Shown here piece by piece: positions 1-64,000 of a DNA stretch of 64,000 nt; the stretch's first letter is position 1; each line of letters opens with the position of its first letter. The notes below the pieces were generated by a model, which was not told the DNA's origin, ran no database searches, and was given only the letters and a program-made list of their open reading frames with translations. Position numbers and translations under genes: made by a program. Source of the DNA: a bacterium (lineage in GTDB: Bacteria; Bacillota; Clostridia; Lachnospirales; Lachnospiraceae); contig JAUNJY010000001.1 of assembly GCA_030535455.1 (NCBI GenBank), positions 62,001 to 126,000 on the forward strand. Direction: 5' to 3'.

Positions 1-2
1 AT

Positions 3-185
3 CGTGCCGATGCAGCACGAAATGGTGGAGTAGATGGTCATGGTTTAGGCCTGTCAATTGCAAAGCTGATTGTGTTAAATCATACCGGAACAATTAAAGT
101 AAAGTCTCAATATACAAAAGGATCTAGTTTTACAATCATATTACCGGATTATTATAAAAAAGGATTGATAAAGATCGATCGGTAG
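3..185 (+). CDS. Sensor histidine kinase, C-terminal fragment
   Basis: This is the 3' end of a gene entering from the left edge; about 60 residues are visible. The motif [10 protein letters not shown] is the G2 box of the HATPase_c ATP-binding domain of two-component sensor kinases, followed by the usual strand pattern ([20 protein letters not shown]). The reading frame ends at the TAG at 183-185, 11 bases before a strong hairpin. Sensor input domains and partner regulator lie outside the window, so no specific signal can be assigned. Confidence 0.85.
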
Positions 186-195
186 AAAAAATTAA

Positions 196-223
196 AAATC
201 CGTCAGCTCACGCTGACGGATTT
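196..223. terminator. Perfect 12-bp hairpin between convergent genes
   Basis: Arms 196-207 and 212-223 pair perfectly around a TCAC loop. On the minus strand the right-hand stem is followed by a T-rich tract, so it can end the ABC exporter transcript; it also sits directly after the sensor-kinase stop. The sequence just downstream (GTCGACAAGCTGA at 229-241) recurs exactly at 52298-52310. Confidence 0.7.
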
Positions 224-259
224 AGACTGTCGACAAGCTGAAGACACAGAAAGAAGAAC

Positions 260-294
260 TAAAAAACTGCGCGGGCGCAGGCTACGCCTGCGCC
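260..294 (-). terminator. Intrinsic terminator overlapping the exporter stop codon
   Basis: A 9-bp GC-rich stem (274-282 with 286-294, loop of 3) contains the TAG stop of the upstream minus-strand ABC gene. A six-T run follows on the minus strand (complement of 261-266), seven bases past the stem. Confidence 0.6.
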
Positions 295-2048
295 ATATAC
301 AGACGGTAGTATGCACCATGTTTTGCAAGTAATTTGGCTGCGGAACCTTCTTCAATAATTCCACCTTCATCGATAACAAATATCCGATCTGCATTTTGAA
401 TAGTAGAAAGTCTGTGAGCAATGACAAAAGCAGTTCTATTTTCTAATAAAGCTTCTATACCTTGCTGGATCAATTTTTCAGTCTTTGTATCTATACTGGA
501 AGTTGCTTCATCTAATATTAAAATCTTAGGTTTAGCTAACAATGTCCTTGCAAATGCAAGCAGTTGCTTTTGTCCAACAGACAGACCACCGCCACGTTCT
601 TTTAGCTCGGTATCGTATCCATCAGGTAATTTGCAGATAAAGTCATGAGCATGTACCGCTTTGGCTGCAGCTATGATTTCGTCTTCAGTAGCATCCAGAT
701 TTCCATACCTTATATTATCTCGAATGGTTCCGGTAAAGATATAGCTGTCCTGAGTCATAACGCCCATCTGGCTACGAAGGCTTTCTAAGGAGATGGAGTT
801 AATACTGTGCCCATCAATCTTAATATCCCCATGCTGAAGGTTATAAAATCGACTGATTAGATTAACAATGGTAGTCTTTCCGGCACCTGTTGGCCCAACA
901 AGAGCAATGGTTTCTCCAGGCTTTACATGGAATGACAGCTTATGAAGCACATCAGTCTGAGAGTCATAGGAGAAGGTGACATGGTCAAAGGAAATATCCC
1001 CTTTGATATCAGGAAGTTCTTTTGCTTTGGAACTATCGGATATGGTTGGTTTCGTATCAATAATTTCAAAGATACGTTCTGCACCTGAGAGATTGGTAAT
1101 CAACTGATTATAGTAGTTACTCAGGTTCATAACAGGATTCCAGAACATTCCGATGTAGGAGGCAAAAGCAACATAGGTTCCAAGGCTTACAGCATCTCTT
1201 CCAAGTACATAAATGCCAAACAGGTATAACATCATGGTTCCAATACCCCAGCAAAAGTCAGTAGAAGGTCCAAAGGCATTGGAATACAGGACGGCTTTAA
1301 TCCAGGATTTTCGGTGTTCTTCCACAAGTTCATCAAAGGTATTATTTGATTCTTCCTCAGCATGAAAACTTTGTATAATGCGGATACCCGATAAATTCTC
1401 ATGAATAAATGCATTCAGGTTGGAGTTTTTCTTACGTACAACCTGCCAACATTTATGAGAAAAGGATTGAATGAGAAAGATTAAAAATATCATAAGTGGC
1501 AGGCTGGATAAAGCGGCAAATGCCAGTTTGTAGTTCTTTATCACCATGATTATGACTACGGCGCAAATAGTAATGAAGTCAGGAAGTAGGGTGGTCACAG
1601 TATCGCTGATTACACCCTTTAGAGAATTTACATCTCCAATGATACGTGCAAGGATCTTTCCGGTTGGCCTAGAGTCAAAAAAGTCAAAGCTTAATGTTTG
1701 GATATGAGTATAAAGTTCCTGACGAATGGTAAGCAGGACCTTATTACTGACTTTAGCCATAATATACATTCTAAGCTTGATCAGAATGACCAGCCCAATA
1801 TTGATTCCAATGGCAAACAGGCATAAGCCAAGCAAGCCAGAGAAGTCTTTTGGTTTTATGTAATGATCGATTGCAGTTTCCATAATCAATGGATTTAAAA
1901 TCGATATTGCAGTGGAAATCCCCATCACCACGCAGACAATAATCAAGGAGAGTTTATAGTCTAGCAGATAGTGAAACAGCCGTTTAAAAAGGGCAGTCTT
2001 TTTCATTGTGTTGGATTGTTCATCTTGTTTATAAGAATTAACAGCCAT
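282..2048 (-). CDS. ABC exporter half-transporter, BmrD/YheH-like subunit
   Basis: A 588-residue fusion of a six-helix exporter membrane domain (about residues 20-320) and a nucleotide-binding domain. Visible motifs are Walker A GPTGAGKTT near residue 381, signature LSVGQ near 488, Walker B ILILDEATSS near 503 with the catalytic Glu, and the H-loop AHRLST near 541. The signature Gly is replaced by Val. The partner immediately upstream has the complementary defect, the pattern of heterodimeric multidrug exporters such as BmrC/BmrD, LmrC/LmrD and TM287/TM288. The ATG follows AGGAGGTG. The two genes are 14 bases apart and surely cotranscribed. The substrate cannot be read from sequence. Confidence 0.9.
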   Translation of the reverse strand: MAVNSYKQDEQSNTMKKTALFKRLFHYLLDYKLSLIIVCVVMGISTAISILNPLIMETAIDHYIKPKDFSGLLGLCLFAIGINIGLVILIKLRMYIMAKVSNKVLLTIRQELYTHIQTLSFDFFDSRPTGKILARIIGDVNSLKGVISDTVTTLLPDFITICAVVIIMVIKNYKLAFAALSSLPLMIFLIFLIQSFSHKCWQVVRKKNSNLNAFIHENLSGIRIIQSFHAEEESNNTFDELVEEHRKSWIKAVLYSNAFGPSTDFCWGIGTMMLYLFGIYVLGRDAVSLGTYVAFASYIGMFWNPVMNLSNYYNQLITNLSGAERIFEIIDTKPTISDSSKAKELPDIKGDISFDHVTFSYDSQTDVLHKLSFHVKPGETIALVGPTGAGKTTIVNLISRFYNLQHGDIKIDGHSINSISLESLRSQMGVMTQDSYIFTGTIRDNIRYGNLDATEDEIIAAAKAVHAHDFICKLPDGYDTELKERGGGLSVGQKQLLAFARTLLAKPKILILDEATSSIDTKTEKLIQQGIEALLENRTAFVIAHRLSTIQNADRIFVIDEGGIIEEGSAAKLLAKHGAYYRLYMAQA

Positions 2049-2062
2049 GATAAATACACCTC

Positions 2063-3796
2063 CTAGCTGACAGAGACTTGTTTTGCAATATCTCCGTATT
2101 GTGTTTTATAAGTTTCATAATAAAGTCCACGTAGTTTAAGAAGTTCCTCATGGGTACCACGTTCTACAATCTGCCCATCTTCCAAATAGATAATTTCATC
2201 GGCATTTCTGACCGCACTAATTCGATGGGCAATGATTAGCTTGGTAGTCTTTTGCAAGGAAGCCAGATTTTTCTGGATATTATGTTCCGTTTCCATATCA
2301 AGGGCGGAGGTTGAATCGTCAAGTACAAGAATTGGGGCATGTTTGGATAATGCTCGTGCAATGCTGATTCTTTGTTTTTGGCCTCCAGAAAGTCCGACGC
2401 CTCGCTCCCCGATAATTGTTTCATAGTCAGAATCCATCTTACTAATAAAGCTATCGGCCTCCGCTTGCTTGGCAGCTGCCCTTACATCATTTGGATTAAG
2501 ATTTTTTCGTTTCCCAAGCTTGATATTTTCAAAAACAGTATCAGAGAAAAGGAAGACATCTTGCATTACTAAGGAGATGGATGTTCGAAGCTGTTGCAGC
2601 TTTAATTTCTTAATGTTTACCTGATCTAATCGAATCTCTCCGCTATCCACATCGTAAAGACGTTCTAACAGATTGATGATAGAGGACTTTCCGGCACCTG
2701 TTGCGCCCATAATTCCAATCGTCTTGCCAGGAGAGATATGAAAGCTTATGTCTTTTAAAATTTGCTTTCCGTTGTGAAAGAAGCATACATGGTCAAAAGA
2801 AATTTCCCCTTTTACCACAGGTAAGGTAACGGCATCTTCCGCGTCTTGTATCTTTGGAGCATTTTCATAAATCTTTTCAATCTTCTTATTAGAAGCAAGT
2901 GCGGATGAGAATTCATTGGTCAGCCAGCCAAGCATCTCCATAGGCCAGACGATATTCATAGAATACTCAGTAAAAGCACTTAGCTGTCCAAGACTTAGTG
3001 TATTGTTAATATAGAGATATCCGCCAAATAGAAGAACAGTAAATGGAAGCAGCTTTGTGACCATTTGAAAATATGGATAGAACCGTACAAATACTTTAGA
3101 CTGCTTCATATTTAGTTCATAGTAGCGATTATTATGGGATAAGAATTTCTTAATCTCATATTTTTCTCTGGCAAAGGCTTTAACGGTACGCACACCACTA
3201 AGATTTTCCTCGGCAACGGTATTTAGGACCGCATTTTCTTCACTGATTTCTCCATAAATCTTACCAAGCTTTCGTTCCATAACAATTGCCAGTGTTCCAA
3301 CGATAGGAAGAACCAACGTTGGAATAACAGCTAAGGCTGGACTAATTCGATACATGCAGAAAAGTACGAATACGGTGTGGATGGTGACCTCGATTAGGAG
3401 CATGCCAACAAAGCCAAGCACATTCCATATCTTATCTATATCGTCTTTGACACGGGCCATAAGTTCCCCAGTGCTAACATCATCAAAGAAGGAAATATCA
3501 AGTTTTTGTATGTATTGAAACAGGTTAGTACGTAAGTGAATGCTGATCTTATTACTTACAATGTCAAATGTAGTCTCTTTTGTGTATTGGAAGATACATC
3601 TTCCGATTCCGATTGCTAAGATGCCAAGTAATAGCTTGGGAAGTAATGACATGTTTCCACCAACAAGTACGTTATCTACAATTGATTGGGTAATCATTGG
3701 GGAGAGCATATCCAAACTGATGCTGATTACCATGCTGGCAATTGCAAAGGCATAGAAATACCAATACTTTTTGATGTAATAGGTTATTTTTTTCAA
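2063..3796 (-). CDS. ABC exporter half-transporter, BmrC/YheI-like subunit with degenerate ATP site
   Basis: A 577-residue membrane plus ATPase half-transporter. Walker A is GATGAGKSS (near residue 360), the signature is canonical (LSGGQKQRISIARAL, near 467), but Walker B reads ILVLDDSTSALD (near 487), so the catalytic Glu is Asp. With the altered signature of the downstream subunit this predicts one hydrolysing and one degenerate ATP site in the heterodimer. The start is a TTG preceded by AGGTAGG. Upstream lie a terminator, a short leader ORF and a near-consensus promoter, implying attenuation control. Family knowledge suggests drug or lipid efflux; the substrate is unknown. Confidence 0.9.
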   Translation of the reverse strand: MKKITYYIKKYWYFYAFAIASMVISISLDMLSPMITQSIVDNVLVGGNMSLLPKLLLGILAIGIGRCIFQYTKETTFDIVSNKISIHLRTNLFQYIQKLDISFFDDVSTGELMARVKDDIDKIWNVLGFVGMLLIEVTIHTVFVLFCMYRISPALAVIPTLVLPIVGTLAIVMERKLGKIYGEISEENAVLNTVAEENLSGVRTVKAFAREKYEIKKFLSHNNRYYELNMKQSKVFVRFYPYFQMVTKLLPFTVLLFGGYLYINNTLSLGQLSAFTEYSMNIVWPMEMLGWLTNEFSSALASNKKIEKIYENAPKIQDAEDAVTLPVVKGEISFDHVCFFHNGKQILKDISFHISPGKTIGIMGATGAGKSSIINLLERLYDVDSGEIRLDQVNIKKLKLQQLRTSISLVMQDVFLFSDTVFENIKLGKRKNLNPNDVRAAAKQAEADSFISKMDSDYETIIGERGVGLSGGQKQRISIARALSKHAPILVLDDSTSALDMETEHNIQKNLASLQKTTKLIIAHRISAVRNADEIIYLEDGQIVERGTHEELLKLRGLYYETYKTQYGDIAKQVSVS

Positions 3797-3841
3797 TGGG
3801 TTCGCCTACCTTTCTTTCTCTGTAAAAGGCCTAAAAAAGTG

Positions 3842-3874
3842 CAAAAAAATAAGCTATGGCTGAACCAAAGCTTA
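3842..3874 (-). terminator. Intrinsic terminator (attenuator) between leader ORF and exporter genes
   Basis: On the minus strand the hairpin AAGCT-T-TGG / CCA-T-AGCTT (3851-3873, five-base loop, one internal mismatch) is followed by seven T residues (complement of 3843-3849). It lies 43 bases after the leader stop and about 46 bases before the TTG of the exporter gene, so transcripts from the promoter at 4057-4085 must read through it to express the exporter. Confidence 0.75.
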
Positions 3875-3916
3875 AGAGAGTGAAACTAGATGCAATAATA
3901 GATAAGAGCATAAGTT

Positions 3917-4003
3917 TTACCGTATAGTCTCTTTTACAGAGGTAAATCCAAGGGTTAAATTGATTATTAAGTTACCAGTTCTTAATTTCATAAAATGTCT
4001 CAT
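3917..4003 (-). CDS. Putative 28-residue regulatory leader peptide of the ABC exporter operon
   Basis: An ATG (complement of 4001-4003) sits 7 bases after a perfect AAGGAGG site (complement of 4011-4017) and opens 28 codons beginning MRHFMKLRTGNL and ending KETIR, then TAA. It lies downstream of a consensus sigma-A promoter and upstream of an intrinsic terminator, ahead of a BmrCD-type exporter. In Bacillus subtilis bmrCD is controlled by the short leader ORF bmrB through ribosome-mediated transcription attenuation; this arrangement matches that logic, though I see no sequence similarity to claim. No membrane segment or known domain. An alternative is a small functional peptide, but position argues for a leader. 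Confidence 0.65.
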   Translation of the reverse strand: MRHFMKLRTGNLIINLTLGFTSVKETIR

Positions 4004-4056
4004 AGTTTTACCTCCTTCTTTGTTTTTATTGGTATTTATTAACAGTGCTGTGTTTG

Positions 4057-4085
4057 ATTATAGACTTGAAAATTGGAAATGTCAA
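4057..4085 (-). promoter_or_regulatory. Consensus sigma-A promoter of the leader-exporter operon
   Basis: On the minus strand TTGACA (complement of 4080-4085), a 17-base spacer and TATAAT (complement of 4057-4062) form a textbook housekeeping promoter. Transcription would begin near 4050 and give a leader of about 45 bases before the leader ORF. Confidence 0.85.
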
Positions 4086-4149
4086 CCATAAATATGCTAT
4101 AATTTTTTTATAAGAAAGATTAATTATTTATTAATTTTTACAATTTTCA

Positions 4150-4177
4150 TTGTTTATTCATATATCTATGATATACT
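4150..4177 (+). promoter_or_regulatory. Possible sigma-A promoter of the alarmone synthetase gene
   Basis: TTGTTT (4150-4155), a 16-base spacer and TATACT (4172-4177) precede the ATG at 4238 by about 60 bases. The -35 box is weak. The rest of the 440-base divergent spacer (3797-4237) holds the leader ORF, attenuator and exporter promoter on the other strand. Confidence 0.4.
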
Positions 4178-4237
4178 TACGAAGTATTTAAAAACAAACA
4201 TATGCGTATTACGTAAGAATGAGTAGAGGGTGTTAAT

Positions 4238-5149
4238 ATGGAGTTACCAATGTTTTATGATACGGTAGAAGAGTGGAATCAGGCATTACTATTATATGAT
4301 TCAGCATTAAAGGAAGTCGGGACAAAACTTGATATCCTAAGTAATGAATTTAAACTAACTCACCAATACAATCCGATTGAGCATATTACTTCAAGAATTA
4401 AGTCATCTCAAAGCATTGCAAAGAAAATGCAGCATAAGGGCCTTGAGCTGACAACCGAAAACATTGTAAAATATTTAAATGATGTTGCCGGAATTCGAAT
4501 TATTTGCTCCTTTACATCTGATATTTATCGAATTGCAAGCTTGATTGCCAAGCAAAGTGATGTAAAGGTTTTAAAAGTAAAAGACTATATTATGTGTCCA
4601 AAATCAAATGGCTATATGAGCTATCACATGATTGTATCAGTTCCTATTTTCTTATCTGAAAATGTAATTGATACAAAGGTAGAAATTCAGATTCGTACTA
4701 TAGCAATGGATTTTTGGGCAAGCTTAGAACATAAAATATATTATAAATATGAGGGCAATGCCCCAGAACGTATTCGTAACCAGTTAAAAGAATGTGCAGA
4801 CATCGTGTCGTATCTTGATAAGAAGATGCTTTCTATTAATGAAGAGGTACAGTCATTTAACCATGTAAACGAAGCACAAGTAAGAACATATCAAAGTAAT
4901 TTGAATGATTTGTTCGGACGAATTGTTAATGAAGCAGAAGAAGTCCAAGAAGTGAAAGTGGAGCCAGAACTTCCAAAAGAGACATTGGAATCAGCACTTA
5001 CGGCAAATCTGATTGATGACGATAATCAGGAAGAAGAAGTGATGGATGGAATTATTTCAGAACAGCCGAAAGAAAAGAAAGATGGTTTTACCGGTTTTTT
5101 CTTCCGCAAGAAGGATAAGGACGTAAAGCAATCTGCGGCTTCAGAGTAG
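4238..5149 (+). CDS. Small alarmone synthetase ((p)ppGpp synthetase, RelQ/YjbM-like)
   Basis: Predicted to transfer pyrophosphate from ATP to GDP or GTP to make the stringent-response alarmone. Motifs of the RelA/SpoT synthetase domain are present in order: RIKSSQSIAKKM (about 53-64), DVAGIRII (86-93), YIMCPKSNGYMSYH (117-130) and EIQIRTIAMDFWASLEHKIYY (148-168). There is no HD hydrolase, TGS or ACT domain, so it is a single-domain synthetase. At 303 residues it exceeds typical RelQ/RelP proteins (about 210-230): roughly the last 90 residues form a charged tail, acidic then ending in a basic FFFRKKDKD segment. It is probably cotranscribed with the next gene, 29 bases downstream. Confidence 0.88.
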   Translation: MELPMFYDTVEEWNQALLLYDSALKEVGTKLDILSNEFKLTHQYNPIEHITSRIKSSQSIAKKMQHKGLELTTENIVKYLNDVAGIRIICSFTSDIYRIASLIAKQSDVKVLKVKDYIMCPKSNGYMSYHMIVSVPIFLSENVIDTKVEIQIRTIAMDFWASLEHKIYYKYEGNAPERIRNQLKECADIVSYLDKKMLSINEEVQSFNHVNEAQVRTYQSNLNDLFGRIVNEAEEVQEVKVEPELPKETLESALTANLIDDDNQEEEVMDGIISEQPKEKKDGFTGFFFRKKDKDVKQSAASE

Positions 5150-5178
5150 ATGTAAAATGAAGAAAAGTAGGTGAAAGC

Positions 5179-5922
5179 ATGCTGAAGTTTCTAGGAACTG
5201 GCGGGGCATTTAATATTGCACGTGGGAATACCAGTGCATATATGGAGTTTGCAAACGAACTCTTCTTATTTGATGCAGGAGAGGACGTATTTAAAAAGCT
5301 CATCCAGTTAAAGTTATTAGAGAAAAAAGCCAGAGTGAATATCTTTATCACTCATTTACACAGCGATCATATCGGAAGTCTTGGAACGATTATCGCTTAC
5401 CTATACTATAAAGTGTATAACCAGGATAACAGCAATATCTGCATATACTTCCCATCAGAAGCCATTGTGGATTTGTTGGAGCTGCAAGGTGTACCACAAT
5501 CAATGTATAACCTATTCTTAAATAAATGGGATGAACTTTACATTCCTACGTTAGGAAGAAAGCAGCCAGAATATAGTTTCTTTGAGACAGAGCATACGAA
5601 AAACTTAGACTATAAGGGAGCTTGTAACTGTTATAGCATTGAGTTTATGCTTGAGAATGAGTTTAGTATCTTCTATAGTGGAGATAGCAATACGTTTCAT
5701 GAGAAATTGCAAAATATCTATTATTATGATCAGATTTATCAAGAAGTTACAATGGTTAAAGAGGCTTCCGTCCATCTTAGTTATGACAAGTTGTTAGAAG
5801 CAACGAAGAGTCTTACTAAGGAAGAACGAGGACGTATCTACCTTATGCATCTTGATGAGGATTTCGATGAGGAAATGGCTAGAAATGATGGATTTAGCAT
5901 TGCCCAAGCAGTTTCATTATAA
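5179..5922 (+). CDS. MBL-fold metallohydrolase
   Basis: A 247-residue metallo-beta-lactamase-fold protein. It opens with the family pattern FLGTGGAF, has the metal motif THLHSDHIG (H59, H61, D63, H64), a second metal Asp in YSGDS (about 170), and C-terminal His candidates in HLSYD and MHLDED. This layout resembles RNase Z-like and cyclic phosphodiesterase-like members, but the substrate cannot be fixed. It follows the alarmone synthetase by 29 bases and ends before a bidirectional terminator. Confidence 0.8.
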   Translation: MLKFLGTGGAFNIARGNTSAYMEFANELFLFDAGEDVFKKLIQLKLLEKKARVNIFITHLHSDHIGSLGTIIAYLYYKVYNQDNSNICIYFPSEAIVDLLELQGVPQSMYNLFLNKWDELYIPTLGRKQPEYSFFETEHTKNLDYKGACNCYSIEFMLENEFSIFYSGDSNTFHEKLQNIYYYDQIYQEVTMVKEASVHLSYDKLLEATKSLTKEERGRIYLMHLDEDFDEEMARNDGFSIAQAVSL

Positions 5923-5971
5923 TTGAAAATTATAAAATTTAGATAGAGAATTTCAATAAAAAATTTAAATA

Positions 5972-6007
5972 AAAAGAGGTGGTAAGCATTTGCTTACCAC
6001 CTCTTTT
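5972..6007. terminator. Bidirectional terminator, perfect 17-bp stem
   Basis: Arms 5972-5988 and 5991-6007 pair perfectly with a two-base loop; A-rich and T-rich ends on either side make it work for both convergent genes (MBL hydrolase on plus, S1 protein on minus). Confidence 0.85.
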
Positions 6008-6009
6008 GC

Positions 6010-6034
6010 AGCTTGGCGAATTTGTCGCCAAGCT
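6010..6034. repeat. Hairpin AGCTTGGCGA / TCGCCAAGCT
   Basis: A perfect 10-bp stem with loop ATTTG directly beside the previous terminator. Its outer arm AGCTTG is shared with the hairpin at 52284-52308 (AGCTTGTCGAC stem), suggesting a common repeat type. Confidence 0.5.
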
Positions 6035-6059
6035 TTGTATGAAATCAAGCGTTGATCTT

Positions 6060-6989
6060 CTACAGTTTGAATTTGCTAAGAAGGCTGCCAAGACTTGTGC
6101 TGGCATCATCATCGCTGATATATTCAATTGGAGTATGGTCAATATCTTCTACCACGTCTTCTCCTTCAGAAACTGCTTTCATATCTAAGCTGATTTTTCC
6201 GTCAACTACATCTAAGATTTTTACCTTAACTTCTTGTCCTTCGCTGACTACCTCTTTTGGAGATTTAATACGTTTTGCACACATGCGGGAGATATGCACA
6301 AGGCCAGTAAGTCCATCGCCGATATTTACAAATGCGCCATAAGGCTCAATTCGTTCTACCACACCAGTAGTTACTACACCTTTTTGTACGTGGGATAATT
6401 TTTCTCTATGTTCAGCATCTGCTTGTTCTCTTGCAACTGCCTTAGCAGAAAGAACGAGCTTCTTACGATCTCTATCTGCAGTGATTACGATTACTTCAAG
6501 TTTTTTGCCAACCCATTCGTCGAGGTTTTCAACATAGGATAAGGAAAGCTGGGAAGCTGGAATAAATCCACGGATTCCATTTACATATGCAACAACACCT
6601 GCATTAACAGCACTGTCAACGACTACGCTGTATTTTCTTTGATCCTCTAATGCAGCACCAAATTCTTCCCAAGCAAGTTCGCTGCTTGCCTGTTTCTTGC
6701 TTAATAATACATTGCCATTTCCATCATCTACTTCAAGTACATAGGCTTTAAATGCTTCACCTACTGTAATATCTGTAAATACAGAGAAATGAGGGTCATC
6801 ACTTAGTTCAGATGTATAAATGATACCTTCTGCATAAGAACCGATATCAACGATTGCATGATCTTCTTTGACACCGATTACCGTACAGGTTACAAGGTCT
6901 CCTTCTTTAATTCGGCTGAAGGACTTATTAATGGCATCTTCAAAGTCAGCCATTGTTAGGTTCTCTTCGTTTGTATTTACTTCTGACAT
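6060..6989 (-). CDS. S1 RNA-binding domain protein (ribosomal protein S1-like)
   Basis: A 309-residue protein with three S1/OB-fold domains: about 28-100 (EGDLVTCTVIGVKEDHAIVDIG), 113-185 (GVVAYVNGIRGFIPASQLS) and 199-270 (GVVERIEPYGAFVNIGDGLTGLVHIS). It resembles the short S1-type proteins of Firmicutes rather than the six-domain S1 of proteobacteria. The N-terminus and C-terminus are acidic. The ATG follows AGAAAGGACG. It is likely monocistronic, ending at the shared terminator at 5972-6007. A translation or mRNA-binding role is inferred from the family. Confidence 0.85.
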   Translation of the reverse strand: MSEVNTNEENLTMADFEDAINKSFSRIKEGDLVTCTVIGVKEDHAIVDIGSYAEGIIYTSELSDDPHFSVFTDITVGEAFKAYVLEVDDGNGNVLLSKKQASSELAWEEFGAALEDQRKYSVVVDSAVNAGVVAYVNGIRGFIPASQLSLSYVENLDEWVGKKLEVIVITADRDRKKLVLSAKAVAREQADAEHREKLSHVQKGVVTTGVVERIEPYGAFVNIGDGLTGLVHISRMCAKRIKSPKEVVSEGQEVKVKILDVVDGKISLDMKAVSEGEDVVEDIDHTPIEYISDDDASTSLGSLLSKFKL

Positions 6990-7054
6990 AATAGCACGTC
7001 CTTTCTGATTTTACTTCTTATATAGTATAATTCTATTTTTAAAATGTTAACCGT

Positions 7055-7819
7055 CTATTCTTTTTTTACACGAAACCAGTAGGTATAAAGCGCCCTAAAA
7101 CCAAGGGAATGATAGACTCTCTTGGCAATCAGATTGTCATCTACCACCTGTAGATAGGCATGATGAATCCCTTGCTCTTTTGCTCGAAGCAAAAGGCTGC
7201 TGACAATGGATTTAGCAAGCTGCTGACCCCGATAATGCTCATCTACATAGATGGCATAAATACCGATATGGTCACGCTCAAGAATGCCAAGTCCTGTAGC
7301 AATGGTATTACCATGGTCAATGATACAGGCAGAAATAATATCTCTCGGTATGGCTTCATACATCTTAGGGACAATGGTAAGATGGTTCTCATTGGTTGTC
7401 CGATTTAAGTGAAACAGGTTCATAATCCAGTTCTTTGTCAGGCGGTCTTCTACAATTACCTCATAGTGAGGATTAGAAGTCACCTGAATGTCAGAAAGGT
7501 TGCAGCAATACGTATCTGTAATATGCTCTTTTACATAGCCTCTTTTCAGAAGCATATGGTCCAGTCCTTCTGTAAAAATGGGATTGATCTTAAAGATACA
7601 AGGCGTATTCAGCCTCTTATACTCTTCTTCACAATATCTGATTTTCTTATCAATCGGCAGCCTAGAACTTCCAATGACATGAACACAGTTGGTCCGATGA
7701 GTATAGAAATCGGAGTATCCAAGCAGCCAGTCATCATAGAGCTCTGATTTATAGGAAGGCCAGGCATTAAATGAAAGTTCTTCTATAAACTTGATATAGC
7801 TTGTGTCCTTCTGTATCAT
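7055..7819 (-). CDS. GNAT family N-acetyltransferase
   Basis: A 254-residue protein whose C-terminal half carries the acetyl-CoA binding fold: IGIYAIYVDEHYRGQQLAKSIV (motif A, with R-G-Q-Q-L-A) and the C-terminal AYLQVVDDNLIAKRVYHSLGF pattern. The N-terminal 130 residues form a second, divergent GNAT-like half. The acceptor is unknown. Divergent from the Nudix gene across a 127-base spacer carrying -10-like boxes on both strands. Confidence 0.8.
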   Translation of the reverse strand: MIQKDTSYIKFIEELSFNAWPSYKSELYDDWLLGYSDFYTHRTNCVHVIGSSRLPIDKKIRYCEEEYKRLNTPCIFKINPIFTEGLDHMLLKRGYVKEHITDTYCCNLSDIQVTSNPHYEVIVEDRLTKNWIMNLFHLNRTTNENHLTIVPKMYEAIPRDIISACIIDHGNTIATGLGILERDHIGIYAIYVDEHYRGQQLAKSIVSSLLLRAKEQGIHHAYLQVVDDNLIAKRVYHSLGFRALYTYWFRVKKE

Positions 7820-7946
7820 AGTATTCCCCCTAAGTCTCTTACGTGAATAAAACTTAACACGGTATCTTTATTATAGTATAATATGGAATAAGCTTGCAAG
7901 TAGTAGGAGAAAATGAACGAATAAAGAAGAAAGAGAAGGTGTTAGG

Positions 7947-8639
7947 ATGTTAAAATTTAGTGAGAACTACAAAGAATTTGTTGGTGATGGCAGTGTAGAT
8001 GAAAATGGAAGAACACTAGAAGAATTTTTGACAGAATATGATCCTTATAAGTATAAAACGCCGGCAGTGACAGCGGATATCGTAGTATTGAAAGAAAAAA
8101 ACGATGCGGATATAGAAATAAACAATACTGGGCTTCAGCTACTGCTGATCAAAAGAAAAAATCATCCATGTATTAATGAATGGGCGCTCCCAGGTGGATT
8201 TGCTGAACTGGATGAGAGCTTGGAAGAGAGTGCAAAACGAGAGCTAGAAGAGGAGACAACCGTTACAGGTGTGCCAATGCAGCAATTAAGAACATGGGGG
8301 GAACCTGATCGTGATCCAAGAGGCAGAGTCATTACTGTTTCCTATCTTGCATATTTAGAACAAGAGGTTGATGTTGTTGCATCGGACGATGCAAAAGAGG
8401 CAGCATGGGTAGATGTAAGACTTAATCTAATTCAGACCATTCGAGCAGGACAAGCAGTTACTAAGAAATATTATCTTGAGCTTTATAGTAAAGAACGATC
8501 AATGACTCTTAGTGCAGCTGTATCGGTAACAAGAGAGACTAGAGGAATAACAAGACAAGACACTTATACCTTACATGCTAGTAATGGAATTGCCTTTGAT
8601 CATGCTAAGATTATTTTAGATGCATTGTTATCTTGTTAA
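7947..8639 (+). CDS. Nudix hydrolase
   Basis: A 230-residue protein with a Nudix box GFAELDESLEESAKRELEEET at about 93-114 (G-x5-E-x7-RE-x2-EE), with the usual second Gly replaced by Thr. Such enzymes hydrolyse nucleoside diphosphates linked to another moiety; the N-terminal 35 residues and surroundings resemble ADP-ribose pyrophosphatase-like members with about 60 extra C-terminal residues. It starts at an ATG after GAAGGTG. Substrate not assignable. Confidence 0.82.
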   Translation: MLKFSENYKEFVGDGSVDENGRTLEEFLTEYDPYKYKTPAVTADIVVLKEKNDADIEINNTGLQLLLIKRKNHPCINEWALPGGFAELDESLEESAKRELEEETTVTGVPMQQLRTWGEPDRDPRGRVITVSYLAYLEQEVDVVASDDAKEAAWVDVRLNLIQTIRAGQAVTKKYYLELYSKERSMTLSAAVSVTRETRGITRQDTYTLHASNGIAFDHAKIILDALLSC

Positions 8640-8732
8640 TATAGAGAAGTGCATATCACTACCATGATTGCTCATATAGTAAAGTATAATCCAGTATAAG
8701 CTGGGAATACTTTAGGCAAAACAAATTAGGCG

Positions 8733-8873
8733 GTGATAAAAATCGTAGAGGCATATGTAAGACTTATACTAAAGGGAGTACGTTGCTATAAAGAGGTACC
8801 TGTAGAAGTAAAAGATCAAGTGAAACAAAGGTTAATTGAACTAGGTCGAGAAGACTTAGTATATGTAGAATAA
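8733..8873 (+). CDS. Small hypothetical protein (46 residues)
   Basis: A short frame starting at GTG (an in-frame TAG at 8727 precludes an earlier start) reads MIKIVEAYVRLILKGV and ends ELGREDLVYVE, then TAA and immediately a terminator. The pattern (aliphatic helix AYVRLILKG, a V-P-x-x-V turn, then an amphipathic helix) resembles small clostridial proteins of unknown function. The ribosome site (AGGCGG at 8728-8733) abuts the GTG, which is unusual and lowers confidence in the exact start; codon usage and the terminator placement support it being real. Confidence 0.5.
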   Translation: MIKIVEAYVRLILKGVRCYKEVPVEVKDQVKQRLIELGREDLVYVE

Positions 8874-8917
8874 AAAAAGGGGTGTGACACAATCAATCAT
8901 GTGTCGCAACCCTTTTT
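8874..8917 (+). terminator. Intrinsic terminator after the small ORF
   Basis: Stem GGGTGTGACAC / GTGTCGCA(A)CCC with one bulged base, flanked by A and T runs (TTTTT at 8913-8917). Confidence 0.75.
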
Positions 8918-8956
8918 GTTTATTTATAGCAAATTCTTTTTCCATCCCCTATAAAT

Positions 8957-8978
8957 AAACGCCCAAAGACCAGGGCGT
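8957..8978 (-). terminator. Possible terminator of the metal ATPase gene
   Basis: ACGCCC (8959-8964) pairs with GGGCGT (8973-8978); on the minus strand a T-rich stretch follows. The stem is short. Confidence 0.4.
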
Positions 8979-8989
8979 AAGATCCACGC

Positions 8990-10990
8990 TTATTCCAGAT
9001 TTACATCATGTAAGGCTCGAATAGAGTTCATAATTGCAATCAGGCTGACCCCAACATCTGCAAAAATGGCAAGCCACATGGAGCCAAAACCTAAGGCTAG
9101 TAAAAGCAAAACAAGTAGTTTCATTCCAAGTGCAAATATGATGTTTGCAGTTACAATTCTTTTTGTATGTTTGGCAATTGCAATGGCCTTTGCAATCTTT
9201 CCTGGCTCATCTGTCATCAGGACGATATCAGCAGCTTCGATTGCAGCATCACTTCCCACACCACCCATTGCTATTCCAATGTCTGATCTTGCAATTACAG
9301 GGGCATCATTTATCCCATCGCCAACAAAAGCCGTGCCTTCCTTTGGCGATTGATGTTTCATGATTTCTTCTAGTTTAGTTACTTTATCAGTAGGAAGTAA
9401 TTCAGAGAACACCATATCAATGCCAAGGCGGTTTGCTACCTGATTTGCTGCTGCTTTGGTATCGCCGGTGAGTAAGACGGTCTTAATGCCCTGCTTCTTA
9501 AGCGCATCAAGTGTTGCTTTGGCATCTGCTTTTATTTCATCGGAAATAATAAGGCAGCCAATACAGTTACTCCCTTTAGAAAGATAGGTAATCGTGCCAA
9601 TGGTATTAAGGGATACCGGAATGTCAGTGGCATTTATAGTTTCCATATAGCGTTTATTACCAAGGTAATAAGTAATGCCATTTATATTTGCCTGTACTCC
9701 ATGACCGGATATTTCCTTGTAGCCGGAAAGCTCTTTTAGATTTGGTTCTGTTTGGAACCGTTCTTTGTAAGCAGTTAGGATGGATGTGGCAATAGGATGG
9801 GTAGAGAAGCCTTCTAATAAGGCCGCGGTCTTAAGAATTTCCTTCTCACTCACATTAGAGAAGGACCTGATTTCTTTAACCACAAAGCATCCTTTTGTAA
9901 GGGTACCAGTCTTATCAAAGACTATAGTTCTTAATGTAGTAAGACCTTCTAAATAATTGCTTCCTTTTATGATAATTCCATTTTTAGAAGAAGCGCCAAT
10001 ACCGCCAAAGAAGCCCAGCGGAACAGAGATTACTAAAGCGCAAGGACATGATACCACTAAGAAACTGCATGCAGTATAAATCCATCTTTGTAAATCATGG
10101 TTTCCTGTAATAATTGGTGGTATTAAAACTAGAAATACAGCTAGCAAAGCTACGATTGGAGTATAAATGCGTGCAAACTTAGTGATAAAGTTCTCAGTTA
10201 CTGATTTACGAGCACTTGCATTTTCTACAAGATCTAGTACTTTTGCCACTGTGGATTCAGTATATGGCTTGGTAACTTTGATTTTTAAAGTTTGTTCTCC
10301 ATTAATACACCCGCTTAGGACGTTGTCACCTACAGAAGCTTTTCTTGGAATGCTTTCTCCTGTTAAGGAAGAGGTATCTAAGAAGGAAGAACCTTCTACA
10401 ACGGTACCATCCAGCGCAATTTTTTCACTAGGCTTTACTACTATGACAGTCCCCACTTGTACTTGTTCAGGAGCAAGCTGCTTTAATCCATCTGCGGTCT
10501 CCACAGTTGCAAATAAGGACTTTAAGTTCATAGCATCCGCGAAATGACGTTTGGAGTTGTCTACGGCTAAGTCTTGAAGTAATTCACCAATTTGAAATAA
10601 TAATAATACTGCAATAGCTTCATTATATTCCCCAATGTAGAGGGCACCAATTGTGGCGAGGATCATTAAAAAATTTTCATCAAATATGGAGCCATGGACA
10701 ATGCTGGTGAGGCTGCTAAGAAGTACTTCATGGCCTAAGACGATGTAGCCAGCTAGGATCAATAGTAATTTGTAAGCGGGCTGGTCTATAAGATAAATTC
10801 CTATGAGGCTGATACAAATGCCTATTATCCAGAAAAGTGCAGTTATTAGAATGTCTTTTATAGAACGGTCATCATTTCCGTGTTCATGTGTATGATTATG
10901 ATTGTGTTTTTGTGTCCCGTTGACATGAGCATGATTACAGGAAGGTTCATCAGAAGGTGGAGGTACAGTACTTGAGTGTTCTGTATCCAT
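8990..10990 (-). CDS. cadA: Heavy-metal (Zn/Cd/Pb) exporting P-type ATPase
   Basis: A P1B-type ATPase. Motifs: CPC in VVSCPCALV, phosphorylation site DKTGTLT, FSTHPIA (HP motif) and GDGINDAPVIA. CPC with the HP motif and the neighbouring cadC-like gene indicate soft divalent metal export, ZntA/CadA type. There is no N-terminal HMA domain; instead the first 40 residues contain a His-rich stretch (HNHNHTHEHG). The frame is open to 11053, but the ATG at 10990 follows AAGGAGG, directly after the cadC stop, so it is the likely start (666 residues). Confidence 0.88.
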   Translation of the reverse strand: MDTEHSSTVPPPSDEPSCNHAHVNGTQKHNHNHTHEHGNDDRSIKDILITALFWIIGICISLIGIYLIDQPAYKLLLILAGYIVLGHEVLLSSLTSIVHGSIFDENFLMILATIGALYIGEYNEAIAVLLLFQIGELLQDLAVDNSKRHFADAMNLKSLFATVETADGLKQLAPEQVQVGTVIVVKPSEKIALDGTVVEGSSFLDTSSLTGESIPRKASVGDNVLSGCINGEQTLKIKVTKPYTESTVAKVLDLVENASARKSVTENFITKFARIYTPIVALLAVFLVLIPPIITGNHDLQRWIYTACSFLVVSCPCALVISVPLGFFGGIGASSKNGIIIKGSNYLEGLTTLRTIVFDKTGTLTKGCFVVKEIRSFSNVSEKEILKTAALLEGFSTHPIATSILTAYKERFQTEPNLKELSGYKEISGHGVQANINGITYYLGNKRYMETINATDIPVSLNTIGTITYLSKGSNCIGCLIISDEIKADAKATLDALKKQGIKTVLLTGDTKAAANQVANRLGIDMVFSELLPTDKVTKLEEIMKHQSPKEGTAFVGDGINDAPVIARSDIGIAMGGVGSDAAIEAADIVLMTDEPGKIAKAIAIAKHTKRIVTANIIFALGMKLLVLLLLALGFGSMWLAIFADVGVSLIAIMNSIRALHDVNLE

Positions 10991-11006
10991 AGTAAGACAG
11001 GCCTCC

Positions 11007-11384
11007 TTATTCGGTGATATGTGCCAATCCTTGATCAAAAATTCTCTTAACATGTTCGTCTGCTAGGGAGTAGTAAACGACTTTTCCCACTTTTCTGTTG
11101 TTAACAAGTTTATTTGTCTTTAAGACACGTAGTTGATGAGAAATAGCGGACTGTGTCATATTGAGCAAAGTCGCAATGTCACAAACACACATTTCTGACT
11201 CAAATAGTGCACATAAGATTTTAATTCGTGTAGAGTCCCCAAATACTTTGAATAGTTCTGCCAAGTCGTAAAGAGTTTCTTCTTCAGGAAGCTTTGTTTT
11301 CACTTCCTCGATAATATTTTGGTGGATACAAGTTATTTCGCAGCATTCATTAGCAGCTGCTAGTTCATCATGAGATTTATGCAT
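11007..11384 (-). CDS. cadC: ArsR/SmtB-family metal-sensing repressor
   Basis: A 125-residue winged-helix repressor. The helix carrying MCVCDIATLL has the Cys-x-Cys metal site of CadC/ArsR sensors, followed by the recognition helix MTQSAISHQLRVLK. Extra Cys residues (NECCEITC, about 12-19) match the N-terminal metal site of CadC. It probably represses its own operon and releases DNA on binding Cd, Pb or Zn. ATG follows AGGAGGTAGT. It is translationally close to the ATPase gene. Confidence 0.88.
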   Translation of the reverse strand: MHKSHDELAAANECCEITCIHQNIIEEVKTKLPEEETLYDLAELFKVFGDSTRIKILCALFESEMCVCDIATLLNMTQSAISHQLRVLKTNKLVNNRKVGKVVYYSLADEHVKRIFDQGLAHITE

Positions 11385-11429
11385 ATACTACCTCCTAGAT
11401 ATATATTAGTCTATGTTTAATAGATTATT

Positions 11430-11465
11430 ATGTGAATATATGAATTGTTATTCAAACAATAAGCC
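11430..11465 (-). promoter_or_regulatory. Promoter with candidate CadC operator
   Basis: A TGAAT-TGTT-ATTCA inverted repeat (11441-11454) lies within a minus-strand promoter candidate TTGAAT-17 bases-CATAAT. Position and symmetry fit an ArsR-family operator. Supported by pattern only. Confidence 0.5.
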
Positions 11466-11584
11466 TGAATTTAATAATTGTCAATGCACCCATGGAAAAA
11501 TTCTTGAAATTTAATAGAAATGTTTTCGAGTAGATTGACAATTTATTAGTTTTGATAAATGATAGTGACAAGAGGAGGTTTCAT

Positions 11585-12055
11585 ATGGACGTATTAGCAA
11601 GAGAGGAATTAAAACAACGAGGTGGAATTTACATTGAACAGGTCTTGCCGGCATTTGAACAATATGAAGCGTGCACATGGAAGCTTACGTTAGATGAGTA
11701 CAAAGCTATGTTTGCAAACCTACAAAACCAGCATATGGTTTATGCAGATTTTTATTATAGTAAGATTACAGAGGAAAATCGTAGCGTTTTTGAAGAACAT
11801 TTAAATCAGGAGCAAATGAGGCGATTAGATCAGCTTTGTATGAAGTGCAGAGATTACAGGGAGCAAGAGTTTGTAATTTTTAAGCCATCTAGTGAAGAGC
11901 TGGACTTGCTTGTTGAAATTAGCTTTAGGGAACTTCTGTTTAGTACTTTTTATGTGCTAGACTTGCCGCTTACCATATGGAGTAACTATGGAGGAGAGTT
12001 TGTTGGGTTTGCAGATGAGAAAGAATTGTTAGGAGGGATAACATGCAATTACTAA
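11585..12055 (+). CDS. Hypothetical protein cotranscribed with a PII-like gene
   Basis: A 156-residue soluble protein without a motif I recognise. The ATG at 11585 is chosen because AGAGGAGG lies 6 bases upstream; the frame is open to 11552. It has a mixed acidic composition, two Cys in LCMKCRDYREQEF and an aromatic-rich C-terminal third. Its 3' end overlaps the start of the PII-like gene by 13 bases, so translation is coupled and the two products probably act together. Confidence 0.7.
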   Translation: MDVLAREELKQRGGIYIEQVLPAFEQYEACTWKLTLDEYKAMFANLQNQHMVYADFYYSKITEENRSVFEEHLNQEQMRRLDQLCMKCRDYREQEFVIFKPSSEELDLLVEISFRELLFSTFYVLDLPLTIWSNYGGEFVGFADEKELLGGITCNY

Positions 12056-12378
12056 TCGTAATATTAAAACGTGAAAGCAGAATGAAAAAAATGGTGCAGG
12101 AGCTAGCTAAGTCAGGAGTTCGAGGCGGAACAATTCTTGAGGGAACAGGAATGGCAGAGTCTTTAGTTCAGATGCAGGATCTACCCGTGTTTGGAACATT
12201 AAAGAGAATGCTGTCAGTGGAGGAATTTGAATCTAGCCATGTCATGCTGTTTGCATTAAAGGATGAACAGCTGAAGAAGACGACTACCCTAATCAAAGAA
12301 ATAGTTGGTGATTTTAATGAACCAAATACAGGAATTATGTTTGCAGTACCAATTTCCTATATAGAAGGATTAAGTTAA
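12043..12378 (+). CDS. PII-like signalling protein
   Basis: A 111-residue protein of PII length and fold pattern: N-terminal strand LLIVILKRE, GGTILEGTGM, LFALKDEQLKKTTTLI helix, and C-terminal NTGIMFAVPISYIEGL. The classical T-loop tyrosine region is absent, so it belongs with divergent PII-superfamily members rather than GlnB/GlnK. It starts inside the preceding gene (GGAGGG upstream). Ligand and target are unknown; the upstream unknown gene is the obvious candidate partner. The ferredoxin-like trimer fold is inferred. Confidence 0.65.
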   Translation: MQLLIVILKRESRMKKMVQELAKSGVRGGTILEGTGMAESLVQMQDLPVFGTLKRMLSVEEFESSHVMLFALKDEQLKKTTTLIKEIVGDFNEPNTGIMFAVPISYIEGLS

Positions 12379-12390
12379 TCCATAGAGGTA

Positions 12391-12419
12391 TTGAATATTT
12401 TGTACAAAAATGGTATACT
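12391..12419 (+). promoter_or_regulatory. Strong sigma-A promoter with no downstream gene
   Basis: TTGAAT (12391-12396), exactly 17 bases, and TATACT (12414-12419). Transcription from about 12426 would reach the terminator at 12493-12541 without crossing a convincing ORF. Confidence 0.65.
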
Positions 12420-12425
12420 TAATCT

Positions 12426-12541
12426 ATCGCATTTAGTTAATGTGATGGTATTTTGTATGCGTTGGGGAACGTGAGAGAGCAAAAACTATACAAAAAGACG
12501 ATAGAAAATGTAATTCCGGAACATTTTCTATCGTCTTTTTT
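12426..12541 (+). ncRNA. Candidate orphan small RNA, about 115 nt
   Basis: A transcription unit defined by the promoter just upstream and a very stable terminator (a 19-base arm at 12493-12511 pairing with 12522-12540, ending in a T-run). The interval lacks a ribosome site and an ORF beyond a dozen codons. The next plus-strand gene starts 700 bases later, so a leader role is unlikely. It is not a 6S, SRP or known riboswitch pattern that I recognise. The terminator also serves dtd from the other side. Confidence 0.5.
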
Positions 12542-12675
12542 AGTACATAGGAAACTTCTCTTCGTGAAGCCTCCTATGTACTAAAAAGGCTTTCGAAAAA
12601 CAGAAAGCCAAGATGCGCATTCACTCGAAAGGAGAATGTCGCTGTCGCGACCGAGTGTTTTGCAAGCAAAACACT
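12541..12675. repeat. Hairpin-rich intergenic module (copy A)
   Basis: Successive stem-loops: TAGTACATAGG / CCTATGTACTA (12541-12582), GGCTTTC / GAAAGCC (12588-12609), a nested element CACTCG (12622-12627)-AAAGGAGAAT-GTCGC-TGTC-GCGAC-CGAGTG (to 12657), and GTGTTTTGC-AA-GCAAAACAC (12655-12674) followed by six T. The nested element recurs with a changed outer stem near 46746-46778. Confidence 0.6.
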
Positions 12676-12678
12676 TTT

Positions 12679-13122
12679 TTATGCTAAATTTTCAATTACT
12701 ACTGTAAATGGCCCATCATTGGTGAGGGATACTTTCATATCTGCTCCAAATTCACCATGCTCTACCACAGGAATGGTTTCTTTACATCTCATAATAAACT
12801 CTTCATAAAGCTCATTTGCCATATCTGGTTTTCCTGCATTCATAAAGTTTGGACGGTTTCCTTTACGACAGTCTGCATATAGCGTAAATTGGGAGATAAT
12901 CAATAATTCACCGTTTACATCTTGAATGGAAAGATTGGTCTTATCATTTTCATCTTGAAAGATACGAAGCTTTAACAGCTTGTCTACATATTTCTTAACT
13001 GTCTCTTTTGTATCTTCAGCACCAACGCCAAGAAGGACCATAAGTCCATGGTTGATTTTCCCGATACAGTTGTCATCCACAGTCACTTGTGCGCTTGTAA
13101 CTCTTTGTACCACTAATTTCAT
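12679..13122 (-). CDS. dtd: D-aminoacyl-tRNA deacylase
   Basis: Hydrolyses D-aminoacyl-tRNA (and mischarged Gly-tRNA-Ala) in the cytoplasm. At 147 residues it has the family length, the catalytic [17 protein letters not shown] motif (about 78-94) and the C-terminal [10 protein letters not shown] motif (canonical form NxGPVT), both forming the active site at the dimer interface. Starts at an ATG after GAGGG and ends at the hairpin module that carries a bidirectional terminator. Confidence 0.95.
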
Positions 13123-13232
13123 TGTATGCCCTCATTTCTACCTATTTTTATATATTATAATAAGTTCCAGCAACCGTGTCTAGGAAGGAGCCAGGGAATT
13201 AGTCCTAGATATCTAATATTTTTTGACTTTAT

Positions 13233-13261
13233 CTAATGAATTTCGACATGAAAGCCGAAAT
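13233..13261 (+). promoter_or_regulatory. Possible sigma-28 (flagellar) promoter
   Basis: CTAAT (13233-13237), 16 bases, then GCCGAAAT (13254-13261), close to the TAAA-N15-GCCGATAT pattern of late flagellar promoters. Its location inside the annotated 5' end favours a downstream start for the large flagellar protein and would drive flagellin. Confidence 0.35.
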
Positions 13262-16200
13262 AAAATGTGACAATATAAGTAAAGTGAGTGTGAAATCAAT
13301 GGATCGAATAAATGTGAATACAGTCAGCACCAAGGATGCGTGCTACTTGGCCACAGAGGAAACTGCCAATGAACAATTAGCGAAAGGGCAAGTGGTTGAG
13401 GGTGTGATCACGAAAGTATCAGATAAGATTTCCATCACCTTGAACGGCAAAGAGTTACAAGTCTCTCAGTCGGCAGTACAAGACGCCAAGGAAGGTCAAG
13501 TAAGAACATTTGAGATAACGGATATATCGAACAAGAGTATTGTATTAAGGGAAGTTGGAAACGAAACGGAGCAAATATCGTCACAAGAAGTAAGACAGAC
13601 AAGTATTGTGATGAATACGGCTACATTTGTTGAAAAACCAGAGGATACAAAAAATCAACAGTCAGTGAACGAAACAAAGAGTCAGGTGAAAAAGCAGATT
13701 ACAAGTACATTAAACCGTCTTAGTGAAGAAGACTATAATGCACTGTCAGAGAAGCAGACACCTATGGAAGAATACGAAGAAGACCGACTTGAGCGTGCAA
13801 TTGACCGCATCAAAGAGCAGAGGGAATTTAAAGAGCAGCATCTTCAAAATGCAGTAGATAAAAAGCAAGACAAAAGAGAAGATCTTGAAGAGGGAAATTC
13901 AAAGATTGAAAAGCGATTGGCAGAGCAAAATCTTCCGGTAACAGATGCGAATATAGCCAAGGTAGCAACGGCAATGGAGCTTGTATCAATGGCACCACAA
14001 ATGACGGATTCGTCAAAAGCGTATTTGATTGATCAGTCTATGGAGGTGACTCCTGAAAACATTTATAAATCAATTTATAGTGGAATGGGAAGTAAAGAGC
14101 AGAGTATATTATCAGAGGCTACTTGGAATGAGTTAAAGCCGCAGGTGGAGGAACTATTGGCAAAGGACGGGCTTCAGGTAACTTCTGATACGTTAAATGA
14201 AGCAAGATGGCTGATTTCTAATAATCTTACGATTTCAAAGGAAAGCATAAGTACGTTAGAGCAGTTAAATCAACTTCAGAAAACGGTTGACAAGGAACTT
14301 ATGATGGACCTTTGTTTAAAAGGGCTTAGCCAGGGAACGGAACCAAAGCAGACAGACCTTATGGAACAGCTAGAAGATTTAGATTACAGGCAGAAGGCAC
14401 TTCAATCTATGGAACTTTTAGAAAGTATACACGAAAATGCCGTTAATTCAATTGATGAGGGAGAGGCAGTTACCTTACAGTCATTATCAAATGCGCCAAA
14501 AGTTACAACAGCAGGTGAAGCGGGAATTAAGGCAATTACTGCAAGAAGACAGTTAGAGGAAGTACGTCTAAAGCTTACAATGGAGAGCTCCTATCAGCTA
14601 TATAAACAGGGAATTCAAGTGGATACAACAGAGCTTACAGAGCTAGTAGGACAGTTAAGGGCACTAGAAGAGTCATATTATAAGGGGCTTGCAAAGGACC
14701 TGGGAGTTACTATGAATGAGGATGAGCTTACAGCCTTAACAGCAACTGATAAAGTAGTAAATGGCTTAAAGGCAATGCCAGGAAATATCCTTGGAACCAC
14801 ATATGACAAGCGTACAGCCATTACATTGACAGAATTATATGAGGCTGGTGAGACAGAACTCGGTAAACAGGTCAATAGGGTAGCAGAATACGAAACCCTT
14901 ATGACAGCACCAAGAAAAGACTTGGGAGACTCCATCCAAAAAGCATTTTCCAATGTAAATGATATTTTAGATGAGTTATCGCTAGAGCAGACAAGCAGCA
15001 ATCAGCGTGCAGTTAAAATCCTTGCATATAATCAGATGGACATTAATGAAGAGTCTATTACAAATATAAAGAGCTATGATTTACAAGTAAATCAGTTATT
15101 GGAACAGCTAACGCCGGAAGTAGCGTTAACATTGATTAAAGAAGGTGAAAATCCTCTTTCTATGTCTGTTTCTGATTTAAATGATAAAGTAAATGACATT
15201 GTATCCGCCATGGATATTACGTCAGAAGAGAAATTTAGTGAGTACCTATATAATCTTGATAAAAGAAATGAGCTAACAAGCGATCAGCGAGAATCCTATA
15301 TCGGAATTTACCGTTTGCTTCATCAAGTGGAAAAAAGCGATGGAGCAGCCGTTGGAGCAGTTGTAAAGGCAGATCAGGAGCTCACATTAAATAATCTTCT
15401 TACCGCAGTTCGAAGCAGTAAGAAGGCAGGCATGGATATTGAGATCGATGAGTCATTTGGAGGAATAGAACAGGCAGGTAATAATAAAGCATCCATCAGT
15501 GAGCAGGTAAACAAGGCATTCTATGGATCCAAACTGGCAAGTCAGACCTTTAATGACCTTACAGTAGATGCAGTAATCACATTGGATCAGACCCATGACC
15601 AGCTGCTTGATGCTACACTAGAACAACTCTATGAGGCAGAGCAGAAGGTGAATGAAACTGTGGAAAATCAGTACTCAAGTATGAGGTATGAGGAGTTAAG
15701 GGACGTATTGGCACAGGCAAAGGCAGATGTGTTGATTGCAGCGGACATTCCGGTCAGCGTAAATAATATGCAGGCAGTTAACTATATTGCGAGTGAAGCA
15801 TCTAGCTTTTATAAAGATATGAAAGAGAAGACAGCCAAGGTAAGTGAAGACTTAGCAGACCAAATCCATTCCATTTATGATGGGTTCGTAAATAATCTTG
15901 GAAATGAGGATGCAATGGCAAATAGTTTTCAAGAGTTAGTAAATACAATGAACCAGGTATTTGAAGAATATATGAACAGCAGCCAAGTATCTTCAAAAGA
16001 TATGGAAGAGTTAAGACTTTACAAAAATTCCATCCGTTTAGCATCACAGATGAGTAAAAGCCAGATGTTTGAAGTCCCAGTCAATGTGGGAGACGATGTG
16101 GTAAACCTAAAGGTACAAATGGTCCCTTCTACAGATGGGCAGGCTAAAGTTACAATCCATATGGCGCAAGAGGCATTTGGAACATTGGACGTGACGGCAT

Positions 16201-16463
16201 CCATGCAAGGAGAACAACTATCTGCATTTTTAGTATGCGATAATCGTAAAGTGGTTGATTATTTCAATACAAGGCAAGAAGAAGTAACCAAAGAGCTAGA
16301 ACAGTCAGGAGTAAAAGTGAAGCAGCTTGTGGTGACGATGAATCGAAAACAGACAGAGTTTTATGATACATCAAGCAATCAGGGAGCTATGACAAAGACC
16401 GAGGCGCTTTATAGTGTTGCAAAGACATTTGTAGCATTAACAAAACTGGCATGTGAACAATAG
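13236..16463 (+). CDS. Large FliK-like / DUF6240-type flagellar-associated protein
   Basis: A 1075-residue, Gln/Glu-rich, mostly helical protein. The first 110 residues form a small beta domain (GQVVEGVITKVSDKISITLNGKELQV), the middle is low-complexity helical, and the last 110 residues (VNLKVQMVPSTDGQAKVTIHM ... VKQLVVTMN) resemble the C-terminal domain of hook-length control proteins. It lies 27 bases before flagellin. There is no good ribosome site at the ATG at 13236; a sigma-28-like box (GCCGAAAT at 13254-13261) lies inside the frame, so translation may start at ATG 13299. A role in hook or filament length, or as an export-linked factor, is inferred from position and C-terminus only. Confidence 0.6.
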   Translation: MNFDMKAEIKCDNISKVSVKSMDRINVNTVSTKDACYLATEETANEQLAKGQVVEGVITKVSDKISITLNGKELQVSQSAVQDAKEGQVRTFEITDISNKSIVLREVGNETEQISSQEVRQTSIVMNTATFVEKPEDTKNQQSVNETKSQVKKQITSTLNRLSEEDYNALSEKQTPMEEYEEDRLERAIDRIKEQREFKEQHLQNAVDKKQDKREDLEEGNSKIEKRLAEQNLPVTDANIAKVATAMELVSMAPQMTDSSKAYLIDQSMEVTPENIYKSIYSGMGSKEQSILSEATWNELKPQVEELLAKDGLQVTSDTLNEARWLISNNLTISKESISTLEQLNQLQKTVDKELMMDLCLKGLSQGTEPKQTDLMEQLEDLDYRQKALQSMELLESIHENAVNSIDEGEAVTLQSLSNAPKVTTAGEAGIKAITARRQLEEVRLKLTMESSYQLYKQGIQVDTTELTELVGQLRALEESYYKGLAKDLGVTMNEDELTALTATDKVVNGLKAMPGNILGTTYDKRTAITLTELYEAGETELGKQVNRVAEYETLMTAPRKDLGDSIQKAFSNVNDILDELSLEQTSSNQRAVKILAYNQMDINEESITNIKSYDLQVNQLLEQLTPEVALTLIKEGENPLSMSVSDLNDKVNDIVSAMDITSEEKFSEYLYNLDKRNELTSDQRESYIGIYRLLHQVEKSDGAAVGAVVKADQELTLNNLLTAVRSSKKAGMDIEIDESFGGIEQAGNNKASISEQVNKAFYGSKLASQTFNDLTVDAVITLDQTHDQLLDATLEQLYEAEQKVNETVENQYSSMRYEELRDVLAQAKADVLIAADIPVSVNNMQAVNYIASEASSFYKDMKEKTAKVSEDLADQIHSIYDGFVNNLGNEDAMANSFQELVNTMNQVFEEYMNSSQVSSKDMEELRLYKNSIRLASQMSKSQMFEVPVNVGDDVVNLKVQMVPSTDGQAKVTIHMAQEAFGTLDVTASMQGEQLSAFLVCDNRKVVDYFNTRQEEVTKELEQSGVKVKQLVVTMNRKQTEFYDTSSNQGAMTKTEALYSVAKTFVALTKLACEQ

Positions 16464-16490
16464 ACAGGGAGAACGAAAGGGAAACACAGA

Positions 16491-17915
16491 ATGAGAATAA
16501 ATCATAATATTGCGGCATTAAAAGCAGCAAATACGTTAAATAGAAACAATAATGCAATGGTAAGCGCAACGGAACGTTTATCCAGTGGATATAAAATCAA
16601 TAAGGCAGCAGATAATCCAGCAGGCATGGCAATCTCACGTAAGATGAAGACACAGATTGCAGCATTAGACCGTGCATCAGGAAATGCAGCGGATGGTGTA
16701 TCAGTGATCCAGACAGCAGAGGGAGCAATCAGCGAAGTACAATCAATTGTGCAACGTATGAGAGAGTTAGCAGTTCAGGCAGCCAATGGAACAAATACAC
16801 AAGAAGACCGTCAGACAATTCAACAGGAAATCTCTCAATTAAAAGAAGAAATCAACAGCATTTCCACAAAGGTTGAATTTAATACTAAGAAATTACTAGA
16901 TGGTTCCGTAGACCGAGTATCCTACTCCTCCAATGATAATGTAAACCTGATTTATTTATCAGATGAGGTAGATGTACAGGACTACAATATTACCGTTACA
17001 AAAAATCCTGAAAAGGCTAATTTAGAAGCGGAAAAAGCAATTAGCACAACAGGAACATGCCCAGGTGGTAGTCTTACAATTAATGGAGTAACTGTTACAA
17101 TCGAAGCAGGAAGCTCAGTATCTGACATTTTTGAAACACTTCGTAATGGGGCAGAAGCAAGCAATATCGAAGTGAGCATGGTTGGAGCAGATGGAGCACC
17201 TGCAAGTGTGGACACAGCTGGTGCAAAACTGCAATTTTCATCCATTGAATATGGATCCAGTAAATCAGTGGAGATTTCTAGTGGTTCCAATGAATTATTA
17301 GAGTATTTAGGATTAACCAATACATCCTTAACAGCAAGAGGGGAAGATGCTGGTGTATCGTTAGACAGAGCCAACGGTTTCTCTTCTACGGCAACAGCAA
17401 AGGTAAATGGTGATATTGCAACGATTACGGATAGCAATGGATTTACCATGAAAATTCGTATTAACGAGTCTACTGTAAAGGTTGATGCTGAGACAGTTAC
17501 AATCAGCGTAAAGGATGCAGGCACAATGAAATTACAGATTGGTGCTTCTGAAGGCCAGACAATGGAAGTGAGAATTCCGGCCATTACAACAGAGACACTA
17601 GGAATCACCAACCTAAACTTATCTACTCAAGATGGTGCGCAAGAAGGGATTCAGCAATTAGATGATGCATTGACAGAAGTGAGCAAAGTTCGTGCAAAAC
17701 TTGGTGCATACCAAAATCGTTTAGAGCATACAATCACAAATCTTGATAGCTCAAGCTTAAATCTTACTGATGCCTTATCCCGTATAGAGGATACTGATAT
17801 GGCAGCAGAGATGACAAAATTCACACAGTACCAAGTATTAGTACAAGCAGGGACTTCCATGCTTTCTCAGGCAAATGAATTACCTCAGCAAGTACTATCC
17901 TTATTACAAGGCTAA
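16491..17915 (+). CDS. fliC: Flagellin
   Basis: The filament subunit, 474 residues. The conserved N-terminal D0/D1 region ([20 protein letters not shown] ... [20 protein letters not shown]) and C-terminal region ([20 protein letters not shown] ... [17 protein letters not shown]) flank a variable central domain of about 220 residues (roughly 160-380) that forms the exposed surface. Typical spacing (28 bases) after the large FliK-like gene indicates cotranscription; the chaperone gene follows 24 bases later. Confidence 0.97.
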
Positions 17916-17939
17916 TTGTAAGGGCTTCGGAGGCGTATT

Positions 17940-18413
17940 ATGGATAAAGAGACATTACAGGCATATACAAGACGTGTCACACAGGCAAACCGCAGTGAGT
18001 TAATCGTCATTTTATATGAATTAATTCTTAAGGATTTAGAAGAGGCAAAGCAGCTCGAAGAAGAAAACAGCGAGTATAACAAAGTGCTTGATCATGCATG
18101 TAAATGTGTAAATGAGCTAATAAATGCACTTAATTTTGAATATGAACTTTCCTTCCAGTTAATGCGATTATATCGTTATGTAAATGAATGTATTGCAAAG
18201 AACAAGGTTAAGAAAAATCTTATTTTAATAGATAGTGCTGTAAATACAATTCAAGGGCTTTGCACTTCATTTGCAGAAGTCGCAAAACAAGATATGACAG
18301 GCCCTGTTATGAGAAATACAGAGCAAGTTTATGCTGGACTTACGTATTCAAGAGGAACTCTTAATGAGTCACGCCTTATGAATGCTGGAGAAACAAGAGG
18401 GTTTCAAGCATAA
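17940..18413 (+). CDS. fliS: Flagellar export chaperone FliS-like
   Basis: A 157-residue helical protein beginning MDKETLQAYTRRVTQANRSE, with the family pattern of an N-terminal YxxR-type helix, then long helices ending in LILIDSAVNTIQGL. Position directly after flagellin supports a flagellin-binding chaperone that keeps the subunit unfolded for export. It is longer than typical FliS (about 130) by a C-terminal tail. A divergent FliS or related flagellar chaperone is the best call. Confidence 0.75.
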   Translation: MDKETLQAYTRRVTQANRSELIVILYELILKDLEEAKQLEEENSEYNKVLDHACKCVNELINALNFEYELSFQLMRLYRYVNECIAKNKVKKNLILIDSAVNTIQGLCTSFAEVAKQDMTGPVMRNTEQVYAGLTYSRGTLNESRLMNAGETRGFQA

Positions 18414-18425
18414 AAAGACAGACTA

Positions 18426-18458
18426 AAAAGGGATAGCCAGATTTGGCTATCCCTTTTA
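18426..18458 (+). terminator. Terminator of the flagellin operon
   Basis: A 15-bp stem (AAAGGGATAGCCA / TGGCTATCCCTTT) ending in T residues. The following 208 bases to the DUF2508 stop contain no convincing gene. Confidence 0.85.
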
Positions 18459-18666
18459 CTATTCCTCCAGGGAATAATCAGAATAGAGAAATAGTATCTC
18501 CCGTATTATTTGTTGTCAGTAGGATAGGATGAGCTATCCTTTGTTACTGTAAGCTTAGCTATTAAGTAAGAGTATCTGAAATACATGAATAAAATGTATT
18601 CAGACTGCAGAGAATAATCTATGTCATACGGTAATCGCTTACATTTGTATCCTTTGTATTTACCTA

Positions 18667-18885
18667 TTAGGCATAGTTTTCTGTATCCAGTGTCTTTACT
18701 TGCTTTAGTAAGAACTTATACCGTTTTTGAGCCGCATTCACTTCATAGATATAACAATCAATAAGATCTGGATCTAAACAGTTTTGAAAGTTAGAATAGG
18801 CAGTTTCTAATGCCATTTTAGTTCGTTGAATCTCTTGAATAAGTGTATCTTCTGGTAACTCTTGTTTTTTTCTTATACGCATCAT
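18667..18885 (-). CDS. DUF2508 (YaaL-like) small protein
   Basis: A 72-residue helical protein with the pattern AYSNFQNCLDPDLIDCYIYEVNAAQKRYKFLLKQ, the hallmark of DUF2508/YaaL proteins, which in many Firmicutes sit directly upstream of bofA near recR. Here it is divergent from bofA. Function unknown. It has an AAGAAAGG ribosome site and tandem ATG codons. Confidence 0.8.
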   Translation of the reverse strand: MMRIRKKQELPEDTLIQEIQRTKMALETAYSNFQNCLDPDLIDCYIYEVNAAQKRYKFLLKQVKTLDTENYA

Positions 18886-18932
18886 ATGACCAAACCTTTC
18901 TTCCTACATAATTATTCTACTGATTAAACTGC

Positions 18933-18960
18933 ATATTATATTATAGTCACGAAAGTCCAA
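18933..18960 (-). promoter_or_regulatory. Sigma-A promoter candidate for the DUF2508 gene
   Basis: On the minus strand TTGGAC (complement of 18955-18960), 16 bases, TAATAT (complement of 18933-18938), about 50 bases before the ATG. Confidence 0.5.
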
Positions 18961-19139
18961 TAATATTCTAATTATTTTCCAAAATTTAGAAAAACTTTAT
19001 ATTACCAAAGCGATAGACAAAAATCTGCTTTGAAACGCTAAAAAAGGATTATTTTCTTAAATCATCTATTCTTAGGGAGTTAAGAATTAGATGTGAACTA
19101 GAGATTGAGGCAAAAGAGCCAGTTTGTTTTCAATTTTAA

Positions 19140-19167
19140 GAATAAAACTTTGGACAATGTATATATT
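19140..19167 (+). promoter_or_regulatory. Possible sigma-E promoter of bofA
   Basis: GAATAAA (19140-19146) and GTATATATT (19159-19167) resemble the mother-cell sigma-E pattern; bofA is a sigma-E gene in Bacillus. This is the only signal I can point to in the 317-base spacer 18886-19202 apart from the promoter on the other strand. Confidence 0.35.
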
Positions 19168-19202
19168 GTATAAACAATAGCTTGTCACAGGGGGATGTGT
19201 AG

Positions 19203-19475
19203 TTGGATAAGTTTATATGGATCATAATTGCAGTGTTATGTGGTATTACCTTGGTAATCTCTTTGTATGAAAAGAAGATGGAAAAGTTTCTGAACTGGAT
19301 GTTGCGGTTAATTGCAGGAGCAGTGGGCATTTATCTGATTAATACGATCTTAATGACCATGAAGATTACTAGCCTTGTTGGACTAAATCCTCTAAATATA
19401 CTAGTAATAGGTGTATTGGGACTTCCAGGCTTTGCATTATTATATGGATTAAGCGCCTACTTTCTGTTCTTTTAA
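19203..19475 (+). CDS. bofA: BofA-family inhibitor of pro-sigma-K processing
   Basis: A 90-residue polytopic membrane protein with hydrophobic segments near 4-20, 32-52 and 62-88, and the C-terminal pattern NPLNILVIGVLGLPGFALLYGL characteristic of BofA. In Bacillus it holds the SpoIVFB protease inactive in the outer forespore membrane. The start is a TTG preceded by CAGGGGGATG. Confidence 0.85.
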   Translation: MDKFIWIIIAVLCGITLVISLYEKKMEKFLNWMLRLIAGAVGIYLINTILMTMKITSLVGLNPLNILVIGVLGLPGFALLYGLSAYFLFF

Positions 19476-19503
19476 TAATTTACAAAATTTGTTAAAAATA
19501 TAG

Positions 19504-19532
19504 TTGACATGAAACTTCACATGTACTATTAT
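19504..19532 (+). promoter_or_regulatory. Sigma-A promoter of the Tad/Flp pilus operon
   Basis: TTGACA (19504-19509), 17 bases, TATTAT (19527-19532), about 55 bases before the first prepilin peptidase gene. The following genes are closely spaced on one strand to 30898, except for a hairpin-bearing gap at 27481-27637. Confidence 0.8.
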
Positions 19533-19586
19533 TAAATACAAGAAAAGGAAATAAATTACAGGAACTTCACAAAAAGGGGTGGTAAT

Positions 19587-20111
19587 ATTTTAAAATGTGT
19601 AATTACCTGCTTGCTTCTCATTGGGATCGTAATCAATGACTTACATAACTATCACGTGAACAATAAAATGATCCTAATGGGAATTATGGCAGGACTGGTA
19701 TTTCAAATAGTGGATTATGGAGCATATGGGATTTGGAAGTTCTTCATTGGATTTATGACACCAATCTTAATTATGTACATATTTTATCTGCTAAAGATGT
19801 TTGGTGCAGGCGATATAAAGACGTTTGCAGTTATTGGAGGCCTGTTTGGGCCAAAAGTTGTAATGAGCTGTATGATATACTCCATATTTGCTGGTGGAGT
19901 GTGTGTTATTCTAGTAATGATCAAATCTAAAACTCTATTTTTTCTGTTTTATCGAGTTCGTTCTTTTTTTCAATATGTATCCAATTGTATTTATACAAAA
20001 AAAATAGTGAGTTATAACATGGAAGGTGCAAAAGGCCAGGGTGCTGTTGTTCATTTTACAATAAGCATATTTTTAGGCTTTTTGATTACCATGATTACTT
20101 ATTATAGATAG
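19587..20111 (+). CDS. A24 prepilin peptidase (TadV/CpaA-like), first copy
   Basis: A polytopic aspartyl protease that would cleave Flp prepilin leaders at the membrane. The catalytic GAGD motif is in KMFGAGDIKTFAVIGGLFG and the other conserved Asp is in VINDLHNYHV near the N-terminus. The first ATG/GTG/TTG in frame is TTG at 19611, which would cut the first membrane helix; the ribosome site AGGGGTGG (19575-19582) instead fits an ATT at 19587 or a codon at 19590. An ATG at 19595 is out of frame. The coordinate given assumes the ATT start; a TTG start at 19611 gives 166 residues. Confidence 0.7.
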   Translation: MLKCVITCLLLIGIVINDLHNYHVNNKMILMGIMAGLVFQIVDYGAYGIWKFFIGFMTPILIMYIFYLLKMFGAGDIKTFAVIGGLFGPKVVMSCMIYSIFAGGVCVILVMIKSKTLFFLFYRVRSFFQYVSNCIYTKKIVSYNMEGAKGQGAVVHFTISIFLGFLITMITYYR

Positions 20112-20122
20112 GGGAGGTTAAA

Positions 20123-21142
20123 ATGAAGGAAGCAAGCATCGTCATTTGCGATGAGGATCTGCAGTATTCCAAGACATTAGTACAAGCATTCCAGCGTGCC
20201 AATCAGTTTATAGCCAGCTACATAATTATAAGCGAGCAGCACAAGGTCATAAAGTACATAAAAGATGAGACAGTAACACTGCTTTTAGTGTCAGAAAAGG
20301 CATACAATCAGGTAATAAGAGACGCATTCGAAGAACTAGAGCAAAGCGAGAGAGAGCAGCTACAAAAAAAGCTAATCATAATTACAGAAATAAAAGAAAA
20401 TCGCTATGAGTCAATTCTTTGTATTTATAAATATCAGCCAATAACTGCAATAATTGAACCAGTTAGCAGCTGGATTAATGAACATGGAAGGAAGCAGGAT
20501 GGCATAAAGGGTCATGCAAAAATCATAGGCGTACTTGCGTTAGAAGGCAGTGACAGTACCAGTTTAATAGGGCATATGATTGCTAAAGCATATTCAGAAT
20601 ATCAAAAGGTAATGTTTGTGAACATGGAGGTATTTCCCTATTCTTATGGGTCGTTGCAGACGCCCTATAACTTATCTGACTATATCTATGCAGTGACTAC
20701 ATCCAGTGAGATGACAACTCAGATTGCCAATGGCATGCAATATAAGAATGGAAACCTAACCTGCATCACACCAATTGCTGATTTCTCAGATTTATATGAA
20801 CTGGAGGGAAACATGGTTCCTGCATTTCTTGAGCAGTTACGTGGCAGTACGGAGGTAGAAATCATCATTGTTGCAATGGATTTTTTAAGACCATTTGTTT
20901 TAGAGATGCTGACTGTTTGTGACACCATCGTAATGAAAGAACCGAGTAACAAGATCGAAGATGGAAAACGAAATCAGTTCTACAAGCTATTAGAGATCGA
21001 GAAAAAGGAATGGCTTCAGGATAAGATGACATACTGTAATGTTTCAACTAAGGACCTGGAAGCCAATATATTAGAGAGTGGTGAATTAACAGAGCAACTG
21101 AAAATGACATATCATGACTGGCTGTCATCATTACTGAATTGA
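20123..21142 (+). CDS. TadZ/CpaE-like protein with degenerate P-loop
   Basis: A 339-residue protein with an N-terminal receiver-like half (IVICDEDLQYSKTLVQAF) and a C-terminal MinD/CpaE-like half. The position between prepilin peptidase and CpaF is that of the pilus localisation ATPase TadZ. The usual GGVGKTT loop is replaced by LEGSDSTSLIGHM, so ATP hydrolysis is doubtful, as reported for some atypical TadZ proteins. Strong ribosome site (GGGGAGG). Confidence 0.65.
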   Translation: MKEASIVICDEDLQYSKTLVQAFQRANQFIASYIIISEQHKVIKYIKDETVTLLLVSEKAYNQVIRDAFEELEQSEREQLQKKLIIITEIKENRYESILCIYKYQPITAIIEPVSSWINEHGRKQDGIKGHAKIIGVLALEGSDSTSLIGHMIAKAYSEYQKVMFVNMEVFPYSYGSLQTPYNLSDYIYAVTTSSEMTTQIANGMQYKNGNLTCITPIADFSDLYELEGNMVPAFLEQLRGSTEVEIIIVAMDFLRPFVLEMLTVCDTIVMKEPSNKIEDGKRNQFYKLLEIEKKEWLQDKMTYCNVSTKDLEANILESGELTEQLKMTYHDWLSSLLN

Positions 21143-21152
21143 GGTGAAGAGT

Positions 21153-22370
21153 TTGAAGGAGGAAATACTTCAAAAGGAATTACATAAGCTGGTGGTAGGA
21201 AGACTGGATCTGACAAAAAACCTTCAGGATGAGGAAGTATATGTTGCGATTGATCAGACATTGCTTAGCTATAGTCAGACATCGTATCTTCCAGTCAAGA
21301 TAAGAAAGCGCATGCGTATCTACATATTTAACCGTATTCGAAGGCTTGACGTGTTACAAGAACTATTAGACGATAACACGATTACGGAGATTATGATTAA
21401 TGGTCCCAATAATATCTTTGTGGAACGGAATGGCAGACTGATACAGTGGAATAAGAAGTTTGAGTCAGAAGAGAAGCTCAATGATGTCATTCAGCAGATC
21501 GTTGCAAAAGCCAACCGTGTGGTAAATGAAACAAATCCTATTGTGGATGCCAGGCTGTTGGATGGATCACGTGTAAACGTGGTATTATCACCGGTTGCCA
21601 TGGATGGTTCCATCCTGACAATCAGAAAGTTTGGTGACCATAGCATGACTGTGGAAGACTTGATCGCCTATGGTTCTATTACAGAGGAGATAGCAAAAAC
21701 ACTTCAAAAGCTTGTCAAAGCAAAATATAACATCTTTATTAGTGGCGGAACCGGTTCAGGTAAGACCACGTTCTTAAATGCAATGTCTAATTTTATCCCA
21801 TCCGATGAACGAATTATTACAATTGAAGACTCTGCAGAATTGCAGATACGAAGCATTCCAAACTTAGTTCGATTAGAGGTTCGAAATGAAAATGTGGAAG
21901 GAAAGCATGGAATTAGTATACGTGACCTTATTAAATCATCCCTTCGCATGAGACCTGACCGAATAATTGTGGGCGAAGTTCGTGATGCTGCTGCCATTGA
22001 TATGTTAACTGCTTTAAATACTGGGCATGATGGAAGCCTTAGTACTGGACATGCCAATTCCCCAGCGGACATGTTAAGCAGGTTAGAGACAATGGTCTTA
22101 TTAGGGACAGAAATTCCCCTTTTAGCAGTCCGCAAGCAAATTTCCTCAGCAATTGATATTATCATTCATCTGGGACGTCTACGTGATAAGTCTAGAAAGG
22201 TATTAGAGATTGTAGAGGTGCTAGATGTAGTGAATAATGAAATTCAGACAAAACAGTTATATAAGTTTGTCGAAACAGGAGTAGATGAGCAGGGAAGAAT
22301 TATTGGAAGCTTAAAGCAGCAGGGAGAACTTGAAAATAAAGAGAAGTTAGTGAGGGCTGGTCTATTATGA
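21153..22370 (+). CDS. Tad pilus assembly ATPase (CpaF/TadA)
   Basis: Secretion ATPase that powers pilus assembly. Visible: EIMINGPNNIFVERNGR, Walker A SGGTGSGKTTFLNAM, the Asp box ITIEDSAEL, Walker B region RPDRIIVGEVRD and the His box GHDGSLSTGHAN. The start is taken as TTG 21153 because GAGGTGA lies just upstream; GTG at 21144 is the alternative. The 3' end overlaps the next gene by 4 bases. Confidence 0.92.
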   Translation: MKEEILQKELHKLVVGRLDLTKNLQDEEVYVAIDQTLLSYSQTSYLPVKIRKRMRIYIFNRIRRLDVLQELLDDNTITEIMINGPNNIFVERNGRLIQWNKKFESEEKLNDVIQQIVAKANRVVNETNPIVDARLLDGSRVNVVLSPVAMDGSILTIRKFGDHSMTVEDLIAYGSITEEIAKTLQKLVKAKYNIFISGGTGSGKTTFLNAMSNFIPSDERIITIEDSAELQIRSIPNLVRLEVRNENVEGKHGISIRDLIKSSLRMRPDRIIVGEVRDAAAIDMLTALNTGHDGSLSTGHANSPADMLSRLETMVLLGTEIPLLAVRKQISSAIDIIIHLGRLRDKSRKVLEIVEVLDVVNNEIQTKQLYKFVETGVDEQGRIIGSLKQQGELENKEKLVRAGLL

Positions 22371-23107
22371 TTGATTACAGTGTATACAAGATGACAAAAG
22401 AAGAATGGTTTAAGGCAATTCTGCTTTCATTGGCTGTTGTCTGGGGACTCACATATTTGTTTTATAAAAACATATTAATAATGTTGCTTGCAAGTCCCTT
22501 TTCACTACTATTTATTCGATTTCAAAAAGAGCAGTTAAAGGAAAAGCGAGCCTGGGAATTAAACATACAGTTTAAGGAAGCATTGTTAAGTCTCAGCACT
22601 GCATTAAATGCAGGATATTCAATTGAAAATGCAGTATATCAGGCAACCAAGGACTTACTTCTTCTTTATGATGAAGATGCTTATATTATAAAGGAGTTTC
22701 AATATATGTTATATGAGCTTCAAGTAAATAAGACGATCGAGGAAATCTTCCTTGAGTTTGCAGCAAGAACTCATCTGGAAGATGTAACGAACTTTGTAGA
22801 TGTATTTATTACGGCCAAACGCACTGGCGGAAATATAATGAAGATCATTGGAACTACAAGCAAGAATATCAATGATAAGATAGAGGTTCGAAGAGAGATA
22901 CAGACAATGATTACGGCAAAGCAATATGAATCCAATATCATGTGTATCGTACCACTTGGAATTATCGTATATATGTGGATTTCATCTCCAGGATATATGG
23001 ACGTCTTATATAATAACATATTTGGAATTCTTGTTATGAGTGTATTACTTGCAATCTATGTAGCAGCCTATTTGCTATGTAATCACCTGACAAAAATCAA
23101 GATATAG
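22367..23107 (+). CDS. TadB-like pilus inner-membrane platform protein
   Basis: A 246-residue T2SSF-domain protein. Two N-terminal hydrophobic segments (about 17-33 and 36-50), a cytoplasmic helical domain with ALNAGYSIENAVYQATKD and FITAKRTGGNIMKIIG, and two C-terminal helices. TadB/TadC pairs form the platform on which CpaF acts. Translationally coupled to cpaF. Confidence 0.85.
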   Translation: MIDYSVYKMTKEEWFKAILLSLAVVWGLTYLFYKNILIMLLASPFSLLFIRFQKEQLKEKRAWELNIQFKEALLSLSTALNAGYSIENAVYQATKDLLLLYDEDAYIIKEFQYMLYELQVNKTIEEIFLEFAARTHLEDVTNFVDVFITAKRTGGNIMKIIGTTSKNINDKIEVRREIQTMITAKQYESNIMCIVPLGIIVYMWISSPGYMDVLYNNIFGILVMSVLLAIYVAAYLLCNHLTKIKI

Positions 23108-23118
23108 GAGGTGATGCC

Positions 23119-24585
23119 ATGATCTATATTAGCTTAGGAATTTATCTAGTATTCTTAGTAGGGTTTCTTCTTACAAGAAATTATGAGAAGAAATTTACAA
23201 AGTCTCTTAATAAAAAGGAGCATTCGCTTCATCTATTTTATCCAATGGCACTATATGTTGCCCATTTCTTTGATAGACCCAAAACAGAACGTTATAAAAA
23301 TCGATTGGATCAAATGAAGGTATTACATGTAAATGAGGATCCAATGACACAGTATAAAATATTTCGGGCAAAGCAGGTGTCCTTAGTAATAGTATGTATT
23401 CTTGCATTTAACGCCTTAGCAATTTGCCTGACGCTTACTAGTGAAAAGGAAAGTATTATAAAGGATGGGACAATTACTCGGCCGGCATATGGTGAGGAGA
23501 GTTCAGAAGTGGAAGTAGATGTGGTATTTGATAATTCAGAGGAAAGTATTAAGCAGCATACCACTATATCAGTAGCTCCAAGAGCATATACAAGAGAGGA
23601 ATTTGATCAAGCAGCAGAGAAGGCAAATAATTATCTTGAGAAAGTAATTTTGGGTAAGAATGCAAGTTTAGATAAGATTTATTATCCTCTTCATTTAGTA
23701 AATTCCATCCCAGATACCGGAATTAGTGTGGATTGGGAATTAGATAAGGAAAAGTTAATTGCCTATGATGGCACAGTAAATCATAAAGGGCTTACAGAGT
23801 CAAAGTTTATAACTATTACTGCGGTGATGAAGAGTGGTGAGTTTGAACTGCAACATATGATCAGCATGACAATTCTTCCGGAGCAGTTAAGTAAAGAAGA
23901 TAAACTTCTATATAACTTTGAAAGCTCTCTAGATTCTGCCAATGAGGAGAGCATAACCAATGATAAGATTACGCTTCCAACATCCATTGACAATCATAAT
24001 GTGTATTATCAGGAGAAGGAAGATAACAGCTATGGAACGTTTCTAGTATTTGCAGCATTAGTATTAGTGCTGATCTACCTTATGATGGAGCAGCAGCTAA
24101 ACAAGCAAAAGGAAGAACGTAATATTGAAATCATGCTAGATTATCCAGAGGTAGTTAATAAGTTTACTTTATTGATTGGTGCTGGAATGACTATAAAGAA
24201 AGCCTGGGAGAGAATTGTCTTTGAGTATGAGGAGCAAAAAGACAGTAATAAGACAAAACGAAGATATGCCTATGAAGAGTTAAAAGTAACGTTATTTGAA
24301 CTAAACAACGGATTAAATGAGGCAAAGGCTTATGAGAATTTTGGAAGGCGGATGCAAGTGCTTCCCTATATGAAGTTTAGTTCGTTGCTTTCTCAGAATA
24401 GTTCGAAAGGAATGGATGGCATTTTAGCCGCATTAGAATTGGAGTCTTACAGTGCCTTTGAGGAACGCAAGGAATTAGCCAAACGGCTAGGAGAAAAGGC
24501 AGGAACCAAGCTTCTGCTGCCTATGGGAATTATGTTACTGTTAGTATTCATTATGATATTGATACCTGCATTTATAAATTTTTAG
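23119..24585 (+). CDS. TadC-like platform protein with an inserted extracytoplasmic domain
   Basis: A 488-residue T2SSF protein, much longer than usual TadC. Membrane segments near 2-18, 92-110, 307-326 and 466-486 bracket an external domain of about 190 residues (112-305). That domain contains SIPDTGISVDWELDKEKLIA-YDGTVNHKG and a FITITAVMKSG strand pattern, typical of atrophied bacterial Ig domains. The T2SSF core (GAGMTIKKAWERIV ... LLSQNSSKGMDGI) lies at 345-460. It follows GGAGGTGATGCC. Confidence 0.75.
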   Translation: MIYISLGIYLVFLVGFLLTRNYEKKFTKSLNKKEHSLHLFYPMALYVAHFFDRPKTERYKNRLDQMKVLHVNEDPMTQYKIFRAKQVSLVIVCILAFNALAICLTLTSEKESIIKDGTITRPAYGEESSEVEVDVVFDNSEESIKQHTTISVAPRAYTREEFDQAAEKANNYLEKVILGKNASLDKIYYPLHLVNSIPDTGISVDWELDKEKLIAYDGTVNHKGLTESKFITITAVMKSGEFELQHMISMTILPEQLSKEDKLLYNFESSLDSANEESITNDKITLPTSIDNHNVYYQEKEDNSYGTFLVFAALVLVLIYLMMEQQLNKQKEERNIEIMLDYPEVVNKFTLLIGAGMTIKKAWERIVFEYEEQKDSNKTKRRYAYEELKVTLFELNNGLNEAKAYENFGRRMQVLPYMKFSSLLSQNSSKGMDGILAALELESYSAFEERKELAKRLGEKAGTKLLLPMGIMLLLVFIMILIPAFINF

Positions 24586-24634
24586 TAAATAGCAAGGTAT
24601 TCAGTATAAAAATAAAATAAGGGAGGATTCGACT

Positions 24635-24841
24635 ATGAATCAAGTGAGAAAAGGATTAAATATGGTAAAAGAAAGTGTGAAAGGATTTGTAAATGAGGAG
24701 GATGGTGTTGGAATTGTTGAGATTATTTTGATCTTAGTTGTATTAGTTGGCCTGGTTGTAATATTCAAAGATCGAATTTCAGGAGTTGTTAATGGTGCAT
24801 TAGGTGACGTTGAGAAGGATGCATCAGACTTATACGATTAA
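24635..24841 (+). CDS. Flp-family type IVb pilin
   Basis: A 68-residue prepilin: a charged leader, then EEDGVGIVEIILILVVLVGLVVIFKDRI, where G-V-G-I-V-E followed by a single hydrophobic helix is the A24 peptidase site and Flp helix. Cleavage after the Gly would leave the Glu at +5. Its own strong ribosome site (AAGGGAGG) fits high expression. It is the likely major pilin of this operon. Confidence 0.88.
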   Translation: MNQVRKGLNMVKESVKGFVNEEDGVGIVEIILILVVLVGLVVIFKDRISGVVNGALGDVEKDASDLYD

Positions 24842-24870
24842 GCGGGAAATAGGTTAAGGGGGAGTAGAAA

Positions 24871-27480
24871 GTGGTACATAAGGTGCAGGGAAGCATAACG
24901 GTATTTTTAAGCTTTATTTTAGCAATTATATTAGCGTTAATTGGAACATTGCTAGATGTGGCAAGAGTGGATATGGCCCATAGTTTTTCATATCGAGCTT
25001 TAGTGTCTGCGGTAGATACGGAGTTTACCAAGTATTGCAGTGAGCTATATGAGGATTATCATATCTACATGTTGGGAAATGGGCATAGCCTTAATGATGT
25101 GAGCGGCGAAGAGTTTATAAGTTCGATGACCAACTACCTTATGTACTCTTTTGACTCAGACTCAGATCTGACATTTCTTCATACTCCATTGAAAGTAAAA
25201 GGAGCAGAGATGCTAAACCTATCTGTAGAAGATTGCAAGGTAGATCAGACGACATCGTTAGCAGATTATGACGGTAAGATTTTTGAAGATCAAGTTGCCC
25301 AGTATATGAAGTATTATGTTGCAGGAGAGGCAGCAGATGGAATATTAGAAAAGCTCAATTTATTGCAGCAGTCGAAGGACACGATGACAGTGGTCCGCAA
25401 GAAAAACGAGTTAGATGAAAAGGTTGCAAAGATTGACAAGAGCATTATGAAGTTAATGCAGGAAGTGGAGGGAATTACATTTAAGAATAATTCCTTAGTT
25501 GTAACCAAAGATTACACAATTAAAATTCAAAGCAGCTTTGCAAAGAAATTTTGTACGACAGAAGTGAAGCCAAATAACGTTGGAATTAATCATAATGTAG
25601 TTTGGGACTCTTTAAAAGAACAGTACATAAATCCAGTAAAAAAACTAAATGAGATCAAAGATTTACTGACCAAATACACGAACAGTGAGCCCGAAATTCA
25701 ACAGTTGCAAGATCAGATTGATGAACTGAATAAGCAGATTGATGCATTAGAAAATCCAGTTGCTACGACTGCACCACCAACTCCTATTGCAGCATCTTCA
25801 ATTCCAACGCCAAGCACTACACCAATAATAACTCCAGGACCTGATAATGAGGAGATTAAAGGACAGATTGCCAAGTTAAAAGAACAGGTTAAGGAGAAAG
25901 AAACAGAAAAGAAAAACAAAGAGCAGGAGCAAAAGAAGTTTCTTCCTGATGTCAGAAAGGAAGCCGGGATATTATACGAGCAGGCAGAGGGTGTTCTTAC
26001 ACACACACGGCAGGCAATAAAGGAGATTGATAATGTTTATGCAGCAAAACAGGAAAGCATGTCTTCAATCAAGGACTTTGAGTCAGTGCTAAATAATAGT
26101 AAGGATAAGGTAGGAAAGGACACTTATAAAGGACTACAGGATGATTTTAATGATACAAAGGATTATGTAGATCAGCTAGACGAAGATGGATATGATAACT
26201 CAGTGGTAGGAAATGCCTTAAATATGAAATCAGCTTTAGATACCAATAGCAAGATATTAGAGAGCACAGTGACAATTAGCGATCAGGCAAAAAGTCTTTC
26301 TGTAAATAAAGTCGAGGATGTAAAGAACTTAGTTGAGCAGCTAATCAGCCAGTATGATGCATATTCTATCAAATCACTTCATTTTGATTATAGTACCCTT
26401 ACGGTTCAAGAAAATTCAGAAAGTCCACTTACTGCATTTAAATCATTGGTTGATGGAGGCCTACTAGAGTTAGTCCTAGATGATACGGACAAGCTTTCCG
26501 ACACCACACTAAATAAATCAAGTCTTGTAAGCAAGAATGTATGTATAGATAGTCCGGATACCAATAAGGATGAGACAGAAAATAATAAGCTTACAGATAA
26601 TCTTGGAGAAGGAGAGCCAGGAAACAGTGGGGTATCAGACAGTCTAAAGGGATATGAGGATAATTGTGAGAGTGCCAATGTTACAAATAGCTCCACCAAT
26701 GATGTAGCCAGAAAAGTACTGATCAATGAATATGGAGTCACCAGCTTCCTAAACCTGATGAATGATTTACAGGAAGATAAATCGAAGGACACGAAGGGAC
26801 AGAAAGAAACAAAGATTAAGTATGAGCAGGAGTATCTGGCAATTGGAAGTTATAACGAGAAAGATAATGTTAAGAGTATTGTTATGAGGACCATCTTTAT
26901 GAGGACTGCAGTCAATTATATCTCTTTACTGACCAATTCCAAATGCAGGGCTCAGGCAAAAGAGACAGCAACCTTGCTGGTTGGATTTACAGGGCTTGCA
27001 CCATTGGTTCTTTTAACATCTCAGTTAATCCTGATTGCCTGGGGATTTGAAGAGGCTTTGGTGGATACAAGGGCACTGCTGGATGGAAAAAGCGTTGCAT
27101 TTCTGAAACAGGCAAGCCAATTCAGCGTAGAGTATAAGGATCTATTACTAATTAATAAAGAGATCATTAAGAAGAAGGCAAGTAAATATAGTGATACCTC
27201 TAAGAGTTTAGTTTCATTATCTTATAACGATTATCTTAGAATTTATATGCTGATGGTACCATCGGATACGCTATCGTATCGAATGATGGATCTGATCCAG
27301 GAAAACATGCGACTTCGTTATGATGATCAGTTTCGACTTTTAAATGGTATTTTCGGAACCAGAATTTCTCTTACCGTAAATATGCCAGGTAAGTTCTTAA
27401 ACATTCCATTTATTAAAGACTTTTCAGGATATGATGGATCCAGTGCAACAATAAAAGTCAGTACAGACTATTCCTATTAG
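24871..27480 (+). CDS. Large TadG-like (DUF5702-type) surface protein
   Basis: An 869-residue protein with a type IV pilin-like N-terminus (VQGSITVFLSFILAIILALIGTLLDVARV), a long coiled, Lys/Glu/Asp-rich external part including a TPIAASSIPTPSTTP linker near 300-325, and a second hydrophobic segment near 700-725 (TATLLVGFTGLAPLVLLTSQLILIAWGF). GTG start after GGGGGAG. Probably a minor pilin or tip adhesin; this is inferred from the TadE/TadG-like start and operon position. Confidence 0.7.
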   Translation: MVHKVQGSITVFLSFILAIILALIGTLLDVARVDMAHSFSYRALVSAVDTEFTKYCSELYEDYHIYMLGNGHSLNDVSGEEFISSMTNYLMYSFDSDSDLTFLHTPLKVKGAEMLNLSVEDCKVDQTTSLADYDGKIFEDQVAQYMKYYVAGEAADGILEKLNLLQQSKDTMTVVRKKNELDEKVAKIDKSIMKLMQEVEGITFKNNSLVVTKDYTIKIQSSFAKKFCTTEVKPNNVGINHNVVWDSLKEQYINPVKKLNEIKDLLTKYTNSEPEIQQLQDQIDELNKQIDALENPVATTAPPTPIAASSIPTPSTTPIITPGPDNEEIKGQIAKLKEQVKEKETEKKNKEQEQKKFLPDVRKEAGILYEQAEGVLTHTRQAIKEIDNVYAAKQESMSSIKDFESVLNNSKDKVGKDTYKGLQDDFNDTKDYVDQLDEDGYDNSVVGNALNMKSALDTNSKILESTVTISDQAKSLSVNKVEDVKNLVEQLISQYDAYSIKSLHFDYSTLTVQENSESPLTAFKSLVDGGLLELVLDDTDKLSDTTLNKSSLVSKNVCIDSPDTNKDETENNKLTDNLGEGEPGNSGVSDSLKGYEDNCESANVTNSSTNDVARKVLINEYGVTSFLNLMNDLQEDKSKDTKGQKETKIKYEQEYLAIGSYNEKDNVKSIVMRTIFMRTAVNYISLLTNSKCRAQAKETATLLVGFTGLAPLVLLTSQLILIAWGFEEALVDTRALLDGKSVAFLKQASQFSVEYKDLLLINKEIIKKKASKYSDTSKSLVSLSYNDYLRIYMLMVPSDTLSYRMMDLIQENMRLRYDDQFRLLNGIFGTRISLTVNMPGKFLNIPFIKDFSGYDGSSATIKVSTDYSY

Positions 27481-27491
27481 TTTAGATACCT

Positions 27492-27618
27492 TTCAGGGTG
27501 CAATAAGATGTCCATTCTCAAAAAAATATGCCAAATAAAAAAATAGTTCTCTCTTCAAGCAATCTGTTGCCCCAGAAAAGCGTGAAAATCGAGAGTGGAC
27601 GTCTTATTGTACCCTGAA
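27492..27618. repeat. 28-bp imperfect inverted repeat within the Tad operon
   Basis: Arm 27492-27519 (TTCAGGGTGCAATAAGATGT...) and arm 27591-27618 match at 25 of 28 positions, and the three differences are G-U compatible in RNA. The 71 bases between are AT-rich with no ORF. It fills the only large gap in the operon (27481-27637). It looks like a MITE-type element or an RNA hairpin that could process the operon mRNA. Confidence 0.7.
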
Positions 27619-27637
27619 TGAGGGAAAGGAGATTAAA

Positions 27638-28495
27638 ATGACACCAGTAAAAGAGTGTAAAGGTTCCATTACTGTAGAGGCTGCATTCATTATGCCGTTT
27701 TTCATTTTTGTACTTCTTTCCTTTTTATATTTCTTTCAGTTATTTACACTTCAGGAACATATTCAAGAAAGTATTACAAGAGTTTCTAAGGAGGCGTCAC
27801 AATATGGCTATGTATATAACTATATAGAAGAAAAAAAGGGAGGAGAGCAGGAAGAAAAGGAGACAACTTCAGCAAAAAAGGTTGTACAGGGATTTGTAGA
27901 TGGAACTTTATTTCGAACCAAGTTTCTTGAGAATATGGGAAGCAATGTGAATGATAGTTGTATCATGGGAGGAATTCAAGGAATTAGCTTCGTAGAAAGC
28001 AGTTTTATGAAGCAGGAGAATAATATTGAGGTAGTAGCCATTTATGAAGTTAAGATCCCTGTCCTATTTTTAAATCTACATCCCTTTACTGTGGTACAGA
28101 GAGTCCATTCACGAGCGTTTGTGGGAGAGCGGTTGGTGGATAATGATACAGGGGATGAAGATGGAAAGTTGGAGCAGGAAGAGGATAGCTACGTATACAT
28201 AACAAGGACAGGAACCGTATTTCATAAGGATAAAAATTGTACTTATCTTAATATTAAGTTAATAAAGGTGGCAGGAAATGAAATATTAACAAAACGCAAT
28301 TTTAGTGGTGCAAAGTATTATCCATGCGAAAGCTGTATGAAAGAGAAGTTAGACAATGGAAAAAGTTATTATATAACAGAATACGGAACAAGATATCATT
28401 CTTGCAGCACATGCAATAAGATTGACCGGGATATTACAAAAATAAAGCTTAGCCAGGTTGGTTCAAGAAGGCCATGTTCAAAGTGTGGAAAGTAG
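27638..28495 (+). CDS. TadE-like pseudopilin with a C-terminal duplicated Cys motif
   Basis: A 285-residue protein with the TadE start CKGSITVEAAFIMPFFIFVLLSFL (A24 cleavage pattern G-S-I-T-V-E), an external domain to about 180, then two tandem copies of a small motif: VYITRTGTVFHKDKNCTYL...YYPCESC and YYITEYGTRYHSCSTCNKI...RRPCSKC. Each has one His, one upstream Cys and a final CxxC, resembling the metal-binding TGxxYHxxxCxxL...PCxxC motif of secreted nucleases and related proteins. Confidence 0.75.
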   Translation: MTPVKECKGSITVEAAFIMPFFIFVLLSFLYFFQLFTLQEHIQESITRVSKEASQYGYVYNYIEEKKGGEQEEKETTSAKKVVQGFVDGTLFRTKFLENMGSNVNDSCIMGGIQGISFVESSFMKQENNIEVVAIYEVKIPVLFLNLHPFTVVQRVHSRAFVGERLVDNDTGDEDGKLEQEEDSYVYITRTGTVFHKDKNCTYLNIKLIKVAGNEILTKRNFSGAKYYPCESCMKEKLDNGKSYYITEYGTRYHSCSTCNKIDRDITKIKLSQVGSRRPCSKCGK

Positions 28496-28510
28496 AAAGG
28501 AAGGTTTAAG

Positions 28511-28942
28511 ATGGAGATAACAGAGGGGATCAAGATGCTAGTCATAATTGGAATACTGCTTATGTGTTCCTATACGGATATTCGTGAGAAGAAAGTTTCA
28601 ATATGGATAATCATTGCGGGAGTACAGGCAGTACTCGTGTTAAACATCATTGCAAGGGATATAACAATGGTAAATGCTTTATTGGGAGCAACCATAGGCA
28701 TACTTCTAATCGGAGTAAGCAAGCTGACTAAGAATGCCATTGGAACAGGGGATGCAATGCTGATTATAATGATTGGACTGGCAATTGGAATGTTTCACAC
28801 ACTGCTGGCATTATTCTATGCACTGCTGATTACAGCTGTTGTCTCTGCAATACTGCTAATACTAAGAAAGATTAAAAAAGATTCTCAGATGCCATTTGTA
28901 CCATTTATCTTACTTGGATATTTGGGGGTGATATTCTCGTGA
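28511..28942 (+). CDS. A24 prepilin peptidase, second copy
   Basis: A 143-residue polytopic protein with catalytic Asp residues in CSYTDIREKKVSIWI and IGTGDAMLIIMIGL (GxGD). It probably processes the pilin, the TadE-like proteins or both. Ribosome site GGAAGG. Overlaps the next gene by 4 bases. The presence of two A24 peptidases in one Tad operon suggests divided substrate sets. Confidence 0.85.
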   Translation: MEITEGIKMLVIIGILLMCSYTDIREKKVSIWIIIAGVQAVLVLNIIARDITMVNALLGATIGILLIGVSKLTKNAIGTGDAMLIIMIGLAIGMFHTLLALFYALLITAVVSAILLILRKIKKDSQMPFVPFILLGYLGVIFS

Positions 28943-29520
28943 TAACAGATAAGAAGGTAGAGGGAAGCATTACGGTAGAGGCAGCATTTGTAATTCCCAT
29001 CATAGTAGTTATCTTAATGGCACTTATTTATTTCTCTTTCTATCTACATGATCAGACAGTAGTAGCCTGTGTAATCGACGAGGCAAATGAGCGATTAAAC
29101 CAGGCGGTAAGACAGCCAACGAATTATGAAACTGGTGAAATCAGTTATGAGCAGTTAACGAGTCAGAGCTTATTATGCAGAGTCAATGGAGACTATAGTG
29201 TAGAAATAGACAGCATGAGGAAGTTTATAAAGGATCGTCTAAATAAACGACTAATGATTGGAGAGATAGAAACAATTGACATAAAGAAGGAGCAGACATT
29301 GATAACGACTACAGTTACAGCAAAAAATAGGATTCATTTTTTTCCAGCATTAGAGTATTTGAAAGACTATCATGTCAGTGTAAATGCAGCAGACTGTGAA
29401 GTAAACAATGCTTCAGAATATGTGAGGGCAGCAAGCGTGACATTGGACGTGGTATCGCAGACAAAGGCATTTGATAAGGTAGCTGATGTAATTAATAAAA
29501 TAGACAAAGTATTAAAGTAG
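28939..29520 (+). CDS. TadE-like pseudopilin
   Basis: A 193-residue protein with the N-terminus VEGSITVEAAFVIPIIVVILMALIYF (G-S-I-T-V-E processing site, one membrane helix) and a short external domain. GTG start overlapping the upstream peptidase. Likely a minor pilin that works with the TadE-like protein at 27638. Confidence 0.8.
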   Translation: MITDKKVEGSITVEAAFVIPIIVVILMALIYFSFYLHDQTVVACVIDEANERLNQAVRQPTNYETGEISYEQLTSQSLLCRVNGDYSVEIDSMRKFIKDRLNKRLMIGEIETIDIKKEQTLITTTVTAKNRIHFFPALEYLKDYHVSVNAADCEVNNASEYVRAASVTLDVVSQTKAFDKVADVINKIDKVLK

Positions 29521-29536
29521 ATAGATGGGTGATGTT

Positions 29537-30898
29537 ATGGTGGAGCATGAGGTGAAAAGAGGAGGATCCAAGACAATTGTAAGCATTACAATTAAGGAGG
29601 CCTTGCAGTTTAATGAATTTCAGTATCGTATGCTGAAAGAAAACAAAGTAAACGGTATATTGGAAGTGGACAGGTCCATTCAAAATGAGACAGTGGTTTA
29701 TGATTATGATGTATCAGGAATGCAGTCCTTTGAAGAAAGAAGTCAGGGGAGAAAGTTAAATAGTATGGAGATAAAGGAGTTATACAGCAAGCTGTTATCA
29801 ACTTTGTTATTTGCCGAAGAGTATTTTTTAGAGAAAGATAGTTTTATTATAGGAGAAGAGTTCATTTACTTTTCAGCAACAGATCAATCTTATGGGTTGA
29901 TGTACTGTCCTGAATATAAAAGAGAGGTAAAAGAGCAGTTTGCTGACTTAACAGAATATATTATAAACCATATTGGATATGAAGATCAGTCGGGAGTGGC
30001 AATGGTATATGAGTTATTTAAAATGTTTCGTGATGGGCATTCTACCCTAAAAGATATCCTGATCTATCTTAAGCAGGGACAGAGAAGGCCTCAGATGCAA
30101 AATCAGATACCAAACCCTAGAAATGATCAGGAGGGAGCACCTAGGATTAATCAAGGTCAAATTACAGAACCCTCTTTAGCAGTAATGCAACATCAGCTAC
30201 AGACACCGGAAACGGAAAATGGACTTTCTTCAAAAAAGCTATTGCTATACTGTGGAAGTGTATGTATCGGGCTTGGTGTATTTTTTGCACTTTATTTGTC
30301 AGGAACGCTATTTGCAGGGCACACAAGGAAATTAGAGACTTCAAAACTGTTAGGAACATTATTATTAATAGGAGCCGTGGTTGGATACATGTGTTACCGA
30401 ATTAGTCAAATGAAGACTGAGGAGAAGCAAGAAAGACCAATAAATCAAAGTAAAAATCAAGTTTTAAAATCGAAGCAGGAGCCAGTCCAGGCGGTGAAAC
30501 CAATGCAGCAGGAGGTACCAGTGCAGCCAGTGCATCCGACCACAGAACCATTAATGCCGCCAAAACAAGTGCTGCATCAAGTGTATGAAGGATTAAATCA
30601 TAAACAGTATTGTCTGGTGGATGCAGGACCTAATCATGGGCAGCAGTATATCCTTTATAAGACACCATATTTAGTGGGCAAGTCTTCGGAACAAGTAGAT
30701 GGTGTCATCTATAGTGAGGCTGTGAGCAGAGTGCATGCAGAGTTTATTATTGAGAATAATCAGCTTTATGTGATGGATATGTCTTCTACCAATGGAACTT
30801 ATGTAAACAGAAGAAGAATTGGAAGTAATGAGCGGATTGCAGTTAACCCGGGCGATGAAATTCAGATTGCAGATAAGCAGTTTCAGTTAATTTCTTAA
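29537..30898 (+). CDS. FHA-domain membrane protein (DUF6382-like N-terminus)
   Basis: About 453 residues: an N-terminal cytoplasmic domain (about 1-175), two membrane helices near 240-260 and 277-293, a linker rich in Pro/Gln, and a C-terminal FHA domain (about 380-450) with GKSSEQVDGVIYSEAVSRVHAEF and MDMSSTNGTYVNRRRI, the phosphothreonine-binding signature. ATG 29537 is preferred (GGGTGA upstream); ATG 29525 is possible. It closes the Tad operon and may link pilus assembly to Ser/Thr phosphorylation. Confidence 0.75.
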   Translation: MVEHEVKRGGSKTIVSITIKEALQFNEFQYRMLKENKVNGILEVDRSIQNETVVYDYDVSGMQSFEERSQGRKLNSMEIKELYSKLLSTLLFAEEYFLEKDSFIIGEEFIYFSATDQSYGLMYCPEYKREVKEQFADLTEYIINHIGYEDQSGVAMVYELFKMFRDGHSTLKDILIYLKQGQRRPQMQNQIPNPRNDQEGAPRINQGQITEPSLAVMQHQLQTPETENGLSSKKLLLYCGSVCIGLGVFFALYLSGTLFAGHTRKLETSKLLGTLLLIGAVVGYMCYRISQMKTEEKQERPINQSKNQVLKSKQEPVQAVKPMQQEVPVQPVHPTTEPLMPPKQVLHQVYEGLNHKQYCLVDAGPNHGQQYILYKTPYLVGKSSEQVDGVIYSEAVSRVHAEFIIENNQLYVMDMSSTNGTYVNRRRIGSNERIAVNPGDEIQIADKQFQLIS

Positions 30899-30985
30899 GA
30901 GACAGTTAAGAAAAGATTTACTAACGATATCTAGCACTTTATGCTATAATAAACGCAAAGAATGTCATAAAGGTAGGAGGCTTCT

Positions 30986-32056
30986 ATGGTAGTTGAGCTG
31001 AAGCATTTCTTTATGAAAATGTCTTATAAAGAAATGAACACAAACAGCAGTTTGTTAACAGTATTATATAAGCCGAGTGGCAGGGATGTACTGGTGCTTG
31101 TGTTAAATGATTTAATATCTGGAATAGAGGCAACAAAAGAACAGTATGATCATGTATTATGGCAGGTTGAACAGGCGTTTTATAAAAACGGATTTACAAA
31201 TGTCAGTATATTAAGTTTGATTTGCACTAAAAATATAGATCGAGTAAAAGCATTTTGTTCTGCGAACTCATACACCCATTGGGTAATAGATCAGAATACC
31301 CATCGATTATTAATATATGAAAATCAGCAGCGTAGTTACTGGGAGATACAAAAGCAGACTGAGCAGTTTTTACAGGGAAATGAACAGCCTGTCAGGGAAC
31401 CAGTGTACACAAATCACAGACACACAAAAGCAACATTGAAAGTTAGGGCAAAGCAAATGTATAACAAGTATCCGGTGGTTACCATTGGACTTGTAGCAGT
31501 TAATGTGATTGTTTTCCTGCTGTGTGCATTAACTGGATCAACAGAGGATACCATGCATCTATATAATTGGGGTGCAAGTGCTTATGATGCAGTTGTGTAT
31601 GAGCATGAATATTATCGATTATTTACAGCAATGTTTTTACATGCAGGTCCAGAACACTTGATTAATAATATGTTTGTTCTAATTATCATTGGTGAACGAT
31701 TAGAAAAGATACTTGGAAAGACCAGATATGCGTTTGTTTATATAGTTACAGGACTGGCAGCATCCGTGGGATCTATTATTTATTATCAGATGCTTGGAGA
31801 AAATGTTGTTGGTGTTGGTGCATCCGGTGCAATTTTTGGTGTGATCGGTGGTATTTTCTATATGGTAATTCGATATCGTGGAAGGGAAACCGGAATTACG
31901 ACTGGTCGAATGATCCTGTTTTTAATGTTAAGCTTGTATAGCGGAGTCAGCAATGCCTCACAGGTTGATAATACAGCTCATGTGGTGGGTTGTATCTCAG
32001 GTATTGTTTTGACATTTATTTTAGATGAATTACAAAGAAGAAAAGGGACTAGGTGA
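30986..32056 (+). CDS. Rhomboid-family intramembrane serine protease
   Basis: A 356-residue protein with an N-terminal soluble part of about 160 residues and a rhomboid core: EHLINNMFVL (oxyanion His/Asn), GVGASGAIFGVIGG with the catalytic Ser, and DNTAHVVGCISG with the catalytic His. It sits after the Tad operon with its own ribosome site (GTAGGAGG) and a TATAAT box at 30944-30949, so it may have a separate promoter. Substrates unknown. Confidence 0.88.
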   Translation: MVVELKHFFMKMSYKEMNTNSSLLTVLYKPSGRDVLVLVLNDLISGIEATKEQYDHVLWQVEQAFYKNGFTNVSILSLICTKNIDRVKAFCSANSYTHWVIDQNTHRLLIYENQQRSYWEIQKQTEQFLQGNEQPVREPVYTNHRHTKATLKVRAKQMYNKYPVVTIGLVAVNVIVFLLCALTGSTEDTMHLYNWGASAYDAVVYEHEYYRLFTAMFLHAGPEHLINNMFVLIIIGERLEKILGKTRYAFVYIVTGLAASVGSIIYYQMLGENVVGVGASGAIFGVIGGIFYMVIRYRGRETGITTGRMILFLMLSLYSGVSNASQVDNTAHVVGCISGIVLTFILDELQRRKGTR

Positions 32057-32061
32057 AGTAA

Positions 32062-33048
32062 ATGAAGATAAATGTTTATTATGGCGGAAGAGGAATAATT
32101 GAAGATCCAACATTATTCGTAGTAAATAAGCTGATTGAGGTATTAGAGGAACTTCGAGTAGAAGTGGAACGTTTTAATCTTTATGAAGAAAAGAACACAA
32201 TCAGTATGCTGCCTCAGACATTAAAGGATGCGGATGGAGTAATCTTGGCCACAACAGTGGAATGGCTGGGAATTGGCGGCTATATGCAGCAGTTTTTAGA
32301 TGCATGCTGGTTTTACGCAGATAAGGAAAAAATAGAAAAACTGTATATGCTTCCAGTTGTATTATCTACTACTTATGGGGAACGTGATGCAGAAACTACA
32401 CTAATTAAGTCATGGGAAATGCTTGGTGGAAAGATTCAACCAGGATTATGTGCTTATGTAGAAGATCACGTAGAATTTGAAACAAATAGTGAGAATGTTG
32501 CACATATTGAAAAATATGCAGAAGATTTATATCGTGCAGTGAACAAGAAAGCCAAAGTATTTCCAAATAGCCAGATTGCAATGAAGCAGAATGTGTTACG
32601 TAACATTTCATTAGAGCTGACGCCACAAGAAAGTGAACAGCTATCCATGTATGTTTCAGATGATACGTACATTAAAAAGCAAAAGGAAGATATTCAGGAA
32701 CTAACAGAGTTATTTAAAGGCATGCTTTCAGAGACTAAGCCTTCGGATACTGAGTTTGTAAAGGAATTTGAAGCAGCTTATAAGCCTTTAGAAGGATTTA
32801 AGGCGATATATTCAATCTTTATGCAGGATATTGATAAGAATTTATTGATTGAGGCAGATAATGCTTCTATTTCTGTATTTTATGGAGAAGCAGAGGATGC
32901 TGATGTAATTGCAAGAACGACACGCGATGTAATCCAAAAAATCGTAACCGGAAATGTATCGTTCCAAAATGCCTTTATGACAGGAGAAATTGCTGCAAAA
33001 GGTAACTTTAAGACATTAAGAAATTTCGACTCTATTTTTGAGTTTTAA
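32062..33048 (+). CDS. Flavodoxin-fold reductase-like protein with SCP2 domain
   Basis: A 328-residue two-part protein. Residues 1-150 have an NADPH-dependent FMN reductase/flavodoxin-like pattern (KINVYYGGRG, ADGVILATTVEWLGIGGYMQQFLD). The last 90 residues (YSIFMQDIDKNLLIEADNASISVFYG ... TGEIAAKGNFKTLRNFDSIF) match SCP2 sterol-carrier-like domains, which bind lipidic ligands. Five bases after the rhomboid gene, so cotranscribed. Confidence 0.7.
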   Translation: MKINVYYGGRGIIEDPTLFVVNKLIEVLEELRVEVERFNLYEEKNTISMLPQTLKDADGVILATTVEWLGIGGYMQQFLDACWFYADKEKIEKLYMLPVVLSTTYGERDAETTLIKSWEMLGGKIQPGLCAYVEDHVEFETNSENVAHIEKYAEDLYRAVNKKAKVFPNSQIAMKQNVLRNISLELTPQESEQLSMYVSDDTYIKKQKEDIQELTELFKGMLSETKPSDTEFVKEFEAAYKPLEGFKAIYSIFMQDIDKNLLIEADNASISVFYGEAEDADVIARTTRDVIQKIVTGNVSFQNAFMTGEIAAKGNFKTLRNFDSIFEF

Positions 33049-33074
33049 ATAAAAATATTTAAGTTTATCACACA

Positions 33075-33119
33075 TAGTAAATTATATATCTACCAATACT
33101 ACCAATATATAATTTACTA
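33075..33119. repeat. Perfect 15-bp inverted repeat upstream of the YtvI-like gene
   Basis: Arms 33075-33089 and 33105-33119 (TAGTAAATTATATAT and complement) flank a 15-base spacer and end one base before the ribosome site of the next gene. No T-run follows, so it is more likely an operator or a translational hairpin than a terminator. Confidence 0.6.
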
Positions 33120-33132
33120 GTGAGGTGATAGC

Positions 33133-34221
33133 TTGAAACTGAATAACATATCTAAATTGCAAAGACAGCTTCTTTTAATTGCCATTACCTCCATTGGGGT
33201 ATTTATTGCATTTCGGTACTTCTTACCATTAATCTTCCCATTTATTTTTGCATACCTTATTATGAGGCTGATCCTTCCCATTGTTCGTTTTTTAAAGGAG
33301 AAGTTACATTGTCCGGTAATCTTAGGCAGCATTATTTCGCTGCTAGTGACGGTCGGAGTGCTTGGAAGCGGTATTTTTTACGTATTATGTGTAGTATTAG
33401 AGCAGCTGAGAGGGTTTCTTAAGAACATACCAATCTATACTCAGATCGTTGTAACAAATTTAGATTCGATCTGCTGTAAGTGTGATTGCTTATTGGGATT
33501 TACAGATGGGACGGCATATAACTATCTATTTGATAATATGAGTTCGGTTTGGGGTGTGGTGAAGCAGGTTACAATTCCTGCAATTTCAGAACATACATTA
33601 AATATCTTCTGGGGAATTATCGGATTGATCTCTATACTATTCATTATCATCATTGCCGTAATCAATATGATTTTAGATTATGACACCATACGAACCAGCT
33701 ATTTACAAAGTGATTTCTATAAGGCAATTTCTCCGGTGACTAGCAAGCTAGCAAAAGTGGGAGTTGCTTATGTAAAGACGCAGTTAATAATTATGTTTAT
33801 TAACAGCGTTATTTTGGTGAGCGGATTTTACTTTATCGGTTCTCCATATGCATGGCTCGCAGGAATCGGAATCGCTATAATGGATGCATTCCCGGTATTG
33901 GGAAGCGGTTTATTCTTAATTCCAATAGCAGCTATAAAACTGATCGGAGGAAAGTATTTTGCAGCCGCAACGTTAATTTCACTGTATGGAATTTGTGAAT
34001 TTATCCGTTCGCTTATTGAACCAAGACTATTAGGAGACCGAATTGGATTAAAGCCAATCTTTACATTGATCGCCATGTATGTGGGCGTACAGTTATTTGG
34101 CGTAATTGGATTTTTATTGGGACCATTAGCACTAGTAATTATTAAGACAATTGTTGAGGAAACAAAGTGTGTGGAAAAGGAGCAATCAGATACAAAGCAG
34201 CAGGACAAAGAGCAGGAGTAA
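33133..34221 (+). CDS. AI-2E/PerM-family membrane protein, YtvI-like
   Basis: A 362-residue protein with about eight hydrophobic segments: FRYFLPLIFPFIFAYLIM near 30, MFINSVILVSGFYFI and the family-typical AIMDAFPVLGSGLFLIPIA and GVQLFGVIGFLLGPLALVI near the C-terminus. The family contains the sporulation membrane protein YtvI and exporters. TTG start after GAGGTGAT. Ends in a charged Gln/Lys/Glu tail. Confidence 0.8.
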   Translation: MKLNNISKLQRQLLLIAITSIGVFIAFRYFLPLIFPFIFAYLIMRLILPIVRFLKEKLHCPVILGSIISLLVTVGVLGSGIFYVLCVVLEQLRGFLKNIPIYTQIVVTNLDSICCKCDCLLGFTDGTAYNYLFDNMSSVWGVVKQVTIPAISEHTLNIFWGIIGLISILFIIIIAVINMILDYDTIRTSYLQSDFYKAISPVTSKLAKVGVAYVKTQLIIMFINSVILVSGFYFIGSPYAWLAGIGIAIMDAFPVLGSGLFLIPIAAIKLIGGKYFAAATLISLYGICEFIRSLIEPRLLGDRIGLKPIFTLIAMYVGVQLFGVIGFLLGPLALVIIKTIVEETKCVEKEQSDTKQQDKEQE

Positions 34222-34240
34222 GCGATTTTTGACTTAATTC

Positions 34241-34269
34241 TTGACAAACGTGAACACTTAACTTAAAAT
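34241..34269 (+). promoter_or_regulatory. Sigma-A promoter of proS
   Basis: TTGACA (34241-34246), 17 bases, TAAAAT (34264-34269). It lies directly upstream of the T-box leader. Confidence 0.8.
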
Positions 34270-34275
34270 CTAGCT

Positions 34276-34503
34276 ATATAAGGCGTCGATAAGGACCAGT
34301 AAGATATTTATGCTTTTAAAGAGAGAGAATCACATGGTGAGAGATTCTTAAAGAACGGATATTTGAACCTACCTTGGAGCTCTGTATGAAAATACAGCGT
34401 ATTTCCTGCGTTATTGGAGAAAAAGAGAGTAACAGATAGTTACTAAATAGGGTGGTACCGCCGAGTCTTTCGGTCCCTTGTGGACGTGAGGGCTTTTTTT
34501 TAT
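34276..34503 (+). ncRNA. T-box leader, proline-type
   Basis: A T-box riboswitch: stem I region with GGACCAGTAAGAT, the specifier loop TTTGAACCTACC with CCT (Pro) at 34368-34370, the T-box sequence TAGGGTGGTACCGCC (34448-34462) that pairs with the uncharged tRNA acceptor, and a terminator (CCCTT / GAGGG then T8) ending at about 34502. Uncharged tRNA-Pro would favour antitermination and raise proS. Confidence 0.88.
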
Positions 34504-34541
34504 GCCTAAAACAGGGTATGCTCATGTCCGAAATGTGAAAC

Positions 34542-34559
34542 TATAGTCTGCTGTCGCAG
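34542..34559. repeat. Hairpin AGTCTGC-TGTC-GCAGACT between T-box and proS
   Basis: A perfect 7-bp stem with a TGTC loop in the 90-base segment between the T-box terminator and the proS ATG. The same loop closes the inner stem of the hairpin at 12638-12651. Confidence 0.5.
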
Positions 34560-34592
34560 ACTGTTGAGCCAACAAGAAAGGAAGACATTGTT

Positions 34593-36032
34593 ATGGGAAA
34601 TAATAATAAAAAATTAGTAGAAGCCATTACACCTATGGCTGATGATTTTGCACAATGGTATACAGACGTTGTTAAAAAAGCAGAATTAATCGATTATTCA
34701 AGCGTTAGAGGATGTATGATCTTCAGACCAAATGGTTATGCATTATGGGAAAACATCCAAAAGAACTTAGATGCTAAATTCAAAGAAACAGGCGTAGAGA
34801 ACGTATATATGCCTATGTTCATTCCAGAAAGCTTATTACAAAAAGAAAAGGATCACGTAGAAGGTTTCGCACCAGAAGTTGCCTGGGTAACTCATGGTGG
34901 TTTAGAACCACTACAAGAAAGATTATGTGTTCGTCCAACATCTGAAACATTATTCTGTGATTTATATTCTAATATTGTTCAATCATATAGAGATTTACCT
35001 AAATTATATAACCAATGGTGTTCTGTTGTGCGTTGGGAAAAGACAACTCGTCCATTCCTTCGTTCTATGGAATTCTTATGGCAAGAAGGCCATACAGCAC
35101 ATGCTACAGCAGAAGAAGCAGAAGAAAGAACAGTTCAAATGCTTAACTTATATGCTGATTTCTGTGAAAACGTACTTGCAATCCCAATGATTAAAGGTCG
35201 TAAGACAGACAAAGAAAAATTTGCTGGTGCTCATTCCACTTATACAATTGAAGCACTTATGCATGATGGTAAAGCACTTCAATCCGGTACTAGCCATAAC
35301 TTCGGTGATGGATTTGCTCACGCATTTGGTATCCAATACACTGACAAACAAAACAAGCTTCAATATGTTCACCAAACTTCTTGGGGTATGTCTACAAGAA
35401 TCATTGGTGCAATCATCATGGTTCATGGAGATGATTCAGGTTTAGTATTACCTCCAAGAATTGCTCCAACGCAAGTTATGATCATTCCTATTGCACAACA
35501 TAAGGAAGGTGTACTTGACAAAGCAGCTGAATTAAAAGAACAATTATCTAACAAATTCCGTGTAAATGTGGATGCAACAGATAAGAGTCCAGGCTGGAAA
35601 TTCTCTGAACAAGAAATCAAAGGTATCCCAGTTCGTATTGAAATCGGACCAAAAGATATCGAAGCAAACCAAGCAGTTATCGTTCGTCGTGACACAAGAG
35701 AAAAACTTGTTGTTTCTTTAGATGAAATCGAAGCTAAACTTGGCGAAGTATTAGAACAAATGCAATCTGACATGCTTGAAAGAGCAAGAGCTCATAGAGA
35801 TGCTCACACTTATGAAGCAACAACTTACGAAGACTTTAAGAAAACAGTGGAAGAAAAACCTGGTTTCGTTAAAGCTATGTGGTGTGGCGATGTAGAATGT
35901 GAAAACAAGATCAAAGAAGATACAGGCGCAACTTCTCGTTGTATGCCATTTAAACAAGAACAATTATCTGAAACTTGTGTTTGCTGTGGAAAACCTGCGA
36001 AAGCTATGGTTTACTGGGGCAGAGCATACTAG
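34593..36032 (+). CDS. proS: Prolyl-tRNA synthetase, eukaryote/archaea-type (ProS type 3)
   Basis: Charges tRNA-Pro. Class II motifs: motif 2 ([26 protein letters not shown], about 146-171) and motif 3 (GADSTR-equivalent [21 protein letters not shown]). At 479 residues, with no editing insertion between motifs 2 and 3 and a C-terminal zinc-like domain ([12 protein letters not shown] ... [18 protein letters not shown]), it is of the archaeal/eukaryotic type rather than the bacterial 570-residue type. Gln codons are almost all CAA, unlike many neighbours. Preceded by a T-box. Confidence 0.95.
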
Positions 36033-36051
36033 GAAACGGTTCTTTATTGGG

Positions 36052-36092
36052 AAAAGCCCTCTGGCAGTTTTAACTGACCAGGGGGCTTTTTT
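36052..36092 (+). terminator. Terminator of proS
   Basis: AAAAGCCC-CTGG-CAGTT / AACTG-CCAG-GGGCTTTTTT type stem with a T-run at the 3' end. Confidence 0.85.
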
Positions 36093-36112
36093 GTATATGC
36101 AATGCTTATAGT

Positions 36113-36173
36113 AAGTGTCTTCTTTTCTGCAAGATGTAAAAAGGGGAGTGATTTATTTAGAAAGAAGACACTT
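36113..36173. repeat. 13-bp inverted repeat with 35-base loop
   Basis: AAGTGTCTTCTTT (36113-36125) pairs perfectly with AAAGAAGACACTT (36161-36173) in the spacer between convergent proS and folT. No adjacent T-run on either strand; it may help end the folT transcript. Confidence 0.5.
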
Positions 36174-36258
36174 TATTGTATGTTAACTATGTAATTTCTT
36201 AACTCCTACCGAATAAACGAGGCGTTAATCGGCAAGAATTAAGAGGTAGATTCCTTTA

Positions 36259-36810
36259 TTATTCTCGAATTAAGGAGAACACATTTGATTTCTTAAGTGC
36301 ATTGACCAAGAGATAAATGATTAGTGTATTAAGCACTAACATAATTAGTTGAACTGGAAGGCGGATGCCTAAATAGCCTATAAATGATGTACCATACAGA
36401 CATGCTAATACATAGGATTTTAATAAAAAGTCAACGAAAAATGTGTTGCATAATACAGTGAGTGATAATCGGATTAGTGTGAAGTTCTTACGATATAAGA
36501 AGAACCCATAAATAAATCCAGTAAGGATTGCACATAGGGTAATTCCTGGTGCGAAGGATCCGCCTGGCTTAATTACGAAATTTAATAAATCCACTGCACC
36601 AGCAGTACAGGCTCCAACGATAGGACCATATAGGATTCCGATAATTGCAATAGGGACATAGGTAAAACTGATACGAATGCTTTCTGTAAGATAGAAAGAC
36701 ATATAGCCTAAGATAATTGATAATGCCATAAGCATGGAACATGCAGTCAGACATTTCACGCTCTTTAATTCTTTCGAGCTTGATTTAAACATGGTAATCG
36801 TATTTCTCAT
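36259..36810 (-). CDS. folT: ECF transporter S component for folate
   Basis: A 183-residue membrane protein with about six hydrophobic segments and the S-component pattern ALSIILGYMSFYLTESIRISFTYVPIAIIGILYGPIVGA followed by DLLNFVIKPGGSFAPGITL, as in folate-specific FolT. It captures folate and docks onto a shared EcfAAT module encoded elsewhere. The upstream THF riboswitch independently supports folate as the ligand. The ribosome site AAAGGAGGT lies 7 bases before the ATG and can pair with an upstream anti-sequence. Confidence 0.9.
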   Translation of the reverse strand: MRNTITMFKSSSKELKSVKCLTACSMLMALSIILGYMSFYLTESIRISFTYVPIAIIGILYGPIVGACTAGAVDLLNFVIKPGGSFAPGITLCAILTGFIYGFFLYRKNFTLIRLSLTVLCNTFFVDFLLKSYVLACLYGTSFIGYLGIRLPVQLIMLVLNTLIIYLLVNALKKSNVFSLIRE

Positions 36811-36819
36811 AAAAAAATG

Positions 36820-36855
36820 ACCTCCTTTGCAGACCGAGCGCTACAACAAAGAGGT
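36820..36855 (-). promoter_or_regulatory. RBS-sequestering stem of folT
   Basis: On the minus strand ACCTCTTTG (complement of 36847-36855) precedes and can pair with CAAAGGAGGT (complement of 36820-36829), which contains the folT ribosome site, with one bulged G. It provides an expression platform for translational control downstream of the aptamer. Confidence 0.65.
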
Positions 36856-36871
36856 ATTGATATCTATGTGT

Positions 36872-36970
36872 AGCAGCGGGATGCGAATGTTGTACCGCAA
36901 GCAATGGCTTTTCGTCCGCCCAGCAACTCCCCGTCTGGATGGCACTTAACGCACAACATTCTACTCTGCT
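36872..36970 (-). ncRNA. Tetrahydrofolate (THF) riboswitch
   Basis: The minus strand carries the folT-motif aptamer: P1 GCAG / CTGC, GTAGAATGTTGTGCGTTAAGTG, an internal GTTGC segment and GCGGTACAACATTCGCATCC closing the long stem. GCGTTAAGTG and CGCATCC are the hallmark conserved blocks. It is positioned 60 bases before folT and binds THF to lower expression. Confidence 0.88.
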
Positions 36971-37032
36971 TACTCTTTTTAATTTTTACGACAGAAACTT
37001 ACAAAGCACGTTCCTTCTCGTTTTCGTGTTAA

Positions 37033-37060
37033 AGTATAACACAAGTAGGTAGGAATGCAA
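37033..37060 (-). promoter_or_regulatory. Sigma-A promoter of the riboswitch-folT unit
   Basis: On the minus strand TTGCAT (complement of 37055-37060), 16 bases, TATACT (complement of 37033-37038), about 55 bases before the aptamer. Confidence 0.65.
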
Positions 37061-37157
37061 TATCTTTTTTAAAAATATTGTTTTACAACGTCGAACACAT
37101 TATAATGATAGCAACTATGAAATATATGAGAATAATACTAGAAGTAGGTAAAAATAT

Positions 37158-38522
37158 ATGAAAATTAAGGTTCCAGAACATGTAGAATATATTATTAATA
37201 CATTAATTGAAAATGGATATGAAGCGTATGCGGTTGGAGGCTGTGTACGTGATACGATACTTAATCGCATGCCAGGCGACTGGGATATTACGACATCTGC
37301 AAAGCCAGAACAAGTAAAGGCACTGTTTAAACGAACAATCGATACTGGGATTGAGCATGGGACTGTTACAGTTATGCTTGATAAGGTGGGTTATGAAGTA
37401 ACAACATATCGTATTGATGGAGAATATGAGGATAACAGACATCCAAAAAGCGTTGAATTTACTAGTAATTTGGTAGAAGACTTAAAACGAAGAGATTTTA
37501 CAATCAATGCGATGGCTTATAATGACAAAGATGGCATCGTAGATGAGTTCTGTGGCCTTGAAGATATTAATCGAAAAGTTATCCGTTGTGTTGGAACAGC
37601 AGGGGATCGTTTTGATGAGGATGCCCTACGCATTATGCGTGCGGTTCGTTTTGCTGCCCAGCTTGGTTTCTCTATCGAAGAGGAGACAACAAAGGCAATC
37701 GAAGAGAAAGCGGTACATTTGAAAAATATTAGTGCTGAAAGAATTCGTGTAGAATTAGTAAAGCTGTTAATATCAGAGCATCCAGAGTTATTGGTAACAG
37801 CATACGACCTTGGTATTACAAAAGTCATGCTTCCGGAATTTGACCTGATGATGGAGACGGGACAAGCAAATCCACACCATATTTATAATGTGGGAATGCA
37901 TACGATTAAGTCAATTGAAGCAATGAAGCAGATTGCAAAGGGAAACTATTCAGATAAGGAATACACAATTCTTTGCCTTACTATGCTGTTACATGATGCA
38001 GGGAAGCCTAAGATGAAAGTGACAGATGAGACTGGAAGAGATCGTTTTGTCGGTCATCCGGAGGAGAGTGCAATAATTGCAAAGGATGTATTACGTCGAT
38101 TACGCTTTGATAATCACACGATTGATGTAGTAACCAAGCTAGTACTTAATCATGACTACCGTATTGAGCCGAAAGCAGTAGCGGTTAGAAGGGCATCCAA
38201 TAAGATTGGGCTGGACTATATGCCATATCTGTTTCTTGTTCAAAGGGCAGATGTAATGGCGCAGAATCCAACGACTCAGCAGGAGAAGCTAGAGAGAATT
38301 GCAGAAGTGGAAGTTCTTTATAAAGAGTTATGTGAAAAACAGCAATGCGTGCAATTAAAGGATTTAGCAATAAGCGGAAGAGACTTAATTGAACACGGCT
38401 TAAAACCTGGAAAAGAGCTAGGTGAAATTTTAAATAAACTGCTTGTCATGGTAATTGAGCAGCCAGAGCTTAATACAAAGGACCAGCTGTTAGACATTTC
38501 AGAAACAATTAGAATGTCATAG
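37158..38522 (+). CDS. cca: CCA-adding tRNA nucleotidyltransferase with HD domain
   Basis: Adds or repairs the 3' CCA of tRNA. Class II nucleotidyltransferase signature GGCVRDTILNRMPGDWDITT (about 27-46, metal Asp residues in D-W-D), RRDFTINAMAYN, and the RNA-binding region. The C-terminal part has an HD motif (LLHDAGKP) and LNHDYRIEP, giving possible phosphohydrolase activity. 454 residues is normal for HD-bearing clostridial enzymes. Confidence 0.92.
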   Translation: MKIKVPEHVEYIINTLIENGYEAYAVGGCVRDTILNRMPGDWDITTSAKPEQVKALFKRTIDTGIEHGTVTVMLDKVGYEVTTYRIDGEYEDNRHPKSVEFTSNLVEDLKRRDFTINAMAYNDKDGIVDEFCGLEDINRKVIRCVGTAGDRFDEDALRIMRAVRFAAQLGFSIEEETTKAIEEKAVHLKNISAERIRVELVKLLISEHPELLVTAYDLGITKVMLPEFDLMMETGQANPHHIYNVGMHTIKSIEAMKQIAKGNYSDKEYTILCLTMLLHDAGKPKMKVTDETGRDRFVGHPEESAIIAKDVLRRLRFDNHTIDVVTKLVLNHDYRIEPKAVAVRRASNKIGLDYMPYLFLVQRADVMAQNPTTQQEKLERIAEVEVLYKELCEKQQCVQLKDLAISGRDLIEHGLKPGKELGEILNKLLVMVIEQPELNTKDQLLDISETIRMS

Positions 38523-38660
38523 TTTTTAGGAATGAAACCATTTAGAGCCTCATAATATAAAACAAGACATCCATACCGTAATTATTGTCATGCATGTAGC
38601 ATGACTACTGTAGTGTGCACAATTGTTGTAGGATGATTATTTTGATTGGAGGCAATCGAT

Positions 38661-39662
38661 TTGGACGACAAACATGGTGAAATTTTTAGACAGTATGACC
38701 TAAAAGTGTACAATACGTATCGTGCTAGAGGTGCGTTTCTTTTAGAAACCAATCAAGGGCTTAAACTGCTTAAGAGCTTTGAAGGGTCCAAAAATCATCT
38801 GATATATGAAAACAAAGTAAAAGACGTACTAATAAACAAAGGCATGTTGAATGTAGATTTATTAGTACCAAACAAAGTAGGTGAATATATATCAGATGAT
38901 TCTTCTTCTAGCAGCTATATCATTAAGAATTGGTTTTCAGGAGAAGAATGCAATCTGAAGGAGTTAAAGGATATTCAGAATGCTGCAAAAAATCTAGCAA
39001 TGATACATATGTATATGCAGAACATTGATACGACGCAAGAGGAAAAGACCTATTTCTTACAACAAAACCTGTCTATAGTATTTGAAAAGCATAATAAGGA
39101 ATTAAAACGGGTACGCACGTACATATGGAATAAGAAGCAGCGTAATGAGTTTGAAAACAATTTCTTGCTTCTATTTGATGATTTCTACAAAGAGGCCTTA
39201 AATGCCACAAAGCTATTGGGTGACTCAGGGTATGAACGTCTGTATGTTCAAAGCTGTGAGCAGAACATGGTTTGTCATGGAAATTATAACTATCATAATT
39301 TGTTAGTTTCTAAAAATATAATTGCAACTACCAACTTTGATAAATGCTGTATTGGAGTACAGATTAGCGATCTCTATCAGTTCCTTCGCAAGTGTATGGA
39401 AAAGAATAATTGGTCGACAGATCTGGGCAGGGCAATTATTGATAGTTATAATGAAATAAAACCACTAAGTAAAGAAGAGACACAGACATTGTATCTGTTG
39501 CTTCTTTACCCAGAGAAGTTTTGGAAAGTTACAAATTATTATTTTAATAATAAAAAGTCTTGGATTTCCAAGCGAAATATCCAAAAGCTTATGAGTCAGC
39601 AACAGCAGGCTCCTTTAAAAGCCCAGTTCTTAAAAAAGTTGTTCTCAGAAGTAATGAATTAG
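38661..39662 (+). CDS. CotS/YutH-family spore coat protein
   Basis: About 333 residues of a kinase-like (aminoglycoside phosphotransferase) fold as in spore coat proteins CotS and YutH. N-lobe: VYNTYRARGAFLLETNQGLKLLKSFEGS; catalytic-loop equivalent MVCHGNYNYHNLLV, where the catalytic Asp of H-G-D is Asn, so phosphotransfer is doubtful. TTG 38661 is chosen (TTGGAGG 8 bases upstream); the frame is open to TTG 38646. It has a separate spacer with a small hairpin GTCATGC/GCATGAC at 38588-38606. Confidence 0.8.
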   Translation: MDDKHGEIFRQYDLKVYNTYRARGAFLLETNQGLKLLKSFEGSKNHLIYENKVKDVLINKGMLNVDLLVPNKVGEYISDDSSSSSYIIKNWFSGEECNLKELKDIQNAAKNLAMIHMYMQNIDTTQEEKTYFLQQNLSIVFEKHNKELKRVRTYIWNKKQRNEFENNFLLLFDDFYKEALNATKLLGDSGYERLYVQSCEQNMVCHGNYNYHNLLVSKNIIATTNFDKCCIGVQISDLYQFLRKCMEKNNWSTDLGRAIIDSYNEIKPLSKEETQTLYLLLLYPEKFWKVTNYYFNNKKSWISKRNIQKLMSQQQQAPLKAQFLKKLFSEVMN

Positions 39663-39667
39663 GAAGA

Positions 39668-39720
39668 GGATCATTGATTTGATGGAAAGCTATTTTTCCG
39701 TCAATCAATGGTCTTTTTTC
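39668..39720 (+). terminator. Terminator of the cotS-like gene
   Basis: Long stem GATCATTGATT-TGATGGAAA / TTTCCGTCA-ATCAATGGTC with few mismatches, then TTTTTTC. Confidence 0.8.
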
Positions 39721-39721
39721 T

Positions 39722-39749
39722 TTTACTTCTTTTTCTGCTAGTGTATAAT
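39722..39749 (+). promoter_or_regulatory. Sigma-A promoter candidate for the PEGA protein gene
   Basis: TTTACT (39722-39727), 16 bases, TATAAT (39744-39749), 46 bases before the ATG. Confidence 0.6.
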
Positions 39750-39794
39750 TACCATGAAACATGTCGAATTATAGAAAAGCCAAAGAGGTGACAT

Positions 39795-41216
39795 ATGAGT
39801 AAGAACACTTTTATGAAAAGACCTTTTGTACAAAAGTGTATTTTAGGGCTAATTGTAGTGGGATTTATTGCAATCTTAGCCGGTACGCTTATAAACATTA
39901 AGGGAACGAAACAAAGTGGGGGAACAAATCAGACGTTGAATGTTACGAATACACCGCTTCCACAAAAGGAAGTTACGATTATGGGCATCGTTAAGAAGAT
40001 TGATACTATGTCCAATGTAATGACGATTACAGATATTAATACAAAGATGGATACTGTATACAGTTTTACCGGTGGGACTAACGTAATCGGAAGATATGGA
40101 AAAGTACTTATGGTAAAAAACCTAAGTCTAGGTGAGATTGTGAAGGCAACCTATGACTCAGCAACCAACAAGCTGCTCCAGTGTGAGATTACACAAGACG
40201 CTTGGGAATATAAAGAGGTTTCCAATTGGAGCTTGGATAAGGAAACAAAGACATTATATGTGGGATCAAAATCGTTTAAATATGGAGATTTGCTCCAGGT
40301 ATTTAACAGCACGGAGAGCATTGACAGCAATGCGTTAAGTACAAAGGATGTGCTTACGGTAAAAGGCATTAACGGCCAGGTATATTCCATAATCGTATCT
40401 AAAGGGCATGGTACATTTCAGCTTGCAAACTACACTCAGTTTATCGGTGGTACAATTGAAATTGGCTATGATGTGATGACTAAGGTGGAAGAGGATCAAG
40501 TCATTACACTAACAGAGGGAGATTACCGTGTAACTGTGAAAAAGGGATCACTAGAAGCAGTAAAATATGTTCATGTGACGGCAAATGATACAACCACACT
40601 AGACTTATCAGAATATAAAAAAGAAGCGGCAAAGCAAGGAAAAGTAAGATTTATAATTTCACCGGAAGGTGCAGATTTATCAATTAATAACGTTGCAACG
40701 GACTATGATTCTGATATCACATTAGAATATGGGCAGTATACGGTAAAGGTAAGCTGTGCAGGATATCAAACATTTACAGAGAGCCTTACAGTAGGAAAAG
40801 ATTTAGAAACATTGTATATTGACCTGGTAGACTCCTCCTTGTCAAAGGCAACAGCAACACCAACGCCAACAGAAGAGGCAACGACTGATACTGCCACAGC
40901 AACAAGTACGCCAATTCAGACAGCAGCACCAACAGCATCAGCAAGTGCAACGGCAACACCATCAGCAACGGCAACTAGCACGCCGGCATCTTTGGCGACA
41001 GACTCAGACCATACGATTACCATTAATGGACCTAGCGGAGTAAAGGTGTATATTAATGATGAGTATAAGGGAACTATACCATTAACATTTACAAAGGTAA
41101 TTGGTTCAAATATTAAATGCACCCTTAAGAAAGATGGTCAGACGGATAAGACATACCAGTTAACGGTGAGTGATGATAATGCGGATGTTAACTGGCAGTT
41201 TAGTCAGTGGTGGTAA
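39795..41216 (+). CDS. Membrane-anchored PEGA-domain protein
   Basis: A 473-residue protein with one N-terminal membrane helix (about 13-33) and a long external part. A beta domain (50-205) is followed by two PEGA-like repeats (TEGDYRVTVKKG and LEYGQYTVKVSCAGYQTF), a 60-residue Thr/Ala/Pro low-complexity linker and a third PEGA repeat (GPSGVKVYINDEYKGTIPLTF) at the end. Such proteins sit at the cell surface; the function is unknown. Ribosome site AGAGGTGA. Confidence 0.75.
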   Translation: MSKNTFMKRPFVQKCILGLIVVGFIAILAGTLINIKGTKQSGGTNQTLNVTNTPLPQKEVTIMGIVKKIDTMSNVMTITDINTKMDTVYSFTGGTNVIGRYGKVLMVKNLSLGEIVKATYDSATNKLLQCEITQDAWEYKEVSNWSLDKETKTLYVGSKSFKYGDLLQVFNSTESIDSNALSTKDVLTVKGINGQVYSIIVSKGHGTFQLANYTQFIGGTIEIGYDVMTKVEEDQVITLTEGDYRVTVKKGSLEAVKYVHVTANDTTTLDLSEYKKEAAKQGKVRFIISPEGADLSINNVATDYDSDITLEYGQYTVKVSCAGYQTFTESLTVGKDLETLYIDLVDSSLSKATATPTPTEEATTDTATATSTPIQTAAPTASASATATPSATATSTPASLATDSDHTITINGPSGVKVYINDEYKGTIPLTFTKVIGSNIKCTLKKDGQTDKTYQLTVSDDNADVNWQFSQWW

Positions 41217-41292
41217 AAAGAAACTTGTATCATATTTTATACCTCTCTACTCATAAAATATAAATAGAGAAATTATTAAAGGAGTCGTTGTC

Positions 41293-41718
41293 TTGAGCAA
41301 ATTCAAATCTATTTTATGTTTAATCCTAGTTTGTGTATGCATGCTTATGGTTTCCAATGGATGTCATACAAAGGAGAAGGACATAGAGCGTATAAAGGAT
41401 TTAGAGTTTACAGTGGTTCCGGATGAAAATGTACCACAGGAGCTAATGAAGATTATTGAGGAGAAGAAAGAGTCTCCTTTTAAGCTAAAGTTTACCAGTA
41501 CGGACAACGAATACCTATATATCGTGGTAGGGTATGGAACACAGAATACAGGTGGGTATAGCATCAGTGTAGATGACTTTTACCTTGCATCGAATGCGAT
41601 TTATATTGATACCAATCTAATTGGGCCAACCAAGGATGAAGTCGTAACAACGGCATTAACCTATCCATACGTGGTTGTTAAGACTCCATTTAGAGATGAA
41701 AGCGTAGTGTTTCAGTGA
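41293..41718 (+). CDS. Lipoprotein with PrcB-like C-terminal domain
   Basis: A 141-residue secreted lipoprotein. The signal peptide (LCLILVCVCMLMVSNGC) has a lipobox-like V-S-N-G-C with the Cys near residue 24. The rest contains YIVVGYGTQNTGGYSISVDDFYL ... YPYVVVKTPF, the pattern of protease-complex subunit PrcB C-terminal domains. TTG start after AAAGGAG. Downstream of the PEGA gene by 76 bases, probably the same operon. Confidence 0.75.
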   Translation: MSKFKSILCLILVCVCMLMVSNGCHTKEKDIERIKDLEFTVVPDENVPQELMKIIEEKKESPFKLKFTSTDNEYLYIVVGYGTQNTGGYSISVDDFYLASNAIYIDTNLIGPTKDEVVTTALTYPYVVVKTPFRDESVVFQ

Positions 41719-41754
41719 TGCTTTATTTTCATTACAATAAAAGAGATGTTCAGA

Positions 41755-41805
41755 ATAAATGGGAGGTTTCATAACAAATACTGTTATGACCTTCCATTTG
41801 TTTTA
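41755..41805 (+). terminator. Terminator after the lipoprotein gene
   Basis: AAATGGGAGGT-CATAAC / GTTATG-ACCTTCCATTT stem with small internal mismatches and TTTT after it. The remaining 200 bases before the next promoter (41806-42005) show nothing I can support. Confidence 0.75.
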
Positions 41806-42005
41806 GTCAGCATAAGATATAAAAGATAATTATTGTGAAAACTGCTTAATATAGAGAGCAGAAAAGTAGCAATTACTCATAGATGAGGAGAATGAAATTA
41901 GTCCAAGTTAAGAAAAGTCAATAAACTAAGAGCCGAATCGGATAGAAAACTAGCTATTATTTTATATCGTAAATAGAAAGAATAACAATGCAAGCGTACC
42001 TATAT

Positions 42006-42034
42006 TTGACATTTTTGGTACAAGATGTTATTAT
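42006..42034 (+). promoter_or_regulatory. Sigma-A promoter of veg
   Basis: TTGACA (42006-42011), 17 bases, TATTAT (42029-42034): close to consensus, consistent with the strong vegetative veg promoter known from Bacillus. Confidence 0.8.
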
Positions 42035-42068
42035 ATAGCTAATGCTATGAGATGAGGTGGTAATCATT

Positions 42069-42308
42069 ATGCAAAACGATCTAAATAAGGTTCGACAAGC
42101 AGTAGTAAGTCACATTGGTAGTAAAGTCAAAATTAAAGCCAATAAAGGAAGACATAAGATTGATATTACGGAAGGTGTTATCTCTGAAACTTATCCAAGC
42201 ATTTTTCTAGTTCGAGTAGATAACGAGGTAGAAGAAACTTCAAGAATGGTATCCTTTAGTTATACAGATGTATTAACAAGGGATGTCCGAATGACACTTT
42301 GTAGCTAA
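42069..42308 (+). CDS. veg: Veg protein
   Basis: A 79-residue protein with the Veg pattern: NDLNKVRQAVVSHIGSKVKIKANKGRHKI ... EGVISETYPSIFLVRV, then a short charged C-terminus. The ATG at 42069 is preceded by GAGGTGG; a GTG at 42057 within the ribosome site is unlikely. In Bacillus veg is among the strongest vegetative genes and is linked to biofilm control. It ends in a hairpin that overlaps the sipL start. Confidence 0.9.
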   Translation: MQNDLNKVRQAVVSHIGSKVKIKANKGRHKIDITEGVISETYPSIFLVRVDNEVEETSRMVSFSYTDVLTRDVRMTLCS

Positions 42309-42377
42309 TCATAACTACTGTGTTACAATTAAAGTACGGAAATGAATTATTGACTAATAAAAGATAAATCTTAGAAT

Positions 42378-42431
42378 AAATCCCTCTAGGTCTGAATATT
42401 AATGTTATATACAGACAAGGAGGGATTTTTT
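42378..42431 (+). terminator. veg terminator enclosing the sipL ribosome site
   Basis: AAATCCCTC-tag-GTCTG (42378-42394) pairs with CAGAC-aag-GAGGGATTT (42412-42428), loop of 17, followed directly by T residues (run 42426-42431). The 3' arm contains AAGGAGGG, the ribosome site of sipL, and the T-run ends at its GTG. Confidence 0.75.
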
Positions 42432-44000
42432 GTGGAGTTAATTAAGAAGAATATCCATATGAATAAATTGAAATGTAGATGCAATACACAGTTAACCCTC
42501 GATGATGATTTCAATGTTCCAGATGTAAAGCCTGATATTGAGCGAATTGTTAAGGAACAGGGAATTATTACGTTAACGGAAGTAAAACCTCTGAATGGCA
42601 AATTAATCATCAAAGGTGAGTTGAACTTTACATTATTATATGTAAGCGAAGACAATGAGAAACCAATTCATAACATCGTTGGTAAGTTACCATTTGAAGA
42701 GACTATCAATATGGATGATGCTACAAGTGACAACAATGTGAATGTGAAATGTGAAATTGAGGATCTTAGCACATCTTTAATTAATTCCAGAAAGCTTAAT
42801 GTAAAATCCGTTGTCTCATTTAACTGTATGGCAGAAGACATTTATGATGAGGAGACCGCTGTTGGTGTCGAGGACTGTGAGGATGCACAATATCTGAATA
42901 AGAAGTTAGATATTACCCAGCTGGTTATTAATAAGAAGGATACCTATCGTGTCAAAGATGAGGTAATGCTTCCATCCGGAAAGCCAAATGTATTCGAAGT
43001 ATTATATAATGAAATAGACCTTAGAAATATTGATACCAGGTTAATTGATAATAAGATTAACATTAAAGGCGATATGCTTCTCTTCGTATTATATTCTGCA
43101 GATGATGAAGAGCAGCCAATTCAATATTATGAGACGGAGCTGCCATTTAACGGATCTTTAGATTGCAGTGGCAGTAATGAGAATATGATCTCTGATATTG
43201 GAATACATATTTTAAGCAAGAACTTAGAGGTAAAGGCAGATACAGACGGTGAAGAGCGTGTTTTAGATATGGAAGTCGTATTAGATCTGGATATTAAAGC
43301 ATATCAGGAAGAGGTTGTGGACCTATTATGTGATGTATATTCGGTTTCCAAACACATGGTACCTGAGTATGAAGAGACTTATTTTGAAAATATCATTATG
43401 AAAAATAATTCTAAGGCTCGTATTGTAGATCATGTATTGATTGATACAAGTGCACCAAGTGCCCTGCAGATTTGCAATGCAAATGGTTCCATTAAGGTTG
43501 ATGATACAGAGATCGTAGCTGGTGGCATTCAGGTAGACGGTGTGATTTATGTGCAGCTATTGTATATTACGGATGATGATACTAAGCCTCTTGGCTGTGC
43601 AAAGGGAATTATTCCATTTTCACAGATTGTAGAGGTTAAAAATATAAAAGATGGATGCCAATATAATATTACTCCAGGAATCGAGCAGCTTAGTGTTGTG
43701 ATGTTAGACAGCAATGATATTGAGGTTAAGGCTTCGATTAATCTTGATGCTATCGTATTTGACCGCATTAAACAAATGATCATTCGTAATGTGATTGAAG
43801 AGGATATCGATACCAATCTCCTTCAGCAGATGCCAAGTATGACTGGTTATGTTGTGAAAGCAGGGGATACGTTGTGGACAATTGCAAAAGAGTATTACAC
43901 AACGGTGGATAGCATCATGGAAATGAATGCATTAGAAGGCGATCAGATTAAGGAAGGCGATCATTTACTATTGATCAAGAAAGTGGATGCCATCTGTTAG
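42432..44000 (+). CDS. SipL-like SPOCS (DUF3794) and LysM spore protein
   Basis: About 522 residues: tandem SPOCS/DUF3794 domains (about 10-110, 150-260 and 330-440; repeated patterns such as KPDIERIVKEQGIITLTEVKPLNGKLIIKG) and a C-terminal LysM domain (GYVVKAGDTLWTIAKEYYTTVDSIMEMNALEGDQIKEGDHLLLI). This is the architecture of SipL, which recruits SpoIVA to the forespore and is required for coat assembly. GTG start 8 bases after AAGGAGG. Confidence 0.88.
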   Translation: MELIKKNIHMNKLKCRCNTQLTLDDDFNVPDVKPDIERIVKEQGIITLTEVKPLNGKLIIKGELNFTLLYVSEDNEKPIHNIVGKLPFEETINMDDATSDNNVNVKCEIEDLSTSLINSRKLNVKSVVSFNCMAEDIYDEETAVGVEDCEDAQYLNKKLDITQLVINKKDTYRVKDEVMLPSGKPNVFEVLYNEIDLRNIDTRLIDNKINIKGDMLLFVLYSADDEEQPIQYYETELPFNGSLDCSGSNENMISDIGIHILSKNLEVKADTDGEERVLDMEVVLDLDIKAYQEEVVDLLCDVYSVSKHMVPEYEETYFENIIMKNNSKARIVDHVLIDTSAPSALQICNANGSIKVDDTEIVAGGIQVDGVIYVQLLYITDDDTKPLGCAKGIIPFSQIVEVKNIKDGCQYNITPGIEQLSVVMLDSNDIEVKASINLDAIVFDRIKQMIIRNVIEEDIDTNLLQQMPSMTGYVVKAGDTLWTIAKEYYTTVDSIMEMNALEGDQIKEGDHLLLIKKVDAIC

Positions 44001-44009
44001 AAAATAAAT

Positions 44010-44045
44010 AAAAAGGGCTGTCACGTTATGCGACAGCCCTTTTTA
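44010..44045. terminator. Bidirectional terminator
   Basis: AAAAAGGGCTGTC-ACGTTATGC-GACAGCCCTTTTT: a perfect stem flanked by A and T runs between sipL (plus) and the GntR gene (minus). Confidence 0.85.
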
Positions 44046-44046
44046 T

Positions 44047-44742
44047 TTATTTTTTGTTGTTTGCTTTTTCTTCTTCTTCTTCGATAATTCGGCTAACAGT
44101 CATTGCCTGATTATAGATATGGGAAGTGATATTTTTCTTAGCAGAAGCAATATTATGAGTACATAGTGCATCATAGATTGCTTCGTGCTCAGCAATTAAG
44201 CTAGGATGTGATTCATAATCTTTTAAATACTCAATACGGTAACGGTAAAGCTGTTCGCGTAAATTATTTAAGATTACGATCAGACGCTCATTTTTAGTTG
44301 AAGTATAGATGATATCGTGGAATACCACGTCTGTTTCTGCAATTAGAGAAAGATCTTTGCTTTCAACCGCTTGATTAAACTTGAGCAAAGCTTCTTGAAG
44401 AGCATTAAGCTCTAAGTTTGTAATACGGTCGCAAGCTAATTCTACAGCAAGCTGTTCTAAAGAGGAGCGAACTTCTAATACGTCATTTAATCCTTTTTGA
44501 TTAATCTTAGCAACTTGTGCTCCTTTTCTTGGAACCATTACTACAAGTCCTTCAAGTTCTAGCTTTCTCATAGCTTCACGAATAGGAGTACGGCTAACTC
44601 CTAATTGATTTGCTAATTGAATTTCCATAAGTCGTTGCCCTGGCGCAAGTTCTCCCATTAATATTGCTTGACGGAGTGTCTTAAATACGACATCACGTAA
44701 AGGTAAATATTCATCACTGGTTACATTGAAATAATCTTCCAT
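44047..44742 (-). CDS. GntR/FadR-family (FCD domain) transcriptional regulator
   Basis: A 231-residue regulator. The N-terminal winged helix has MEIQLANQLGVSRTPIREAMRKLELEGLV, the GntR recognition motif; the C-terminal helical FCD domain (about 85-225) has the metal-coordinating pattern (D-x3-H in ETDVVFHDII, later His residues) that senses small organic acids in relatives. The ATG at 44742 is preferred over a TTG at 44754. It is 25 bases after ispE on the same strand. Target genes unknown. Confidence 0.88.
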   Translation of the reverse strand: MEDYFNVTSDEYLPLRDVVFKTLRQAILMGELAPGQRLMEIQLANQLGVSRTPIREAMRKLELEGLVVMVPRKGAQVAKINQKGLNDVLEVRSSLEQLAVELACDRITNLELNALQEALLKFNQAVESKDLSLIAETDVVFHDIIYTSTKNERLIVILNNLREQLYRYRIEYLKDYESHPSLIAEHEAIYDALCTHNIASAKKNITSHIYNQAMTVSRIIEEEEEKANNKK

Positions 44743-44767
44743 TGTGTAAGCCAACCTTTCTTAAATC

Positions 44768-45646
44768 CTATTTGTATTTTCTTAATTTAAAACATGTAGT
44801 GAGTACAATGTCTTTTGCAAGTCCTGCATGTTTTAATTTTTGTTCTGCACGTCTAGCGGTTTCTTTATTATTAAAGATACCGTAAACAGTTGGACCACTA
44901 CCACTCATTAATGAGTTGAGTGCCCCTTCATTTATAAGGAACTGTTTGATCTTATCAATGACAGGGTAGGACGGTACAGTTACCTCTTCAAGCGTATTTC
45001 CGATTTTCGATGCAACATCGGACAGGTTTCTGTCTTTAAGAGAGTCAACAATGCCATCAATATCTGGATGATACGTTGTGTGATCTAATTTTAAATGTTC
45101 GTAAACAAATTTTGTGGAAACAGAAAGGTCTGGCTTGGCGATAATGATATGACAGTTTGGCAGAGGAGGGATAGGAGTAAGTACTTCGCCTATTCCTTCA
45201 GATAAGGCAGTGCCTCGCATAATGCAAAATGGAATATCTGCGCCTAAAGTAACACCACGTTCCATAAGTTCATTTTTTGTTAAGCCAAGACGGAATAACT
45301 TATTTACACCAATTAAAGTTGCAGCAGCATCAGAACTACCACCAGCTAATCCAGCAGCAACTGGGATATGTTTATCTAAGTTAATTGCTAGCCCGCCTTC
45401 AATATGAAATTCATCGAAAAGCAATTTAGCTGCTTTATATACCAGATTATTTTCATTGGTTGGCAGATATGGTAAGTTGGTTTTAATTGTGATCCTGTTG
45501 TTATTTACTTTTGTAAGTGTTAGATTGTCATAAAGATAGATACTTTGCATGATCATTCGGACATCATGATAACCATTGGGACGTCTTCCAACAACATCAA
45601 GTCCAAGATTGATTTTGGCCATAGCCTTAAGTTTGATTGAATCCAT
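44768..45646 (-). CDS. ispE: 4-diphosphocytidyl-2-C-methyl-D-erythritol kinase
   Basis: Fourth step of the MEP isoprenoid pathway: phosphorylates CDP-ME at the 2-OH with ATP. GHMP kinase motifs: AKINLGLDVVGRRPNGYHDV (9-28), PVAAGLAGGSSDAAATL (ATP loop, about 92-108) and SLMSGSGPTVYG near the C-terminus. 292 residues is typical. It shares an operon with the GntR-family gene. Confidence 0.95.
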   Translation of the reverse strand: MDSIKLKAMAKINLGLDVVGRRPNGYHDVRMIMQSIYLYDNLTLTKVNNNRITIKTNLPYLPTNENNLVYKAAKLLFDEFHIEGGLAINLDKHIPVAAGLAGGSSDAAATLIGVNKLFRLGLTKNELMERGVTLGADIPFCIMRGTALSEGIGEVLTPIPPLPNCHIIIAKPDLSVSTKFVYEHLKLDHTTYHPDIDGIVDSLKDRNLSDVASKIGNTLEEVTVPSYPVIDKIKQFLINEGALNSLMSGSGPTVYGIFNNKETARRAEQKLKHAGLAKDIVLTTCFKLRKYK

Positions 45647-45711
45647 AGAGTTAAACCTTTCTTACAAAATAGTTTCTTTTGTCTACTTGTATTTTGTACT
45701 TTGTATACATA

Positions 45712-45740
45712 ATTATACACAGATGTCGTCAATTTGACAA
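45712..45740 (-). promoter_or_regulatory. Sigma-A promoter of ispE-GntR
   Basis: On the minus strand TTGTCA (complement of 45735-45740), 17 bases, TATAAT (complement of 45712-45717), about 65 bases before the ispE ATG. Confidence 0.7.
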
Positions 45741-45811
45741 GATAATGTAAAAACAGCATGAAAATAAAGTTTTTATGCAGAATATAATCAATGAAATGTC
45801 CATTTTATAGG

Positions 45812-45839
45812 GTTTAACTTTCTTTTATATGGCCACAAT
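45812..45839 (+). promoter_or_regulatory. Possible sigma-F promoter of spoIIR
   Basis: GTTTA (45812-45816), 14 bases, GGCCACAAT (45831-45839) fits the sigma-F pattern GTATA-N14/15-GGnnAnAAT. spoIIR is a sigma-F gene in endospore formers. Confidence 0.55.
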
Positions 45840-45877
45840 TAAGATAAAGTGAGTACATAACAAGGGGAGGCAATCCT

Positions 45878-46618
45878 ATGAATTATATAGATTATTTTGT
45901 AGCAGAGGCAGATCAGATTTATAGAAGGAATAAGAGAAGAGTTAGGGTTTTACAGGCGGTTTCAGCCATCTTGATTATTGGAGCTGTAGTGTTATTAAAG
46001 GCTTCCTATGGAGAAGCAAAGGTTGCTGGACAAATCCAGGAAGAGATTGCGGATCAGATTGTACGTTTTCATGTTTTAGCAAATAGTAATTCCAAAGAGG
46101 ATCAGGAAGTAAAGTTAAAGGTAAAAAATCAAGTTGTAACATACATGCAGGGAAAGTTAAAGGACTGTAATTCCAAATCAGAGGCAATCACCATTCTAAA
46201 CCAAGAGCAGGAGAATATCAGAGGACTGGCAGTTCAGGTATTGCGAGACAATGGATATTCTTATGAGGTAAAGTGTGAGCTTCAAAAAGAGTATTTTCCA
46301 GTTAAGGTGTATGGAGATTTGACATTTCCAGAAGGAGACTACGATGCATTTCGTATTTTAATTGGAAATGCAGAGGGAAAGAACTGGTGGTGTGTCATGT
46401 TCCCAAGTCTTTGTCTTGTAAATGAAACTTATAGCGTAGTACCACAGGAATCAAAGGATAAGCTGAAACAAGTTTTGCCGGAAGAGGATTATGAAGCCAT
46501 TGATACATCAAAAGATACAGTAAAGGCAGATGCAAGCGGAGATATTATAGAAGAGGAGACTGAACCTGAAATCGAATACCATTTTTGGCTTTATGATGCA
46601 TTAAGTGAATTATTTTAG
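45878..46618 (+). CDS. spoIIR: Stage II sporulation protein R
   Basis: The forespore signal that activates SpoIIGA to process pro-sigma-E in the mother cell. 246 residues, one N-terminal membrane segment (about 26-44), then the family core IVRFHVLANSNSKEDQEVKLKVKNQVV and FPVKVYGDLTFPEGDYDAFRILIGNAEGKNWWCVMFPSLCLV. An acidic 40-residue C-terminal tail is longer than in Bacillus. Good ribosome site (GGGGAGG). Confidence 0.93.
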   Translation: MNYIDYFVAEADQIYRRNKRRVRVLQAVSAILIIGAVVLLKASYGEAKVAGQIQEEIADQIVRFHVLANSNSKEDQEVKLKVKNQVVTYMQGKLKDCNSKSEAITILNQEQENIRGLAVQVLRDNGYSYEVKCELQKEYFPVKVYGDLTFPEGDYDAFRILIGNAEGKNWWCVMFPSLCLVNETYSVVPQESKDKLKQVLPEEDYEAIDTSKDTVKADASGDIIEEETEPEIEYHFWLYDALSELF

Positions 46619-46653
46619 CAGATACTAAAGAATAAACTCAATATGATTAGATC

Positions 46654-46698
46654 AAATCCTTTTATAAGTCATATGATTTATAAAAGGATTTGTTTTTT
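46654..46698 (+). terminator. Terminator of spoIIR
   Basis: A perfect 14-bp stem (AAATCCTTTTATAA 46654-46667 with 46678-46691) followed by GTTTTTT. Confidence 0.85.
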
Positions 46699-46790
46699 GT
46701 TTCATCTCCGATGAAACAAAAAACCGCTCCGCTAAGGATGCACACTCACCTGAGAGGAGATGTCGCTAACGCGACCAGGTTCGGCGCTTT
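46692..46790. repeat. Hairpin-rich intergenic module (copy B)
   Basis: A perfect 15-bp hairpin (46692-46706 with 46710-46724) is followed by a nested element: outer ACCTG / CAGGT, 5' bulge AGAGGAGAT, inner stem GTCGC-TAAC-GCGAC, roughly 46746-46780. The bulge and inner stem match the element at 12622-12657 while the outer stem differs on both sides. Confidence 0.6.
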
Positions 46791-46845
46791 GTTAAATTAG
46801 CATTTTTAGCCTATTTAGTAAGTACTTTTAACAATGTGCTATGGG

Positions 46846-46874
46846 TTGAATATTCATGGTAAAAAGAGTACAAT
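46846..46874 (+). promoter_or_regulatory. Sigma-A promoter of ddl-murI
   Basis: TTGAAT (46846-46851), 17 bases, TACAAT (46869-46874), 35 bases before the ddl ATG. Confidence 0.7.
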
Positions 46875-46908
46875 AAATCATATTAAGGATTAGGAAAGGA
46901 TTTTAGCA

Positions 46909-47970
46909 ATGAGTAAATTAACTGTAGCAGTATTATTCGGTGGGCAGTCCTCAGAACATGAGGTTTCTTTAGTCTCCGCTAATACAGTGGTTACAAATAT
47001 TAATAGAGATTTATACGACGTAGCACTTATCGGTATTACAAAAGATGGACGTTGGTTACATGTTGAAAAACAAGAAGATATCGCATCTGGAGAATGGTTA
47101 AACAGCAAAACAACTGCAGTTATTTCCCCAGACACTAGTCAAAAAGGTATCCTGCTTATTAACGGAAGTCAAGTTTCTGTTCAAAAAGTAGATGTTGTAT
47201 TCCCAGTATTACACGGACTAAACGGTGAAGATGGAACTGTTCAAGGCTTATTAGAATTAGCTAAAATTCCATACGTAGGCTGCGGAGTATTAGCTTCCAG
47301 CGTTTCTATGGATAAATTATATACAAAGATTATTGTAGACACATTAGGTGTACGTCAGGCAAAATTTGTTGGAGTATATGCAGAAGAACTTGATAAGATG
47401 AATGAAGTAGTCTTAAGAGTAGAAGAAAAGATTGAATATCCAGTATTCATCAAACCTTCCAATGCAGGAAGCTCAAAAGGTGTTTCCAAAGCACATAACA
47501 GAGATGAACTTGAAAAAGGTTTATTTGAAGCAGCAAAACATGACCGTAAAATTCTTTGCGAAGAAACAATTACAGGCCGTGAAATTGAATGCGCAGTTCT
47601 TGGAGGCCGTGACGTAAAGGCGTCCGGTATCGGTGAAATCAAAGCAGCTGCTGAATTCTATGATTTCGATGCAAAATATAATAATGAAGAAAGCAAGACA
47701 ATTATTGGACCAGAACTTCCAGAAGGTGTGGAAGAACAGGTTAGAGAAGCTGCAGTAAAGATCTTTAAGGCAGTGGATGGCCATGGCTTATCAAGAGTTG
47801 ATTTCTTCTTAGAAAATGGAACCAATGAAATCGTATTTAACGAAATCAATACATTACCTGGATTTACTCCAATCAGTATGTATCCAATGCTTTGGGAGAA
47901 TAAAGGATTTAGTAAAGAACGTTTAGTTGAAAAGTTAATTCAGTTAGGATTAGCGCGTTATCAAGAGTAG
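46909..47970 (+). CDS. ddl: D-alanine--D-alanine ligase
   Basis: ATP-dependent ligation of two D-Ala for peptidoglycan. ATP-grasp protein of 353 residues: LFGGQSSEHEVSLVSA at the N-terminus, LHGLNGEDGTVQGLLEL, the central EYPVFIKPSNAGSSKGVSKA loop, and ... IVFNEINTLPGFTPISMYP at the C-terminal active site. Longer type resembling VanA/DdlA group sequences. First gene of a cell-wall operon with murI. Confidence 0.95.
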   Translation: MSKLTVAVLFGGQSSEHEVSLVSANTVVTNINRDLYDVALIGITKDGRWLHVEKQEDIASGEWLNSKTTAVISPDTSQKGILLINGSQVSVQKVDVVFPVLHGLNGEDGTVQGLLELAKIPYVGCGVLASSVSMDKLYTKIIVDTLGVRQAKFVGVYAEELDKMNEVVLRVEEKIEYPVFIKPSNAGSSKGVSKAHNRDELEKGLFEAAKHDRKILCEETITGREIECAVLGGRDVKASGIGEIKAAAEFYDFDAKYNNEESKTIIGPELPEGVEEQVREAAVKIFKAVDGHGLSRVDFFLENGTNEIVFNEINTLPGFTPISMYPMLWENKGFSKERLVEKLIQLGLARYQE

Positions 47971-47982
47971 GAGGACGATACG

Positions 47983-48789
47983 ATGAATCGTAATGCTCCC
48001 ATCGGTGTCTTTGACTCTGGGGTAGGTGGATTAACTGTCGCAAGAGAGATTATGAGACAGATTCCAAATGAGTCAATCATTTATTTTGGAGACACAGCAA
48101 GAGTTCCTTATGGTAGCAAGTCCAAGGAAACGATTATCACGTACTCTCGTCAGATAGTAGAATTTCTATTAACGAAGCAAGTAAAGGCAGTTGTGGTAGG
48201 TTGTAATACTGCAAGTGCCTTTGCTCTTGAAACGCTTCAAAGAGAATTTGATATTCCAATGATTGGTGTTGTAAAGCCCGGGGCTAAGGTTGCAGCAGAA
48301 ACAACAGTGAACCATCGTGTAGGGATTATTGGCACGCTTGGAACTGTAAACAGTGATATATATAAGACATATATCCATGAATTAAATTCCGAAGTAGAAG
48401 TGTTTTCCAAAGCTTGTCCATTATTTGCACCATTGGTGGAAGAAGGATGGCTGGATGATCCTGTTACGTACGAGGTGGCTACTCGTTATTTAAATGAGTT
48501 AATGAAGCATGAAATTGATACGCTTGTACTTGGCTGCACTCATTATCCATTAATCCGAAAAACGGTGCAAAAGATTATGGGTGACTCAGTAAATCTTGTA
48601 AATCCTGCATATGAGACAGCAATCAGTCTACGTGCAGTATTAGAAGAAGCGAATCTTACCAATATTGATACTGAGGTAAAACATAAGTTTTACGTTAGTG
48701 ATGGAGCTGAGAAATTTAAATCCTTTGCAAATACTATCCTTCCTTGTGAGGTAGAGGAAACAAAGGATATTAATATAGAACAGTATTAG
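47983..48789 (+). CDS. murI: Glutamate racemase
   Basis: Makes D-Glu for peptidoglycan. Catalytic Cys residues are in VVVGCNTASAFALE and LVLGCTHYPLIRK; the substrate loop DSGVGGLTVAREI is at the N-terminus and YFGDTARVPYGSKS follows. 268 residues is typical. 12 bases after ddl with ribosome site GTAGGAGG: same operon. Confidence 0.96.
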   Translation: MNRNAPIGVFDSGVGGLTVAREIMRQIPNESIIYFGDTARVPYGSKSKETIITYSRQIVEFLLTKQVKAVVVGCNTASAFALETLQREFDIPMIGVVKPGAKVAAETTVNHRVGIIGTLGTVNSDIYKTYIHELNSEVEVFSKACPLFAPLVEEGWLDDPVTYEVATRYLNELMKHEIDTLVLGCTHYPLIRKTVQKIMGDSVNLVNPAYETAISLRAVLEEANLTNIDTEVKHKFYVSDGAEKFKSFANTILPCEVEETKDINIEQY

Positions 48790-48801
48790 AGAGGAACGTT
48801 T

Positions 48802-49239
48802 ATGACAAAAGAAGTGCTAATCTCCATAAGTGGATTGCAGCTTGAAATCGACGAGCAAGAAGCCGTTGAGGTCATTTCTGTAGGCGAATACTACAAAAAG
48901 AATGAAAAACATTACCTACGCTATGAAGATTTAGCTATGGATTGTGAGGACCTTGGCATTAATAATGTCAATAAGAATACAGTTAAGATTAGCGATACCC
49001 AGGTAGATATTATTAAAAAGGGTGCCAGCAATACTCATATGATCTTTGAGAAAAATAAGAAAAATGTGACGTATTACAGTACTCCATTTGGTGAACTTCT
49101 AATTGGGATCTATACGACAAAGTTAGATATTACGGAGACAGAAGAAGAAATTTTAGTAAATCTAAAATATGCTTTAGATGTGAATGCAAGCCATGTATCG
49201 GATTGTGATATCACAATAAAGGTATCTCCCCGCGAATAG
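48802..49239 (+). CDS. DUF1934 beta-barrel protein
   Basis: A 145-residue calycin-like protein resembling YwiB (DUF1934): VLISISGLQL, HYLRYED, and TYYSTPFGELLIGIYTTKLDI, ending in LNASH-type strands (VNASHVSDCDITIKV). Function unknown; it is third in the ddl-murI operon (12 bases after murI). Confidence 0.8.
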   Translation: MTKEVLISISGLQLEIDEQEAVEVISVGEYYKKNEKHYLRYEDLAMDCEDLGINNVNKNTVKISDTQVDIIKKGASNTHMIFEKNKKNVTYYSTPFGELLIGIYTTKLDITETEEEILVNLKYALDVNASHVSDCDITIKVSPRE

Positions 49240-49327
49240 GATTGGCGAAGGCGAGAATGCCTTCTTTAAGTAAAAAGCAGTCGCTTAACTGGTACTGCTT
49301 AGACCTTTTAAAAAAGAGAATAAAAAA

Positions 49328-49357
49328 AGCTGTCGCATTAGCGACAGCTCTTTTTTT
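49328..49357. terminator. Bidirectional terminator
   Basis: AGCTGTCGC-ATTA-GCGACAGCT (49328-49349) flanked by seven A and eight T residues, between DUF1934 (plus) and the small membrane protein (minus). A weaker hairpin AAGCAGT / ACTGCTT lies at 49275-49300. Confidence 0.88.
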
Positions 49358-49820
49358 ATTTAGAAGCTTGTTTAGAAGCTTTGTTTCTCATACGTTTGAA
49401 GAAACCTTGTTTTTCTTGTTTTGTTTCAAGTCCGGAACGAAGACCTTTTACTTCCATAATGTAAATACCGCTTAAAACCGCTTTTACTTCTTTCTTCACT
49501 GGAATTGAGTCGTAAATTTTTTCATCACAGATTAATGTCATAATCTTTGGACCGATTTTAGCTTTTACTAGAGGTACTTTAGAATTACGAAGATATCTTG
49601 GAGTTTGGTCAATTACCATCTGAGGTAAGCCTGATTCCTTCAACTTCATTCGCTTTTTATCAATAATCAATAATGATGTTGCTTGAGCACTTGCTTGCAT
49701 TTGAGCTTGTGCAGCATCGTTTTTCTTTTGCATTTTTGTTCCAAATTTGTATAAAACAAATAGTAGTATTGCAGCTACTACGATCATTACTCCGAGTACA
49801 ATTAACACTGTTCTTAACAT
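49356..49820 (-). CDS. Small single-pass membrane protein of unknown function
   Basis: A 154-residue protein with one N-terminal membrane helix (about 3-25), then a Gln/Ala-rich helix and a basic soluble domain (CDEKIYDSIPVKKEVKAVLSGIYIMEVKGL) ending in Lys/Arg. I recognise no family. Strong ribosome site AAGGAGGT. Codon use (CAA, CTT) is like ddl and the synthetases, suggesting good expression. Confidence 0.65.
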   Translation of the reverse strand: MLRTVLIVLGVMIVVAAILLFVLYKFGTKMQKKNDAAQAQMQASAQATSLLIIDKKRMKLKESGLPQMVIDQTPRYLRNSKVPLVKAKIGPKIMTLICDEKIYDSIPVKKEVKAVLSGIYIMEVKGLRSGLETKQEKQGFFKRMRNKASKQASK

Positions 49821-49903
49821 GTATGTACCTCCTTATTATTTTTTTCCGTTGTTAACGGTTCTATTGTAGCACTTTATTCTTTAAAAGAAAATAGAAAAAT
49901 ATC

Positions 49904-50635
49904 CTAGTTTAGTTCACTTGCATCTTCATCAAGCATGCATTGGATCTTATTCTGTACATAAGAACTTAGTGCTTTTTTTGTATCTTTATCTAAGTCACTA
50001 ATGATGACTGGTTCACCATAATGGATTACGACTTTAGCTCGTTTGATCCATGGTGCCTGTGTTTCATAACAGGATTCTGTATTAGTGAGGGCAATCGGAA
50101 TGATTGGACATCCAGATTTTTCAGCTAGTTTAAAACTTCCAGCCTTAAAAGGAAGCATTTCCTTTCCTTGATTTCTTGTGCCTTCAGGTGCTATATACAT
50201 AGAGTATCCATTTTTTATATTCTCAATACCTTGAAGTATTGTCTTTAAACCTTCACGGATATTTTCACGGTCTAAGAATAGACAGTTTAGATTATTCATC
50301 CAGCGAGAGATGCATGGAATGTGTCTCATTTGTTTTTTTGCAATGAAGCCTGTAAGGTGCGGAACTGTTGCATAGGAAACTAGAATATCAAAGTAGCCCC
50401 TATGGTTTGCCACAAATAAAACAGGTGTGTCTTTTGGCACATTTTCAAGACCCTTTACGACCATTTTGGTACCGCTTAAAAATAGAATACATCGTAATGC
50501 ACAGGATACGATAAATTGTGAAGAACGAACTTTTGCGCGTGGATTAAATTTACCGATGATATATTCTACTAAATATAAAGGAATACTAATGATGTAAAAA
50601 ATAATTAGAAATAGTATTACTAATATTGTTCTCAT
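49904..50635 (-). CDS. 1-acyl-sn-glycerol-3-phosphate acyltransferase (PlsC-like)
   Basis: A 243-residue membrane-bound lysophosphatidate acyltransferase. N-terminal hydrophobic segment (about 2-24), NHRGYFDILV (HX4D catalytic motif), FLDRENIREGL and APEGTRNQGKEMLPFKAGSFKLA (EGTR motif). It would acylate lysophosphatidic acid in phospholipid synthesis. The ATG at 50635 follows GACGGAGG; the frame is open to 50674. Its promoter lies in the loop of the upstream terminator. Confidence 0.85.
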   Translation of the reverse strand: MRTILVILFLIIFYIISIPLYLVEYIIGKFNPRAKVRSSQFIVSCALRCILFLSGTKMVVKGLENVPKDTPVLFVANHRGYFDILVSYATVPHLTGFIAKKQMRHIPCISRWMNNLNCLFLDRENIREGLKTILQGIENIKNGYSMYIAPEGTRNQGKEMLPFKAGSFKLAEKSGCPIIPIALTNTESCYETQAPWIKRAKVVIHYGEPVIISDLDKDTKKALSSYVQNKIQCMLDEDASELN

Positions 50636-50656
50636 TTTTTCCTCCGTCATATAAAA

Positions 50657-50712
50657 AAATACTAGATTATTCACTCCATTATATCATAATGTGAGTTGTT
50701 AATCTAGTATTT
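50657..50712 (-). terminator. vanY-like terminator with an internal promoter
   Basis: A perfect 13-bp stem (50657-50669 with 50700-50712) followed by T residues on the minus strand ends the carboxypeptidase transcript. Its 30-base loop contains TGATATAAT (complement of 50678-50686), an extended -10 that can start the acyltransferase transcript downstream of the first arm. Confidence 0.7.
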
Positions 50713-50736
50713 GTATTCTATCTAATGCTTATTCGG

Positions 50737-51957
50737 TTAATTCCCCTCTGACTCACTGGATACAGAATTGTCATCTGTTGAATCTTCCTCTGTGTGTTCT
50801 GGCGTATTTGCTGGAGCACTTGGAGTTGGTTTCACAGTAGGTTTAGCTGTAGCTGTAGGTTTCACAGTTGGACTTGCCTTTGGAGTACTAGTAGCTTTGT
50901 TAGTAGCCTTCGGAGTACTTGTTGGCGCTTTAGTGGCCTTTGGAGTACTAGTAGGTGCTTTCGTAGCTTTAGGAGTACTAGTTGGTTCGTCAGTTACCGT
51001 TGGAGTCTTTGTAGGTCTTGCTGTTTGAACAGCATTTGGTGTCACAGTCGGTTTAGCTGTACGGACTGGAGTAGATGTATATGAAGCTGGCGTTTGAGTA
51101 GCCTTTGGAATATCATCTAAATCATAGTCTTCTGTAGTCTTATCAGGTGTACTTGTTTGAGATGGAGTGTAGTTATAATACTCATCTAAAGTTAAGTTAT
51201 TTTCTGTAAGATATTTGGCAAGCTCGGTTCCGACATAACGAATATGCCATGGTTCATAAGAATATCCTGTAATCTGTTCTTTCCCTTCAGGATAGCGAAT
51301 AATAAATCCAAATTTATAACAGTTTTCAGCCAGCCATTTTCCTTCAGCGGTAGTACCAAACTTAGCAGTCAGGCCGTATCCGGCTGAACTGGCACTGACA
51401 TCAATAGACAGACCCGTTTGATGTTCGCTGTATCCAGGCTTTGCAGAGTACTGTTCAGTATGTGCCAAGCCTTGTGTTCGAATATTATTATTATAAATTG
51501 TTTTTTGTCGGGCATAGGAGCGGTATCCACTTACGCCTTTAATTGTTAAGCCTTCTTCTGAGGCAGCACTCACAAGTTCCTCAAGAGCAGCCGCAGGTAC
51601 TTTTCGTAGCTGTTTCTTTTCATCATAGTAAGAAAAGGAATAGGCGATGTCAGGAACAACCAGATCTTCTGGGATGTAGTCTTCTGGCAACCCGTATTCT
51701 TTATTTACTAGAACAGTATAGCTATCCGGAGTAGTATCGATCTCTACATTATTTTTATGTATTGTAGCATCGTCTGTTGTAGAAGGTTTTTGTGTTTTGT
51801 CTGATTTGCCTTTGGCTGTTTCTGAAGTACTATTGGCAGAATTAAAATCTATATTAGATAAAATATCTTCTGAGTCATGTTTTCTAAGACCGATTGTAAA
51901 GACTGTCGCGAAACAGACACAAAGAAGACAGAATAAGACAAGTATTTTCTTTTTCAA
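50737..51957 (-). CDS. D-alanyl-D-alanine carboxypeptidase, VanY-like, with C-terminal repeat tail
   Basis: A 406-residue exported M15 peptidase: signal helix (about 4-24), a linker, then a domain with SGYRSYARQKTIYNNNI, PGYSEHQTGLSIDVS (metal His and Asp) and SYEPWHIRYVG (metal His). It trims D-Ala from peptidoglycan stem peptides. The last 120 residues are a Thr/Pro/Lys-rich repeat (STPKATKAPT units) ending in an acidic segment, probably wall-spanning. TTG start with AGGGGGAAC upstream. An extended -10 (TGGTATAAT, complement of 51982-51990) lies upstream. Confidence 0.87.
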   Translation of the reverse strand: MKKKILVLFCLLCVCFATVFTIGLRKHDSEDILSNIDFNSANSTSETAKGKSDKTQKPSTTDDATIHKNNVEIDTTPDSYTVLVNKEYGLPEDYIPEDLVVPDIAYSFSYYDEKKQLRKVPAAALEELVSAASEEGLTIKGVSGYRSYARQKTIYNNNIRTQGLAHTEQYSAKPGYSEHQTGLSIDVSASSAGYGLTAKFGTTAEGKWLAENCYKFGFIIRYPEGKEQITGYSYEPWHIRYVGTELAKYLTENNLTLDEYYNYTPSQTSTPDKTTEDYDLDDIPKATQTPASYTSTPVRTAKPTVTPNAVQTARPTKTPTVTDEPTSTPKATKAPTSTPKATKAPTSTPKATNKATSTPKASPTVKPTATAKPTVKPTPSAPANTPEHTEEDSTDDNSVSSESEGN

Positions 51958-52050
51958 ACAACGTTCCCCCTTTTGATATGAATTATACCATAAAAGAACA
52001 TAAAATCTATATGTACAATATGTAAATAATTATTTTTTTGCATAAAAATA

Positions 52051-52332
52051 GCAGATAGGGGAAAACTATCTGCTCAGACTGTAGACAAATGAAATCTTGC
52101 ATTCACTCCAACGCACTGCTTAGAGGAAAGTTTGAAAACCGTAGGTTTTCATTGGAAGCGATATCCGGAAACCGCGCTTTTCGGATATCGGATTAGTGCG
52201 AATAGGTCCTGTTTTAGAAGGACTTGCACGAGTGAGCACTAATCATTTCCCTCGGCACTGGATGAAATCCTGATTTCATCCAAAGCTTGTCGACTTTGTC
52301 GACAAGCTGAGCAGATAGGGAAACCTATCTGC
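52051..52332. repeat. Mosaic of hairpins bounded by duplicated terminators (copy C)
   Basis: Near-identical hairpins GCAGATAGGG...CTATCTGC at 52051-52073 and 52311-52332 bracket: TCCAA / TTGGA around GAAAACC-GTA-GGTTTTC (about 52106-52156), CGATATCCG / CGGATATCG with loop GAAACCGCGCTTTT (52159-52190), GATTAGTGC / GCACTAATC enclosing GTCCT / AGGAC (52191-52243), GGATGAAAT / ATTTCATCC (52260-52281) and AGCTTGTCGAC / GTCGACAAGCT (52284-52308). No ORF. The right hairpin ends the pncB transcript. Confidence 0.65.
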
Positions 52333-52349
52333 TATAAAGTAGTAGCTGT

Positions 52350-53804
52350 TTAGTTATGATGCTCTGAATTAAAGTTATCTAATAATTGATTCTTAAGTTC
52401 CCATAACTGATTGGATAAGTCCACATGGACAATATGTGGATTTACAAAACGTCTTGTTTCGTCCCAAAGAGTACTGAGTTCTTTCATACAGTAATCACGT
52501 ATATCTAAAACGGAAGGAGACTCATAGACACATTCACCATTTAGGAATACAGGAACAAGAAGTTCGCGAATTGTATATGTGCCTGGTTCCAAGTATGTCT
52601 TTTTCCATGTATTGATTGGATCAAATAATAGAAGTGGATTGCTTTCAGAAAATTTTTCTTCTGCTAAGGCAATTAAGTCTGCTTTGATCTTTCCGGTAGC
52701 CTTATCGTAAATACGGAATACGGTCTTATTACCAGGGTTAGTGATCTTCCATTGATTTTCACTTAGTTTAATCTTTGGAATAAATTCACCATTTTGTTTT
52801 ACTGCAGCCAGTTTGTAAACACCGCCAAAGGCTGGGCAGTCTTTGGATGTAATAAGGTTTGTACCAACACCCCATACATTAATTTTTGCTCCCTGCATTT
52901 TTAATGAGTCGATTAGGTATTCATCTAAATCACTGGACGCACAAATAGAAGCATCAGGGAAACCGGCTTCATCCAGCATCTTGCGTGCTTTTTTGGAAAG
53001 GTAAGCAAGGTCACCGCTATCAAGACGAATTCCATATTGTTTTGGCATATTGTTTGCCAGCTTTAATTCTGTAAATACCTTGATGGCATTTGGAATACCG
53101 GAACGAAGCGTATCATAGGTATCAACGAGAAGGGTAGCATTGTTTGGATAAAGATTTGCATAAGTACGGAAAGCAGTAAGCTCATCGTCAAAACTCATAA
53201 TCCAGCTATGTGCATGGGTACCTAAGGCAGGTACGCCAAATTTTTTTGCACAAAGCACATTGCTCGTACCAACACAGCCACCAATAACAGCAGCTCTGGC
53301 ACCATAAGTACCGGCATCAGGACCTTGTGCACGGCGCAGGCCGAATTCCATAATAGGGTCTCCTTGTGCGGCAAAGCAGACACGAGAGGCTTTGGTTGCA
53401 ATCAGACTTTGATGGTTGATTATGTTCAAAAGCGCAGTCTCTACCAGCTGTGCTTCAATTGCAGGCGCAACTACTTTTACTAAAGGCTCCATTGGAAATA
53501 CTACAGTACCTTCTTTGATGGCATAGATGTCACCTGAGAATTTGAAGTCTTTTAAATAAGCTAAAAAGTCTTCACTGAATGTTTGATAGCCTCTTAGGTA
53601 TTCAATATCTTCTTCTGAGAAGTGTAAATGCTTAATATATTCAATTGCTTGTTCTAAGCCACAACATACAGCATACCCGCTGCCTGATGGATTGGTGCGG
53701 TAAAACACATCAAATACGACTGTGTCATTTTGCTGTGTCTCAAAGTATCCCTGCATCATTGTGAGCTCGTAGAAATCGGTTAATAATGTTAAATTATCGT
53801 TCAT
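52350..53804 (-). CDS. pncB: Nicotinate phosphoribosyltransferase
   Basis: Salvages nicotinate to NaMN (Preiss-Handler pathway). 484 residues with LLTDFYELTMMQGYFE at the N-terminus, the catalytic-His region, VGGCVGTSNVLCAKKFGVPALGTHAHSWIM and IRLDSGDLAYLSKKARKML (phosphoribosyl binding), and VWGVGTNLITSKDCPAFGGVYKL. Ribosome site AAGGAGA. Monocistronic by its terminators. Confidence 0.95.
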   Translation of the reverse strand: MNDNLTLLTDFYELTMMQGYFETQQNDTVVFDVFYRTNPSGSGYAVCCGLEQAIEYIKHLHFSEEDIEYLRGYQTFSEDFLAYLKDFKFSGDIYAIKEGTVVFPMEPLVKVVAPAIEAQLVETALLNIINHQSLIATKASRVCFAAQGDPIMEFGLRRAQGPDAGTYGARAAVIGGCVGTSNVLCAKKFGVPALGTHAHSWIMSFDDELTAFRTYANLYPNNATLLVDTYDTLRSGIPNAIKVFTELKLANNMPKQYGIRLDSGDLAYLSKKARKMLDEAGFPDASICASSDLDEYLIDSLKMQGAKINVWGVGTNLITSKDCPAFGGVYKLAAVKQNGEFIPKIKLSENQWKITNPGNKTVFRIYDKATGKIKADLIALAEEKFSESNPLLLFDPINTWKKTYLEPGTYTIRELLVPVFLNGECVYESPSVLDIRDYCMKELSTLWDETRRFVNPHIVHVDLSNQLWELKNQLLDNFNSEHHN

Positions 53805-53847
53805 AGTATCTCCTTTTTCACGGCGTCCTTACTATCTATTTTTTACT

Positions 53848-53856
53848 ATTATACCA
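53848..53856 (-). promoter_or_regulatory. Extended -10 promoter of pncB
   Basis: TGGTATAAT on the minus strand (complement of 53848-53856), 44 bases before the ATG; no good -35. The rest of the 229-base spacer carries the terminator of the upstream ABC operon. Confidence 0.5.
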
Positions 53857-53972
53857 TACTTATGTATAGAACAGATGTATACATATTTAGAAACGGAAGC
53901 TAAATCCTGTACTCACCTGGAAATAAGTTAATAGTAAACATTTGAAAAGAATATGTCAATAATGGAGTGACG

Positions 53973-54000
53973 AAAAAAGCACCCTAGTAACAGAGTGCTG
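53973..54000 (-). terminator. Terminator of the GntR-ABC operon
   Basis: AGCACTC / GGGTGCT on the minus strand with a 9-base loop, followed by six T residues. Confidence 0.75.
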
Positions 54001-54033
54001 TTGCTTTCTTCTTATTAAATAGATGGAATAATT

Positions 54034-56187
54034 TTAATAGAAATCCTGTATTTCCTTTGTAAGGCTGTCCAGAGTCTCTTTCTCCACCTGAATATAGCGT
54101 ATGCTGCGGGTTCGTAGCTCATCATTGTCTGAATAGGTGTTAAGAATGACCTCTACTGTATACATATCTTTTTTAGCTAAATCAACGGCCCCCCCGTCTA
54201 AGGAAATCAACAGATCAAGCAGTGCCTTTTCTTGATCATTATGATCAAGAGGTAAACTGAATGAGCGGGTATCAGACATACTGTAAGTTACATTAGAAGT
54301 TACTTTGTTTGTAGATGCATCCAATACATGCATCTGTAGATATCCAGAGTCTTCAATCTGGGTTTCGTTTATATGTTCTTGCATTGTCTTAGTATTGTTT
54401 TTGTTAATTAGGTTTAAATACTTTTGATAGGATGCAGGAAGTACATTAGGGCTTATGGTAAGCTGGCTTCCTATATATCCATACATACTGTTTACCGCAA
54501 AGGAGAGCGTTGGCCAGTTGCCACTATTGTAACTGAAAACGGATGTCTGTAGGAGATCAGTATCTATGGCAGCAATTTCTTCTTGTACAGCAGTGTATAG
54601 CTCTGCCAAGTCAGAGCTTGGTAGGGAGATATAATTGTAGTTAGATGAAATCGACAGATTTTCTTTGCGTACAGAAGGGAGCTCGCTGTAAATGCGAGTA
54701 AAGTTGGTATCGTTAAGTACAATTCGTCTTAATTTGTTATAGTCATCATAAGACAAACGGATATTTCTAGTAGCGGTCCGGATACCGGTATTAACATATA
54801 CATGAAGCGATACATCTTCATCATAGTTGTTATAGTAATGTCCCACTCGATTAAGCGCATTTGCAATGATCTCTTTTACTTCATCATCATTAGTGCTATA
54901 TTCATTGAATTTATTAAGTAAGTAATCGTTGGAGTCAGTAACATCATAATAATCAGTTACCCCCGCAGAATATGCATATAACAATGTGCTATTTATACGA
55001 TAAAGGAAGAGGCTGTCATCGACATAAGGATCAAACTCAAAGGATACACTTTTAATCTCTTCTTTACCCGGAGAATAGGAATATACAGCATGTTTTCCTA
55101 AAGACAATCCACCTATGATTAATAGATTAATAACAAATAGAATTAATGTTCGTGGAATGATATGAACAAGATTACGAATACGTCTAGTTGTAAGTAGTTC
55201 ATACATGCCCATTCCAATTACAATCAGTAAATACATGGTGATTACATAAAACATGATTGGACTTGAGGTACCGATAAATGCTCTAAGTCGGTAGGAAACC
55301 ATTAATGCAATTGGGAATACAGAAAATGCAGTTCCAAGCACGATACAGAGGAAGGCCTGAAGGCGCTTTCCAAGGGTTGGCTTCATTGCAATCTCACTCG
55401 GTCTTCGTTCAAACAAAACGACTGCAATTATAAAGTAAAGGATGCTAAGAATAAGGCTATAAATTAGTGGCTTATAATTATAAAGGTAGTAATAAGGATT
55501 TCCTAGATCCAAAATAGATTGCACTATCAAATTACACTTTGTTCCAAATAGGAAGGAATTCCTTGCAATAGCGCTGCTTGTGTATACAGATAACAGCAGA
55601 CGAAACGCATAGAGGAGTAAGCGAGGTATAAATAAAATAATAGCAGTTGTAATAATATTGGTAAGGATAGTACCAGTCACTGCACAAGCAATACAAATAA
55701 CACTCATAACGAGTGCAGCCGCAACAAAAATATGTAGCAATACAGTGAGAAGGCTAATGATTGAGAGCAGAGTTCCTGATGCAATGCTGTTGATGATATA
55801 GGAAAGCAGGCATGGGACAACGATACAGATGGAAGTCCATGTCAGGATGGAGGCACCAAATGTAGCTAACAAACATTTCTTTGTATGGGGAATGGAGTGG
55901 TAAAAATCACTTCCATTTCTAGTTGTTAAGAAGTAAAACGTCTTTAGTGTAAAAATAGGAACGATTAAGATGATTATGATAAAGTAAATGACTGTGTAGT
56001 GTAGTGTAAGTATATTAAAGAGTTCCATAGCACTAGTATAATAGTTAAAATAGTCATTTAGGATATAGACCATGGAAAAGACAACTGAGAATACACATAA
56101 AAGCCCAAGAGCAATACAGCCTAATCCTCGAAGTCCTCGTAATCCTTCTTTATATAAGTGTTTATCAAATATTGATTTATTGTTCAT
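54034..56187 (-). CDS. ABC transporter permease (717 residues)
   Basis: A large integral membrane protein: a first block of about six membrane helices (20-270), a second block (275-360) and a soluble extracytoplasmic C-terminal domain of about 330 residues (390-717) with ATTRN-type beta strands. This matches permeases of YtrB/YtrC-like efflux operons under YtrA-type GntR control. Its ATG overlaps the stop of the ATPase gene (TAATG), so translation is coupled. Substrate unknown. Confidence 0.75.
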   Translation of the reverse strand: MNNKSIFDKHLYKEGLRGLRGLGCIALGLLCVFSVVFSMVYILNDYFNYYTSAMELFNILTLHYTVIYFIIIILIVPIFTLKTFYFLTTRNGSDFYHSIPHTKKCLLATFGASILTWTSICIVVPCLLSYIINSIASGTLLSIISLLTVLLHIFVAAALVMSVICIACAVTGTILTNIITTAIILFIPRLLLYAFRLLLSVYTSSAIARNSFLFGTKCNLIVQSILDLGNPYYYLYNYKPLIYSLILSILYFIIAVVLFERRPSEIAMKPTLGKRLQAFLCIVLGTAFSVFPIALMVSYRLRAFIGTSSPIMFYVITMYLLIVIGMGMYELLTTRRIRNLVHIIPRTLILFVINLLIIGGLSLGKHAVYSYSPGKEEIKSVSFEFDPYVDDSLFLYRINSTLLYAYSAGVTDYYDVTDSNDYLLNKFNEYSTNDDEVKEIIANALNRVGHYYNNYDEDVSLHVYVNTGIRTATRNIRLSYDDYNKLRRIVLNDTNFTRIYSELPSVRKENLSISSNYNYISLPSSDLAELYTAVQEEIAAIDTDLLQTSVFSYNSGNWPTLSFAVNSMYGYIGSQLTISPNVLPASYQKYLNLINKNNTKTMQEHINETQIEDSGYLQMHVLDASTNKVTSNVTYSMSDTRSFSLPLDHNDQEKALLDLLISLDGGAVDLAKKDMYTVEVILNTYSDNDELRTRSIRYIQVEKETLDSLTKEIQDFY

Positions 56188-57092
56188 TAAAATTCCTCCA
56201 ATGCTTCGCTGAAGTTATAGCCTAAGGCTTCCATTTCATACATAAATACTTCTTCTAATGTTAAAGGAAGTACATCAAGTAAGATTGGGTTTAGTGCTTG
56301 TAATAGCTCAATTGTAGCATCATGATTTCCTTTGATAATCAGATTGGATACGGAACCGGACTTCATAAAGTACTTTACATCAAGGTCTTTAAATAGTCTG
56401 GAGTCATATTCGTAAGGGAAGGCAATCTGTATCTTAAATTGGGAAGTCTTCAAATTGTCTACGTCGCTTTGAAGTACAAGACCACCCTTATGAAGCAATG
56501 CTAATTGATCGCAAGTGTCTTCTAATTCTCGTAAGGAGTGAGAAGTAATGATTACAGTGGCTTTTCGTTCTGCAACATCTTCCATAAGAATTCCTTTAAT
56601 CAGCTTTCTCATAATTGGATCTAGCCCGTCAAACGTTTCATCAAAGATCAGATAGTCAGGTTTGGATGATAAAGCTAAGATAATGGCTACTTGTCGTTTC
56701 ATTCCTTTGGAAAAACTATGTATATTCTTTTTCTTATCAAGTCGAAAGGCCTCTGCTAAGAAATCAAAACGTTCCATGGAAAAGTTACTGTAGATGCTTT
56801 CGTATAGCTTGGCCATACGAACCATGTTTGCTCCAGGAAGAAAGTAAAGTTCATCTGGTACAAAAGCAATACGTTCTTTTGCCGTAGGATTTTCATATAC
56901 AGGAAGCTCATCAATGGTAAGCATCCCTTCGTTCGGTTTATAAATACCTGTGATTAAACGAAGAAATGTGGACTTACCAGCACCATTAGAACCAACCATG
57001 CCGTAGATACAGCCTTTTGGAATGGTACAGGTAACATTGCTTAGCGCAGTATAGTCTTCAAATGTTTTTGTTAGATTTTCTGCTTTGATCAT
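56187..57092 (-). CDS. ABC transporter ATP-binding protein
   Basis: A 301-residue single ATPase domain: Walker A GSNGAGKSTFLRLI (about 37-50), signature SFSKGMKRQVAIILAL, Walker B YLIFDETFDGLDP with catalytic Glu, and TSHSLRELED (H-loop). The ATG at 57092 follows AAGGAGG; an upstream in-frame ATG at 57110 lies in the GntR gene. Works with the permease directly downstream. Confidence 0.92.
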   Translation of the reverse strand: MIKAENLTKTFEDYTALSNVTCTIPKGCIYGMVGSNGAGKSTFLRLITGIYKPNEGMLTIDELPVYENPTAKERIAFVPDELYFLPGANMVRMAKLYESIYSNFSMERFDFLAEAFRLDKKKNIHSFSKGMKRQVAIILALSSKPDYLIFDETFDGLDPIMRKLIKGILMEDVAERKATVIITSHSLRELEDTCDQLALLHKGGLVLQSDVDNLKTSQFKIQIAFPYEYDSRLFKDLDVKYFMKSGSVSNLIIKGNHDATIELLQALNPILLDVLPLTLEEVFMYEMEALGYNFSEALEEF

Positions 57093-57093
57093 A

Positions 57094-57471
57094 CTAGTCC
57101 TCCTTTTCATCCTGGAAAATCATCTGTACGCATTCTAAAACTTGGGATTTGCTAATGCCTGCAAGTTTTAATTGCTTCATTTTTTCTACTAATTCAACTA
57201 ATTCTGATTGTTTTGCTTTCATAATTCGTGATTTCGCCTCCTCATGGATAAAACAGCCTTTTCCTGGAACCGAATAGATGATGCCTCTGTTATCAAGTTC
57301 AGAATAGGCTTTTTGTATAGTATTAGGATTGATGCTTAAGGTAGCAGACAGATTACGCACTGAGGGTATCTTGTCGCCAGCATTCATAATTCCTGTTAAG
57401 ACAAAGTTCTCAAGCTGCGAGATGATTTGTTCATATACAGGTGTCCTGGACATAATGTCTATTTGAAACAT
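57094..57471 (-). CDS. GntR-family regulator, YtrA subfamily
   Basis: A 125-residue regulator with only the winged helix (PVYEQIISQLENFVLTG ... IPSVRNLSATLSINPNTIQKAYSELDNRGIIYSVPGKGCFI) and a short helical dimerisation tail, the YtrA type. It heads the ABC operon; the perfect palindrome in its promoter is its probable autoregulatory site. YtrA relatives often respond to cell-wall antibiotics. Confidence 0.92.
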   Translation of the reverse strand: MFQIDIMSRTPVYEQIISQLENFVLTGIMNAGDKIPSVRNLSATLSINPNTIQKAYSELDNRGIIYSVPGKGCFIHEEAKSRIMKAKQSELVELVEKMKQLKLAGISKSQVLECVQMIFQDEKED

Positions 57472-57483
57472 ACTCCACCTCCG

Positions 57484-57518
57484 TATTAAGTGTACTATTT
57501 GTCGTAGTACACTTAATA
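57484..57518. promoter_or_regulatory. Perfect 14-bp palindromic operator of the GntR-ABC operon
   Basis: TATTAAGTGTACTA (57484-57497) and its exact complement (57505-57518) flank a 7-base spacer. The repeat covers the -10 box and start site of the operon promoter and lies 12 bases from the GntR ATG. Confidence 0.85.
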
Positions 57519-57543
57519 TACCCTACAAAAATATGGTTGTCAA
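57515..57543 (-). promoter_or_regulatory. Sigma-A promoter of the GntR-ABC operon
   Basis: On the minus strand TTGACA (complement of 57538-57543), 17 bases, TATATT (complement of 57515-57520), overlapping the palindrome. Confidence 0.85.
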
Positions 57544-57578
57544 TCCAAAATTTTGTAATTTTCCAACGGGTCAAACCG

Positions 57579-57607
57579 TTGACAAAGAAGAGGGAATATA
57601 CTATCAT
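57579..57607 (+). promoter_or_regulatory. Sigma-A promoter of ileS
   Basis: TTGACA (57579-57584), 17 bases, TATCAT (57602-57607). Divergent from the GntR-ABC promoter by 35 bases. Confidence 0.75.
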
Positions 57608-57612
57608 TAGAA

Positions 57613-57900
57613 GCAATAAAGCAAAAAACCATGATGGAGACAGTAGAAACCGTAATGAACGGCCAAGCGAACCGGAGATAGTGAGAGTCCGGTCCAAGTA
57701 ATCGATTTTGAACATCACTCCTCGGTACCTTTGTACCAGTTGCAGACAGAAAGGAAGTAAGTCTTCTAAGTAAGCTAAGCCGGCATTCCACCGTTATCCG
57801 GAAAACGTATAAAGCCGCATTATGCTGGCTCGTATGTAAATAGGTGGTTAGTGAATCCTTTTGTAGTTCATCCTGTTTTCGCAGGTTGGGCTTTTTTTTT
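57613..57900 (+). ncRNA. T-box leader, isoleucine-type
   Basis: Stem I features GATGGAGACAGTAGAAACC and GCGAACCGGAGATAGTGAGAGTCCGGT, a specifier loop TTTTGAACATCACTCC with ATC (Ile) at 57714-57716, and a T-box-like antiterminator TAGGTGGTTAGTGAA (57841-57855), which keeps the UGGU bulge but departs from the usual GGGTGGNACCGCG. A terminator (ATCCTG / CAGGTT then T9) ends at about 57900. Two reverse-strand frames here are shadows. Confidence 0.82.
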
Positions 57901-57902
57901 AC

Positions 57903-58057
57903 GCAGCTCCGGAGGAGCTGCTTTGGATAAAAGCAGACTTGCACGAGGAGTCGGGAGTTCGAAATCGCAAAAGCGCGGTTTCACGATTTCGATTTAAAAT
58001 AGGAAACTACGTTTCCCATACCCTTCCTTAGTAAGCGTTTCGCTTCTGAAGAAGCGG
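57903..58057. repeat. Hairpin-rich intergenic module (copy D)
   Basis: Between the T-box terminator and ileS: GCAGCTCC / GGAGCTGC (57903-57921), the 12-mer GACTTGCACGAG (57936-57947, also at 52221-52232), CGAAATCG / CGATTTCG (57960-57991) whose loop on the minus strand reads GAAACCGCGCTTTT as at 52168-52181, GGAAAC / GTTTCC (58002-58016) and CGCTTC / GAAGCG (58041-58056). Confidence 0.6.
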
Positions 58058-58153
58058 TTAAAGATAACCAGCTATTTTTCAATAAATAATAACTAAAGTA
58101 GATAAAAGTACAGCAATCATGGTAATACTGTAAATATTAAGGAGGCAGATACA

Positions 58154-61100
58154 ATGTACGAAAAAGTGTCAACGAATCTCAACTTTGTTGAGAGAGAGAA
58201 AAACGTCGAAAAATTCTGGGAAGACAATAACATTTTCCAAAAGAGTATGGATTCCAGAAAAGAAGGGGAAACATATACATTTTATGATGGTCCTCCAACA
58301 GCTAACGGTAAACCTCATATCGGTCACGTATTAACTCGTGTAATCAAAGATATGATTCCAAGATACCGCACAATGAAAGGGTACATGGTACCTCGTAAAG
58401 CTGGTTGGGATACTCATGGACTTCCAGTAGAACTTGAAGTAGAAAAATTATTAGGATTAGATGGTAAAGAACAAATCGAAGAATACGGTTTAGATCCATT
58501 TATCACAAAATGTAAAGAATCTGTTTGGAAATACAAAGGCATGTGGGAAGATTTCTCCGGCACAGTAGGTTTCTGGGCTGATATGGAACATCCATATGTA
58601 ACATATGATAACAACTTTATCGAATCCGAATGGTGGGCTTTAAAGCAAATCTGGGAAAAGAAATTATTATATAAAGGATACAAGATCGTACCTTACTGTC
58701 CTCGTTGTGGTACTCCACTTTCTTCTCACGAAGTAGCACAAGGCTACAAAGACGTAAAAGAAAAATCTGCAATTGCAAAATTCAGAGTAACAGGAACAGA
58801 AAATGAATACTTCTTAGCATGGACAACAACTCCTTGGACACTTCCAAGTAATGTGGCTCTTTGTGTTAACCCTAAAGAAACTTATGTAAAGGTTAAAGTT
58901 AGCGTAGATGAACATAACAACGTTGTAAAAGAAGGCGAAGAAGAAAACGCAGTAAGAGAAGAATTCTACTACTTAGCAGAAGCTTTAACATCTGTAATCG
59001 ATGGTAAATTCGAAGTTGTAGAATCTTACACAGGTAAAGATTTAGAATACAAACAATACGTTCCATTATTTGATTATGCATTCAACAATGCAGACGGAAC
59101 AGAAGGCAATCCAGGAAACCGTGACAGCGTATATGGCAAGAAAGCATTCTTCGTAACTTGTGCAGATTACGTAACATTATCGGATGGTACTGGTGTTGTT
59201 CATATCGCTCCTGCATTTGGTGAAGACGATGCTCAAGTTGGACGTAACTACGACCTTCCATTCGTACAATTAGTTGACGAAAAAGGTGAATTAAAAGCAG
59301 AAGTAACTGATTTTGCAGGTGTATTCTGTAAGAAAGCAGATGAAGGTGTTCTTAAGAAATTAGGTCAGGAAAACAAATTATTCAAAGCACTTAAATTCGA
59401 ACACAGCTACCCATTCTGCTGGAGATGTGATACTCCATTAATCTACTATGCAAGAGAATCTTGGTTCATCAAGATGACTGCAGTAAAAGATGACTTAATC
59501 AGAAATAACAATACAATCAACTGGATTCCAGAAACAATCGGTAAAGGTCGTTTCGGTGACTGGTTAGAAAACGTTCAAGACTGGGGCGTAAGCCGTAACC
59601 GTTACTGGGGAACTCCACTTAACGTTTGGGAATGTGAATGTGGATGCCAACACTCCATCGGAAGCATTGAAGAATTAAAATCTATGAGTGATAACTGTCC
59701 AGACAATATTGAATTACACCGTCCATACATCGATGCTGTAACAATCAAGTGTCCAGACTGTGGTAAAGAAATGCACCGTGTACCTGAAGTTATCGACTGC
59801 TGGTTCGATTCAGGATCTATGCCATTTGCACAGCATCACTACCCATTTGAAAACCAAGACTTATTTAAACAACAATTCCCTGCTAACTTTATTTCAGAAG
59901 CAGTGGATCAAACTAGAGGATGGTTCTACAGCTTACTTGCCATCTCCACATTGTTATTTAATGAAGCACCATACAAAAACGTTATTGTATTAGGTCACGT
60001 TCAAGATGAAAATGGTCAAAAGATGAGTAAGTCCAAAGGAAATGCAGTAGATCCTATGGAAGCATTACAAACTTATGGTGCAGATGCAATTCGCTGGTAC
60101 TTCTACATTAACTCCGCTCCATGGTTACCAAACCGTTTCCACGGAAATGCAGTTATGGAAGGACAACGTAAGTTCATGGGTACTTTATGGAACACTTACG
60201 CATTCTTCGTATTATACGCAAACATCGATGAATTTGATGCAACAAAATACACATTAGATTATGACAAGTTACCAGTAATGGATAAATGGTTATTATCTAA
60301 ATTAAATACAGTTGTTAAGACAGTTGATGACAACCTTGCAAACTACAAGATTCCTGAAACAGCAAGAGCTCTTCAAGAATTCGTAGATGAAATGAGTAAC
60401 TGGTATGTAAGACGTGGTCGTGAACGTTTCTGGGCTAAAGGCATGGAACAAGACAAGATCAATGCTTACATGACTTTATATACAGCATTAGTAACAATCT
60501 CTAAAGCTGCTGCACCAATGATTCCATTCATGACTGAAGATATTTATCAAAACTTAGTAAGAAGTATTGATAAGACAGCTCCAGAGTCTATCCACTTATG
60601 TGACTTCCCAGAAGTAAACGAAGCATGGATTGATAAAGATCTTGAAAGAGATATGGAAGCAGTTCTTGATATCGTTGTTCTTGGACGTGCTTGTCGTAAT
60701 ACAGCAAACATCAAAAACCGTCAGCCAATCGGAAAAATGTATGTACGTTCAGAAGCTGCTGAACTTTCGGACTTCTACAAAGATATTATTGCAGATGAAT
60801 TAAATGTAAAAGATGTTGTATTTACAAGTGATGTAAGAGACTTCACTTCATACAGCTTTAAACCACAACTTCGTACATTAGGTAGAAGATTTGGTAAACA
60901 ATTAAATGCATTAAAAGAAGTGCTTACAGACTTAAATGGTAATAAAGCAATGGACGAAATCAATGAGACAGGCAAACTTACAATCACATTAGATGGTAAG
61001 GAAGAAGTTCTTGAAAAAGACGATTTATTAATTGAAATGGCTCAAATGCCAGGTTATGAATCTATGTCTGATCGTGGTATCACTGTAGTTCTTGATACAA

Positions 61101-61375
61101 ACCTTTCTCCTGAATTAATCGAAGAAGGTTTCGTACTTGAAATCATCAGTAAGATCCAAACAATGCGTAAAGATGCAAACTTCGAAGTTATGGATCATAT
61201 CGTTGTAAGTGTGGAAGGAAACGAACACATCGAAAACGTTATGAAGGCTAATAGCCAATCAATCATGTCTAAAGTATTATGCGATGAAATCGTATATGAT
61301 AAAGCAGATGGTTTCGTAAAAGACTGGAACATCAACGGCGAAGCTGTTAAGATGGGCGTAAAAAAAGTAAACTAA
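58154..61375 (+). CDS. ileS: Isoleucyl-tRNA synthetase, type 2
   Basis: Class I synthetase, 1073 residues. HIGH motif in PPTANGKPHIGH (about 47-58), CP1 editing domain (about 190-390) with WTTTPWTLPSNVAL, and KMSKS in KMSKSKGNAVDP (near 622). The length, the PPTANG form of the HIGH box and the N-terminus resemble the eukaryote-like IleRS2 group, some of which tolerate mupirocin (family knowledge, not shown here). Strong CAA and GAA codon preference. Controlled by the upstream T-box. Confidence 0.95.
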   Translation: MYEKVSTNLNFVEREKNVEKFWEDNNIFQKSMDSRKEGETYTFYDGPPTANGKPHIGHVLTRVIKDMIPRYRTMKGYMVPRKAGWDTHGLPVELEVEKLLGLDGKEQIEEYGLDPFITKCKESVWKYKGMWEDFSGTVGFWADMEHPYVTYDNNFIESEWWALKQIWEKKLLYKGYKIVPYCPRCGTPLSSHEVAQGYKDVKEKSAIAKFRVTGTENEYFLAWTTTPWTLPSNVALCVNPKETYVKVKVSVDEHNNVVKEGEEENAVREEFYYLAEALTSVIDGKFEVVESYTGKDLEYKQYVPLFDYAFNNADGTEGNPGNRDSVYGKKAFFVTCADYVTLSDGTGVVHIAPAFGEDDAQVGRNYDLPFVQLVDEKGELKAEVTDFAGVFCKKADEGVLKKLGQENKLFKALKFEHSYPFCWRCDTPLIYYARESWFIKMTAVKDDLIRNNNTINWIPETIGKGRFGDWLENVQDWGVSRNRYWGTPLNVWECECGCQHSIGSIEELKSMSDNCPDNIELHRPYIDAVTIKCPDCGKEMHRVPEVIDCWFDSGSMPFAQHHYPFENQDLFKQQFPANFISEAVDQTRGWFYSLLAISTLLFNEAPYKNVIVLGHVQDENGQKMSKSKGNAVDPMEALQTYGADAIRWYFYINSAPWLPNRFHGNAVMEGQRKFMGTLWNTYAFFVLYANIDEFDATKYTLDYDKLPVMDKWLLSKLNTVVKTVDDNLANYKIPETARALQEFVDEMSNWYVRRGRERFWAKGMEQDKINAYMTLYTALVTISKAAAPMIPFMTEDIYQNLVRSIDKTAPESIHLCDFPEVNEAWIDKDLERDMEAVLDIVVLGRACRNTANIKNRQPIGKMYVRSEAAELSDFYKDIIADELNVKDVVFTSDVRDFTSYSFKPQLRTLGRRFGKQLNALKEVLTDLNGNKAMDEINETGKLTITLDGKEEVLEKDDLLIEMAQMPGYESMSDRGITVVLDTNLSPELIEEGFVLEIISKIQTMRKDANFEVMDHIVVSVEGNEHIENVMKANSQSIMSKVLCDEIVYDKADGFVKDWNINGEAVKMGVKKVN

Positions 61376-61393
61376 GATCGATAAAAAGATAGG

Positions 61394-61432
61394 AAAGGCA
61401 GATACTTATGATAAGATAAGTATCTGCCTTTT
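61394..61432 (+). terminator. Terminator of ileS
   Basis: AAGGCAGATACTTA / TAAGTATCTGCCTT perfect stem followed by TTTTT. Confidence 0.9.
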
Positions 61433-61559
61433 TATGCGATTTGGCAGATATCTAATTTACAGTTCCAAATGCCCAAAATCATAAGTTGAAAGTCAAGAAA
61501 TAAAGGAGTTTGGGCAAAAAGGCTGATAATGCATTTTGTTTAAATTATAAAGCCATTAC

Positions 61560-61725
61560 CTGGTATTATAGCTAATGAAACAGCTACAGGAAATACTAAT
61601 AAGCATTTATCAGAAAACAAGTATAATTGTACGACTTTTATGAATAGTATTATATTAACGATAAAAGGGTATGGTGACGTTGGTATTGTTTTACAAGTTC
61701 GCCCAAATATATTAAAAAACTTTTA
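61560..61725 (+). other. Open stretch of unknown nature in the ileS-glgP spacer
   Basis: One frame stays open for about 55 codons (IIANETATGNTNKHLSENKYN ... GYGDVGIVLQVR) and ends in TAG at about 61723-61725, but it has no start codon except an internal ATG (61640) and no ribosome site. It may be a gene remnant. The 425-base spacer 61376-61802 otherwise contains the ileS terminator, an 8-bp TGCCCAAA/TTTGGGCA repeat and a TATAAT box near 61770. Confidence 0.25.
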
Positions 61726-61802
61726 GAGACATTATCTATAGGAAAGGTTCAAAATATGGTATATAATGGTAGTGCAATTACCGTTGGTTGGGAGGGCTAT
61801 TT

Positions 61803-64000
61803 ATGCAAATAGTAAGTAAAGAGGAATTTAAAAAGAACGTTACAGATAATCTAAAAATTTTGTATAGAAAATCATTAAATGAAGCATCAGAACAGCAAAT
61901 ATACCAAGCAATATCCTTTGCTGTAAAGGATATGATCATTGACCGCTGGATTGCAACACATAAAGAATATGAAAAAAAGGACGTTAAGACAGTATACTAT
62001 TTATCCATGGAATTTTTAATGGGCAGAGCATTAGGAAATTGTATCATTAATTTATGTCAGGACCAGGTAATAAAAGATGCGCTTAACGAACTTGGGATTG
62101 ACCTTACCAACATAGAAGACCAAGAACCTGATCCGGCCTTAGGAAATGGTGGGTTAGGAAGATTAGCTGCCTGCTTTTTAGATTCCCTGTCTACTCTCGG
62201 ATATGCAGCATACGGATGTGGAATTCGTTATAAATATGGTATGTTTGAACAGAAAATAGAGAACGGATATCAGATTGAAGTACCGGATGAGTGGCTGAAA
62301 AATGGCTATCCTTTTGAAATGAAACGAGCAGAATACGCAGTAGAAGTAAAGTTCGGTGGCTACGTTCGATATATGAAAGATGAAACAGGAAAAGAAAAAT
62401 TTGTGCAGGAAAATTATCAGTCTGTCATGGCAGTCCCATATGATATTCCGATTATAGGTTATGGTAATAATGTTGTAAACACGTTAAGAATATGGGATGC
62501 AGAGGCAATCAGTTCGTTTAATCTAGACTCCTTTGATAAAGGAGATTATCAAAAGGCTGTGGAGCAGGAAAATCTAGCAAGGACCATTTGCGAAGTGCTA
62601 TATCCAAATGATAATCATTATGCAGGAAAAGAGCTCCGTTTAAAACAGCAATACTTCTTCGTATCTGCAAGTATTCAAAGAGCAGTTAAAAAATATATGG
62701 AGCATCATGAAGATGTTCATAAACTTTATGAGAAAGTATGTTTTCAGTTAAATGATACTCATCCAACAGTTACAGTAGCAGAACTTATGAGAATTCTTAT
62801 GGATGATTACAATTTGTCCTGGGAGGAAGCTTGGCAGGTAACCACAAAGACATGTGCATATACAAATCATACAATCATGTCGGAAGCACTGGAAAAATGG
62901 CCGGTTGAGCTGTTTTCAAAACTTCTCCCTCGTATTTATCAGATTGTAGAGGAAATAAATCGAAGATTTGTAATTGAAATTCAGAATAGATATCCTGGTG
63001 ATTATAATAAGATTGCAAGGATGGGGATTGTATATGATGGTCAGGTCAAGATGGCGCATCTTGCAATTGTAGGAAGCTTTTCTGTAAATGGAGTTGCAAG
63101 GCTTCATACGGAGATACTGAAAAATCAGCAGTTGAAAGACTTTTATCAAATGATGCCTGAAAAGTTTAATAATAAGACCAATGGCATTACACAGCGCAGG
63201 TTCTTATTACATGGAAATCCATTACTAGCAGAGTGGGTGACTTGCAAGATCGGAAATGCATGGATTACCCATTTACCAGAGATGAAACGATTAGTACCAT
63301 TAGCAGATGACGAGCAGTGTCAAAATGAATTTATGGAGATAAAATATAAGAATAAGGTCCGTTTGGCCGAATACATAAAGAAACATAATAACATTGATGT
63401 GGATCCAAACTCTATTTACGATGTACAAGTAAAACGTCTTCACGAGTATAAACGTCAATTATTAAATATCCTTCATGTCATGTACCTTTATAATGAACTT
63501 AAGAAAAATCCAAATATGGAGTTCTATCCAAGGACCTTTATATTTGGTGCAAAAGCAAGTGCAGGCTATCGAAGGGCAAAGGCAATCATTAAGTTAATTA
63601 ACAATGTGGGCGATGTTATCAATAATGATAAGTCAATTAATAATAAGATAAAAGTAGTGTTTATTGAGAATTATCGTGTATCTAATGCAGAGCTGATCTT
63701 TGCGGCATCAGATGTATCAGAACAAATCTCAACGGCAAGCAAAGAAGCATCTGGTACAGGTAATATGAAGTTTATGTTGAATGGTGCAGTGACGATTGGT
63801 ACGATGGACGGTGCAAATGTTGAAATCATTGAAGAAGTAGGCAAAGAGAATGCGGTCATCTTTGGTCTGTCTTCGGATGAGGTAATTAACTATGAAAATC
63901 ATGGTGGATACAATCCGAAGGATATCTATAACTCGGATGTTGAAATCAGAAACGTACTGACGCAGCTGATCAATGGATTTTATTCTCCAGAAAATGCAGA
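61803..64000 (+). CDS. glgP: Glycogen/starch phosphorylase (partial, 3' end outside)
   Basis: Phosphorolysis of alpha-1,4-glucan to glucose-1-phosphate. 732 codons are visible, starting at ATG after TTGGGAGGG. Family motifs: SMEFLMGRALGNCIINL, ALGNGGLGRLAACFLDSLSTLGYAAYGCGIRY, QLNDTHPTVTVAELMRILMDD, NKTNGITQRRFLL, DVQVKRLHEYKRQLLNILH and the PLP site EASGTGNMKFMLNGAVTIGTMDGANVEI. About 80-100 residues are missing at the C-terminus. No regulatory N-terminal extension, so likely not controlled by phosphorylation. Confidence 0.96.
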   Translation, partial: MQIVSKEEFKKNVTDNLKILYRKSLNEASEQQIYQAISFAVKDMIIDRWIATHKEYEKKDVKTVYYLSMEFLMGRALGNCIINLCQDQVIKDALNELGIDLTNIEDQEPDPALGNGGLGRLAACFLDSLSTLGYAAYGCGIRYKYGMFEQKIENGYQIEVPDEWLKNGYPFEMKRAEYAVEVKFGGYVRYMKDETGKEKFVQENYQSVMAVPYDIPIIGYGNNVVNTLRIWDAEAISSFNLDSFDKGDYQKAVEQENLARTICEVLYPNDNHYAGKELRLKQQYFFVSASIQRAVKKYMEHHEDVHKLYEKVCFQLNDTHPTVTVAELMRILMDDYNLSWEEAWQVTTKTCAYTNHTIMSEALEKWPVELFSKLLPRIYQIVEEINRRFVIEIQNRYPGDYNKIARMGIVYDGQVKMAHLAIVGSFSVNGVARLHTEILKNQQLKDFYQMMPEKFNNKTNGITQRRFLLHGNPLLAEWVTCKIGNAWITHLPEMKRLVPLADDEQCQNEFMEIKYKNKVRLAEYIKKHNNIDVDPNSIYDVQVKRLHEYKRQLLNILHVMYLYNELKKNPNMEFYPRTFIFGAKASAGYRRAKAIIKLINNVGDVINNDKSINNKIKVVFIENYRVSNAELIFAASDVSEQISTASKEASGTGNMKFMLNGAVTIGTMDGANVEIIEEVGKENAVIFGLSSDEVINYENHGGYNPKDIYNSDVEIRNVLTQLINGFYSPENA

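Follow-up and report, generated by a model that had tools for sequence, protein, structure and literature searches.

The vmlR leader of Bacillus subtilis is described as carrying an upstream open reading frame (uORF) within an anti-antiterminator, an antiterminator and an intrinsic terminator, together with one more hairpin, farther downstream, whose opening becomes possible in the antiterminated form (PMC9226507); each of these has a predicted counterpart in the family of leaders described here. The vmlR uORF, however, has three codons, compared with mostly 24–45 in our leaders, its Shine–Dalgarno (SD) sequence is described as single-stranded before SL-1, whereas here the SD forms a helix with an anti-SD that the ORF contains, and the gene controlled encodes an ABCF protein rather than an exporter or a paralogue of the GTPase RsgA (PMC9226507). 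The cplR leader of Clostridioides difficile, which has been placed in the same alignment as lmo0919/vgaL of Listeria and is induced by lincomycin and retapamulin, likewise has a uORF, an aligned anti-SD element and a terminator; as reported there, the uORF has three codons and the SD of the gene itself lies in the terminator stem, (PMC10201436). In our leaders a longer ORF contains the anti-SD, and it is the leader SD that the arm of the terminator often resembles. The bmrB leader of bmrCD in B. subtilis also places a leader ORF and a terminator before a heterodimeric ABC exporter, and its attenuation is translation-dependent, but its ORF, of 53 codons, contains the terminator, which here lies 3' of the stop codon, its promoter is AbrB-repressed, and the main text of the paper does not use the words Shine–Dalgarno (PMC4191407). 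In Listeria, hflXr (rli80) is a duplicated ribosome-associated GTPase gene under a leader-ORF attenuator, a parallel to the RsgA paralogue discussed below, although its ORF has 14 codons with an RLR motif and the GTPase is of a different family (PMC6310831); the ABC-leader of two lactobacilli is likewise a predicted attenuator before a multidrug export operon (PMC2965389).

The window, that is, the whole stretch of 64,000 nucleotides analysed, belongs to an assembly of 4.35 Mb in 126 contigs, and contains the following parts of the leader and its exporter, with regions 1–4 denoting the segments proposed to pair.

4057..4085, minus strand: sigma-70-type promoter TTGACA-17-TATAAT, 12/12 consensus matches
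4017–4011, minus strand: AAGGAGG, the leader SD stretch
4007..4015, minus strand: region 1, leader SD GGAGGUAAA, 9-bp partner of region 2
3917..4003, minus strand: leader ORF of 28 codons, encoding MRHFMKLRTGNLIINLTLGFTSVKETIR; a short ORF stands at the same place upstream of relatives, its peptide not conserved
3938..3946, minus strand: region 2, anti-SD UUUACCUCU within the leader ORF, predicted to pair with region 1
3931..3941, minus strand: 3' extension of region 2, CUCUGUAAAAG, complementary to region 4 (z −4.0)
3843..3874, minus strand: intrinsic terminator, hairpin 3874–3850 (5' arm, region 3) and T7 at 3849–3843, −10.6 kcal/mol
3818..3828, minus strand: region 4, post-terminator CUUUUACAGAG, 11-bp complement of the region 2 extension
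2063..3796, minus strand: ABC exporter subunit A, 577 aa, TTG start, LVLDDSTS with D after Walker B (degenerate catalytic residue)
282..2048, minus strand: ABC exporter subunit B, 588 aa, canonical LILDEATS, signature LSVGQ

The original prediction of a promoter, AAGGAGG, a 28-codon ORF and a terminator with seven T residues, followed by a heterodimeric ABC exporter, was confirmed, all on the minus strand. The promoter was the sole 12/12 match among the 32 promoters listed in 3400..8500. The terminator hairpin, in which six and four pairs flank a U·U-type mismatch, had a z-score of −2.63, with two of 200 shuffled sequences equally good, and is also present in the sister genome (L025); a simple consensus terminator scan did not list it, and the stability of the window leader as a whole was no greater than that of shuffled sequences. 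Two features absent from the original prediction are the 9-bp SD:anti-SD helix (4015–4007 with 3946–3938; p 0.03 against shuffled ORF bodies) and the 11-bp match between the region 2 extension and region 4. No Rfam 15 family reached its gathering score over the leader, either in the window or in the 18 scanned of the 88 loci L009–L096. The sister genome carries a frameshift in a second small ORF, at 3911..3831, which was therefore taken to be a chance occurrence.

The original prediction also held that the logic of bmrB had arisen or persisted here with a different peptide. A leader-ORF attenuator architecture before a heterodimeric ABC exporter is indeed what we found, but persistence of bmrB itself is not supported: the window hairpin, rather than lying inside the leader coding sequence, starts 42 nt past the leader stop codon, and it is the SD:anti-SD pairing, and not the peptide, that is conserved. 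With LVLDD in subunit A and LILDE in subunit B, the two half-transporters of the window show the layout known from heterodimeric ABC exporters that have one degenerate site. The matches included the solved heterodimeric exporters TM_0287/0288 and YheH (BmrD), the latter for subunit B, as expected of an exporter of the BmrCD/TM287-288 type. The partner subunit was present at 85 of 88 exporter loci, and the named relatives were Lachnospiraceae, including Herbinix, Mobilitalea and Mobilisporobacter.

In order to assess conservation, we took the upstream regions of 88 exporters (that of the window, those of 80 loci of one set and those of seven of the eight loci of another), L089, from the same genome as L025, being left out. 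The full architecture was scored by rule as a GAGG-type SD no more than 17 nt before an ATG, an ORF of 15–61 codons, an SD helix with the ORF and a terminator within approximately 230 nt. It was found in 72 of 86 exporter upstreams (L063 and L095 having been set aside for their short flanks), compared with one of 292 control segments of 900 nt from elsewhere in these loci and none of 430 shuffled upstreams, counts that are not independent because the leaders are related. Apart from L025 and L089, no two upstreams are identical over their last 250 nt, but close relatives remain in the set. Positives lying farther than −400 showed recognisable parts on re-inspection, and the 14 upstreams lacking the full architecture by rule include two Treponema records, three upstreams in which the rule gave no terminator and five leaders of the Eisenbergiella type, whose helix is short. 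A leader ORF was found in 81 of 87 upstreams (L063 being too short), and the spacings between leader parts vary strongly from one leader to another. The leader is a real, conserved attenuator-type element. Absence of the small ORF and terminator from exporter relatives was one of two outcomes that could have told against the original prediction, and their presence in 72 of 86 upstreams settles that half of the test in its favour. A literature search brought up no title or start of an abstract on such a leader, within a coverage largely confined to papers outside subscription; Term-seq work is reportedly due to Dar et al. in 2016.

The pairing of regions 1 and 2 is the strongest of the pairings. 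The 1:2 duplex had a mean z-score of −3.39 over 77 leaders (97% below −1), compared with +0.35 for the control pairing of the 5' part of the ORF with the SD, and the SD helix was better than in shuffled ORF bodies, at p below 0.05, in 61 of 79 leaders (L039 and L095 left out). The GAGG core of the SD is nearly invariant. We looked for covariation at its flanks in 77 leaders with 500 partner shuffles, an analysis in which anchoring on the helix favours pairing in itself. Position −1 (G-C, T-A, G-T, A-T and T-G pairs) was paired in 77% of leaders compared with 51% after shuffling (maximum 64%), position +4 in 94% compared with 85% (maximum 90%) and position +6 in 83% compared with 75% (maximum 81%); at −1 and +4 the pair types co-vary, with a paired fraction above that of all 500 shuffles. 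In the same 77 leaders, pairing at −2, +5, +8 and +9 was not above the shuffles, and that at +7 only equalled the shuffle maximum.

The peptide, by contrast with the pairing, appears to be free. The anti-SD CCTC, found in 67 of 81 leaders, starts at codon position 1, 2 and 3 in 9, 48 and 10 leaders, respectively, and is translated as ITS, VTS or NTS, as KLP, or as ACLP; beyond these forced residues the exporter leader peptides have little in common, and no conserved arrest peptide of the erm or RLR type was found among them. With peptides that change from leader to leader and an anti-SD that falls in any of the three reading frames, the feature that has been kept is the RNA pairing and not an arrest peptide. 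This bears on the possibility of a leader in the style of erm, in which a specific peptide and its cognate drug stall the ribosome and free an antiterminator. The length of most of the ORFs (24–45 codons) would suit such a mechanism, as would the peptide ending EY/KY..(x)TS/AS-V common to leaders before RsgA paralogues, but the exporter peptides do not, and in the RsgA group it is the anti-SD codons (ACCTCGGT) that encode the TSV, so we consider this explanation unlikely. The same lack of peptide conservation beside a conserved SD:anti-SD pairing, and the recurrence of the layout before unrelated genes (see below), make it very improbable that the ORF is a gene for a small functional peptide with an ordinary terminator, the exporter being served by leaky read-through, even though the strong promoter and SD and the separation of stop codon and terminator would be expected of such a gene.

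We next consider the partner that region 2 might take when it is released from region 1. In many relatives the anti-SD also tends to be capable of pairing with the 5' arm of the terminator, so that SD, anti-SD and terminator arm would form a switch. This was analysed in 76 exporter leaders and two leaders of small genes (L097 and L129), with L060, L075 and L080 dropped for want of a terminator by rule; the terminator of L015 was misassigned in the spacing, GGTA, duplex and nascent-fold figures, and that of L025 in the spacing and GGTA figures. The 5' arm contained GGTA in 51 of the 78, a count at least one too low. The mean z-score of the 2:3 duplex was −1.59 over the 78 leaders (65% below −1), compared with −0.07, −0.01 and +0.22 when that arm was paired with three control segments, and a leader's own arm had an average rank of 0.26 among all arms (0.5 expected by chance) in the 74 leaders ranked, L025, L015, L076 and L078 being left out. 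Partition functions for the nascent stage gave a mean predicted probability of 2:3 pairing, over the 78 leaders, of 0.07 for naked RNA, 0.37 when a ribosome occupies the start codon and 0.04 when one occupies the stop codon, with a gain above 0.2 in only 36 of them. Once the terminator is complete, its mean probability is still 0.90 with a ribosome on the start codon, and read-through would therefore have to be kinetic. An antiterminator exclusive with the terminator is thus supported over the family, and was found neither in the window nor in L025. In the window, the terminator arm AAGCUUUGG contains no SD mimic and the z-score of its pairing with the anti-SD is +0.5, reproducing the remark in the original prediction that no obvious antiterminator could be seen; the predicted probability of 2:3 pairing stayed below 0.1 in the window (0.00 to 0.09) and went from 0.00 to 0.01 in L025. 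A segment of the 5'-UTR that pairs with the terminator arm in folds of L097 and the window was rejected as a general antiterminator, its mean z-score being −0.07 over 76 leaders.

The spacing of these parts is consistent with a role for ribosome position. The anti-SD starts at a median of 61.5 nt after the ATG, and its 3' end lies at a median of 19 nt before the stop codon, a distance that a terminating ribosome spans, so that a starting ribosome would leave the anti-SD free and a finishing one would cover it. It might instead be argued that elongation is irrelevant and that what is sensed is the leader SD being occupied by a waiting ribosome or ribosomal subunit. Region 2, which resembles the anti-SD of 16S rRNA, vies with the ribosome for the same SD, and 1:2 is the strongest pairing, both as expected for a sensor of initiation; yet an open frame of similar length has been kept, and this, together with the 19-nt spacing, suggests that ribosomes reaching the stop codon matter, which makes a pure initiation sensor rather unlikely.

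Region 4 offers region 2 a different partner beyond the terminator. The 11-bp match of the window is present in L025 too, but both 11-nt segments fall in stretches that are nearly identical in the two genomes, and it is therefore not covariation. The 2:4 duplex had a z-score below −2 in 31% of 77 leaders, compared with 6% for a neighbouring control segment, and in the minimum-energy fold of the window a hairpin over AAAGG yields to 2:4 once region 1 is masked. These results, with the z-score of −4.0 in the window, would fit a combined or purely translational control in which 2:4 pairing in the read-through RNA opens the exporter SD, in the manner of SL-4 in vmlR. Against such control, the predicted accessibility of the exporter SD averaged 0.41 in naked and 0.40 in stalled RNA, with a change above 0.15 appearing as a gain in 10 and as a loss in 11 of 76 leaders, and the window and L025 showed no gain for the exporter SD picked by rule. 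Opening of the SD was accordingly rejected as a general rule, and we regard a combined or purely translational control as improbable; in the window, region 4 could possibly prevent regions 1 and 2 from forming their helix again after read-through.

Taken with the known systems, these comparisons are best read as pointing to an attenuator of the vmlR/cplR kind, modular and largely independent of its peptide, and we think it reasonably probable that it is a ribosome-mediated transcription attenuator that reads the position of the ribosome on the short ORF and not the peptide made. The promoter, ORF, terminator and conserved 1:2 pairing are established by sequence and statistics, as is the predicted 2:3 pairing in many relatives; from them we infer ribosome stalling, read-through and induction by antibiotics, with a translation inhibitor as the putative inducer. 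In the resting state, region 1 would pair with region 2, the helix overlapping the ORF start and acting as an anti-antiterminator, or else a ribosome finishing the ORF would cover the anti-SD; in either case the terminator would form and the exporter would be off. If a translation inhibitor, for example, detained ribosomes on the start codon or the codons just after it, these would cover region 1; region 2 would then be free to pair with region 3, the terminator arm that resembles an SD, and the polymerase would read through. In the window, where the 2:3 step does not appear in the predictions, region 4 would be the alternative partner. Such a layout probably lets the bacterium notice slowed ribosomes. 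If this is true, it is a drug-responsive attenuator in which mainly the RNA pairing is kept and the leader coding content is nearly free, and it could therefore respond to every inhibitor that detains ribosomes close to the start codon, whereas arrest peptides are specific to a drug.

Leaders of this kind were also found before other genes. The bare sequence pattern was not enriched over a backwards control (two palindromic sites compared with 13 in the window's own genome, and similarly in the family), and so we accepted as leaders only those matches that combined a start codon and an ORF with an anti-SD and a terminator, their full anatomy being judged by eye. In the own genome, the pattern search gave one further copy (G000:C18:38799-38733, minus strand; L097/L139), with the SD GAGGTAA, an ORF MINLKTRSLSTTYLSTITSVIYK, an anti-SD and a terminator, followed by a gene for 67 aa that had no Pfam match at the cut-off and no NCBIfam match. 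The sister genome has the same pair of leader and small gene, the small proteins being 48% identical. The small-gene leaders are placed as follows.

L097, 1485–1556, minus strand: leader of a 67–69-aa gene beginning MNRDLLLLIHLM
L129 (sister genome), approximately 300 nt before the gene at 1500, gene on plus strand: leader of a 67–69-aa gene with the same beginning

In these leaders the anti-SD is extended by CUCGGUAAU, which has its complement beyond the terminator, in a segment that ends with UUACCGAG. Such leaders also precede a 94-aa gene (L148) and, in L131, a reading frame without a family that runs beyond the 214 aa tested; in L134 the leader is present and the contig ends, and scans of L132, L133 and L145 gave no leader.

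In other Lachnospiraceae the leader precedes a paralogue of RsgA, a second copy of this ribosome-maturation GTPase. Eight RsgA copies, counting L136 itself, share at least 58% identity with the L136 protein; six of them have the leader (L153, L155, L156, L157, L158 and L160), with a mismatched or short SD helix in L155 and L157, and two (L154 and L159) do not; L151 is a further case. No leader was counted at eight distant copies (L161–L168, 40–52% identity) or 13 canonical RsgA loci, most of which were scanned over only 520–650 nt, and an RsgA fragment (L169) was left aside. The gene under the leader in L155 (868–2418, plus strand) encodes a GNAT acetyltransferase domain fused to the RsgA GTPase. 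The leader peptides of L135, L136, L151, L155–L158 and L160 have EY..TSV-like endings, and this subgroup might therefore also use peptide-specific stalling.

The chances are about even, in our judgement, that these leaders make up a portable translation-stress sensor of the Lachnospiraceae, with an SD, an anti-SD in a free peptide frame and a terminator whose arm can take the anti-SD as its only fixed parts, and with a small regulon of the ABC exporter, the duplicated RsgA GTPase (once fused to GNAT) and proteins of 67–94 aa without known function that may protect or repair ribosomes. The recurrence of the leader before the RsgA paralogue and the small proteins would make it a route to new ribosome-protection genes in Lachnospiraceae.

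Other elements were seen around the leader. A gene with a RelA/SpoT domain, resembling small alarmone synthetases, lies at 4238–5149 on the plus strand of the window, divergent from the leader promoter, and at 18 of the 88 exporter loci a RelA/SpoT homologue is found upstream, pointing the other way; L025 and L089, both among the 18, are from the same genome. The Rfam 15 scan of the window gave two matches, both outside the leader: a T-box leader at 34277–34481 (plus strand) and a THF riboswitch at 36970–36872 (minus strand). Between convergent genes, at 5972–6007, a strong 16-bp hairpin with a T-rich tail is a candidate terminator.
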